Virus record (IMG/VR): IMGVR_UViG_3300020171_000087
Coordinates: 1-33,567 of that record
Reading direction: 5' to 3' (one strand)
Origin: a virus
Length of the DNA: 33,567 bases
Shown here piece by piece: positions 1 to 33,567 of this stretch. The translations under genes were made by a program, and so were the position numbers. Within the stretch, counting starts at the first letter, position 1. Every line of letters begins with the position of its first letter. The notes below the pieces were generated by a model, which saw only the letters and a list, made by a program, of their open reading frames with translations, did no database searches and was not told the DNA's origin.

Positions 1-705
1 GGAGTAGTGGAGAAAACCGCCGCAGAAGCGTACAGACAGCCTTATCAAGGCGAGGAAACCCTTACGCCCGCGCAGAGATTGGGATTGATGGAAACAGCTG
101 GGCAGGAATACACACCTACCGTGAAAGGGTTGTCCGCCCGAATCAAAAACTTTGAAGACATTTTAAGCATAGTTAAGGAGACCTATGGGGAAGATTTTCA
201 AAGCATGTTAAGCATAGAACCGAGTAAGGAATTGATTTCGGATTATGTCCGTGCGTTTCAGAATGGCGAAGATTTGACTACATTGCTGTCTGGCATGCCA
301 CAATCTACACGAGCGAAGATATTCAATAGTTTAACTGATGCTGATTATGCAAAAAATAAAGTGGCAAAAGCGAAACTAATTGAACCGAAAGCACCAACAA
401 CAGAACCAAAAACTATTCAAGAAAGACAAGCAAAAGCATTGACAGATTATGGAAATGCTTTTATCCCAGGGGCGACTTATGATGGGATTCAGGTTATCGG
501 AACCGATGGATATATTGACCCGAGAGTTTGGAAAGACGCTATTGCTGATGCTATAAATCAGGGGTTAACAAGACAATCTTTTATAGAACAATTTGGTTAC
601 TTAATAAACCTTGATACTAAAAAGAAAAAAGAAACAGGGAAAACTCCAGTTGATGAATATGGACTTACGGCAATAGAAAAGAAAATGATAACAGGAGAAC
701 TCTAA
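1..705 (+). CDS. hypothetical virion-associated protein, 5' end outside window
   Basis: The reading frame is open from the first base, so the true start is probably upstream; an in-frame GTG lies at 7. About 234 residues are visible. They are hydrophilic and Lys/Glu/Thr-rich, with no signal peptide or membrane segment. I do not recognise the family. The stop overlaps the next start (TAATG at 703), so it is translationally coupled to the next large protein. Its place at the head of two large co-oriented genes, upstream of the lysis module, suggests a structural or ejection protein; this is inference from position only. Confidence 0.7.
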   Translation, partial: GVVEKTAAEAYRQPYQGEETLTPAQRLGLMETAGQEYTPTVKGLSARIKNFEDILSIVKETYGEDFQSMLSIEPSKELISDYVRAFQNGEDLTTLLSGMPQSTRAKIFNSLTDADYAKNKVAKAKLIEPKAPTTEPKTIQERQAKALTDYGNAFIPGATYDGIQVIGTDGYIDPRVWKDAIADAINQGLTRQSFIEQFGYLINLDTKKKKETGKTPVDEYGLTAIEKKMITGEL

Positions 706-2063
706 TGGCTTTTTTAGACAAAGTTGTATTGCCAAAAAGTTTAGTTAAACCTACAATCACTCAAACTCAAAGCGGATTTTTCAGCAAGATTGATTTTCAA
801 CCGATATTAACTGAACAACCAATTGAGAAGTCAAAAGAATTATTATTTAGAGGAACGCTTGGAACTTTGGCGGAATTACAGATTGACCCATTATCATTAA
901 AAGCAGAACCAAAAAAAGCGATAAGTAGTGCGTGGGAAACTTTGGAAACTTCTGTTTCGGAAGGAGCTAAAAAGATTTGGGGTTTTTTTCAAGAATACGA
1001 TAGGTTTAAACCAACTAAAGAACCTTCTAAAGTAGTAGGGAAAGCTGCGGAAGCTCTTGCTGGTGTCGGTGGAATTGTATTTTCTCCTATTTCTGCTTTA
1101 TTTGAAGGAGCAAAAGAAATTCCTGTCTTAGGTTCAGTTGCCCGTTTAATAGAACTGCCCTTTTCTGCCGTTGGTGAGGGCGGGGCAGAACTTGGCAAAG
1201 AGGTTGTAGATAAATTACCTATATCAGATGAGGCAAAAGATAATGTAAGGCAAGGAGTAGAAGAGATTTTCTCTTTGGCTGGAATGTTAGCTTTGGGTAA
1301 AATAACTCATACAGGAAGTAAAAAGTATAACGAACTCAAAACAAGATTTGGTGAAAAAGACGCTAATACTATTGTAAATAAAGCGGTAGAATTGGCGGAA
1401 ACCAAAAAAGCGGGAACCCCTGTTGCGGAAGCCCCGAAAACTTTTCTTGAAAAAGCAGAGATGCCAGAAGTTAAACCTATAGAGAAAGTCGGAGTGCCAG
1501 AAGCTAAACCAGCATTGCCGAGAGTGGAAGGAATAAAACCAAGCAAGATAGCATTAAGCATTGAAGAAAGAGCTATAGAAAAGAAACTTACCAAAGGATT
1601 TGAGGGGAAAGCGGGATATGACCCGATAACCATAAAAGAACAAGCACGACTGGTTTCTGATTTAATAAAAACAGACATAGAAAGAGCAAAAAGAATGATA
1701 AAAGGAGAAGAGGTAATACCAGAAAATTTAAGAGGTGGTTCTTTACTTGTAGGATTAGAAGAATTTGCTCTTAAAAAGAATGATGTTAATCTATTAAGAG
1801 ATTTAGCTAAGTCTCCTTTGGTTTCGGAAACAAGTAGGTTTGGACAAGAGATAAGAATTTTAGCAGAAAGGAGCCCCGAATCGCCAGTTAAAATAATTCA
1901 AGATGTGGTGAAAACCAGAGAATCTACTGTTGAAACAACAACGAAGAAAAAAGTGTCTCAAGTCAAAAGTGAAACAGTAAAGGAAATTAAAACAGAAATC
2001 AAAAAGAGTGTTTCCAAGAGACCGACTTGGGAACAATTTATAAAAGAAATAACCTGTAAATAA
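705..2063 (+). CDS. hypothetical large protein with Ala/Gly-rich hydrophobic centre
   Basis: 452 residues, family not recognised. Residues about 110-200 are small-residue rich and moderately hydrophobic (many A, G, V, L), resembling the membrane-active stretches of phage ejection proteins. The rest is Lys/Glu-rich, and the C-terminal third (about 280-450) looks helical and highly charged. It starts in a TAATG overlap with the upstream gene and ends 1 nt before the next ATG, so three genes form one unit. A role as virion internal or ejection protein is inference. Confidence 0.7.
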   Translation: MAFLDKVVLPKSLVKPTITQTQSGFFSKIDFQPILTEQPIEKSKELLFRGTLGTLAELQIDPLSLKAEPKKAISSAWETLETSVSEGAKKIWGFFQEYDRFKPTKEPSKVVGKAAEALAGVGGIVFSPISALFEGAKEIPVLGSVARLIELPFSAVGEGGAELGKEVVDKLPISDEAKDNVRQGVEEIFSLAGMLALGKITHTGSKKYNELKTRFGEKDANTIVNKAVELAETKKAGTPVAEAPKTFLEKAEMPEVKPIEKVGVPEAKPALPRVEGIKPSKIALSIEERAIEKKLTKGFEGKAGYDPITIKEQARLVSDLIKTDIERAKRMIKGEEVIPENLRGGSLLVGLEEFALKKNDVNLLRDLAKSPLVSETSRFGQEIRILAERSPESPVKIIQDVVKTRESTVETTTKKKVSQVKSETVKEIKTEIKKSVSKRPTWEQFIKEITCK

Positions 2064-2064
2064 T

Positions 2065-3777
2065 ATGCCAATATGTATTCCTAAACAATTCGCGGATAAA
2101 TTACTTGAAGCCATCAAAAAGGGTGAGGTTGTGCCTGAAAAACTTATTGATATGTCTTCGGCTGAAAGGCGGACTTTTTTTGAAAAGACTGTTGGTAAAG
2201 AATACGCCAGAGAAGTAAATGCTCAACTTGAATCAAAAATCCTTTTGAAAGACCAGAAAAGAGGAATGGTTACTTGGGCTAAAAAATTGACTGGGATAAC
2301 AGAACAAGCCAGACAAGATTTAATCTCCAAAATAGAGAGAATGGATAAGATTTTAGACCCAGTAAGCGAAAAAGCGTTTTTAGAAGACCTTGTTTCTAAA
2401 AAACTTGGAACAGATATAACATTTGAAGAAGCAAAAAATATCTCTACTGGGATTAAGGAAGTTATTAGATTAAAAGAGGCAATCCCTGAAGATTCACCAA
2501 TAAGAAGCAGGGAGCGTTTGGAATATGGAACTGCTGAAGTTTTATTCAGAGATTATATAGATGCCTTAAAGAAAAAAGATACTCGTAATTTACCTACTAA
2601 AGTAAAAGAGTTTTTAACAAGTCCGAAAAAAGTAGTTATGGAAGTTGGAGGAGCAACAAAATCTTTACTTGCTTCTTTGGATAATAGTTATTTTGGAAGG
2701 CAAGGAATAAAGATTTTATATACTAATCCTTCTGTTTGGGTTAAGAATTTCATTAAATCGTGGGGAGATATAGGAAAATCGTTAATAGGCAGAGACGCAA
2801 TGTCAGTAATTAAAGCGGATATATTATCAAGGGAAAACGCCCTTAACAGAAAATATGAAACAGGGAAATACGATTTAGGTATTAAGTTTGAAGAGGCGTT
2901 TCCTTCTTCTTTGCCTGAAAGAATACCTTTATTTGGAAGATTCTTCAAGGCGGCTGAAACTGCTTTTAATGGTGGAGCATTGCGTATGAGAGCCGATTTG
3001 GCTGATAAATATATACGGGTAGCTGAAAAGCAGGGGATTGATGTATTAAATCCAGTTGAAGCCATACCGATAGGTAAATTGGTCAATTCAATGACAGGTA
3101 GGGGTGGGATAGGAAAACTTGAAGTGGTTGGTAAAGAACTGAATGTTATGTTTTTCTCAATTAAGTTTTTGAAATCAAATATAGACTTTTTGACGGCTCA
3201 CATTTTTGATAAAACTATGAGTCCCTTCGCAAAAAAACAAGCAGCTTATAATCTCGGTAAAGCTGTTGCCGCTACAAGTGCGATACTTTGGACAGCAAAC
3301 CAAATATGGCCTGGAAGTGTTGATACCGACCCAAGAAGTGCTAATTTTGGCAAGATACGAATAGGAGATACACGTTTTGATGTTTCTGGTGGTATGGCTT
3401 CTATAATAACTCTTGCTTCAAGAATAACGCCTACTCTACACGATGGAGAATGGGGGTTTTGGACAAAGAGCAGTATAACGGGGGAATATACGAAACTTAA
3501 TTCTGGCAAATGGGGCGCGATGACTGTTATGGATATAATAGATAATTATTGGCAGGGGAAATTGTCTCCTTTAGCTGGACTTTTTAGAGATGTCGCAAGA
3601 GGACAGAATTTTCAAGGCGATAAACCGACAGTTGGAAATGTTGCGTTAAATCTCATTACTCCGATTCCGATACAAACATTCTTAGAGTTAAAGAATAATC
3701 CTGAATCTGCTAATTTGTTGTTATCTATGATTTTAGAAGGACTCGGAATTTCGGCAAACACTTACTCAAAGAAATGA
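2065..3777 (+). CDS. large phage protein, probable virion/ejection component
   Basis: 570 residues. The N-terminal 80 residues (MPICIPKQFADKLL...) look like a module I have seen in large multi-domain proteins of uncultured phages; this is memory-based, no search was run. A helical, Lys/Glu-rich region follows, then a C-terminal half with aromatic and hydrophobic stretches (for example around residues 375-395 and 400-415) that may contact membrane or other virion proteins. The start sits 1 nt after the preceding stop, so it is co-translated with 705-2063. No catalytic motif is recognised. It ends a three-gene unit and is followed by a 156-nt gap with a hairpin. Confidence 0.7.
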   Translation: MPICIPKQFADKLLEAIKKGEVVPEKLIDMSSAERRTFFEKTVGKEYAREVNAQLESKILLKDQKRGMVTWAKKLTGITEQARQDLISKIERMDKILDPVSEKAFLEDLVSKKLGTDITFEEAKNISTGIKEVIRLKEAIPEDSPIRSRERLEYGTAEVLFRDYIDALKKKDTRNLPTKVKEFLTSPKKVVMEVGGATKSLLASLDNSYFGRQGIKILYTNPSVWVKNFIKSWGDIGKSLIGRDAMSVIKADILSRENALNRKYETGKYDLGIKFEEAFPSSLPERIPLFGRFFKAAETAFNGGALRMRADLADKYIRVAEKQGIDVLNPVEAIPIGKLVNSMTGRGGIGKLEVVGKELNVMFFSIKFLKSNIDFLTAHIFDKTMSPFAKKQAAYNLGKAVAATSAILWTANQIWPGSVDTDPRSANFGKIRIGDTRFDVSGGMASIITLASRITPTLHDGEWGFWTKSSITGEYTKLNSGKWGAMTVMDIIDNYWQGKLSPLAGLFRDVARGQNFQGDKPTVGNVALNLITPIPIQTFLELKNNPESANLLLSMILEGLGISANTYSKK

Positions 3778-3802
3778 TTATCTCCCTACAGAACGATTTG
3801 AA

Positions 3803-3829
3803 CCACTATACTCAACACCAGTATTGTGG
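3803..3829 (+). other. intergenic RNA hairpin after the large-protein operon
   Basis: CCAC-t-ATACT pairs with AGTAT-t-GTGG around a 7-nt loop: nine pairs with one T/T mismatch. No T-run follows, so it is not a standard intrinsic terminator; RNA processing or 3'-end protection is possible. The rest of the gap (3830-3933) is AT-rich with no other clear signal except a weak TAAACT 6 nt before the ATG at 3934. Confidence 0.5.
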
Positions 3830-3933
3830 GAACTACCCCCTAAAACTATTAAGGCAAATATAATAAAACAGAGTATTAACAGCAAAGATTTCATATAAAT
3901 ATATATCATACCACAAACCCCTAAACTAATCAA

Positions 3934-4251
3934 ATGGAAACCGAACTAATACAATTATTCCAAAACTTGCCTCTTGCCGGAGCAATAGGTTTAGTCGGCT
4001 ATTTCTTAATCAGAGATGTCCTTGCCCCGTTAGTCAGATATTTTGTCAACAAAAGAAACGGAGTTTCCACCGATATAGAAAGAAAAGTGGATAAAAACGC
4101 CAAGTTAGTGGAGAGTATTAAGACTAACCACTTAGAAGAAATAAACCGTCGTTTGAGTGTTCTGGATGAAAACGATAAGAGGATTGAAGGCACACTGATT
4201 AGGCACGGAGAGGATATTGCTTGGTTAAAGGCCAAAGTGAATAATAAATAG
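3934..4251 (+). CDS. small membrane protein with coiled coil, lysis-module component
   Basis: 105 residues. An N-terminal transmembrane segment (about residues 12-36) is followed by a charged, heptad-like helical tail (about 50-105). This resembles phage holin-associated or spanin-like small proteins, but no family is certain. It directly precedes the M23 endopeptidase (32-nt gap) and a holin-like gene follows, so a lysis role is likely. The start is the ATG at 3934 because a weak -10-like TAAACT lies 6 nt upstream, the spacing seen at several stronger promoters here. Confidence 0.65.
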   Translation: METELIQLFQNLPLAGAIGLVGYFLIRDVLAPLVRYFVNKRNGVSTDIERKVDKNAKLVESIKTNHLEEINRRLSVLDENDKRIEGTLIRHGEDIAWLKAKVNNK

Positions 4252-4268
4252 AAATCTGTCTCAATTTA

Positions 4269-4277
4269 TGCTACAAT
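4269..4277 (+). promoter_or_regulatory. extended -10 promoter for the endolysin gene, leaderless
   Basis: TGcTACAAT forms an extended -10. The hexamer ends 6 nt before the ATG at 4284, so the expected transcription start is at or next to that ATG. No clear -35 box is seen. Confidence 0.5.
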
Positions 4278-4283
4278 AAATCA

Positions 4284-4919
4284 ATGAAACTTGTTAATCC
4301 AGCCAAAGGTGCAATTCTCGCCAGATACCCTAAAGGGCATATTTATCAAGGATTCGGAGAAAACCCCGCTTTATACGCTTTTTTGGGGATTAACGGACAT
4401 AACGGCGCAGACCTCGCTATGAAAGAAGGCACGCCGATTCTGGCCACTGCCGGGGTGGTTTGTGAAGTCAAGGACACTCCGGAAGGATACGGTAAGCATA
4501 TTAGAATCTTGACAGACCCAGATGAAAATGGCGATTACTTGGAAGTAACTTATGGGCATTTGAGGAATATCCAAGTCCCGATAGGGCTAAGAGTGAGCGA
4601 TGGAAGGCAAGTAGCGGAGATGTCCAACACGGGCTTCGTTATTTCGGGTTCTACCGCTTATTGGGGTAACGCACCCGCAGGTCGTGGGGTTCATCTCCAC
4701 TTCGGTGTCAGGGAATGTTCCATTAAAAATACTGGCTGGCAGACGACTTATTCCACCGGCAAAACAGCTTACATAAAAAATTACAATAACGGCTATAAAG
4801 GTTCGATCGATCCTATGCCCTTCATAGACAACTGGCTAAAAGAGCAACTATCCATCGCCCAGAAAATCTATGAATTATTATTGAAAGTATTGCAATTAAA
4901 AAGGTCGTTAAATAACTAA
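4284..4919 (+). CDS. M23-family zinc endopeptidase (phage endolysin)
   Basis: 211 residues. LytM/M23 metallopeptidases cleave peptide cross-bridges of peptidoglycan. The zinc motifs are visible: HxxxD at His39-Asp43 (HNGADLA) and HxH at His137-His139 (GVHLHFG), with the conserved YGHL at 90-93 between them. There is no N-terminal signal peptide, so export would depend on the nearby holin-like protein. The C-terminal ~40 residues after the catalytic domain are helical and basic and may bind the cell wall. It lies between two small membrane-protein genes, which supports the endolysin role. A promoter with a leaderless start precedes it. Confidence 0.9.
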   Translation: MKLVNPAKGAILARYPKGHIYQGFGENPALYAFLGINGHNGADLAMKEGTPILATAGVVCEVKDTPEGYGKHIRILTDPDENGDYLEVTYGHLRNIQVPIGLRVSDGRQVAEMSNTGFVISGSTAYWGNAPAGRGVHLHFGVRECSIKNTGWQTTYSTGKTAYIKNYNNGYKGSIDPMPFIDNWLKEQLSIAQKIYELLLKVLQLKRSLNN

Positions 4920-4923
4920 AAAT

Positions 4924-5163
4924 ATGAATCACAATCACGAACATTGTCAGCATACGAACCTTAAATACTGTTCAAAATGTGATGTTGTTTACTGTTCTTG
5001 CGGTAGGGAGTGGGGGAATTATAACTGTGGGTTAAGTTGGACTTATACAAACCCTTGGTGGAACACTAACGCTCAAGATACTAATATTCGTAGTGGGATT
5101 TCGTGTTCAAATACTTTACATAATCATTTGGAATCAAAGGTCGAAAATTCTCAAATAGAATAA
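4924..5163 (+). CDS. small Cys/His-rich protein in lysis module
   Basis: 79 residues, family not recognised. The N-terminal half carries several Cys and His pairs (HxHxHCxH, then CSKC and CSCG), enough for one or two zinc sites. The middle is rich in Trp, Asn and Thr. It sits 4 nt after the endopeptidase stop and 4 nt before the holin-like gene, so it is co-transcribed with the lysis genes. An AAAGGTCG octamer ends 17 nt before its ATG and another lies near its 3' end. Confidence 0.6.
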   Translation: MNHNHEHCQHTNLKYCSKCDVVYCSCGREWGNYNCGLSWTYTNPWWNTNAQDTNIRSGISCSNTLHNHLESKVENSQIE

Positions 5164-5167
5164 ACAA

Positions 5168-5419
5168 GTGTTAGAAATTTCAATCGGAGGCGTAGGCATA
5201 GGAGTTATTGTCGCCGCCTTGGTCTATGTGACGAAGAAACTTGATGTAAGTTCTCGTTTCCTTCCTTTAGTTTCGTTAGTTATCGGTTCAGCGTTAGGAC
5301 TAATAGCTTATTTCGTAGGTGAGATGGCTTTAACTCAAGCTATCATAAGTGGAGGGCTAATCGGTTTGGCTACTAGTGGTAGTTATGACGTAATCAAGAG
5401 TTCTGTGTTAGGGAAATAG
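5168..5419 (+). CDS. holin-like small membrane protein
   Basis: 83 residues, GTG start. Three hydrophobic stretches are seen (about 4-22, 32-50 and 55-72) with short polar linkers and a short basic C-terminus, the usual size and layout of phage holins. It follows the M23 endopeptidase by two genes. Holins permeabilise the inner membrane at the end of infection and let the endolysin reach the wall. The family cannot be assigned without a search. The stop codon TAG lies within a 14-bp sequence that is repeated after the neighbouring HNH gene. Confidence 0.7.
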   Translation: MLEISIGGVGIGVIVAALVYVTKKLDVSSRFLPLVSLVIGSALGLIAYFVGEMALTQAIISGGLIGLATSGSYDVIKSSVLGK

Positions 5420-5429
5420 TCCTTTCACT
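5416..5429 (+). repeat. 14-bp direct repeat, left border of HNH-AP2 cassette
   Basis: ATAGTCCTTTCACT occurs here and again at 5979-5992, bracketing the HNH-AP2 gene. Each copy includes a stop codon, for the holin-like gene and the HNH gene respectively. This fits a target-site duplication or recombination scar. Confidence 0.7.
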
Positions 5430-5454
5430 CTTATATCAACCAAATATCAAAAGG

Positions 5455-5487
5455 TTGACATAAGAGATGAGATGTTAGGGTTGTAAT
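5455..5487 (+). promoter_or_regulatory. probable promoter of HNH-AP2 gene
   Basis: TTGACA at 5455-5460 and TGTAAT at 5482-5487. The spacer of 21 nt is longer than ideal. The -10-like box ends 6 nt before the ATG at 5494, the same spacing as at other promoters in this genome. Confidence 0.4.
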
Positions 5488-5493
5488 AAATTT

Positions 5494-5982
5494 ATGGTAA
5501 TTAAAAAACGAAAATATCAGTTCCAAATTGATGAAGAAGATTTACCTAAAATACAAGGTTACAACCTTAACATTTTCCTTGCGGGAAGACCAAGTGGTGT
5601 TAAAAGGTGGAGAGTCCAAGCTGTTAGATATTTAGGTAAGAAAGTGGTAGAAAGTATATCTTTATCTAGACTAATAATGAGATTAAACAAAGAAGATAAA
5701 AGAGTTATTGACCATATTAACCACGATGGTTTAGATAATAGGAAGGGAAATCTTCGTATTTGTTCAAGACAACAGAATAATCAAAATTCTAGAAAGGGTA
5801 GCAACAATACCTCTGGTTACAAAGGTGTTTGTAAAATTAAAGATAGTTATCGAGCTGAAATTGGGTTTAATAATAAACACATTTATATTGGTAAATTTAG
5901 ATTACCCGAAGAAGCCGCTTTAGCTTATAACAAAAAAGCTATAGAATTACACGGTGGGTTCGCAGTTCTAAATCAAGTATAG
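5494..5982 (+). CDS. HNH homing endonuclease with AP2 DNA-binding domain
   Basis: 162 residues. Residues about 71-91 carry an HNH nuclease core of the phage HNH_3 type (IDHINHDGLDNRKGNL, with catalytic His and metal-binding Asn/His). Residues about 107-155 form an AP2/ERF-like DNA-binding domain (SGYKGV...YIGKF...EEAALAYNKKA). This architecture is common in free-standing phage homing endonucleases, which nick or cut a site in relatives lacking the gene and are copied in by repair. The gene has its own promoter and is bracketed by a 14-bp direct repeat, so it behaves as an inserted cassette between lysis and accessory genes. Confidence 0.9.
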   Translation: MVIKKRKYQFQIDEEDLPKIQGYNLNIFLAGRPSGVKRWRVQAVRYLGKKVVESISLSRLIMRLNKEDKRVIDHINHDGLDNRKGNLRICSRQQNNQNSRKGSNNTSGYKGVCKIKDSYRAEIGFNNKHIYIGKFRLPEEAALAYNKKAIELHGGFAVLNQV

Positions 5983-5992
5983 TCCTTTCACT
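5979..5992 (+). repeat. 14-bp direct repeat, right border of HNH-AP2 cassette
   Basis: Second copy of ATAGTCCTTTCACT. The first is at 5416-5429, 563 bp upstream. It runs into the structured RNA that begins at 5988, so the pre-insertion sequence was probably the holin-like gene followed directly by that structure. Confidence 0.7.
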
Positions 5993-6087
5993 TTTCGGTA
6001 GGGATTCCTGCCAAAGTGTGAGAGGAGTATTTACCGAAACCTTGAGCGGTTCAGCTCTTTATAAAAAAGCGGTCAATGCTCCTCTTA
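5988..6087 (+). ncRNA. structured 5' leader of the small-protein operon
   Basis: Two adjacent elements. First hairpin 5988-6019: CACTTT/AAAGTG enclosing GGTAGG/CCTGCC with a GATT loop. Second: AGAGGAGTATT pairs with AATGCTCCTCT (11 bp, one G-U) and encloses ACCG/CGGT and then GAGC/GCTC. The region ends shortly before a Shine-Dalgarno site and the ATG at 6111. It may be a cis-regulatory leader; no known riboswitch class is recognised. Confidence 0.5.
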
Positions 6088-6110
6088 AGTTCTTTAACTT
6101 TGGAGGTGTT

Positions 6111-6248
6111 ATGAAAATCAAGACAAGAATCTTTATTTTCAAGATTGGTTTTTTGGAGTTTATGGAAGCGTGGTGTGTTAAAAAAGCAAGGAAGGTCAGA
6201 AAGAAATACTACAAATGGTCTATAAGAGTATCGGGAGGCGAAAGATGA
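6111..6248 (+). CDS. small basic protein, paralogue of the next gene
   Basis: 45 residues. The ATG at 6111 is chosen because GGAGG lies about 8 nt upstream. The protein is very basic with an aromatic, amphipathic N-terminal half (MKIKTRIFIFKIGF). Its first ~35 residues resemble the next gene product (MKIKT, then W/F-rich, CxxA and a KxKYxxR/KW segment), so the two look like a tandem duplication. Function unknown. The stop overlaps the next start. Confidence 0.6.
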   Translation: MKIKTRIFIFKIGFLEFMEAWCVKKARKVRKKYYKWSIRVSGGER

Positions 6249-6424
6249 AAATCAAAACGATACTTTCAAACCTTATCTTCAAATGGAGGATATGGAAGTG
6301 GTGCAGAGAAGCGGACAGGATTAAACAAAAATATGAAAGGAGGTTGAGAAATGCAAAACAGATTCATAGACACGGAGTTTATAGTTCTGCAATGCCAGAA
6401 CTGCCAGAAGGTAAAGATGCTTGA
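6245..6424 (+). CDS. small basic protein, paralogue of the previous gene
   Basis: 59 residues, starting in an ATGA overlap with the previous gene and preceded by GGGAGG. It shares the MKIKT start and a Trp/Arg/Lys-rich helical pattern with its neighbour. The C-terminal ~25 residues are encoded in DNA that also encodes the start of the zinc-ribbon gene at 6351 in another frame. Function unknown. Confidence 0.55.
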   Translation: MKIKTILSNLIFKWRIWKWCREADRIKQKYERRLRNAKQIHRHGVYSSAMPELPEGKDA

Positions 6425-6524
6425 AAAGTGGGTTACGCTTACGGCATCCGTAAAAACCCGACTGGAGAGACGGAAACACAAAGTTATGACTACTTTATGT
6501 TCCGCTTGCAGTAACGACAAATGA
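6351..6524 (+). CDS. small zinc-ribbon protein
   Basis: 57 residues: two CxxC pairs (CQNC near residue 14 and CSAC near 51) form a likely zinc ribbon. The ATG at 6351 has the best Shine-Dalgarno match seen here (AAAGGAGGT, 7 nt spacer). It overlaps the previous gene by 74 nt in another frame; both are retained because each has its own ribosome-binding site. Such ribbons often bind nucleic acid or host proteins; the actual role is unknown. Confidence 0.65.
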   Translation: MQNRFIDTEFIVLQCQNCQKVKMLEKWVTLTASVKTRLERRKHKVMTTLCSACSNDK

Positions 6525-6543
6525 CACCTTCTTAAAAGAGTTT

Positions 6544-6570
6544 ATAGGTTCTCTCTAAAAACCTATTTTT
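6544..6570 (+). terminator. weak intrinsic terminator
   Basis: ATAGGTT pairs with AACCTAT (7 bp, 9-nt loop), followed at once by TTTTCT. It lies between the zinc-ribbon gene and the next ORF. The AT-rich stem makes it weak. Confidence 0.5.
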
Positions 6571-6572
6571 CT

Positions 6573-6776
6573 ATGTGGGGAGGTAAAAGGAAAAAGTTAA
6601 AATATTCTAAACCTAATTATAATATTTGCGATTTCTGCGGTCGTTCAAGGTATTTAGCTGATAATAGGTTAGGTAAAATGATATGGTATCGGGAAGACCC
6701 TTTCAAGTTGCCATTTTGGGTTCACGAGAAGTGCGCCGAGAGGTCAAAAAGTTTACCCATAAGGCAGAGCGTATAA
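6573..6776 (+). CDS. small zinc-finger protein
   Basis: 67 residues, Lys-rich N-terminus followed by CDFCG (around residue 18) and a later HEKC (around 53), which could form one zinc site. It starts 3 nt after a terminator-like hairpin and has no clear ribosome-binding site, so the start is uncertain. Family not recognised. It belongs to the run of small zinc-binding proteins between two HNH genes. Confidence 0.5.
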   Translation: MWGGKRKKLKYSKPNYNICDFCGRSRYLADNRLGKMIWYREDPFKLPFWVHEKCAERSKSLPIRQSV

Positions 6777-6918
6777 TAAACAGATTACAAAAAAGTGCGC
6801 CCGTTGCGGAGAGTCTTTTCTGGCCGCCAGTAAGATTACCAAGTTCTGCGACGCCTGTTTTCTCGCTAAAAAAGATATTCACAGGCAACCTTTAACTGAA
6901 TCTGTGGACAGGGTATAA
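6763..6918 (+). pseudogene. zinc-ribbon reading frame lacking a start codon
   Basis: A frame open from the stop at 6760-6762 to TAA at 6916 encodes a clear ribbon: KKCARCGESF, then KFCDACFLAKK. It has no ATG, GTG or TTG before the first CxxC. A plausible N-terminus (REVKKFTHKAERI) lies upstream in another frame, and the two would join with one base change in the six-A run at 6789-6794. Either a homopolymer error in the assembly or a decayed gene would explain this; a rare ATT start at 6784 is also possible. Confidence 0.4.
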
Positions 6919-6938
6919 TAGGTTAGCTTCCACTGCCC

Positions 6939-6948
6939 TAGGAGGTTT
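6939..6948 (+). repeat. 10-bp direct repeat before the second HNH gene
   Basis: TAGGAGGTTT occurs here and at 7355-7364 inside the last codons of the HNH gene, so the two copies bracket the cassette. Short, but close pairing of a 10-mer is unlikely by chance. Confidence 0.4.
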
Positions 6949-6975
6949 GACTAACTGAGTGATTAGGTGTATAAA
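6947..6975 (+). promoter_or_regulatory. strong leaderless promoter of the second HNH gene
   Basis: TTGACT (6947-6952), 17-nt spacer, TATAAA (6970-6975), then exactly 6 nt to the ATG at 6982. The promoter fixes the start at 6982 rather than the in-frame GTG at 6967, which lies upstream of the predicted transcription start. Confidence 0.75.
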
Positions 6976-6981
6976 GAATGC

Positions 6982-7374
6982 ATGAGCAAGCAGGCTAAAT
7001 ATAGTCACACTTATTACTGGAAGGATATAGAGAAGTCTAGGGCTAAAAACCGAGTCAAAGACTTAAAAAGAAGAGAATCCAGAATACTCTATATGAAAAG
7101 ATATAATGCTGAGAATAAAGAGTACTTTAAAAAATATAGAGAAGAGCATAAGGTACAATTAAATGCTAGATACAAGTTGAGAGCGGCAGTGAAAGCTGGT
7201 AAATTAACGAAACTTCCTTGTGAAGTTTGTGGGGAATGGAAAAGTGAGGGGCATCACGATGATTGTTTAAAGCCATTAGTTGTAAAGTGGTTCTGTCGCA
7301 TACACCATGTAGAAGTACACCGCATAATAAGGTTGTCCAAAACCTTAGCGATGGTAGGAGGTTTAAAAAGGTAG
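6982..7374 (+). CDS. HNH-like endonuclease with zinc-binding motif
   Basis: 130 residues. The N-terminal half is basic with YYW/YMKRY/YFKKYREEH repeats, a pattern also present at the N-terminus of the HNH protein at 12170. The C-terminal half carries CEVCGEW, GHHDD, KPLVVKWFCRIHH and VH, a Cys/His set typical of small phage HNH-type nucleases. The start follows from a TTGACT-17-TATAAA promoter ending 6 nt upstream. A 10-bp direct repeat brackets most of the gene. Likely a mobile, independently transcribed homing endonuclease. Confidence 0.75.
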   Translation: MSKQAKYSHTYYWKDIEKSRAKNRVKDLKRRESRILYMKRYNAENKEYFKKYREEHKVQLNARYKLRAAVKAGKLTKLPCEVCGEWKSEGHHDDCLKPLVVKWFCRIHHVEVHRIIRLSKTLAMVGGLKR

Positions 7375-7462
7375 GTTTAATGAAACTATTGTCTAACTTT
7401 TTAAGCCCCTTATTGTGGGCAAAGGTGCGAAACAAAATTTAGTAATCCGAAAGGATAGCTCT

Positions 7463-7591
7463 ATGAGAATTGAGTGGGAGGCAAAAGAGCAAACAAATGA
7501 AAAAATGGTATTTTGTCTTAGCTGTAATAGTTCTTTCGTTCTTTTATATACTTGCAGGAAAATTGGTTTATCTGATACCACGCATATTTAG
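7463..7591 (+). CDS. possible small overlapping protein
   Basis: 42 residues with CLSC and a later Cys. It has a Shine-Dalgarno-like AAGGA 8 nt before its ATG, better than that of the overlapping gene at 7497. It overlaps 7497-7970 for 95 nt in another frame. It may be a real nested gene or only a leader that couples translation of the next gene. Confidence 0.25.
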   Translation: MRIEWEAKEQTNEKMVFCLSCNSSFVLLYTCRKIGLSDTTHI

Positions 7592-7970
7592 CCAAAATGG
7601 CGTTTTAAGCGATTCACAAGCTCTGATACCCAAAAGCGAGGATAATCGTTCTGGGGGCAGTTTGACCGAAGAAAACCGCATCGTAGACTACTTAGACCGC
7701 CTCGCAAAAGCTGAAAACTGCCCTTTGGAAGGAATCATAGACGTAAACGGACTTTCAAGCCGAGGGCCGTTCTGCTTTCAGAAATCCACTTATCTGTATT
7801 TCGTGAAAAGATACGAGATTTACCCTTATGCGGAAGAACAGGAATTGTTAAGCAACTGGGGAGACTCTTGGACGCAGGGAGAGATTGTCAAGAAAATCAT
7901 CGAAGAGGACAAGAATCTTCTGGCCGTCCACTGGGTGAAGTCGGTAAAGAGGATAGGTTTGCCTCAATGA
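7497..7970 (+). CDS. membrane-anchored transglycosylase-like protein
   Basis: 157 residues from the ATG at 7497. Residues about 4-28 form a transmembrane or signal-anchor segment. The C-terminal domain (about 60-157) has the pattern RIVDYLDRLAKAENCP...IIDVNGLSSRGPFCFQKSTYLYFV, which resembles lysozyme-like lytic transglycosylase folds (a possible catalytic Glu in KAEN, and a DVNG-S-G-FCFQ strand region). It would cut or remodel peptidoglycan near the membrane. The start could be an upstream TTG at 7470, but the ATG gives a clean hydrophobic N-terminus. The assignment is by pattern only. Confidence 0.55.
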   Translation: MKKWYFVLAVIVLSFFYILAGKLVYLIPRIFSQNGVLSDSQALIPKSEDNRSGGSLTEENRIVDYLDRLAKAENCPLEGIIDVNGLSSRGPFCFQKSTYLYFVKRYEIYPYAEEQELLSNWGDSWTQGEIVKKIIEEDKNLLAVHWVKSVKRIGLPQ

Positions 7971-8062
7971 ACTTCCTTGAGCGCCATCTCTTCAAAATAG
8001 CCGTCATCTGCGGTATCCTGTTGGTCGCGGGCATATTGATTAAATCTATCTATGGAAATTAG
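7967..8062 (+). CDS. single-pass small membrane protein
   Basis: 31 residues, ATGA overlap with the previous gene. A short polar N-terminus is followed by one hydrophobic span (about 9-26) and a short basic tail. The overlap suggests a partner role for the upstream membrane-anchored wall enzyme. Family unknown. Confidence 0.55.
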   Translation: MNFLERHLFKIAVICGILLVAGILIKSIYGN

Positions 8063-8231
8063 AGAAAAACTCTGGGCTGTCGTTTGTGAAGAAGCTGGAA
8101 TTTGCGGAGCGTTGCCTTCGTTAAAAGAAGCCAAAGAGCTTTACAAAGACATCAAAGGTTGTCCCGCTAAACATAAAATAGTAAAATGCTGGGTCGAAAT
8201 ACTCTTAAAAAACTACTATGGTGATAATTAG
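8052..8231 (+). CDS. small hypothetical protein
   Basis: 59 residues, overlapping the previous gene by 11 nt and the next by 14 nt. It is a mixed charged, helical-looking protein with four scattered Cys. No family is recognised. Tight overlaps on both sides support that it is translated. Confidence 0.5.
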   Translation: MEIREKLWAVVCEEAGICGALPSLKEAKELYKDIKGCPAKHKIVKCWVEILLKNYYGDN

Positions 8232-8337
8232 ATTTATATGGTTTATAATCTCAGATGTAATGTGGGGTGGAATAAAGTTTTGGTTAGAAATTCCACAGGC
8301 GGTTTGGAAAGCGTTTAAGGAAAAAGAAAATGATTAA
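8218..8337 (+). CDS. small amphipathic membrane-associated protein
   Basis: 39 residues. The N-terminal ~30 residues are rich in Ile, Phe and Trp (MVIIRFIWFIISD...), consistent with a membrane helix; the tail is Lys/Glu-rich. It overlaps both neighbours. Function unknown. Confidence 0.5.
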   Translation: MVIIRFIWFIISDVMWGGIKFWLEIPQAVWKAFKEKEND

Positions 8338-8518
8338 AACTTATATCAGCGAAATCGAAAAAGGTCGAATCAAACTCGTAGTTAAAAAAATGGAAGAAAA
8401 AGAATTAGAAGACTTGCCGGTAGAAGAGTCAGAGATTCGCTCTGATGAGAAGTTAGGGGAAAACGAGACACCTACCCCAGAGGAAGAGCCAAAGACCGAG
8501 CCAGAAGAGGCGGTTTAG
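8330..8518 (+). CDS. small acidic protein
   Basis: 62 residues: a basic N-terminal third and a strongly acidic C-terminal half with repeated E, P and T. It starts in an overlap with the previous gene (ATG at 8330, stop at 8337). No family is recognised. A DnaA-box-like TTATCCACT begins 2 nt after its stop. Confidence 0.55.
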   Translation: MIKTYISEIEKGRIKLVVKKMEEKELEDLPVEESEIRSDEKLGENETPTPEEEPKTEPEEAV

Positions 8519-8590
8519 GTTATCCACTTGCTTTACTTTGGGAAGTGTGATAGGATTATAGGGCATAGAAATATGATTAGTCGCTTAAAG

Positions 8591-8645
8591 GAAACTGGGG
8601 TAAATACAAAGAGGGGTGCGACTTCCCAGTTTCGCCCCTCTTTTT
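8591..8645 (+). terminator. terminator with interleaved (pseudoknot-capable) upstream helix
   Basis: GAGGGG(tg)CGA pairs with TCGCCCCTC and is followed by TTTTTAT: a good intrinsic terminator. A second 9-bp perfect helix, GAAACTGGG (8591-8599) with CCCAGTTTC (8625-8633), uses the terminator loop as one strand. The order is X-Y-X'-Y', so the helices interlock or compete. It lies directly upstream of the initiator-like gene at 8655 and may act as a regulated attenuator. Confidence 0.65.
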
Positions 8646-8654
8646 ATCTATAAA

Positions 8655-9434
8655 ATGGAACAACAACAACTGTTTAGAGGCAGAGATAAGAGAAAAAAGG
8701 GTTGGTTTTGGATGGATAATGACTATCTTAATGGCTACGCCAGACTGTTTGGTGCGGTTGGAACGGCTATTTATGTAAGTTTATGCCGACACGCAAACAA
8801 CGAAACGCAGGAATGTTTCCCGGCGCAAAGCAAAATAGCGGAAGAGTTAGGGATAGTAGAAAGAACAGTAAGAAATTACATCGGTTTGTTTGAAAAATAT
8901 CACTTAATAACAGTTGAAAGAGAGTATGACCCAAGGACTAAAAAGAGACTTAATAATGTCTATACTTTAGTAGATAGGGAGTGTTGGGATAAGCCAGAGG
9001 CAATAGTTGCCTTCGGGAAAGCCAGAGGCACTAAACAACACAAACCAGAGGCAACTGACGACACAAACCGGAGGCACCAGTTGCCTAATAAGGAGACTAA
9101 TAACAACAAGACTTATAACAACAAGACTAAGTTAGCAACGACTGGTGTCGTTGCGGATACAAATAGCTTAATAGAACTCTTTAAGACTATAAATCCCACT
9201 TATGAGAATATATATAAAAATAAGACAGAGCGTTCCGCTTTGGAAAACCTTGTTAAAAAGTTTGGGCGGGAAAAGGTAGAAGCTACCATAAAAGCTCTTC
9301 CGAGTATCGTGAATAAGAAATACGCCCCAACAATAACCAAACCTACCCAGTTAGAGAACAAATTAGCGGAGTTAATCCAATTCGTGAATAAAGAAAAGTC
9401 GCAAGATAAAAAATCAAAGTTTGTTTTCTTATGA
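8655..9434 (+). CDS. helix-turn-helix replication initiator-like protein
   Basis: 259 residues from the ATG at 8655; an earlier in-frame start would lie inside the terminator hairpin. Residues about 18-100 match the winged-helix HTH_36 type found in phage and plasmid replication proteins: MDNDYLNGYARLFGAV..., ALCRHAN-like segment, CFPAQSKIAEELGIVERTVRNYI. A polar Asn/Thr/Lys linker (about 125-165) joins a C-terminal helical domain (about 170-259). It probably binds the origin and recruits host helicase or primase, by analogy with DnaD/O-type proteins. It heads the early region, downstream of an attenuator-like structure. Confidence 0.7.
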   Translation: MEQQQLFRGRDKRKKGWFWMDNDYLNGYARLFGAVGTAIYVSLCRHANNETQECFPAQSKIAEELGIVERTVRNYIGLFEKYHLITVEREYDPRTKKRLNNVYTLVDRECWDKPEAIVAFGKARGTKQHKPEATDDTNRRHQLPNKETNNNKTYNNKTKLATTGVVADTNSLIELFKTINPTYENIYKNKTERSALENLVKKFGREKVEATIKALPSIVNKKYAPTITKPTQLENKLAELIQFVNKEKSQDKKSKFVFL

Positions 9435-9724
9435 ATTATAAATATCAAGTCGGAGATGAAACTATAATCCTTTCAAATGAGGAACATTATAAAGTTGTGA
9501 ACGCCCAACAAGGGGGAGTAGGTCGTGTCCTCTTTTTGAGAGATGGAAGTTTGGGGATAAATCCGGCTCACATTAAGTCAATTACCGAAACCAACCAACT
9601 GACCGCCCCACAAGAAAAAGAAAAACAAGAAAAAATGAAGTTTACCTTAGAAGCCCCGAAATTAGATGTCAGTAGGATATTGGCTAAAATGAGAAAAGAA
9701 TTAACAGAAAAATTAGGGTGGTGA
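9431..9724 (+). CDS. hypothetical protein
   Basis: 97 residues, ATGA overlap with the initiator-like gene. The N-terminal half looks beta-rich (KYQVGDETIILSNEEHYKVVNAQQGGVGRVLF...) and the C-terminal half is a charged helix. No family is recognised. The coupling suggests an accessory role in replication. Confidence 0.6.
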   Translation: MNYKYQVGDETIILSNEEHYKVVNAQQGGVGRVLFLRDGSLGINPAHIKSITETNQLTAPQEKEKQEKMKFTLEAPKLDVSRILAKMRKELTEKLGW

Positions 9725-9725
9725 T

Positions 9726-9866
9726 ATGATTTGCGATAAATGTCATACCAGAAAAGTAAAAGGAAACAGCACGCTTTGTTCCGCTTGCCTCGTTTCTCTT
9801 TACTGGGAAAGTTTGCCGAGAGTTAAAAAGGTCGAGCCGGAAAAGGGTTTTAGAAAGGTTGTATAA
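9726..9866 (+). CDS. small zinc-ribbon protein
   Basis: 46 residues with CDKCHTRK near the N-terminus and CSAC around residue 18: a compact zinc ribbon with a basic tail. It starts 1 nt after the previous stop. An AAAGGTCG octamer lies inside it (9827-9834). Nucleic-acid binding is likely but unproven. Confidence 0.6.
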   Translation: MICDKCHTRKVKGNSTLCSACLVSLYWESLPRVKKVEPEKGFRKVV

Positions 9867-9874
9867 TTATCCCC

Positions 9875-9903
9875 TTGACTTTTGTTCGTTTGTTTGTTAA
9901 GAT
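9875..9903 (+). promoter_or_regulatory. leaderless promoter of the VWA gene
   Basis: TTGACT (9875-9880), 17-nt spacer, TAAGAT (9898-9903), then 6 nt to the ATG at 9910. Confidence 0.6.
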
Positions 9904-9909
9904 AAGGGT

Positions 9910-10659
9910 ATGAAAAAACAAAACAAGGCGATTAGCTTGCCTAAAAAAGCTAAAAAGGTAAAAGGTGAGACCTTAGTCAACTTCATCTTAGATAAGTCGG
10001 GTTCTATGGAGTCGGTTAGAGCGGCGACTATAAGCGGATTTAATGAGTATATCAAAACTCTAAAGAAAGACGGCAATAAATACAGTTTTTCTTTAACGCT
10101 GTTTGATACTTTAATAACAACTCCTTATCTGAACCAAGATTTAGGAGATGTAAAAGAGTTAAATAACGAAAGTTACTCTCCAGATGGGATGACTGCTTTG
10201 TATGACGCAGTATGCCAAACCATAAAAGGCATTACCGAAAAGAAAGACCAGAAAGTTATAAATATAATTATGACCGATGGCGAGGAAAATTCCTCTAAAG
10301 AATATACCCAAGTTCAAATGAAATCTTTAATTGAGGAAAGAACCAAAAAGGGCAACTGGACTTTCGTTTATTTAGGAGCTAACCAAGATTCTTATGTTAA
10401 TGCCCAAAAATTCGGCATTAGTCAAATGAATGCTTCTAATTTCACGGCAACAGCTAAAGGGATGGCTAATGCTATGAATACAGTGGCTTCTAATACTTGT
10501 AATTTTGCTATAGATTCTAACACACAAAGCGATGCCTTTTTCTCTAAGGCCGACCAAACTAATTTAGAAGCCGATAAAGATGGAGATAAAATCTCACAAC
10601 ACTTCAGTAATTTAGGAAAGAAAAGTTGGCAGAAAAGGAAGAAAGATTTATTGAATTGA
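9910..10659 (+). CDS. VWA-domain protein with complete MIDAS site
   Basis: 249 residues. A von Willebrand factor A domain spans about 20-200. The metal-ion-dependent adhesion site is complete: DxSxS at Asp28-Ser30-Ser32 (LDKSGSM), Thr95 in DGMTALYDA, and Asp123 in MTDGEE. A basic tail follows. There is no signal peptide or membrane helix, so it should be cytoplasmic or packaged in the virion. VWA domains mediate Mg-dependent protein-protein contacts, often with AAA+ ATPases or surface ligands. It has its own promoter and is followed by a secreted zinc-peptidase gene. The partner is unknown. Confidence 0.85.
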   Translation: MKKQNKAISLPKKAKKVKGETLVNFILDKSGSMESVRAATISGFNEYIKTLKKDGNKYSFSLTLFDTLITTPYLNQDLGDVKELNNESYSPDGMTALYDAVCQTIKGITEKKDQKVINIIMTDGEENSSKEYTQVQMKSLIEERTKKGNWTFVYLGANQDSYVNAQKFGISQMNASNFTATAKGMANAMNTVASNTCNFAIDSNTQSDAFFSKADQTNLEADKDGDKISQHFSNLGKKSWQKRKKDLLN

Positions 10660-10686
10660 TAAAGTCCAAATAAGCGAGAAAGATAA

Positions 10687-11073
10687 ATGAATAAATCGTT
10701 AACAATCATAATAATTTTAGGGATACTATATCTCGCAATCCTGCCTGTCCAAGCTAAGGATATTTCAACTTTAAAAGTAAACATCTCGCAAGATATAGCT
10801 AAAGACTGCACGGTCGGATACCACGTGCAGGGATGCTATTTTGAGGGTACCAAGCAGATTTATATAGCTAACGACTTAGACGCTTATCAGTTCAAGATGG
10901 TTTTCTGGCACGAGATTTTTCATTTTCTGGGGAATGGAAAAGATATGAGTTTATTTAATAATAATGAAGAATTAGCAGCTGATATATTTGCTTATGCTAT
11001 GATGATTGAACCATCTTTTTCGGCAGTGAATAGAGAAATGGCGGATTACTTTAAAAAAATAATTATGGAATAG
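10687..11073 (+). CDS. secreted zinc metallopeptidase-like protein
   Basis: 128 residues. The N-terminus is a classic signal peptide (basic start, hydrophobic 5-20, likely cleavage after VQA at 23). A zincin motif HEIFH lies at 75-79, with a downstream acidic segment NEELAADIFAYAMM (93-106) that can supply the third ligand, as in ImmA/IrrE- or minigluzincin-like folds. Two Cys (41, 50) may form a disulfide. It is probably exported and acts on a wall or surface protein. It lies 27 nt after the VWA gene and may share its transcript. Substrate unknown. Confidence 0.65.
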   Translation: MNKSLTIIIILGILYLAILPVQAKDISTLKVNISQDIAKDCTVGYHVQGCYFEGTKQIYIANDLDAYQFKMVFWHEIFHFLGNGKDMSLFNNNEELAADIFAYAMMIEPSFSAVNREMADYFKKIIME

Positions 11074-11078
11074 ATTTT

Positions 11079-11714
11079 ATGGGATTTCAAAAGGGACATA
11101 AAACAAATTTAGGGAAGAAATTTCCTTCTTGGTCAGAAGCGAGAAGGGTAAAGATGGTTAAAGCATTAACAGGAAAACACCGTACAGAGGAACAAAGAAG
11201 GAGAATGAGTGAACGGCAAAAAGGGAAACATCATTCTCCTCAAAGCGAGTTTAAAAAGGGGTCTAAGTTAACAGAAGAAACGAAAAAGAAAATAAGTAAA
11301 GCCTTAAAGGGCAGAATTCCTAAAAATTTATCTCAAATAAACGCAGATAAGTTTGGAGAGAATAATCCAGCGTTCGGTAAGAAGCCTTGGAATTGGAATA
11401 AAGAACGTCCTGAAATATCTGGGGAAAGACACTGGAACTGGAAAGGTGGGATTACGCCTTTAACACATTTAATAAGGAACTGTTTTGAATACCGTCAATG
11501 GCGTTCAGATGTTTTTACAAGAGATAACTTTACTTGTGTATTGTGTGGTGCGAGTGGGACTTGTTTGGAGGCAGACCATTTCCCAAAACTATTTTCTAGT
11601 GTTATGAAGGAATATGAAATAAAAACCCTTGAACAGGCGCTATCCTGTGAGGAGCTGTGGAATATAAATAATGGCAGAACACTATGTAAGTCTTGCCACC
11701 TAACGAAGAGATGA
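11079..11714 (+). CDS. HNH homing endonuclease with NUMOD3 repeats
   Basis: 211 residues. The N-terminal half has several NUMOD3-type DNA-binding repeats (LGKK...SEARRVKMVKALTGK; TEEQRRRMSERQKGK; LTEETKKKISKALKGR), typical of intron-associated and free-standing phage homing endonucleases. The C-terminal part (about 145-211) is an HNH nuclease: FTCVLCGASGTCLEADHFPK ... NGRTLCKSCH, with two zinc-binding Cys pairs and the catalytic Asp-His. It lies 5 nt after the peptidase gene. I see no convincing promoter, unlike the other endonuclease genes here. Confidence 0.85.
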   Translation: MGFQKGHKTNLGKKFPSWSEARRVKMVKALTGKHRTEEQRRRMSERQKGKHHSPQSEFKKGSKLTEETKKKISKALKGRIPKNLSQINADKFGENNPAFGKKPWNWNKERPEISGERHWNWKGGITPLTHLIRNCFEYRQWRSDVFTRDNFTCVLCGASGTCLEADHFPKLFSSVMKEYEIKTLEQALSCEELWNINNGRTLCKSCHLTKR

Positions 11715-11779
11715 AAGATTATTTTGTGAAGTTGATTGTCAAATGAGAGAAAGCCAAGAGATAAACTTATGAAATTAAA

Positions 11780-12067
11780 ATGAAATTAGAAGGACTTTTA
11801 GAATCAGCGAAATCTGGGAAACTCATAATACATAAATACAGTGTTGGTAAGTTTGTTAGAAGTAAATACATCTACGAAGCGAAGCCAGGTATTATGGATG
11901 GTTTGGATTTTAAGAGAGCGTTTAGAATAAAAGAAGTCAAGAAAATCCCCTATACCAGATATTATTATTCGGCTCGGACTCCCGAAATGGATAAACATCA
12001 AAGTTATAAAATCACGAGTAGGGATTATAAGTTACTTTTAGAAAGCGGAGCGAAGGAAGAAATTTAA
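11780..12067 (+). CDS. hypothetical protein
   Basis: 95 residues, basic and Tyr-rich, with no recognised domain. An ATG 11 nt upstream opens a four-codon frame (MKLK, then TGA) whose stop overlaps this start, so ribosomes might be handed over from it. A three-strand RNA structure that looks like an attenuator or terminator follows the stop. Confidence 0.5.
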   Translation: MKLEGLLESAKSGKLIIHKYSVGKFVRSKYIYEAKPGIMDGLDFKRAFRIKEVKKIPYTRYYYSARTPEMDKHQSYKITSRDYKLLLESGAKEEI

Positions 12068-12069
12068 CT

Positions 12070-12130
12070 CCCCCTCTACTATAAAAAAAGAGGGCAACTC
12101 CTACTAAAAGGATATTGCCCCTCGCTTTTA
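12070..12130 (+). terminator. terminator/attenuator with competing stems
   Basis: GGGCAA-c-TCCT pairs with AGGA-ta-TTGCCC, followed by CTCGCTTTTA. The GAGGG at the left base of this stem can instead pair with CCCTC at 12072-12077, so two exclusive hairpins are possible. It ends the transcript of 11780-12067 and lies just before the promoter of the next HNH gene. Confidence 0.55.
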
Positions 12131-12159
12131 TTGACTTCTTGCTAACTTTCGTTTATAAT
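12131..12159 (+). promoter_or_regulatory. near-consensus promoter of HNH gene
   Basis: TTGACT (12131-12136), 17-nt spacer, perfect TATAAT (12154-12159). The ATG is 10 nt further, so at most a few leader nucleotides are expected. The -10 box lies inside a 14-bp inverted repeat that flanks the gene. Confidence 0.75.
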
Positions 12160-12160
12160 A
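12147..12160 (+). repeat. 14-bp inverted repeat, left end of HNH cassette
   Basis: TTTCGTTTATAATA here is the exact reverse complement of 12826-12839. The two copies bracket the HNH gene (unit 12147-12839, 693 bp). Confidence 0.7.
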
Positions 12161-12169
12161 GTATTCGGT

Positions 12170-12793
12170 ATGTATGATAGAAATTACTATTTAGAGCATA
12201 AAGAGGAATTTATTAAACGGGCAAATGCTTGGAGGAAGTTACATCCTCGTAAAGAAAGGGAATATTACTTAAAAAATAGAAGTAAGATTATTGCGAGAAC
12301 TAAGAAATACTATCTTAAAAATAAAGATAAAATTGTTCTTTATAGAAAAGAATATTGGCAAAGACTAGAAGTTAAAGAAAGGAGGCGAGGTGAACAAGGA
12401 AGGTTATTAAGAAAACGATTTCCCATTAAAGACAGAGAAGCTTATCTGCTTTATTTGAATAAATATCGAGCAAATATGCCTCCAGAAAGAAAGAGAGCTT
12501 ATGGTAAAGTTAGACATAATAATCGGAGAAGAAGGGAAAAAGAGGCTGGTAAATTTAACACTTTTGAATGGTTGGTTTTGGTTAAGAAGTGTGATAATAA
12601 ATGTTTAGATTGTGGCAATCAAGAACCATTTGTCGGTCAACTTTATGAGTATCTTACTATTGACCATATTATTCCTTTAATTAAAGGAGGAACTAATGAT
12701 ATTAAAAACATTCAACCACTTTGTTTTAACTGTAATATGAGAAAAGGAATTAAGATAATAAAAGCTCCCGCCTTATTGGATATCGGGAGCTGA
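12170..12793 (+). CDS. HNH homing endonuclease
   Basis: 207 residues. The N-terminal ~100 residues are very basic with repeated YYLEHKEE, YYLKNRSK and YYLKNKDK units, probably DNA-binding. The C-terminal HNH domain reads CLDCGNQEPF ... LTIDHIIPLIKGGTNDIKNIQPLCFNCNMRKG, complete with two Cys pairs and the DH...N...H-like core. It shares the GKF(N/T)..EW and TIDHI(I/M)P..KGGTN.I.NIQ.LC..CN segments with the HNH protein at 26205, so the two are relatives. Its own strong promoter, end hairpin and flanking inverted repeats mark it as a self-contained cassette. Confidence 0.9.
   Translation: MYDRNYYLEHKEEFIKRANAWRKLHPRKEREYYLKNRSKIIARTKKYYLKNKDKIVLYRKEYWQRLEVKERRRGEQGRLLRKRFPIKDREAYLLYLNKYRANMPPERKRAYGKVRHNNRRRREKEAGKFNTFEWLVLVKKCDNKCLDCGNQEPFVGQLYEYLTIDHIIPLIKGGTNDIKNIQPLCFNCNMRKGIKIIKAPALLDIGS
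12764..12793 (+). terminator. hairpin embedded in the HNH stop region
   Basis: AGCTCCCG pairs perfectly with CGGGAGCT, 13-nt loop, with the stop codon at its right foot. A T-rich stretch (TTTGTTTTT) begins about 12 nt later. It probably reduces readthrough from the HNH gene, or shields its mRNA end. Confidence 0.5.
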
Positions 12794-12825
12794 AAGGTAT
12801 CCCTTTGTTTTTGAAGCTTCTTACA

Positions 12826-12839
12826 TATTATAAACGAAA
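12826..12839 (+). repeat. 14-bp inverted repeat, right end of HNH cassette
   Basis: TATTATAAACGAAA is the exact reverse complement of 12147-12160. On the minus strand this copy also contains a TATAAT -10 box pointing back into the HNH gene, though no good -35 box accompanies it. Confidence 0.7.
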
Positions 12840-12844
12840 TAGAC

Positions 12845-12873
12845 TTGTGTTTAGTTACAAACTATGTTATACT
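12845..12873 (+). promoter_or_regulatory. extended -10 promoter with embedded operator-like repeat
   Basis: TTGTGT (12845-12850), 17-nt spacer, TGtTATACT (hexamer 12868-12873), then 7 nt to the ATG at 12881. The spacer holds TAGTT-aca-AACTA (12852-12864), a small inverted repeat that could be an operator for the HTH protein it drives. Confidence 0.65.
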
Positions 12874-12880
12874 GTAAACA

Positions 12881-13024
12881 ATGAGTTACTACGCAAGGGC
12901 TTCAGCTAAAGAGATAGAGAAAGTCCGAAAACTTCGAGAAAAGGGGCTTTCTATAAGGAGTATTGCGGCAGTAATGAAAAAGAACTTTATGTGGGTGTTT
13001 AGGGTTATCCACAGTTTGGTTTGA
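12881..13024 (+). CDS. small helix-turn-helix protein
   Basis: 47 residues. Residues about 11-45 (EIEKVRKLREKGLSIRSIAAVMKKNFMWVFRVI) fit a resolvase-type helix-turn-helix. It has its own promoter with a likely leaderless start and an operator-like repeat, so self-regulation is plausible. A perfect DnaA box (13005-13013) lies inside its last codons. It may be a plasmid-like copy-control or transcription regulator beside the putative origin. Confidence 0.6.
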   Translation: MSYYARASAKEIEKVRKLREKGLSIRSIAAVMKKNFMWVFRVIHSLV

Positions 13025-13068
13025 CAGGTAATGGGGGTATGTTACAGTTAAGATGGTTGTGGATAACC
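13003..13068. other. candidate replication origin: inverted DnaA boxes
   Basis: GGTTATCCACA (13003-13013) and its exact reverse complement TGTGGATAACC (13058-13068) contain two perfect TTATCCACA DnaA boxes in opposite orientation, about 45 bp apart. A third, 8 of 9, lies at 8520-8528. An AT-rich stretch (12820-12880) is adjacent. A promoter starts between the boxes. Confidence 0.5.
13021..13048 (+). promoter_or_regulatory. promoter between the DnaA boxes
   Basis: TTGACA (13021-13026), 16-nt spacer, TGtTACAGT (hexamer 13043-13048), 4 nt before an ATG at 13053. The second DnaA box covers codons 2-5 of that gene, so DnaA binding should repress this promoter. Confidence 0.55.
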
Positions 13069-13214
13069 AAAAGGTCGAAAAAACAAACAAACCAATGAAA
13101 AAATTAGCACAAGAACTTAAAGAATTAGTAAGGAAATTATTTGATGGCGGGGAAGAAGAGATGATTGCTAATGCTAAAAAGGAATTGGAGAAGTTAAAAG
13201 AAACAAACCAATGA
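13053..13214 (+). CDS. small charged helical protein
   Basis: 53 residues, Lys/Glu-rich and probably all helical. The ATG at 13053 fits the promoter just upstream; an internal ATG at 13095 would give 39 residues. It overlaps the next gene (ATGA). It heads a chain of five coupled small genes. Function unknown. Confidence 0.5.
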   Translation: MVVDNQKVEKTNKPMKKLAQELKELVRKLFDGGEEEMIANAKKELEKLKETNQ

Positions 13215-13294
13215 AAACAATAAACATAGCATTAGAAATAGGGACAGCTCTTTTAATCGCAGTCTTTGGCTGGGCAATGCTTTTAATTTTATGA
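13211..13294 (+). CDS. single-pass mini membrane protein
   Basis: 27 residues, one hydrophobic helix (about 5-26), ATGA overlaps on both sides. Too short to assign. The double overlap is the main evidence that it is translated. Confidence 0.4.
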   Translation: MKTINIALEIGTALLIAVFGWAMLLIL

Positions 13295-13548
13295 ACAGAA
13301 TACTTATCCAATCTGCGGTGTTGAATGCGAAAGACAATTATGAAGCTCTTTACAAGGAATTGAGGTCGGCGTTGGATGGTAGCAAAGATAGATTGACTAT
13401 TGCCGAAGTTGAGGCGTTACAGAAAGACTTGGATGAGGGGATGGACTTGGCGGGGCGGATTGATGCAGTGGTTTCGCAGTTTCGCGTTCTGGCTACGAAT
13501 GGCGAAAGAGAAAAATTATTAAAGGTCGGAAAAGAAATAAAACTATGA
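13291..13548 (+). CDS. hypothetical helical protein
   Basis: 85 residues, charged, mainly helical, with no recognised motif. It overlaps both neighbours by 4 nt. An AAAGGTCG octamer near its 3' end finishes 17 nt before the next ATG. Confidence 0.6.
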   Translation: MNRILIQSAVLNAKDNYEALYKELRSALDGSKDRLTIAEVEALQKDLDEGMDLAGRIDAVVSQFRVLATNGEREKLLKVGKEIKL

Positions 13549-13733
13549 GCAAGAAACCGATAATCCAAATTAGCGTTAAGTGGTTTGACGAGGGAGGGAC
13601 TGAACAGGAAGTATCTGGCGAGTATCTTACTTGGGAATCAGCCGAAGAAGGTTTAGGCAAGCTTGAAAGGGCTTACGAAAAAGGGGTTGTTGAAGCCGAA
13701 CAAAGGGTAGAAGAAGAAAGGTCGGAAGAATAA
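13545..13733 (+). CDS. small acidic hypothetical protein
   Basis: 62 residues: a short beta-like N-terminus (PIIQISVKWFD) and a Glu-rich helical C-terminus. ATGA overlap upstream. A strong hairpin begins 8 nt after the stop. Family not recognised. Confidence 0.55.
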   Translation: MSKKPIIQISVKWFDEGGTEQEVSGEYLTWESAEEGLGKLERAYEKGVVEAEQRVEEERSEE

Positions 13734-13740
13734 GGGTTGG

Positions 13741-13788
13741 ATATCGGAGTGGTTTTTATGCGGCAACACTTAAAGACCATTCCGATAT
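13741..13788 (+). other. long-stem RNA hairpin
   Basis: ATATCGGAGTGGT pairs with ACCATTCCGATAT (13 bp, one G-U) around a 22-nt loop. No T-run follows, so it is not a normal terminator. It separates two coupled gene blocks and may protect or process the mRNA. Confidence 0.55.
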
Positions 13789-13804
13789 AAACAAGATAAA
13801 TAAA

Positions 13805-13984
13805 ATGAAATACCAATACCAAAAATTAGCACAAAAAGTTAATGATGTAGCTGATATAGTAGATAGGGAGTTGGAGGGTTCTATTTACGCAGATGAGTTA
13901 AATAATATTGCTGATAAGATAAGAAATATACCAGATTTCATTAAAAGGGCGGAAAGTGTCAAGGAAACTAAAAAGAAAAAATGA
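13805..13984 (+). CDS. small helical protein upstream of ERF
   Basis: 59 residues, charged and helical, starting MKYQYQKLAQKVND. It ends in an ATGA overlap with the ERF gene, so it is co-translated with it. Its N-terminus is loosely similar to KKLAQELKEL of the 13053 product. Function unknown, perhaps linked to recombination. Confidence 0.55.
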   Translation: MKYQYQKLAQKVNDVADIVDRELEGSIYADELNNIADKIRNIPDFIKRAESVKETKKKK

Positions 13985-14445
13985 AAAACCTATATAAGAA
14001 ATTACTAAATGTTCAAAAGGAAGTCGGTGCGATAACCAAAGACTCCACCAATCCATTCTTCCACTCACAATATTTTGACATCAACGGATTGTTAGCCGAG
14101 TTGAAACCTTTATTGAGCAAACAAGGGCTTGTAGTCTTACAACCTTTAACTAATGAAAACGGTAAGTTGTCACTAACAACCATAATAATTGATGAAGAAA
14201 GTGGAGAACGGATGGAAAGCACGACAATCCTCCCTGAAAATCCCGACCCTCAAAAAATGGGAAGTGCGATTACCTACTTTAGAAGATACTCATTACAAAG
14301 CTTCTTCTTGCTTCAAGCCGCTGACGATGACGCTGAAAAAGCTACGGATAGAACCCCCAAAACTCCAGCTTACACAGTTAAAAAAGATAAGCTAATTGAC
14401 GAAGCAATAGAGGCGGGAATAGATATTGGATTGGAAAATGGTTAA
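13981..14445 (+). CDS. erf: ERF-family single-strand annealing protein
   Basis: 154 residues. The pattern NPFFHSQYFDINGLLAELKPLLSKQGLVVLQ (about 23-53), and GSAITYFRRYSLQSFFLL (about 97-114) followed by DDDAE, is diagnostic of ERF/Sak-type phage recombinases. These anneal complementary single strands during recombination, concatemer formation and repair. It lies next to a possible single-strand-binding protein and upstream of a NinG-like nuclease, forming a recombination block. The stop codon lies in a 10-bp tandem repeat that runs into the next gene. Confidence 0.9.
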   Translation: MKNLYKKLLNVQKEVGAITKDSTNPFFHSQYFDINGLLAELKPLLSKQGLVVLQPLTNENGKLSLTTIIIDEESGERMESTTILPENPDPQKMGSAITYFRRYSLQSFFLLQAADDDAEKATDRTPKTPAYTVKKDKLIDEAIEAGIDIGLENG

Positions 14446-14465
14446 AAATGGTTAAAAATGGTTAA
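14435..14465 (+). repeat. 10-bp tandem repeat across a gene junction
   Basis: AAAATGGTTA is repeated three times. Each copy carries an ATG and a TAA. The first TAA ends ERF and the third ATG starts the next gene; the ATGs of copies one and two open only five-codon frames. Confidence 0.7.
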
Positions 14466-14811
14466 ACAAGTAATCTTTTTATCAAAGCGTGAGATAACCC
14501 ACGGAATGAAAGCAGGTCGTAAATGGACGCTCTGGGGTTATAAGGTCGCGGATGGAGTAGAATACACCTCATTCAAAAACGATTACCCTTTAGAAGAGCC
14601 AATGGAAATAGACTACGAAGAGTCGGAGAGCAAGGGCAGGGACGGCCGCGTGTTCATAAATAGAAGGTTGATAGAGCCCAAAGAAGGAATGAGAATGGCC
14701 AAAAAAGAACTCGACACAGGCGAAGAAATCCTTGATAAATTAAAAATTATAGAGTCAAGGGTCGATTCCATTCTGCGAGGATTAAAAATTCTCACGGATA
14801 AATTGTTATAA
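14458..14811 (+). CDS. hypothetical protein, possibly single-strand DNA binding
   Basis: 117 residues. The first half looks beta-rich (VIFLSKREITHGMKAGRKWTLWGYKV...EYTSFKNDYP), compatible with an OB fold; the C-terminal ~40 residues are a charged helix. Position directly after ERF would suit a single-strand-binding partner, but no family motif is certain. The start is the third ATG of the tandem repeat. An extended -10 promoter for the next gene overlaps its stop. Confidence 0.5.
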   Translation: MVKQVIFLSKREITHGMKAGRKWTLWGYKVADGVEYTSFKNDYPLEEPMEIDYEESESKGRDGRVFINRRLIEPKEGMRMAKKELDTGEEILDKLKIIESRVDSILRGLKILTDKLL

Positions 14812-14812
14812 T
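14804..14812 (+). promoter_or_regulatory. extended -10 promoter
   Basis: TGtTATAAT (hexamer 14807-14812), with no clear -35 box. The start of transcription would be about 14819, at the left edge of the structured leader that follows. Confidence 0.55.
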
Positions 14813-14818
14813 CAATTT

Positions 14819-14908
14819 GCTGGGGCTTTCGGGCCAGGTTCACATTACGGCGATTCCACTAAATTATTTAGTCGTCCGATAATCAAACTTCATCGAAGCC
14901 CTGGTTTA
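14819..14908 (+). ncRNA. structured 5' leader before 14909
   Basis: An outer helix pairs GGGCTT-t-CG (14823-14831) with CGAAGCCC (14894-14901). Inside, CGGCG/CG-t-CCG and ACTAA/TTAGT form a second arm with an ATTAT loop. The ATG follows 7 nt after the outer helix. It is a 90-nt leader in a genome where most promoters give leaderless mRNA, so a regulatory role is likely. No known class is recognised. Confidence 0.5.
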
Positions 14909-15133
14909 ATGAAAATGGACATCATCAGAGACAGAATAAGAATACTTTACGAACATAACCCTTTATGGTCGGACAAGAGGTTTTACGCCGAATATCTTAG
15001 GAAATACTGCGGCCGGATATGCTACGAAGTGTTGGTAGATGAGAAAACGCCGAGTATGGATACTTGTCTAAGACGCTTAAGAGAAGTTAAGGAAGAAAAG
15101 AGAAATAAGATAAGACAAACGACCTTAGTATGA
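14909..15133 (+). CDS. hypothetical protein, possible winged helix
   Basis: 74 residues, basic, with a helical pattern (IIRDRIRILYEHNPLWSDKRFYAEYLRKYCG ... TPSMDTCLRRLREVK) compatible with a small winged-helix DNA-binding fold. It overlaps the next gene (ATGA) and follows a structured leader. Function uncertain. Confidence 0.5.
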   Translation: MKMDIIRDRIRILYEHNPLWSDKRFYAEYLRKYCGRICYEVLVDEKTPSMDTCLRRLREVKEEKRNKIRQTTLV

Positions 15134-15570
15134 AAGCTCTTTCAAAAGATTATTCCGATTTAGTTGATGATTGTGTAAACCTTTTGAGCGAAAGGAAGTT
15201 CGACCTCTCCTTGAAAGACATCGAGTGGCGGTGGGAATTGGGAGAGTTGATAAACAAGTCGGAGTTCTATAAGAAATCGGGTAAGGGCAGTGGCGAGGCG
15301 ATTAAAAGATTAGCCAACGATATAGGCGTATCCAGTTCGAGCTTGTATGATTGCCTACATTTCGTGGAGAAATATCCCAAAGGTGTTTCCACGCTTGTGG
15401 AATCATTAAAGCCAGAAGCCAAGATTCTAAAGTGGTCTGATATTCGCCCCTTACTTGTTGAATCTCCCAGAGATTGTAAACACGAACCCGAAGAAGAAGT
15501 TTTAGCCATCACGAGGCAACGATGTAATTTATGCGGGAAAATACTAAGCGAAAAAAAGGAAAAAGCGTAA
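15130..15570 (+). CDS. hypothetical DNA-binding-like protein with C-terminal zinc knuckle
   Basis: 146 residues. The middle (GSGEAIKRLANDIGVSSSSLYDCLHFVEKYP, about 50-80) reads as a helix-turn-helix like that in DUF1016- or ParB-type proteins. The C-terminus has Cys-x-His and CNLCGK, which could bind zinc. It overlaps its neighbours at both ends. A regulatory role in the recombination block is possible. Confidence 0.5.
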   Translation: MKALSKDYSDLVDDCVNLLSERKFDLSLKDIEWRWELGELINKSEFYKKSGKGSGEAIKRLANDIGVSSSSLYDCLHFVEKYPKGVSTLVESLKPEAKILKWSDIRPLLVESPRDCKHEPEEEVLAITRQRCNLCGKILSEKKEKA

Positions 15571-15935
15571 GCCAGTTAAAGAAACTCGCTGATAAAGTTT
15601 TCAGCATTTATATCCGTCTGAAAGCGTCTAAAGGCGGAGTTTACGCTAAATGTTATACTTGCGGGGCAAGAAAGAAAGTGAGCGAATTACAAGCGGGGCA
15701 TTTCATCAGCCGGGGGAACAACGCTGTGAGGTATGACGAAATGAATGCGAGGCCGCAGTGTGTAGCGTGTAACATTTTCAAACACGGCAATATAGCGATA
15801 TTCGCCGCCAATCTCTTAGAAGAATATGGCGAAGAAAAGTTCAAAGAATTGATGGAGCGGGGCAAACAAACACATCAGTTTACGATTAGTGAATTAAAAA
15901 ACATAATCGAGTATTATAAAGAAAAACTAAAATGA
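15531..15935 (+). CDS. ninG: NinG/Rap-like recombination nuclease
   Basis: 134 residues. CYTCGARKKVSELQAGHFISRG (41-62) and YDEMNARPQCVACNIFKHGN (69-88) match NinG of lambdoid phages: four Cys, a catalytic-like His57 and an HNH-like fold. NinG (Rap) is a Holliday-junction nuclease of phage recombination. The C-terminal helices (about 95-134) also fit. The start overlaps the previous gene by 40 nt. Together with ERF it suggests a Red-independent recombination route. Confidence 0.85.
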   Translation: MRENTKRKKGKSVSQLKKLADKVFSIYIRLKASKGGVYAKCYTCGARKKVSELQAGHFISRGNNAVRYDEMNARPQCVACNIFKHGNIAIFAANLLEEYGEEKFKELMERGKQTHQFTISELKNIIEYYKEKLK

Positions 15936-16005
15936 AACCAAAACCGATTAAGATAAAGGTCGTCAAAAAATAAGTTGAAGAGATGAGTAAGCCTAAGACA
16001 AAAAT

Positions 16006-16092
16006 ATGAGTCAAGGAGAAAAAGATTGTTTAAAAATGTTAGTGGGTGTGGGATTTATGGCGATATTATTTTATATTATCTTATTAAAATGA
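16006..16092 (+). CDS. single-pass mini membrane protein
   Basis: 28 residues: short polar head and one hydrophobic helix (about 11-27). ATGA overlap with the next reading frame. Low certainty because of size. Confidence 0.35.
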   Translation: MSQGEKDCLKMLVGVGFMAILFYIILLK

Positions 16093-16302
16093 AACCAAAA
16101 ATCCCTCTCTTACGAAGAAGGCAGGCAGGTTGGGTATGAGGAAGGATTAAAGAGGCATACTTGGATGAAAGATGGGGTTACTTATGTGGGCAATGGAACT
16201 TTTACCTTAAAAGAATCATTAGAATCTTGTAGAAAAGAAGGTTTAATTACCTCCGAAATCTCCAAGAAGGAAGAGATTGACTTTTTAAGAGAAAAGAGTT
16301 AA
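16089..16302 (+). pseudogene. hypothetical gene broken by a one-base frameshift
   Basis: The ATG at 16089 reads MKPK and then leaves frame at a run of five A (16097-16101). Removing one A gives about 70 continuous residues to the TAA at 16300: KSLSYEEGRQVGYEEGLK, then HTWMKDGVTYVGNGTF, then LRE. The sequence is coherent and protein-like, so the gene is probably real and either carries a homopolymer error in the assembly or was recently inactivated. Family unknown. Confidence 0.5.
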
Positions 16303-16311
16303 AATAAACCA

Positions 16312-16695
16312 ATGAATGAGTTGGTAGCAACGCCAAAACTTGATTTAATTCTGAAAACCGACAAGGAGTTAAGACTTTATTTTATGATAGGCAGGAATAT
16401 AAAGGATGAAAAGGTGGTCGCAATTATAGGATACGAGCTGGAGAGCGTCTTACAGACCGCCCAGCAACAAAATCTCGGATATAACATTATTTATAAAGGG
16501 CAAAATGTTTTAATAAAAGACTTATTGGGCAGAATTAAGGTAGGCGAAGATATTGTCGGTGAATCTGTCATTGAAGCAAAACAAGAAACGAGTAAAGAAT
16601 CGTTTGTAAACGGACTGAAGTTAGTTGCGGATAGGTTTGTCGAGGGTTCTAATGATAAAAGAAGTCTGAAGAGAATTTTGGACAAAATAAAATGA
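16312..16695 (+). CDS. hypothetical protein
   Basis: 127 residues, beta-rich first part and charged helical C-terminus (about 85-127), no recognised domain. It overlaps the next gene (ATGA). It lies between the recombination block and the terminase. Confidence 0.6.
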   Translation: MNELVATPKLDLILKTDKELRLYFMIGRNIKDEKVVAIIGYELESVLQTAQQQNLGYNIIYKGQNVLIKDLLGRIKVGEDIVGESVIEAKQETSKESFVNGLKLVADRFVEGSNDKRSLKRILDKIK

Positions 16696-16919
16696 GGTTG
16701 ACCAAATTCCTCAAAAAATGCACTTCAGTAAGCAAATATGGCTGGTTTGAAACTGACTTAGGATTTAATGTGCGGAAACCTTTAGCGATCCCTATGTGGG
16801 ACATGGAGGCGGAAGATAAGCCAAAGGAAGTAAAACCACTTGAGGTTGAACCGACTAAATCATTGTGGCAGAGGATTAAGGAATGGTTCAAAAGATTATG
16901 GAAACGAAAAAATTATTAG
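16692..16919 (+). CDS. small hypothetical protein with basic aromatic tail
   Basis: 75 residues. The last ~22 residues (SLWQRIKEWFKRLWKRKNY) form a strongly amphipathic Trp/Arg/Lys helix that could sit on a membrane. The middle is Pro/Glu/Lys-rich. Function unknown. Confidence 0.55.
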   Translation: MRLTKFLKKCTSVSKYGWFETDLGFNVRKPLAIPMWDMEAEDKPKEVKPLEVEPTKSLWQRIKEWFKRLWKRKNY

Positions 16920-17002
16920 ATAGAATTTTAGATAGTATGATTTTTAAGATTATTTTATGGAGTTCTTTTGTTTTGTTTCTAATTTACACATATTCGCGAT
17001 AA
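16898..17002 (+). CDS. single-pass small membrane protein
   Basis: 34 residues from the ATG at 16898 (an in-frame ATG at 16883 would add five). One hydrophobic helix fills the C-terminal two thirds. It overlaps the preceding gene. Low certainty. Confidence 0.4.
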   Translation: METKKLLDRILDSMIFKIILWSSFVLFLIYTYSR

Positions 17003-17024
17003 AGGTCGGTAATAAAATTTAAAC

Positions 17025-17162
17025 ATGCCATTAACTAAAAAAGGACAAAAGATTAAAGCAGAGATGAAGAAAGAATATGGTGCTAAAAAAGGTGAACAGG
17101 TATTTTACGCATCACAAAGTAAAGGAACTATAAAGGGGACACATAAGAAGAGGAGTAGTTGA
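17025..17162 (+). CDS. small Lys-rich conserved phage-type protein
   Basis: 45 residues: MPLTKKGQKIKAEMKKEYGAKKGEQVFYASQSKGTIKG and a basic tail. This pattern (YGAKKGE.VFYAS..KGTI) is one I recall from short proteins encoded near terminase genes in many phages, where it has no firm function. The ATG is 17 nt after an AAAGGTCG octamer and 6 nt after TAAAAT. Confidence 0.6.
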   Translation: MPLTKKGQKIKAEMKKEYGAKKGEQVFYASQSKGTIKGTHKKRSS

Positions 17163-17184
17163 TTATTTGAATTAAATATCATTT

Positions 17185-17652
17185 ATGGCAAGAGGAGGGA
17201 AAAGAAAAGGAGCAGGTAGGAAAAGAGGGAAGAAAGAACCTGCTACTCTTGAAAAAGAGCGAGTATTAGCCGAAGTCCGTAATAAGATAATGAAACGGGC
17301 TGATAGATTGGTGGATGCTCAAACTTCATTGGGTTTAGGACAATCCTTTTTATACCGCATAGACACGATAACTGATGGGAAGGGGAAAACGACACGTTCC
17401 AAACCTATGCTTGTTGAAAGTCCAGAAGAAATATCTAATTACTTAGATGGGCAGTATGAGGATGAAGACGACAGATATTATTACATAACAACTAAGGAAC
17501 CTAATAATCAAGCTATAGACTCAATGATGAACCGATCCTTTGGCAAGCCAACCGAAAGTGTAGAATTAAGCGGGAAAGATGGAGGAGCGATACCAGTAGA
17601 TTTAGGAGTGATTATCAAGAAGGTATACGGGACTGATGAAGGTGCTAAATAA
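17185..17652 (+). CDS. terS: small terminase-like subunit
   Basis: 155 residues. It starts with MARGGKRKGAGRKRGKK, the Gly/Lys/Arg-rich opening common in small terminase subunits, followed by a helical region and a C-terminal segment (NRSFGKPTESVELSGKDGGAIPVDLGVIIKKVYG) seen in TerS-type proteins. TerS recognises phage DNA and hands it to TerL. The stop overlaps the large-terminase start (TAATG), the usual TerS-TerL order. Confidence 0.75.
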   Translation: MARGGKRKGAGRKRGKKEPATLEKERVLAEVRNKIMKRADRLVDAQTSLGLGQSFLYRIDTITDGKGKTTRSKPMLVESPEEISNYLDGQYEDEDDRYYYITTKEPNNQAIDSMMNRSFGKPTESVELSGKDGGAIPVDLGVIIKKVYGTDEGAK

Positions 17653-19088
17653 TGGAAAATAGCGAGCGGTTTGTTTTATCCGCTAAAAACGCGGGAGTTC
17701 CTAAAGACCAGTTAGAGAACTTTATTAGAGGGAAATACATCCCATTGCCTTGGCAATTAAAATTCCATGCGATAGCAAGGCAGTCTGACTTATCAGAGGG
17801 GCCGGTAGACATTGGAGTTGGCGGAGCAAGGGGCCCAGGTAAATCTCATGGAGTATTTGCTCAAGTAATGTTAGACGACTGCCAACGAATCAAGGGGCTT
17901 AAAGCGCTATTTCTCCGGCAGACAGGCAAGTCAGCGTCAGAATCGTTTGACGACCTCATATTGCGAGTATTACAAGGCAAGGTTAAGTATCTTTTTAATC
18001 GTTCAAATAACGTCTTGTATTTTCCAAACGGTTCAAGAGTCCTTTTAGGGGGGTTTGAAACGGAGAAAGATATAGATAAATATATCGGCATTGAATACGA
18101 CCTTATAGCCATTGAAGAACGCAATCAGCTTACAGCTGAAAAGGTGTTAAAACTTCGTGGTTCGTTAAGAACAAGCAAGGATAATTGGCGGCCGAGAGTT
18201 TATAGTTCATTCAATCCGGGAGGATTAGGCCACCAAGATTTAAAAGCCGAGTTTGTAGAGCCATATCGAAACCAAATAGAAACGACGACTCGATTTATCC
18301 CAGCTACTTATAGGGATAATCCATATTTGAACAAAGAATATATTGACTATCTCGAAAGTCTGCAGGGAGATTTGGGCAGGATGTGGAGGGAAGGAGATTG
18401 GGATATATTTGCGGGGCAGTTCTTTTCAATGTGGCGCAGAGAAAAGCATGTTGTTGAACCTTTTACTATCCCGAGTAGTTGGAAAAGACTGCGAAGTATA
18501 GACCCTTCGGGAAGGAATGGTTGGACGGCGTGCCATTGGTATGCGATAGATTATGATGGGAGCGTTTGGGTTTATAAGGAATGGTATGGCACAGGCAAAG
18601 ACGCGGATGAACACGCCAGAGAAATAGCAAGACTATCCGAAGGCGAGATTTATCCTTACACGGTTATTGACAACTCGGCTTTTTCTAAGATAGGATTACC
18701 GGAGACAATAGCCGAGGTGTATATCAGAAATGGAGTGCAGAATTTAGTTCCTTCATCAAAGAAAAGAGTTGAGGGTTGGAACTTTATGAACCAATATCTG
18801 CGGTGGGAAGAGAAGACTGATTTATCGGGAAATAAGGTGCAAATCGGCCCTAAAATTCACTATTTCTCAAACTGTAAAGATGCTATACGCACTATTCCAA
18901 CGCTTATACGAGACGAGCATAATCCTGAAGATGTTGACGATAGAGGGGAAGCGCATTTGGCGGATGCTGATAGATATTTGCTTCAGACATTAAGAGAATC
19001 AAAAACTCCAAAGCCGATGAGTTTTACCGAGCGAAGGTTGATGGAATTAAAAGAAAAAGAAGAACTCTTGCAAAATAGGAGATTTTAA
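17652..19088 (+). CDS. terL: large terminase subunit (ATPase/nuclease)
   Basis: 478 residues, normal length. Walker A is GGARGPGKS (57-65); Walker B with catalytic Glu is DLIAIEE (150-156). The C-terminal RNase-H-like nuclease is marked by RSIDPS (Asp284), a following beta-strand set (WYAIDYDGSVWVYKEWY) and TVIDNSAF (Asp340). It pumps DNA into the prohead and cuts concatemers. Overlaps both neighbours. The motif set is complete, so it should be functional. Confidence 0.95.
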   Translation: MENSERFVLSAKNAGVPKDQLENFIRGKYIPLPWQLKFHAIARQSDLSEGPVDIGVGGARGPGKSHGVFAQVMLDDCQRIKGLKALFLRQTGKSASESFDDLILRVLQGKVKYLFNRSNNVLYFPNGSRVLLGGFETEKDIDKYIGIEYDLIAIEERNQLTAEKVLKLRGSLRTSKDNWRPRVYSSFNPGGLGHQDLKAEFVEPYRNQIETTTRFIPATYRDNPYLNKEYIDYLESLQGDLGRMWREGDWDIFAGQFFSMWRREKHVVEPFTIPSSWKRLRSIDPSGRNGWTACHWYAIDYDGSVWVYKEWYGTGKDADEHAREIARLSEGEIYPYTVIDNSAFSKIGLPETIAEVYIRNGVQNLVPSSKKRVEGWNFMNQYLRWEEKTDLSGNKVQIGPKIHYFSNCKDAIRTIPTLIRDEHNPEDVDDRGEAHLADADRYLLQTLRESKTPKPMSFTERRLMELKEKEELLQNRRF

Positions 19089-19366
19089 TGTATAATTGTG
19101 GCAAAGATTTTAATAGTATGCTTAATTATTCGGATATAAAAAACGCTGCCAGAGAAAATAAAACAATTCTTGTGAAACAGGGTTCAACGAGTTCGTATTT
19201 TATCCCTGACGCTTTGAGAGCTTTAGATCGAGATAAATATATCAATAACTTTAAAATCCGTCACTGTGGGTTAGGAGTGTATCAAGCAATTAGTGGCGAA
19301 GGAGAAATTTGTGGCGTAAAGATTCAGATAACAGATAGAATAGAAGAGGAATTTGTGTTAAAATAA
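19088..19366 (+). CDS. hypothetical protein between terminase and portal
   Basis: 92 residues, mixed alpha/beta, three Cys, no recognised family. It starts in a TAATG overlap with TerL. Its place suggests a packaging or head accessory protein; not shown by the sequence. Confidence 0.55.
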   Translation: MYNCGKDFNSMLNYSDIKNAARENKTILVKQGSTSSYFIPDALRALDRDKYINNFKIRHCGLGVYQAISGEGEICGVKIQITDRIEEEFVLK

Positions 19367-19377
19367 AATGCCAAGAA

Positions 19378-19383
19378 TATAAT
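19378..19383 (+). promoter_or_regulatory. possible -10 box before the portal gene
   Basis: Perfect TATAAT with TTGTGT 19 nt upstream (19353-19358). It would start transcription near 19390, giving a leader of about 12 nt for the portal gene. Confidence 0.35.
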
Positions 19384-19401
19384 GAACTGTTACGATTATA
19401 A

Positions 19402-21480
19402 ATGCCAAAAGAATCAGTATTAAAAAAAGCTAAGAAGATAGACGAAACCGAACCATTAGTTCTTTCTTATTCTCCTACAGGTGAAAAACTGATTATCAGA
19501 GACCTAATCAAAGAGCGTTCGGAAGCGATGAAGAAGCATCGCAAGAACGTCTACGGAAAGGATATAGAGAAATTATGGAAAGATGCGGATGATGAGTGTA
19601 TCCCCCAAGAAGCAGGAGGAGGAAAACACGGAAACTTTATAACTACAACCGATGAATCGGGAAATTCCACCACAAGATTTGTAAATCAGGATATAACTGA
19701 TGACAAGGACGCTTGGAGAAGTAATAATTCAGAACCGACATTGTTCGTTAAAATACATACGGCAATGTCGATTATTATTTCCAGAGACCCTGAAGCATTT
19801 TTTCAGGCATTGAGCCGAAAATATGAAGCGACAACGGTATTAGCCCGTTCGCTGTGGAAAACCAGTTGGCTGATGGATTCTTCGAGGGAACAGGTTAAGT
19901 TGTTCGCTTTTAACCTTTGTAAATACGGTTGGTCTGCGGGCAGGACTTATCCTCGCATATTGAAACGAAATAAAGAGGTTTTGATTGAGCTTGACACCGA
20001 ACATCCGGAGAATAACAAGTACGAGAATAAAGTAATCACGGATTATAACGGAGTCCACCGGGAAGCATTAGATCCTTGGAAGACTTGGATTGACGAGATG
20101 ACCCGGCCTAATGACCCGTTTTCCACGAATGATTGGTATTTTGAGAAGGATTATTCTTATGACGGGGCGATGCTTGAATTCGGGCATCTTCAAAATTGGA
20201 AGTATGTTCCGAGAACCGCCCAACAATTAAACGATGAAAATCCTGATACAAGTGAGAGAAAAGACATCGTAACGATTGGTTTTTACGAGAATAAAAATAA
20301 GGATAAATATGGTATTTATGTGCCTTCTAACGGAGTTTTGCTTTATAGTTCTCCTCTTCCGAACGATGATGGGCTTTTATCTTTGTGGCATACCTATTGG
20401 ATGCTCCGAGATGCGAGAATCCCCTATGGCATAGGGATATGGGAAATTATCAAGCAAAAGAAAGGACTTTACGACAAGATGGTGAATATGACGATGGATC
20501 AGCTTGTCCTTTCAATCCTTAAAATGTTTTTCTATACAGGCACGAATCCAGTCGCAGGAGACGGGAAAATTAAAATTACTCCGGGCATAGGACATCAGAA
20601 CCTTGGGGGCAAAGTGGAATGGTTGGAAGTTCCAGGGCCTGGTAGCGAATCGTGGGAAGGATTAGGAACTCTCAAAAAAGGCATGGATGAGGATTCTGGT
20701 ATATCGGATACGGTAAGCAGTGATTTGGCTGGCAAGACATTAGGCCAAGACCTCTTATCAAGAGAAAATTCTTTGAAGAGAATGAATGTGCCGTTGGATA
20801 ATATCGCTGACGCGTTGAACCAAGAAGCATATATTTCTCTTTCATGGCTGGGTCAGACTTTAAGCATCCCCGAAGTCAGGGAGTTCACTGATGAGAACGA
20901 ACTTGCGGCTTATGAACTTGAAACGGGAATCAACAGGTTTGAAATCGCGGAAAAATATGATGAGATAGGAAATGTAACCGGAGTCGCCGCTTCATTCTAC
21001 CCAGAAATTCCGCTTAAAATGGAACAGAAAGAAGACCAGCTTGTTGAATCCAAAGAAAATCGGTTCTTTCAGTTAGGGAAAGACATACAGCCAGAACAAT
21101 TAAAGTGGAAAGGGATTATTACCGTAGAACCTCGTTCGATTCTTACTCCTTCGGTTGAGATTGAGAAACAAAGGAAATTGGAGTTGTTTAATGTTATTGT
21201 GCCGACATTACAAGGTTCGCCTGAACTATTTGCTAAGCCGATTAAACAGATATTAAAAGTAAACGAAGAAGATTTGTCTGATTGGCTTCCAGATACTTGG
21301 ATTCAGTACTTAGAAACGGGTGAACTTCCTATGCAACCGCAACCTTTATTTATGCCGACAGAAGGAGAAACTATGCAGGGTGAACAAGGTGTGGGGCAAA
21401 AGACGGCACAAACAGTCGTGCCGAGAGGCGAAGTAACTTCACCAACTCCTAAACAAACATTAGGAGGTTTAATGAGATAA
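19402..21480 (+). CDS. portal protein
   Basis: 692 residues, within the size range of large portal proteins of podovirus-like phages. It lies just downstream of TerL, contains a long central alpha/beta region, a stretch WRSNNSEPTLFVKIHTAMSIIISRDP (about 111-136) typical of portals of uncultured phages, and a C-terminal Pro/Gln-rich tail. It forms the dodecameric ring through which DNA enters and leaves. The assignment rests on position, size and general similarity, not on a short diagnostic motif. The stop overlaps the next ATG. Confidence 0.8.
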   Translation: MPKESVLKKAKKIDETEPLVLSYSPTGEKLIIRDLIKERSEAMKKHRKNVYGKDIEKLWKDADDECIPQEAGGGKHGNFITTTDESGNSTTRFVNQDITDDKDAWRSNNSEPTLFVKIHTAMSIIISRDPEAFFQALSRKYEATTVLARSLWKTSWLMDSSREQVKLFAFNLCKYGWSAGRTYPRILKRNKEVLIELDTEHPENNKYENKVITDYNGVHREALDPWKTWIDEMTRPNDPFSTNDWYFEKDYSYDGAMLEFGHLQNWKYVPRTAQQLNDENPDTSERKDIVTIGFYENKNKDKYGIYVPSNGVLLYSSPLPNDDGLLSLWHTYWMLRDARIPYGIGIWEIIKQKKGLYDKMVNMTMDQLVLSILKMFFYTGTNPVAGDGKIKITPGIGHQNLGGKVEWLEVPGPGSESWEGLGTLKKGMDEDSGISDTVSSDLAGKTLGQDLLSRENSLKRMNVPLDNIADALNQEAYISLSWLGQTLSIPEVREFTDENELAAYELETGINRFEIAEKYDEIGNVTGVAASFYPEIPLKMEQKEDQLVESKENRFFQLGKDIQPEQLKWKGIITVEPRSILTPSVEIEKQRKLELFNVIVPTLQGSPELFAKPIKQILKVNEEDLSDWLPDTWIQYLETGELPMQPQPLFMPTEGETMQGEQGVGQKTAQTVVPRGEVTSPTPKQTLGGLMR

Positions 21481-21689
21481 TGGATAGAAGGACAGCCCAA
21501 TTAAAAAAGATAATTCAAGACGAATCATTTGACGCCTTAACTCAATTATACGGAGAATTTATTGAAAAATGGAGTAAAGAAAGTCCAAAGCGTGAAACAG
21601 AGTTTGAAACAATTTACGCCTTAGGTTTTCAGCAAGGGAAGGTCGAAGGCCTTAGAGAGTATTTTAGAGCGTTAGAAAACATACAATGA
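21480..21689 (+). CDS. small helical protein after portal
   Basis: 69 residues, charged and helical, overlapping portal (TAATG) and the next gene. It could be a head completion or portal-associated protein. No motif is recognised. Confidence 0.55.
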   Translation: MDRRTAQLKKIIQDESFDALTQLYGEFIEKWSKESPKRETEFETIYALGFQQGKVEGLREYFRALENIQ

Positions 21690-22087
21690 ATGAAGATTTA
21701 AAACCCTCACACAACAAAGCTATCGTTCCTTCTTTGCGAGGAGAAAAGAAAGTCGGTTTTGAATACTTGCCAGATAAAGCAGCGTGGGAAGTTACTCTTG
21801 GCGGTAAGGAAGCTGTAATAAAACAATCTGACTTATTCGCACTTGTATTCTATGCCGCTGATACCGACCAAGTGGATAAACTCACGCCAGTCCAGAATAC
21901 TGAAGTTAGGGTTTACAGCCGCATTCATAAGATTCAACTGAAAAAAGACGCAAAGAAAGGCGAGTTTGTGACTGCGAGATGCGAAATTACTGTTCCAGTG
22001 TTAATAGAGGAGGGCTTAAGGGGAATTATAGAGAAGCGGAAAAAGTCTAAGATTCTTTTGCCAAGAACAAACTTGCTAAATCGTTAA
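21686..22087 (+). CDS. hypothetical head-region protein
   Basis: 133 residues, mostly beta (AWEVTLGGKEAVIKQSDLFALVFYAA ... VRVYSRIHKIQLKK...ARCEITVPVLIEEG), with a basic C-terminus. No family is recognised. Its 3' end carries the -35 box of a promoter for the following genes. Confidence 0.55.
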   Translation: MNEDLKPSHNKAIVPSLRGEKKVGFEYLPDKAAWEVTLGGKEAVIKQSDLFALVFYAADTDQVDKLTPVQNTEVRVYSRIHKIQLKKDAKKGEFVTARCEITVPVLIEEGLRGIIEKRKKSKILLPRTNLLNR

Positions 22088-22101
22088 AAGTGTGTTATAC
22101 A
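22073..22101 (+). promoter_or_regulatory. extended -10 promoter before head genes
   Basis: TTGCTA (22073-22078), 17-nt spacer, TGtTATACA (hexamer 22096-22101). Transcription would begin near 22108, giving a ~57-nt leader that contains AAAGGTCG and a CTTGC/GCAAG hairpin. Confidence 0.5.
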
Positions 22102-22124
22102 AACAAAAAGGTCGGTTAATAATT

Positions 22125-22142
22125 CTTGCTATCTTCGGCAAG
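22125..22142 (+). promoter_or_regulatory. leader hairpin CTTGC/GCAAG, copy 1
   Basis: CTTGC-tatcttcg-GCAAG lies 22 nt before the ATG at 22165. A near copy (CTTGC-gtctccg-GCAAG) lies at 23111-23127, 22 nt before the ATG at 23150. The matching position suggests a shared regulatory site. Confidence 0.5.
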
Positions 22143-22164
22143 TAAAACAAAGAAGAGAAACATT

Positions 22165-22620
22165 ATGCCAAAACCGAAAAAGGAAGTAGAAGCATCAGAG
22201 TTCGTTACCAAGGAGTATTTTGAAGAGCAAATCGGCAGGATTCTTAATCTTGTTGAGAAAATCGTTGAACCTAAAAGCACCGCAAAACCAGAAGACATAA
22301 GAGCGGCAGAGGTCAATAAAACGCCAGTGCCCGCGGAGTGGAATTTCTATATTGATTCTCACCTTGGAAAAGATATAGGCAGGAGCGTAATCTATCCAAA
22401 ATCAGGCGCAGGATTTATTCTCCAAATGTCTATTCCGAGGGAGCTGTCAAACGCCGCAGAAGACCATTGGAATTACTACCACCACGATTTCAGGACAAAG
22501 GCGATAGATTCAAGGGAAGGTTTTGAGGGAGTTAAGACTTATGTAGACCTTGTCGCTCGAAACCTCAAACTTGATTTAAGGGCAGTGGCTGATAGAAATT
22601 CAAAATTGGCTGTAAAGTAG
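22165..22620 (+). CDS. hypothetical head-region protein
   Basis: 151 residues from the ATG at 22165. A Lys/Glu-rich helical N-terminus (about 1-50) is followed by a mixed domain with YIDSHLGKDIGRSVIYPKSGAGFILQMS. No family is recognised. It has its own promoter and a leader hairpin shared with the scaffold gene. Confidence 0.6.
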   Translation: MPKPKKEVEASEFVTKEYFEEQIGRILNLVEKIVEPKSTAKPEDIRAAEVNKTPVPAEWNFYIDSHLGKDIGRSVIYPKSGAGFILQMSIPRELSNAAEDHWNYYHHDFRTKAIDSREGFEGVKTYVDLVARNLKLDLRAVADRNSKLAVK

Positions 22621-22621
22621 T

Positions 22622-22987
22622 ATGTCTAAAACAAAAAGAACAACATTAAAAGAAATTATGAACAAAACAATCAAGTTGGAAGTATCTGAACGCATTATCG
22701 CTCTTGGAATGCTTCGTCAGTGGAAGGGTAATCTTGAGGATTTAGCTATAGTCCAAGAGGATTTGAAGCAATTTCCGTTCACCGAGAAAGAGAAAGAGGA
22801 GTTAGGTATCGTTGAAAAGGAAGGTTCTATACAGTGGAGACCGGATGCACCCGCTAAAGATTTCAATATTTCAAAGACATCGGTGGATTTTCTGGTTGAA
22901 AAGATTAAGGAGCTTTCGGACAAGAAGTTGCTTTCGCTTGCGGATAGCCCTGTTGTGTCGTTATTTGGGAAACTGGAAAGCAAATAG
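22622..22987 (+). CDS. hypothetical protein
   Basis: 121 residues, Lys/Glu-rich and mainly helical. It starts 1 nt after the previous stop, so they are co-translated. No motif is recognised. A large structured RNA element follows within 15 nt of the stop. Confidence 0.6.
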   Translation: MSKTKRTTLKEIMNKTIKLEVSERIIALGMLRQWKGNLEDLAIVQEDLKQFPFTEKEKEELGIVEKEGSIQWRPDAPAKDFNISKTSVDFLVEKIKELSDKKLLSLADSPVVSLFGKLESK

Positions 22988-23001
22988 TGTTCTTTACAAC
23001 T

Positions 23002-23101
23002 GAACTGTTACATTGTCGGGCAGGTCGCCCTGCTCCTGAACGAGTTATGTAACAGTTCCTTGTTCGGGAGCATAGCGACCTGCCTAACGGCGGGTCGTTT
23101 T
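23002..23101 (+). ncRNA. pseudoknot-capable RNA switch with intrinsic terminator
   Basis: Four helices are visible. A: GAACTGTTACAT (23002) with ATGTAACAGTTC (23047), 12 bp perfect. B: GGCAGGTCGC (23019) with GCGACCTGCC (23075), 10 bp perfect. C: GCTCCTGAAC (23032) with GTTCGGGAGC (23062), 10 bp with one G-U. The right strand of A lies in the loop of B/C, so A and B/C make a pseudoknot. D: CGACCTGCC with GGCGGGTCG, TAAC loop, then TTTT: a terminator that takes the right strand of B. B and D exclude each other. The element fills the gap before the scaffold gene. Confidence 0.75.
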
Positions 23102-23110
23102 ATAAATAAT

Positions 23111-23127
23111 CTTGCGTCTCCGGCAAG
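23111..23127 (+). promoter_or_regulatory. leader hairpin CTTGC/GCAAG, copy 2
   Basis: CTTGC-gtctccg-GCAAG, preceded by TAAT like the copy at 22125-22142, and 22 nt before the scaffold-like ATG. Confidence 0.5.
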
Positions 23128-23149
23128 AGAAAAACGGGAGTAAAAAATT

Positions 23150-23956
23150 ATGGAAAACGAAAAAGAGGAAGAGAAACCAATCACTTCGGAGCTTGAGGGA
23201 TTAGAACCCATACCCGAAGAGATTGCTCCGTCATCTTCAGCGGAGGAGCCAAAGCCAGAGGTAGCTGTCGAGCCACCCGAGGCAGGGGTAAAGACAGTTG
23301 TTACGGCTACGCCTTTAGAGGAATATATTGCGAAACTCGAAGGAGAAGTAGGCACGAGGCGGGGAGAAAATGAAACTCCCGAAGCGTATGCTCTTCGGCT
23401 TGAAGTTACTAAACTTCGGCGTGAACGAAGAGAGGAACGCAAGGAAATCTTTAAACCAGTAGATTCAGCGGTTAAGGAGATAGTTAAGGAAGTCGCTGAT
23501 GACCCTCTTTCTCAATATAATCCCGAAGAAGTGTCAAACTTTGAAAAATTGTTTGATGCTATCTCTAAAAAGAGGGGGTTGGTTCAGAAAGATGAACTCC
23601 AAATTACGAGCTGGAACGATAAAGCGCAGGATATTCTTGAAAACTTCCAAGCGAAGCATAAAGAATACGATGATGACGCTTTATGGGACAGGTTCAAAGG
23701 TGAGTTTCAAAGCGGGAAATACAATACGCATCCGCAGAATCCAAAGCTTTTAACCGAAATCTTTAACGAGATTCACAATAAACTCTTTCCAAAGACGATT
23801 AGCCATACCGCGGTAGCCGCGGGTAAGGAGAAAATCCAAGCTGCGGCACACGGAGGCACGACTATTCCAAGCACCTCAAGAAAACCCATTGACCCTGACT
23901 TAAAAGCAGCGTTGAAAGGATTTTCAGACGAGGAATTGGAAGAACTATCCCAGTAA
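23150..23956 (+). CDS. scaffold-like head assembly protein
   Basis: 268 residues. The first ~70 are strongly acidic with many Glu and Pro. A central charged helical region (about 75-130) looks like a coiled coil. The C-terminus ends in an acidic helix (DEELEELSQ). This composition, and the position immediately upstream of the decoration-like and major capsid genes, fit an internal scaffolding protein that guides prohead assembly. No protease motif is seen. GGGAG lies about 9 nt before the ATG. Expression may be gated by the upstream RNA element. Confidence 0.65.
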   Translation: MENEKEEEKPITSELEGLEPIPEEIAPSSSAEEPKPEVAVEPPEAGVKTVVTATPLEEYIAKLEGEVGTRRGENETPEAYALRLEVTKLRRERREERKEIFKPVDSAVKEIVKEVADDPLSQYNPEEVSNFEKLFDAISKKRGLVQKDELQITSWNDKAQDILENFQAKHKEYDDDALWDRFKGEFQSGKYNTHPQNPKLLTEIFNEIHNKLFPKTISHTAVAAGKEKIQAAAHGGTTIPSTSRKPIDPDLKAALKGFSDEELEELSQ

Positions 23957-23970
23957 CTAAAAATTAAAAA

Positions 23971-24411
23971 ATGAGAGCAGGATTTGAAGTCATCGGAGAC
24001 AAGGATGATGCTCAATATGCGAAACTCCCGTTAAACACTTTGACAGCCGCCATTGGCGACTTGTTAGAGTTGACTACAGGAGCTACCACTTGGGCAAAAT
24101 GCACGTCTTCGAGCAATCATTTCACTCCCAAAGCGATTTTAGAAGAGACAGCCACAGCGGCTACGTCTGCTTCGTGTTATCTGCTTACGGGGAATGAGAA
24201 TGTGAGAGCGGAATCATCTGGTGATGCTGTTGTCGCCCATTATGGCGATTTAATGTTATTGACAGATGAAAATACAGTAAATAACTCCGGGACGAACTCA
24301 ACAGCCCAACAGGCTTGTTTTCGCCAGACAGGAGTAGCAGGAGCATTAACAGATAAGAGAATTATAGGTCGGGTTCTCGTGGGCAACGGTGTTGACCCTG
24401 ATGCTGCTTAA
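23971..24411 (+). CDS. capsid decoration-like protein
   Basis: 146 residues, rich in Ala, Thr, Gly and Asn and almost certainly beta-structured. Location between scaffold and major capsid genes matches head decoration or stabilisation proteins of many tailed phages. No sequence motif proves it. Its start has no Shine-Dalgarno site but an A-rich leader, as do the other virion genes. Confidence 0.55.
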   Translation: MRAGFEVIGDKDDAQYAKLPLNTLTAAIGDLLELTTGATTWAKCTSSSNHFTPKAILEETATAATSASCYLLTGNENVRAESSGDAVVAHYGDLMLLTDENTVNNSGTNSTAQQACFRQTGVAGALTDKRIIGRVLVGNGVDPDAA

Positions 24412-24424
24412 AAACTAAACTAAA

Positions 24425-24957
24425 ATGTTAACATTAGCACAAGCAAGCAGGGCGATTGACTTATCTTTTCAAAGATATGTTTCTAAGACATCTACGCCCG
24501 AAGAACAGTACAAGAAGTATTTTAATTTTAGAACTACGACTGATTACCAGGAAAAGGATTCGGGACTTTCGGGTCTGGGAGAGTCTTCGTTCGTAGACGA
24601 GAACGGAGTAATCGTTGAGGATACTCCGATACAGACATACGCAAAAACCTACACACAAACGATGACAGCTTTGATTGTCAAGTTTTCGTGGATGGTCTGG
24701 AAATTTGGAATTAAAAAGCGTGATTTGGACATTCGCGCCCAAGAGTTAAAGAGAGCAGACCTTCGTAAGAGGGAAAAACTTTGCGCTGAATATCTGACTA
24801 ACGGGTTTGAATCTCTTTCTTACGCTCACGCTGACCAAGGAGGTCAGAAAACAATCACGACTTCAGGAGGCGATTCTCTTGGAATGTTCGATGATGACCA
24901 CACGAGAGCTGATGGCGGAACGGCCATGAATAACTTCGTATATGACGGTAGGTCTTT
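24425..24957 (+). CDS. major capsid protein, exon 1
   Basis: First 177 codons plus two bases of the major capsid gene. Without splicing the frame would stop at 24974. The exon encodes the N-arm and E-loop-like region (EEQYKKYFNFRTTTDYQEKDSGLSGLGES) and a long helix (about 85-125) of an HK97-like fold, by position and general pattern. It joins to 25656-26163 to give a 346-residue protein reading YDGRSF-STPAF across the junction. The exon ends AGGTCTTT, which pairs with the intron guide sequence. Confidence 0.85.
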
Positions 24958-25057
24958 AGTATGTAGTGCCGCGTAAACGAAGGTCTGAAAGTTCTTTGAA
25001 AAATCGAAAGGAAAATAAATTATCTCTGATTACTTGGAAAATCTGACGACATACTAT

Positions 25058-25085
25058 TTGACATCAACTATAGTAGGTGTATAAT
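25058..25085 (+). promoter_or_regulatory. consensus leaderless promoter inside the intron
   Basis: TTGACA (25058-25063), 16-nt spacer, TATAAT (25080-25085), then 6 nt to the ATG at 25092. Both hexamers are perfect. Confidence 0.8.
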
Positions 25086-25091
25086 AATAGT

Positions 25092-25589
25092 ATGAACAAG
25101 ACAACCAGAGGCAAGCTGAATCCTTTACAATTAGCATATATAGCAGGATTTGTAGATGGTGAAGGGAGTATATTTATCACTAAAATAAAAGTGTCTCCTA
25201 AAAGGAATTATAAGAATCCACAACATATTCTGCATGTAAGCGTGGTAAATACCTATCACGATGTAATACATTGGCTTAATAGGCATTATAATGAAAAAGC
25301 AAAAATGCTTTATAAACCGAAAGCCGAAGATTATCATCGGGAAGTAGCAGTATTTCTCGTATCGGGCTTAAACGCTTTGTATTTCTTAGAAGAAATTTAT
25401 CCTTATTTGAAAGTTAAAAAAGGGCAAGCAAAATTAGCTATTCAATTTCAACAAAGGAAAATGAAAGAAAACAGAGGAGGGATTAAACTTACAATAAAAG
25501 ATATGCAATGGAGAGAACAATACCGAGAAAAGATAATGGTTCTCAATAATTCAAGGATTCTTCGCAGCCGCAACGAGCAAGCGAGATAA
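25092..25589 (+). CDS. LAGLIDADG homing endonuclease (intron-encoded)
   Basis: 165 residues from the ATG at 25092. The motif LAYIAGFVDGEGSIFI (14-29) is the LAGLIDADG helix with its catalytic Asp/Glu; one copy, so the enzyme should act as a homodimer. Basic residues throughout fit DNA binding. It would cut capsid genes lacking the intron and drive its spread. An in-frame GTG at 25077 lies upstream of the predicted transcript start and is not used here. The last codons overlap the 3' half of the intron core, a usual compromise between ORF and ribozyme. Confidence 0.9.
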   Translation: MNKTTRGKLNPLQLAYIAGFVDGEGSIFITKIKVSPKRNYKNPQHILHVSVVNTYHDVIHWLNRHYNEKAKMLYKPKAEDYHREVAVFLVSGLNALYFLEEIYPYLKVKKGQAKLAIQFQQRKMKENRGGIKLTIKDMQWREQYREKIMVLNNSRILRSRNEQAR

Positions 25590-25655
25590 CACCAAAACAG
25601 ATAGGTGAAGCGGTGCTCTGAACTCATAAGAAATTGTGAGATGTAGACAGAAATG

Positions 25656-26163
25656 TTCTACACCAGCTTTTGCTGAGCAACAATTGACTACATTTAACGT
25701 GCCTTTTGATTACGCAGGTTTGAAAGCCGCGCATAGAACAGCGTCTTTATTCGTTGATGACAGGGGCAACCCTCAACCAGCGAAGATAGACACTATTGTG
25801 TGTAAGACAGCTTCTTCAGTCGCTTTTAAGGCGAAAGAAATTAACGGAGCATTAAGAGCTGGGAAGATTCCAGAAAGCTTTGATAACGATGGAGCTGGAG
25901 CGTCAGCGTATAAGATACTCGAATTAGATTATCTTACTGCCGACGCTAAATGGTTTGGATTTGATTCTTCTCTTTTGAATGACCCGAGGACTTACGGTCT
26001 TCAGTTCATAGAATCAGAAGGCGTTACAGTTGCTCCATCCAATCAGATTTATCAGACGATGGCGATTGAAGTTCGCGGACACAGCATCTTCAATCACGGG
26101 CATAACGATGTCGCGAGGATGTGGGTCGGCTCGATTGGAGATTCTAGCAACCCGACTAGCTGA
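25656..26163 (+). CDS. major capsid protein, exon 2
   Basis: C-terminal 168 residues plus one base of the interrupted codon. The exon has P-domain and A-domain-like beta/alpha pattern (PAFAEQQLTTFNVPFDYAGLKA ... SLLNDPRTYGLQFIESEGVTVAPSNQIYQTMAIEVRGHSIFNHGHNDVARMWVGSIGDSS), ending in the way HK97-like capsid proteins of this group do. An apparent GTG start at 25636 lies inside the intron and is not expected to be used. The first bases can partly pair with the intron guide (P10-like). Confidence 0.85.
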
Positions 26164-26169
26164 TTTTAG

Positions 26170-26198
26170 TGGACTTTTCGTATCACCCATAGTATAAT
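26170..26198 (+). promoter_or_regulatory. leaderless promoter of HNH gene with overlapping inverted repeat
   Basis: TGGACT (26170-26175), 17-nt spacer, TATAAT (26193-26198), 6 nt to the ATG at 26205. ACCCAT-agtata-ATGGG spans the -10 box and could bind a repressor. Confidence 0.7.
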
Positions 26199-26204
26199 GG
26201 GGGT

Positions 26205-26915
26205 ATGAGAAAACCACAAAGAAGCAACAAAACGGGAAAGTGTATTGTCTGCAGAACAGAGTTAGCTCTTTCAAAATGGAAAGATAGGGACAGAATAGGA
26301 TACAGACTTTATTGTTCTCCTGAGTGTGAATGGCAAGATAAAAAGAAAAACTATTGTGAACAGAAATCTTGGCTCAAGCGTCCACATCTTTGGAAATGGA
26401 AAGTAACAAGAATTTGTGAGGTTTGTAAGAAAGCATTTATTCCAAAGTCAGTAGGTCAAAAGTATTGTCTGTGTCAATATAAATGCACCCCAAGAGCAGT
26501 TTGGAAAAAGAAGAATTGGGATAAGCACTTAGAATCTCAAAGAAGATTATCTAAGAAAAGAAGATTAGAAAATCCAGAAAGAGAACGAGAAAGAGTGAGA
26601 GCTTGGCAGAAAGCTAATCCAGAATATGTCAGATTACGGAAAAGATTTGATGTTAAACTTCGTAAACACCGGATTAGAGCCGCTGGAGGTAAATTCACTC
26701 GAAAAGAATGGGAAAGTGTTAAAAAATCACAGAATTATCTATGTAAAATCTGTGGTGAGGAGAAAGAATTAACGATTGACCATATTATGCCTATAAAACC
26801 AAAAACAGGCAAAGGAGGAACAAACCACATTGATAATATCCAAGCTCTTTGTATGGAATGCAATCGTATTAAAGGAAATAGAGTTGATTCTGTTCTGCAG
26901 ACAAACACCAGTTAA
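26205..26915 (+). CDS. HNH homing endonuclease with N-terminal zinc fingers
   Basis: 236 residues. Two Cys-rich zinc modules (CIVCRTELAL...YCSPEC, and CEVCKKAF...YCLCQYKC) occupy the first ~95 residues, then a basic Arg/Lys helical region (about 100-165). The HNH nuclease is at the C-terminus: YLCKICGEEKELTIDHIMPIKPKTGKGGTNHIDNIQALCMECNRIKGN. It is related to the 12170 gene in its nuclease half and also has its own promoter. It sits between capsid and fibre genes and is likely a free-standing homing endonuclease rather than a capsid accessory. Confidence 0.9.
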   Translation: MRKPQRSNKTGKCIVCRTELALSKWKDRDRIGYRLYCSPECEWQDKKKNYCEQKSWLKRPHLWKWKVTRICEVCKKAFIPKSVGQKYCLCQYKCTPRAVWKKKNWDKHLESQRRLSKKRRLENPERERERVRAWQKANPEYVRLRKRFDVKLRKHRIRAAGGKFTRKEWESVKKSQNYLCKICGEEKELTIDHIMPIKPKTGKGGTNHIDNIQALCMECNRIKGNRVDSVLQTNTS

Positions 26916-26940
26916 ATCTAATAACTGATAATAATTAGAT
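26916..26940 (+). terminator. AT-rich hairpin after HNH gene
   Basis: ATCTAAT pairs with ATTAGAT (7 bp, 11-nt loop). It lacks a T-run, so termination is uncertain; it may protect the mRNA end. Confidence 0.35.
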
Positions 26941-26942
26941 AA

Positions 26943-27001
26943 TCAGGGGAAGGGCGAATAGTGGGGAACGCATTGGCGAACCTATCCAACCCTTTCCCCT
27001 A
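26943..27001 (+). ncRNA. structured leader of the giant fibre-like gene
   Basis: AGGGGAAGGG pairs with CCC-t-TTCCCCT style bases at 26991-27001 (10 bp with one bulge). Inside, CGC-attg-GCG makes a tetraloop hairpin flanked by AA/AA and GG/CC. The ATG at 27008 follows after 6 nt. Confidence 0.5.
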
Positions 27002-27007
27002 AATAAA

Positions 27008-30000
27008 ATGACAATAAACGGAAGGAGTTTTTCAACTCCGAGGAACTTAAACATTAAAGGTCAAGGCACGGGACGAGGCGGTATTGTTCTTTTTGAAGGA
27101 ACAAATACCACAACTCCTATCTCCAGTTCCGATAACGGTCTTTATGTGAACAGTTCAAATCAACTTATCTTTTCCGCCCAAGGTACGGACACAACTCTTG
27201 GTGCGGCAGGTGGCGGAACTGGGACACTTGATAACGCTTACCAATCTGGTAGAGCGGTAACAGTAGATTCCGGAGCGATTGTCTTGACTGATGCGACTGC
27301 AGGTACCACGGATATTCTCCGTCTTACCACTTCGGGCGCGGGTTCAGGCGATGCTTTGGAATTCTTGATGACAGGTGCTGCAACCGGCAGGGTAATTCAT
27401 TTGGATATGAATGCCGCCATAACAGCGAAAGGTATTTACATTGATGATGGTGCTGGTGCGAGAACCGGTGCCGATATTGATGTAAACGACGATTCAACAG
27501 GAACACATACGGTGATAAATATAGCCAGTTCTGGTGCAGGCACCACGACTGGTTATTTGTTTACTGGTTCTTACGCGGGTTCTCCTGGCGGTTCAGCTTT
27601 GTCTGTTACATTCGATAATTCCGATAACCTGGACACTAATGGAGTTTTGATTACTCGTGGTACGGGTACAAGAACTTCTCCTGCGATTAACATTGATGAT
27701 GCATCAACTGGTTCAGGAGATATAATTGATGTTGACCTTACTGGGATTTTGACGGGTGATGTATTTAGTTTTGCATCTTCAGCCGCTGCTACTGGGAATG
27801 TTATTTATATGAATCTTGACACTGCTGTTGCAATGACAGGTATTCATATCGAAGGTTCTGGTATAAGGACTTATCCTTATATCGAATTAACTTCTGATTC
27901 CACTGGAACCTCGAATTACATTACTATCGGGATTGACGGAGCAGGTTCAGGAAATGTAATTGACATAACTACTTCAACGACATTTACGGGTTCTCTTATA
28001 AAAGCGGACTTGAATGCCGCTGTTGGAGCTGTTGTATTGACGATTGATGGTAGTAATGAAATCCGTACGGCGAATATGGTTAACATTACCAATGATGGTA
28101 GCGGGAACACCGATGTTATGGAAATCACTGATTCCAACACAGGTTCAGGCGCGGTTTTTGACATCAATGTTTCAGGCGCTGGTTCAGGTGCGGTTTTAGA
28201 CATTACCTATTCCACTACTGACACAGGCGATGCGGTCAAGGTAGTAATGGCGAATAATGTCGGCGGCGGCGCTTTAGTCATCACTGGTGCGGGAGCTCGC
28301 ACAGACAGTTTGATTGACATTGTTTCGGCTGAAACAGGGTCTATGGATGGCATAGTATATCTCGGAACTTCTGGGGTATTTACTGGAAACATTCTTACTT
28401 TGGCTTCTGCTGGAGCGGCTACGACAGGCGGGTTGCTTCACCTTAATTTAGACGCAGGTGTCGCTTATTCGGCGATAATCTACGACCACGCGGGAGCAAG
28501 AGAAGTAGCTTCAATAGTTGCTACTTTTGACGGAACATTTGCTTCAGGCGGAGGCGGAACATTCTTAGACGCTAATATCACAATGACAGGAGCTTCAGCT
28601 TCTTCATTCTTGGATATTGATGTTGGTGCTGTAATCTACACAGGCCATATTCTGGATATTGCCTTTGGAGCAGGAGCTTCAACAGGTGATGCGATAAACA
28701 TCAATCTCGGCGCGACTGCGGTGGCTTCTCAAGCTATGGTTATCGCTTCGGGAAATATGACTCGCACGACTGCTTTGATTCAGATAACTGATTCAGGCAC
28801 TTCTTCGGGTGCGATGTTTGACATCAATCGTTCAGCTGCAAACGCTGGGATTATGTTTGACATTGATGACGCGACAACCGCAAGCACAGGCAATGTGTTC
28901 GATTATGGTTCTTCGGTAGCTTCTACTGGGACTGTTTTTGAGCTTGCTTGTTCAAGCACAGTAGGAGCGAAAGTTTGGAATTTGACTCTTGCTGGGACAA
29001 GAACAGTAGACGCTAATATAGTTACTTCTACTGCCGCTGGAGCTGTGGATTTGTTCTATGTCAACGATGGTGGTACTTCTTCAGGACACGTCTTTGATAT
29101 AAACATGACTGCTAACTCTACTGGAAATGTAATTGATATTACGGCTTCAGGGACTAAAGTTGCGGGTAATCTTGTCAGTCTTGATTTAGGAACAGATTTG
29201 GCTGGCAATGCGATTACTATCGCTGCTGCTGGTGCAAGAACTGCTCCTATTATCAGCATTGTAAATGCTGGAACTGATGGTGGGACAGATGACCATGTGA
29301 TTTATATCAGCCAAACAGGCGTACTTGATTCCGATCTAATCAATTTGGTTTATGGAACAGGTGCTTCTCTTGGCAATGCGATAATGATTGCGATGGGAAC
29401 TAATGTCGCTGGTTCGGCAATTCAAATTACTTCATCAGCAACAGGGACTTCTGGCGAAGGTTGTGCATTAGATGTAACTCACGATGGTAATTTGGCGGCA
29501 GGAGCGAATGTGATAGACATCAATTCATCTGGCAGCAATTCAGCTACCTCACATATTCTTTCTATTACGGCCTCTGGAGTTTCTACGACTGGTTCTTATG
29601 CTTTGTATATCAATGCATCGGGAACAAACGTTGAAGGCATCAGCGTTGCGGCTGGTAAATCGGTATTTGCTGACCAAGTAACGGTTGGGACATTGGTTTA
29701 TACAACTCTTAATGACGGCACAACCGCTTTGGCGGCTACCGCGTTGGAGTTGAATAGAATAGCTGATGTTTCTGGACGCTTGGTTGCTGGCGGTTCAACA
29801 TTGACTGCTACTCAAGCATTGCACGACGGGAAAATAGTCTGTCTTGATACTGCTACAGGTTCAGTTGTTACTTTGCCTGCGGCTTCTGGTTCTGGTATGA
29901 CGATTCGATTCTTAGTGTCGGCTCTTGCGACTTCTAACAGTCATATTGTCAAAGTCGCTAATGCAAGCGATGTGATGTATGGAGCGATTTCATTGGCTGA

Positions 30001-30202
30001 TTCAGACACAGCGGGGACTGTCACTGCGTTTGTTACTGCTGCGGATTCTGACACAATTACTCTGAATAGGACTACCACTGGTTCAGTCACAATCGGTGAA
30101 TGGATTGAAATAGTGGATGTCGTTGCCAACAAATGGGCTGTTAAAGGTGTTCTTACGAATACTGGAAGCGGCGCGACACCATTTTCTGCTACTGTTGTTT
30201 AA
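27008..30202 (+). CDS. giant beta-repeat virion protein, fibre-like
   Basis: 1064 residues, very rich in Gly, Thr, Ser, Ala, Asp and Ile, with few aromatic or Cys residues. Units of about 65-78 residues recur, each marked by a short [G/E]xRT landmark (GARTGADIDV, GTRTSPAINI, GIRTYPYIEL, EIRTANMVNI, GARTDSLIDI, GTRTVDANIV, GARTAPIISI) followed by TGSG..DI strands. This suggests a long beta-helix or stacked beta-solenoid, as in phage tail fibres, tailspikes and adhesins. The C-terminal ~130 residues are less repetitive and look like a capping domain. No signal peptide. Role inferred from composition and position. Confidence 0.7.
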   Translation: MTINGRSFSTPRNLNIKGQGTGRGGIVLFEGTNTTTPISSSDNGLYVNSSNQLIFSAQGTDTTLGAAGGGTGTLDNAYQSGRAVTVDSGAIVLTDATAGTTDILRLTTSGAGSGDALEFLMTGAATGRVIHLDMNAAITAKGIYIDDGAGARTGADIDVNDDSTGTHTVINIASSGAGTTTGYLFTGSYAGSPGGSALSVTFDNSDNLDTNGVLITRGTGTRTSPAINIDDASTGSGDIIDVDLTGILTGDVFSFASSAAATGNVIYMNLDTAVAMTGIHIEGSGIRTYPYIELTSDSTGTSNYITIGIDGAGSGNVIDITTSTTFTGSLIKADLNAAVGAVVLTIDGSNEIRTANMVNITNDGSGNTDVMEITDSNTGSGAVFDINVSGAGSGAVLDITYSTTDTGDAVKVVMANNVGGGALVITGAGARTDSLIDIVSAETGSMDGIVYLGTSGVFTGNILTLASAGAATTGGLLHLNLDAGVAYSAIIYDHAGAREVASIVATFDGTFASGGGGTFLDANITMTGASASSFLDIDVGAVIYTGHILDIAFGAGASTGDAININLGATAVASQAMVIASGNMTRTTALIQITDSGTSSGAMFDINRSAANAGIMFDIDDATTASTGNVFDYGSSVASTGTVFELACSSTVGAKVWNLTLAGTRTVDANIVTSTAAGAVDLFYVNDGGTSSGHVFDINMTANSTGNVIDITASGTKVAGNLVSLDLGTDLAGNAITIAAAGARTAPIISIVNAGTDGGTDDHVIYISQTGVLDSDLINLVYGTGASLGNAIMIAMGTNVAGSAIQITSSATGTSGEGCALDVTHDGNLAAGANVIDINSSGSNSATSHILSITASGVSTTGSYALYINASGTNVEGISVAAGKSVFADQVTVGTLVYTTLNDGTTALAATALELNRIADVSGRLVAGGSTLTATQALHDGKIVCLDTATGSVVTLPAASGSGMTIRFLVSALATSNSHIVKVANASDVMYGAISLADSDTAGTVTAFVTAADSDTITLNRTTTGSVTIGEWIEIVDVVANKWAVKGVLTNTGSGATPFSATVV

Positions 30203-30223
30203 CAGATTATAAAATTTCTTTTA

Positions 30224-30317
30224 TCCCTTTTCTTTAGTTAAAGCAAAAGGGAAGGCTTAATAAAAACATAGAAGTTTATTAAGGGGAGGTGGGGGCAATC
30301 AGATGATTATCTCCCCC
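30224..30317 (+). ncRNA. three consecutive hairpins between fibre genes
   Basis: (1) TCCCTTTTCTTT with AAAG-c-AAAAGGGA (12 bp, one bulge, AGTT loop). (2) CTTAATAAA with TTTATTAAG (9 bp perfect). (3) GGGGG-c-AATC with GATT-atct-CCCCC. No T-run follows any of them. They fill nearly the whole gap before the ATG at 30344. Confidence 0.55.
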
Positions 30318-30343
30318 CTAATGAACTGCTAAAAATAAAAAAC

Positions 30344-31258
30344 ATGTTACTAAAAAATCAAGATTATATTTCACCACAAACAGGGCAACCTGTTTTCGTG
30401 GTGTCGGACAGTGCAAAGAGATTCACGGAATCGGGTGAAACAGTTTCTCTGTATTACTACGATTCGGGAACTTATACCGCAGATGGCGGACAAGCGGCAG
30501 GGACTGCGGTTATGGGGCAATTGGCTTACAGTCCAGTTTTGGACGGCGGAGGCACGAAGATAGGCACTTTAAACGATAGGTCTTTGTCGTTCACTTGCGA
30601 TGCTTTTACGACTGAAAAACCTTTCAGGTGGAATGTTTTTGAAGCTAATAAAGACGCTTCGGGGACTAATCTTTTGGCTCAATTGACTGACGGGTATTCA
30701 AACGGGGATTATTGTGTTGATTATCTAAGAGGAACTATCTATGGAGTCAAAGCCACGGCTACCGCTTCAATGACTGCTGTGGGTTACAAGAGATTATCAA
30801 CAGCTTCTACCATTGAAGTTGGAGACATAGAGATTGGCACAGTGGAGTTAAAAAACGCCTCTGATGACACAAGGGCAAAAATAGGAACTGGAAGTTCTGC
30901 CGCAGTTGGAGATAACGCTCTCATTGTTGCAGACCCAAATGTCAAGGCGGAATTGGAAACGATTGATGCTTCGCTAACTACTCCTTCTTCGATTGTCGGC
31001 GGAAGTAAGGTAGTTGCGACTGCTGGGACAGCAGTGACATTGGGAGATTCATTAACGACAAAATCAATTTATATTCGGGCAAAAGATAGCAACACATCCG
31101 ATGTTTATGTCGGAGATTCAAATGTAGATAGGATAAATAGTAAGCAGATAATTCTTTCTGCCAACGATGCGGTAACAATAAATATAGACAATAGGGCGAG
31201 TGTCTATGTTGACGCTTTTGTTAATAATGAAGGCGTAGATTATTTGGTAATTTCTTAA
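30344..31258 (+). CDS. structural protein, fibre/appendage associated
   Basis: 304 residues. An N-terminal beta domain (YISPQTGQPVFVVSDSAKRF...SLYYYDSGTYTADGG) is followed by beta-strand-rich, Ala/Thr/Asp-rich stretches and a C-terminal DAVTINIDNRASVYVDAFVNNEGVDYLVIS resembling virion attachment modules. Virion proteins with this style lie next to fibre genes in many phages. The family is not certain. The next gene begins 1 nt after its stop. Confidence 0.6.
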   Translation: MLLKNQDYISPQTGQPVFVVSDSAKRFTESGETVSLYYYDSGTYTADGGQAAGTAVMGQLAYSPVLDGGGTKIGTLNDRSLSFTCDAFTTEKPFRWNVFEANKDASGTNLLAQLTDGYSNGDYCVDYLRGTIYGVKATATASMTAVGYKRLSTASTIEVGDIEIGTVELKNASDDTRAKIGTGSSAAVGDNALIVADPNVKAELETIDASLTTPSSIVGGSKVVATAGTAVTLGDSLTTKSIYIRAKDSNTSDVYVGDSNVDRINSKQIILSANDAVTINIDNRASVYVDAFVNNEGVDYLVIS

Positions 31259-31259
31259 T

Positions 31260-33233
31260 ATGAACGAAATTAAATTAGACTTATATCCTCCTTTTAAAAA
31301 GTCGGGGAGCGTAATTACACAAAGGACTTCAGGCAATGAAATACATTCTACTGCTGATTTGTATTTTTCTTCGGGTAAGGCAATTCAAACAGGCATTACG
31401 GCTGCTGATACCTTATTGTTTCAAGCGTACGACACGGATGGAGTAGCTTATGTGACTTTCGGGACTCTTACCGCAGGCACAACGCCGTCTCTTGAGTTGG
31501 ATGGTGCGATTTTAGACACTTCAATCGCGAAGGGAACTTGGACAGCTTCTGGGACTTGGACTATACCAGCTGTTACTTTAAGCGGAGCGGTTGCCGGAGG
31601 CGACCAGACTTTTACCAATGTTGGCGATATGACTTTTGCTGCTGGTTCAATTTTGGCTTCAGGTTCAACGAATGGTAATACTCTATTAATTGGTAGCAAT
31701 GATACTACTTTTATCACGATTACTTCTGGTGCGACTGATACTTGTGTTTTAGCAAGTACGGTAACTGGTACGACTCAATCTGCGGCAGATAACTCAACAA
31801 AACTGGCAACTACTGCTTATGTAGATGCTGCCGTAGGAACAGTAAATAGTTTTGCTGAAATTCTGGCTCTTAGTAATATCACGGGAGCTAACAACATAGT
31901 AGTTTCTACTACGCAAGGAATTAACACAGCTTTGGTAGATGACAACTATTATACGCTTGGCGCTGTCGCTAATACGCCAAATACGATTTCAGAGGTGGCG
32001 AGGGTGCAGGGAGCTGTTGACCCTTACTTTTCTATTGGTGGAACACAGCAATTCAAGTTCTATAATAGTGGGGTTGCTCTCTTTAACGGTGCGGCGACAG
32101 GAGCTTACTTTATGAGCATTGCTCCGACTTTAACTGGCCCTGCGGCTACTAATACCTATGCGGTGAATATCTCTCCAGTAGGGATTACAATTCCGACTGG
32201 GACGACAGACATAGCCGCTTCGCTTTATGTGGCTGAACCGATTTTCACCGAAACAGGAATTCTTACTCTTGGAACAAATGTCTATATTGATGCCGCCCCG
32301 ACAGAAGGAGCTACAAATTACTCTCTATATGTTGTCGGGACTTCTTACTTTGGCGGAACAATTACTGGGACATTGGCGACTGCGGCTCAAACTAATATCA
32401 CTTCACTTGGAACTCTTACCAGTCTTACAATGGGCGGCAGTATCGTTTCCGATACCGACATAACAGATGATTTAGGTACAGGGGATATTCGTTGGAATGA
32501 TATTTATGCCGCTACTCTTAATTCAGGACTTACTGCGACCAATACCCTTAAATTAAGAGGAAGAGATGTAAATGGAACTGCTTGGGTAGATATTCTAACT
32601 ATAACTTCCGCCGATACAGTGACCGCTGATTTACATTCTTCGGTGACTATCGGAGGTTCGGCAATAATTTATTCGGGAGGGGCGTTAGGTACTCCTTCTT
32701 CTGGCACACTCACAAATTGCACAGGATTACCGGCTGCCGCTGTGGTTGCTGGCAGTCTTGGAACGGGAGCTTATGTGATGGATTCATCGCTTCAGGTTTC
32801 TACGATAGAACTCGGACACGCTACTCAAAATACTCTTTCGGCAAGTGCTGGAGTGCTTTCTATTGAGGGAGTAGTGATTCCAACTATTTCATCTACTAAT
32901 ACCCTTACTAATAAAAGAATTACTCAACGAGTTGTTACTACAACCGATGACGCTACCGCAGTAATAGACGTAGATGTAACCGATGTCTACGAATTAAGCG
33001 CAATAGCCAACGCAACTGAATTTACCCTTACTGGGACGCCCACTAATGGGCAGAAATTGATAGTTAGATGTAAAGATGCTGGCGTGGCTAAGGGATTAAC
33101 TTGGACAGGGTTTACGGTGGTGGGAACGACATTACCAATAACGACAGTTGCAGGAAAATGGCATTATGTCGGATGCCAATATAATTTAGCGGCAACTACT
33201 TGGCACGTTTTAGCTGTTAATTTAGAGGCTTAA
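31260..33233 (+). CDS. tail fibre-like repeat protein
   Basis: 657 residues, Thr/Gly/Ala/Ser-rich. It contains phage-fibre style repeats (SLGTLTSLTMGGSIVSD, TLTNCTGLPAA, TLTNKRITQRVVTTTDDATAVIDVD) and a C-terminal domain (about 550-657) of the GTPTNGQKLIVRCKDAG...LTWTGFTVVG...WHYVGCQYN type that is common in phage appendages and likely binds the partner or cell surface. It is coupled to the upstream gene (1-nt gap). Host-range determinant by inference. Confidence 0.7.
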   Translation: MNEIKLDLYPPFKKSGSVITQRTSGNEIHSTADLYFSSGKAIQTGITAADTLLFQAYDTDGVAYVTFGTLTAGTTPSLELDGAILDTSIAKGTWTASGTWTIPAVTLSGAVAGGDQTFTNVGDMTFAAGSILASGSTNGNTLLIGSNDTTFITITSGATDTCVLASTVTGTTQSAADNSTKLATTAYVDAAVGTVNSFAEILALSNITGANNIVVSTTQGINTALVDDNYYTLGAVANTPNTISEVARVQGAVDPYFSIGGTQQFKFYNSGVALFNGAATGAYFMSIAPTLTGPAATNTYAVNISPVGITIPTGTTDIAASLYVAEPIFTETGILTLGTNVYIDAAPTEGATNYSLYVVGTSYFGGTITGTLATAAQTNITSLGTLTSLTMGGSIVSDTDITDDLGTGDIRWNDIYAATLNSGLTATNTLKLRGRDVNGTAWVDILTITSADTVTADLHSSVTIGGSAIIYSGGALGTPSSGTLTNCTGLPAAAVVAGSLGTGAYVMDSSLQVSTIELGHATQNTLSASAGVLSIEGVVIPTISSTNTLTNKRITQRVVTTTDDATAVIDVDVTDVYELSAIANATEFTLTGTPTNGQKLIVRCKDAGVAKGLTWTGFTVVGTTLPITTVAGKWHYVGCQYNLAATTWHVLAVNLEA

Positions 33234-33234
33234 T

Positions 33235-33567
33235 ATGTATTGGTACGGAGGAACTGGAAATTGGAGTGATTATACAAATCACTGGAGTAACAACTCTGGC
33301 AATTCTCCTGCCAGCCCAGCATCAAATGCTCCAACGGCAACCGATGATGTTGTTTTTGACACGCTTTCAAATGCCACTGCTTACACAGTAACGATAGATG
33401 CGGCGGCTACTTGCAGGGATTTTACAATGGGAGCACCTTTGGCTGGGGCGGTAACTTGGGCGGGTTCTTCAGCTTTGACTGTTTCAGGCAGTATTGATTT
33501 AGTGGGTGGAACGGCGGGGATAACAAGGACTTATACGGGAGTGCTTACTTTTAATGCTACTTCTCTT
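33235..33567 (+). CDS. beta-rich fibre-like protein, 3' end outside window
   Basis: The frame is open to the last base (111 codons visible). It starts MYWYGGTGNWSDYTNHWS, with a repeated NW/HWS pattern at the front and then Ala/Thr/Gly-rich strands (DDVVFDT..., VTIDAAATC, LTVSGSID). Proteins starting with a W.GGTGNWSD..HWS pattern are often surface-facing beta-helical proteins. It is spaced 1 nt from the previous gene. Its full length and end domain lie beyond the window. Confidence 0.65.
   Translation, partial: MYWYGGTGNWSDYTNHWSNNSGNSPASPASNAPTATDDVVFDTLSNATAYTVTIDAAATCRDFTMGAPLAGAVTWAGSSALTVSGSIDLVGGTAGITRTYTGVLTFNATSL

Follow-up and report, generated by a model that had tools for sequence, protein, structure and literature searches.

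A candidate loop-capture attenuator and an adjoining start-site pseudoknot upstream of the scaffold and capsid genes of uncultured phages

The timing and balance of scaffold and capsid synthesis in phages are explained mostly by proteins and promoters. Among RNA elements that decide between termination and read-through, the closest described systems are trp-type leaders, transcriptional riboswitches and T-box leaders, in which hairpins compete for one strand, the deciding strand lies upstream and a terminator precedes the regulated operon. The pT181/pIP501 attenuators, which control plasmid copy number, are switched by antisense RNA from the opposite strand. At start sites, the preQ1-I riboswitch covers the start site with a small H-type pseudoknot whose third loop is A-rich, and it is characterized by a conserved P2 and a long L2 pocket. 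The operator of T4 gene 32 consists of a pseudoknot of approximately 28 nt, followed by UAAA-rich repeats before the start codon (PMC535899).

We analyzed a 33,567-nt stretch of virus DNA (IMG/VR record IMGVR_UViG_3300020171_000087, here called the window) and its relatives. The gap before the scaffold-like gene contains an element with the same layout as trp-type leaders, transcriptional riboswitches and T-box leaders, with strand B' as the contested strand. Unlike in these systems, the upstream strand A shares no bases with the antiterminator stem and would instead capture its apical loop, acting by topological exclusion, and we recognized neither a leader peptide nor a site for tRNA or a ligand here. 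The pT181/pIP501 attenuators are similar in their long hairpin loops and in the control of the terminator by an upstream strand, but they need an antisense RNA, and no sigma-70-like promoter is listed on the opposite strand near the capsid-leader element.

Structure and occurrence of the capsid-leader element

All helices that a preliminary description had placed in this gap are present, in the proposed order A-B-C-A'-C'-B' followed by D (Table 1). Of the lengths given there (12, 10 and 10 bp), those of A (12 bp) and B (10-11 bp) hold, whereas C extends over 14 bp when G-U pairs are included. B and C belong to a single hairpin, each forming a segment of its 26-nt arms (23019-23044 and 23059-23084), which are 85% complementary. 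B' can indeed serve as a terminator arm: the terminator hairpin has the tetraloop TAAC and then TTTTATAAAT directly 3', and a T-run is present, although it comprises 4 T only and was missed by a simple scan requiring 5 T in 8. The combination of a G+C-rich hairpin and a T-run that characterizes intrinsic terminators was thus found at 23074-23103, and it is kept in relatives. As described previously, the two folds are exclusive, because terminator and antiterminator compete for B'; an alternative fold that takes the 5' arm of the terminator, B/B' versus B'/D, was found in every listed element. In contrast, the single interlocked pseudoknot containing all three helices had to be abandoned. In model-building, the linkers of 4 nt between A and B, 2 nt between C and A' and 0 nt between A' and C' preclude such a static three-helix structure. 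The element region has an MFE of -57.7 kcal/mol (z -6.7), and 0 of 200 shuffles were as stable. When the 280-nt leader was dinucleotide-shuffled 100 times, no shuffle reached the score of the whole layout.

Table 1. Positions of the RNA features and neighboring genes in the window
Feature	Position	Strand	Details
Candidate loop-capture terminator	8591..8645	+	upstream strand A 8591-8599; arms of the terminator 8608-8616/8635-8643; A' 8625-8633 within the terminator hairpin; precedes DnaD-like replication gene
Second pseudoknot copy, CTTGC-TATCTTCG-GCAAG-TAAAACAAA-GAAG	22125..22155	+	before gene starting at 22165; same gene position in L014 and others
Upstream gene, 121 aa, no assigned function	22622..22987	+	stop codon 14 nt before helix A; homologues in L017, L032, L077, L078, L079
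Strand A (GAACTGTTACAT)	23002..23013	+	partner A' 23047-23058, 12 bp, all Watson-Crick; proposed anti-antiterminator
Strand B (GGGCAGGTCGC)	23018..23028	+	base of antiterminator hairpin; partner B', 10-11 bp
Strand C (TGCTCCTGAACGAG)	23031..23044	+	upper part of antiterminator hairpin; 14 bp with C', G-U included
Strand A' (ATGTAACAGTTC)	23047..23058	+	occupies the apical loop (14 nt) of hairpin B+C
Strand C' (CTTGTTCGGGAGCA)	23059..23072	+	partner C
Terminator hairpin AGCGACCTGCC-TAAC-GGCGGGTCGTT with T-run TTTT	23074..23103	+	strand D 23089-23099
Strand B' (GCGACCTGCCT)	23075..23085	+	common to B pairing (antiterminator) and D pairing (terminator)
Start-site pseudoknot	23110..23149	+	P1 23110-23115/23123-23128; P2 23118-23121 (CTCC)/23137-23140 (GGAG); then conserved TAAAA
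Scaffold-like gene, 268 aa, acidic	23150..23956	+	no family matched; name derived from composition and location
Major capsid protein, N-terminal part (split gene)	24425..24976	+	HK97-type capsids are top fold matches of the relatives' protein, weak

The identity of the capsid gene is suggested by weak PHROG matches to major head proteins and by an AlphaFold model of the relatives' protein (pLDDT 64), for which the best PDB matches were almost all HK97-type capsids, none of them below E 0.001. In the window, the capsid gene (24425-26163) is split by an insert at 24977-25635 that contains an HNH endonuclease ORF (25077-25589, phrog_5046); Rfam detected no group I intron in this insert. A perfect sigma-70 consensus promoter, TTGACA-16-TATAAT, is located at 25058-25085 within the insert and overlaps the start of the HNH ORF. 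Four HNH endonuclease-like genes are present in the 33-kb fragment (11079-11714, 12170-12793, 25077-25589 and 26205-26915). The capsid genes of relatives (L002, L098, L087, L015/L082, L023 and L131) either carry inserts elsewhere or are intact with approximately 334 aa. In the capsid gene of L079 (5986), L080 and L107, four in-frame TGA codons were found, three of them at conserved tryptophans, indicating that this lineage probably reads TGA as Trp.

Relatives were reached through terminase and capsid alignments and comprise approximately 170 loci of uncultured phages, numbered here with the prefix L. With the scaffold protein or the exact DNA as queries, no close relatives were detected; an annotated phage collection searched by DNA and by capsid protein gave no match, and neither did GTDB genomes searched with the capsid protein. 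In L002 and L003, the gap before the scaffold gene folds with the same helix order from other sequences, the contig of L003 stopping before the scaffold gene itself. A detector built from the first three examples, which demands A-B-C-A'-C'-B' and the terminator in order, yielded 32 forward matches and 1 reverse match in 1.88 Mb of related loci and 1 match in dinucleotide-shuffled sequence; the forward matches include overlapping copies of the same contigs and represent approximately 25 independent elements. They are located roughly 1.35-2.1 kb upstream of the capsid start, in the scaffold-gene gap, with L027 as the sole exception. In this distant phage, which has another portal and another capsid gene, the element precedes a scaffold-like gene at the same place. 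The position originally reported, upstream of scaffold, decoration and capsid genes, is thus borne out and extends to relatives.

A relaxed detector identified the element in 26 of the 64 leaders that could be tested, and for each of them none of 100 shuffles scored as well; two of these cases (L156 and L168) are weak or doubtful, and two further leaders (L094 and L152) apparently contain the element even though it was missed. More than half of the related leaders are without a detectable element, indicating that it is not essential to the gene order, and L112, L005 and L015 are clearly without a terminator. On the capsid tree, the element occurs in 22 of 53 cases, scattered over the whole tree with approximately 13 changes, so it is old or has been gained and lost repeatedly. 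In the leaders of L112, L159, L005 and L015, a terminator is lacking although a long hairpin or the start-site pseudoknot is present; they possibly constitute a translation-only version.

Between phages, the letters of the helices are largely replaced while pairing is retained. Helix A was assessed blindly in 29 loci that had been picked by B, C and the terminator alone, ignoring A. In 25 of them, the 28-nt flank formed at least 7 consecutive Watson-Crick pairs with the apical loop, compared with a mean of 1.7 and a maximum of 7 in 1000 permutations with swapped partners. The duplex score of B+C was 53 with the own partner versus 22 after swapping, and the own partner was the best in 23 of 24 loci. 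Between L111 and L122, both partners differ in 5 pairs, and 93% of cells are paired versus 34-52% when slid; for helix A of these two phages, the aligned count of both-side changes was 1. In helix C, both-side changes amounted to 3/10 between L002 and L003 and to 5/15 between L102 and L126. Covariation, which had been set beforehand as a refutation test, is strong. As the fold is kept while nearly every letter changes, it is probably a real on/off switch for shell production, and we have very high confidence that the folded structure itself is real.

Proposed switching mechanism and alternative explanations

We consider it probable, although well short of certain, that the element acts in cis as a topologically gated transcription attenuator of the scaffold-decoration-capsid operon, in whose leader it lies. 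In the read-through fold, the long hairpin B+C/C'+B' would sequester B' and RNA polymerase would continue, whereas the stop fold would be the intrinsic terminator B'/D. Strand A would pair with A'. This partner is the first to become available to it during transcription and also forms the apical loop of the long hairpin. As long as A held the loop within a few bases of the hairpin base, the full hairpin could not close, B' would remain free and termination would follow. On balance, A is thus expected to act as an anti-antiterminator, and freeing or hiding it would increase read-through into the capsid genes. The read-through RNA would then meet a second checkpoint, the H-type pseudoknot over the scaffold start site. 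Sequence and covariation demonstrate the helices, their exclusive use of B', the conservation of their place and order, and the start-site pseudoknot; we infer from anatomy and covariation that termination occurs, that A favors it and that capsid expression is timed by it.

According to helix geometry, a 12-bp A/A' helix that abuts C' without a spacer should not coexist with a closed C/C', and with only 4 nt between A and B, strand A should be unable to reach the apex of the 24-bp hairpin, which would make A/A' compatible with the terminator and incompatible with the full antiterminator. Across loci, the A-B and A'-C' linkers are mostly 0-9 nt long, the latter being zero in many. As a counterpoint, A/A' together with B/B' may be sterically possible when C is open, and this combination would block the terminator too. 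Energies were computed for nested folds, as partial pseudoknots cannot be scored; the two states differ by a median of approximately 5 kcal/mol, with the B+C antiterminator lower in 20 of 26 loci. C' and B' are transcribed only after A/A' has been completed. Such a pattern points to a kinetic decision, in which a free A would lead to the terminator and an occupied A to read-through.

The distance from the end of the terminator to the scaffold start is mostly 42-60 nt and is occupied by the start-site pseudoknot. A scan of this gap for sigma-70-type promoters gave no excess (2 sites versus 1.1 expected), indicating that capsid transcription probably needs read-through. A search for a T7-like RNA polymerase produced no match, and its positive control gave none either.

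The upstream stop codon lies 5-24 nt before A in 23 of 26 loci (median 17 nt), while in the remaining three the automatic choice took short ORFs. This is the usual place of a terminator and, together with the high stability of the structure, could point to a constitutive terminator that protects the 3'-end of the upstream packaging/portal transcript, with the extra helices shielding it from exonucleases or forming an RNase III site and without any switching. However, the competition between B/B' and B'/D in every element would be superfluous for a pure terminator or protector, and a full stop would silence the capsid genes, before which no promoter is visible. We therefore regard constitutive termination as unlikely, even if it is the strongest of the alternatives.

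The stop-codon spacing would either keep the ribosome off A or let the ribosome disturb A. In the latter case, the element could be a translation-sensing attenuator, in which the ribosome ending the upstream gene covers or disturbs A and read-through reports the translation of this gene, as the nearly fixed start of A relative to the stop codon might suggest. A ribosome at a stop codon covers only approximately 10-13 nt beyond it, however, placing A mostly just outside its reach, and the spacing fits equally well with a compact genome in which interference by the ribosome is avoided. No leader ORF of the trp type was recognized inside the element; the gene that ends 14 nt before A is of full size and might allow a ribosome-coupled version. 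Translation sensing appears somewhat less plausible still than a constitutive terminator.

Selection of the fold by a metabolite, by capsid or scaffold protein or by an early phage protein, as in a riboswitch or an autogenous operator, would agree with the riboswitch-like wiring and the adjoining start-site pseudoknot. Among phage pseudoknots, that of T4 gene 32 is the best known, and it serves as an autogenous target for a protein (PMC535899). The almost complete lack of conserved sequence in the attenuator argues against a fixed ligand pocket, and there was no Rfam match, so that we deem gating by a ligand or protein improbable. A DNA-level palindrome serving as packaging, replication or recombination site, which the long inverted repeats adjoining the head genes might recall, is highly improbable and was rejected on the strand bias of 32 forward versus 1 reverse matches, as well as being at odds with the 3' T-run, the fixed place just past the stop codon and the tolerance of G-U pairs. 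For antisense-RNA control, no supporting site was seen; among sigma-70-type sites, none is listed on the reverse strand near 23000-23200.

The second site and the start-site pseudoknot

The capsid-leader element, interpreted as an attenuator, had been grouped with a second site at 8591-8645 into one phage-specific family of pseudoknot-gated terminators. This grouping can be upheld only in part. The second site is likely to be real, as judged from sequence comparison: L175 and L177 have the same layout with changed, covarying letters before the homologous replication gene, while in L180 the long hairpin is present without a clear A. Its wiring is different, however, since the captured loop is the terminator's own. 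The proposed loop capture is common to both sites, whereas the expected effects of A are opposite. A genome-wide excess of this loop-of-terminator (type-2) layout was not found (9 forward, 5 reverse and 2 shuffled matches), so the argument for type 2 is only its conserved place in three phages. A further pairing of the terminator loop (8621-8628) is possible with an 8-nt strand farther upstream (TGGGAAGT, 8539-8546). Outside the capsid leader, other hairpins whose loop shares 13-14 nt of complementarity with the immediately preceding sequence were observed at L020:1477 and L050:8813.

Nearly all relatives contain a pseudoknot between the terminator and the scaffold start, in which P1 has 5-6 bp and P2 is formed by 4 loop nucleotides paired with the 4 nt preceding the conserved TAAAA. 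L1 is mostly 2 nt, L2 0-2 nt and the A-rich L3 mostly 8-13 nt long, which is the geometry of an ordinary, feasible H-type pseudoknot, and the start codon mostly follows 7-10 nt past P2. P2 comprises at least 4 bp in 44 of 51 leaders, whereas swapped partners gave 16.5 on average and 29 at most. Variants of P2 that deviate from the Shine-Dalgarno sequence stay paired (CGCC/GGCG, CATC/GATG, CACC/GGTG and CTGC/GCAG). A strict search for the pseudoknot gave 88 forward and 0 reverse matches, 52 of them at the scaffold gene and 36 elsewhere, many preceding another structural gene.

Two covarying RNA elements in tandem separate the packaging genes from the capsid genes in phages for which the searched collection contained no cultured relative. 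If the switch works as proposed, the logic of the attenuator would be loop capture instead of strand sharing, and dozens of natural sequence variants could be tested by a simple transcription assay. If confirmed, such elements would supply RNA circuits with compact building blocks. Structured RNAs of viral dark matter can escape family libraries, since hardly any of their sequence is conserved.

Comparison with known systems

Rfam searches with the window and seven relatives gave nothing above the gathering threshold, and a T-box leader was not matched in the window, in line with the initial assertion that no named class has this layout. A literature search, mostly without subscription journals, found no description of the layout either. 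We therefore file the capsid-leader element as a new variant of the transcription attenuator outside every named family. Only tentatively, and with rather less than even confidence, do we propose a new principle: phage RNA switches that form a family in which a strand lying upstream takes hold of the apical loop of the hairpin that follows, so that this hairpin is topologically forbidden. The captured hairpin would be the antiterminator at the scaffold genes and the terminator at the replication gene, and the former would be followed by a new family of start-site pseudoknots, so that RNA would control capsid production in two steps throughout a large group of uncultured phages.

The start-site pseudoknot resembles the preQ1-I riboswitch in its H-type form, its A-rich third loop and its position at the start site, but it has neither the conserved P2 nor the long L2 pocket (L2 is 0-2 nt) and gave no Rfam match. 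SAM-II and SAM-V riboswitches of Pelagibacter are simple pseudoknots too (PMC2704228). They have conserved ligand-contact bases and precede methionine genes, whereas the letters of P2 vary freely here and the genes are phage head genes. The nearest analogue is the T4 gene 32 operator, which likewise combines a pseudoknot with UAAA-rich sequence (PMC535899), and a pseudoknot followed by a UAAA-rich segment before the start codon was found at 23110-23149. The gene 32 system has another downstream gene, in place of the scaffold-like gene found here, and no attenuator is described there (PMC535899). In T4, the pseudoknot is located upstream of the Shine-Dalgarno sequence and nucleates the binding of gp32 (PMC535899), whereas P2 of the start-site pseudoknot uses the Shine-Dalgarno position itself.
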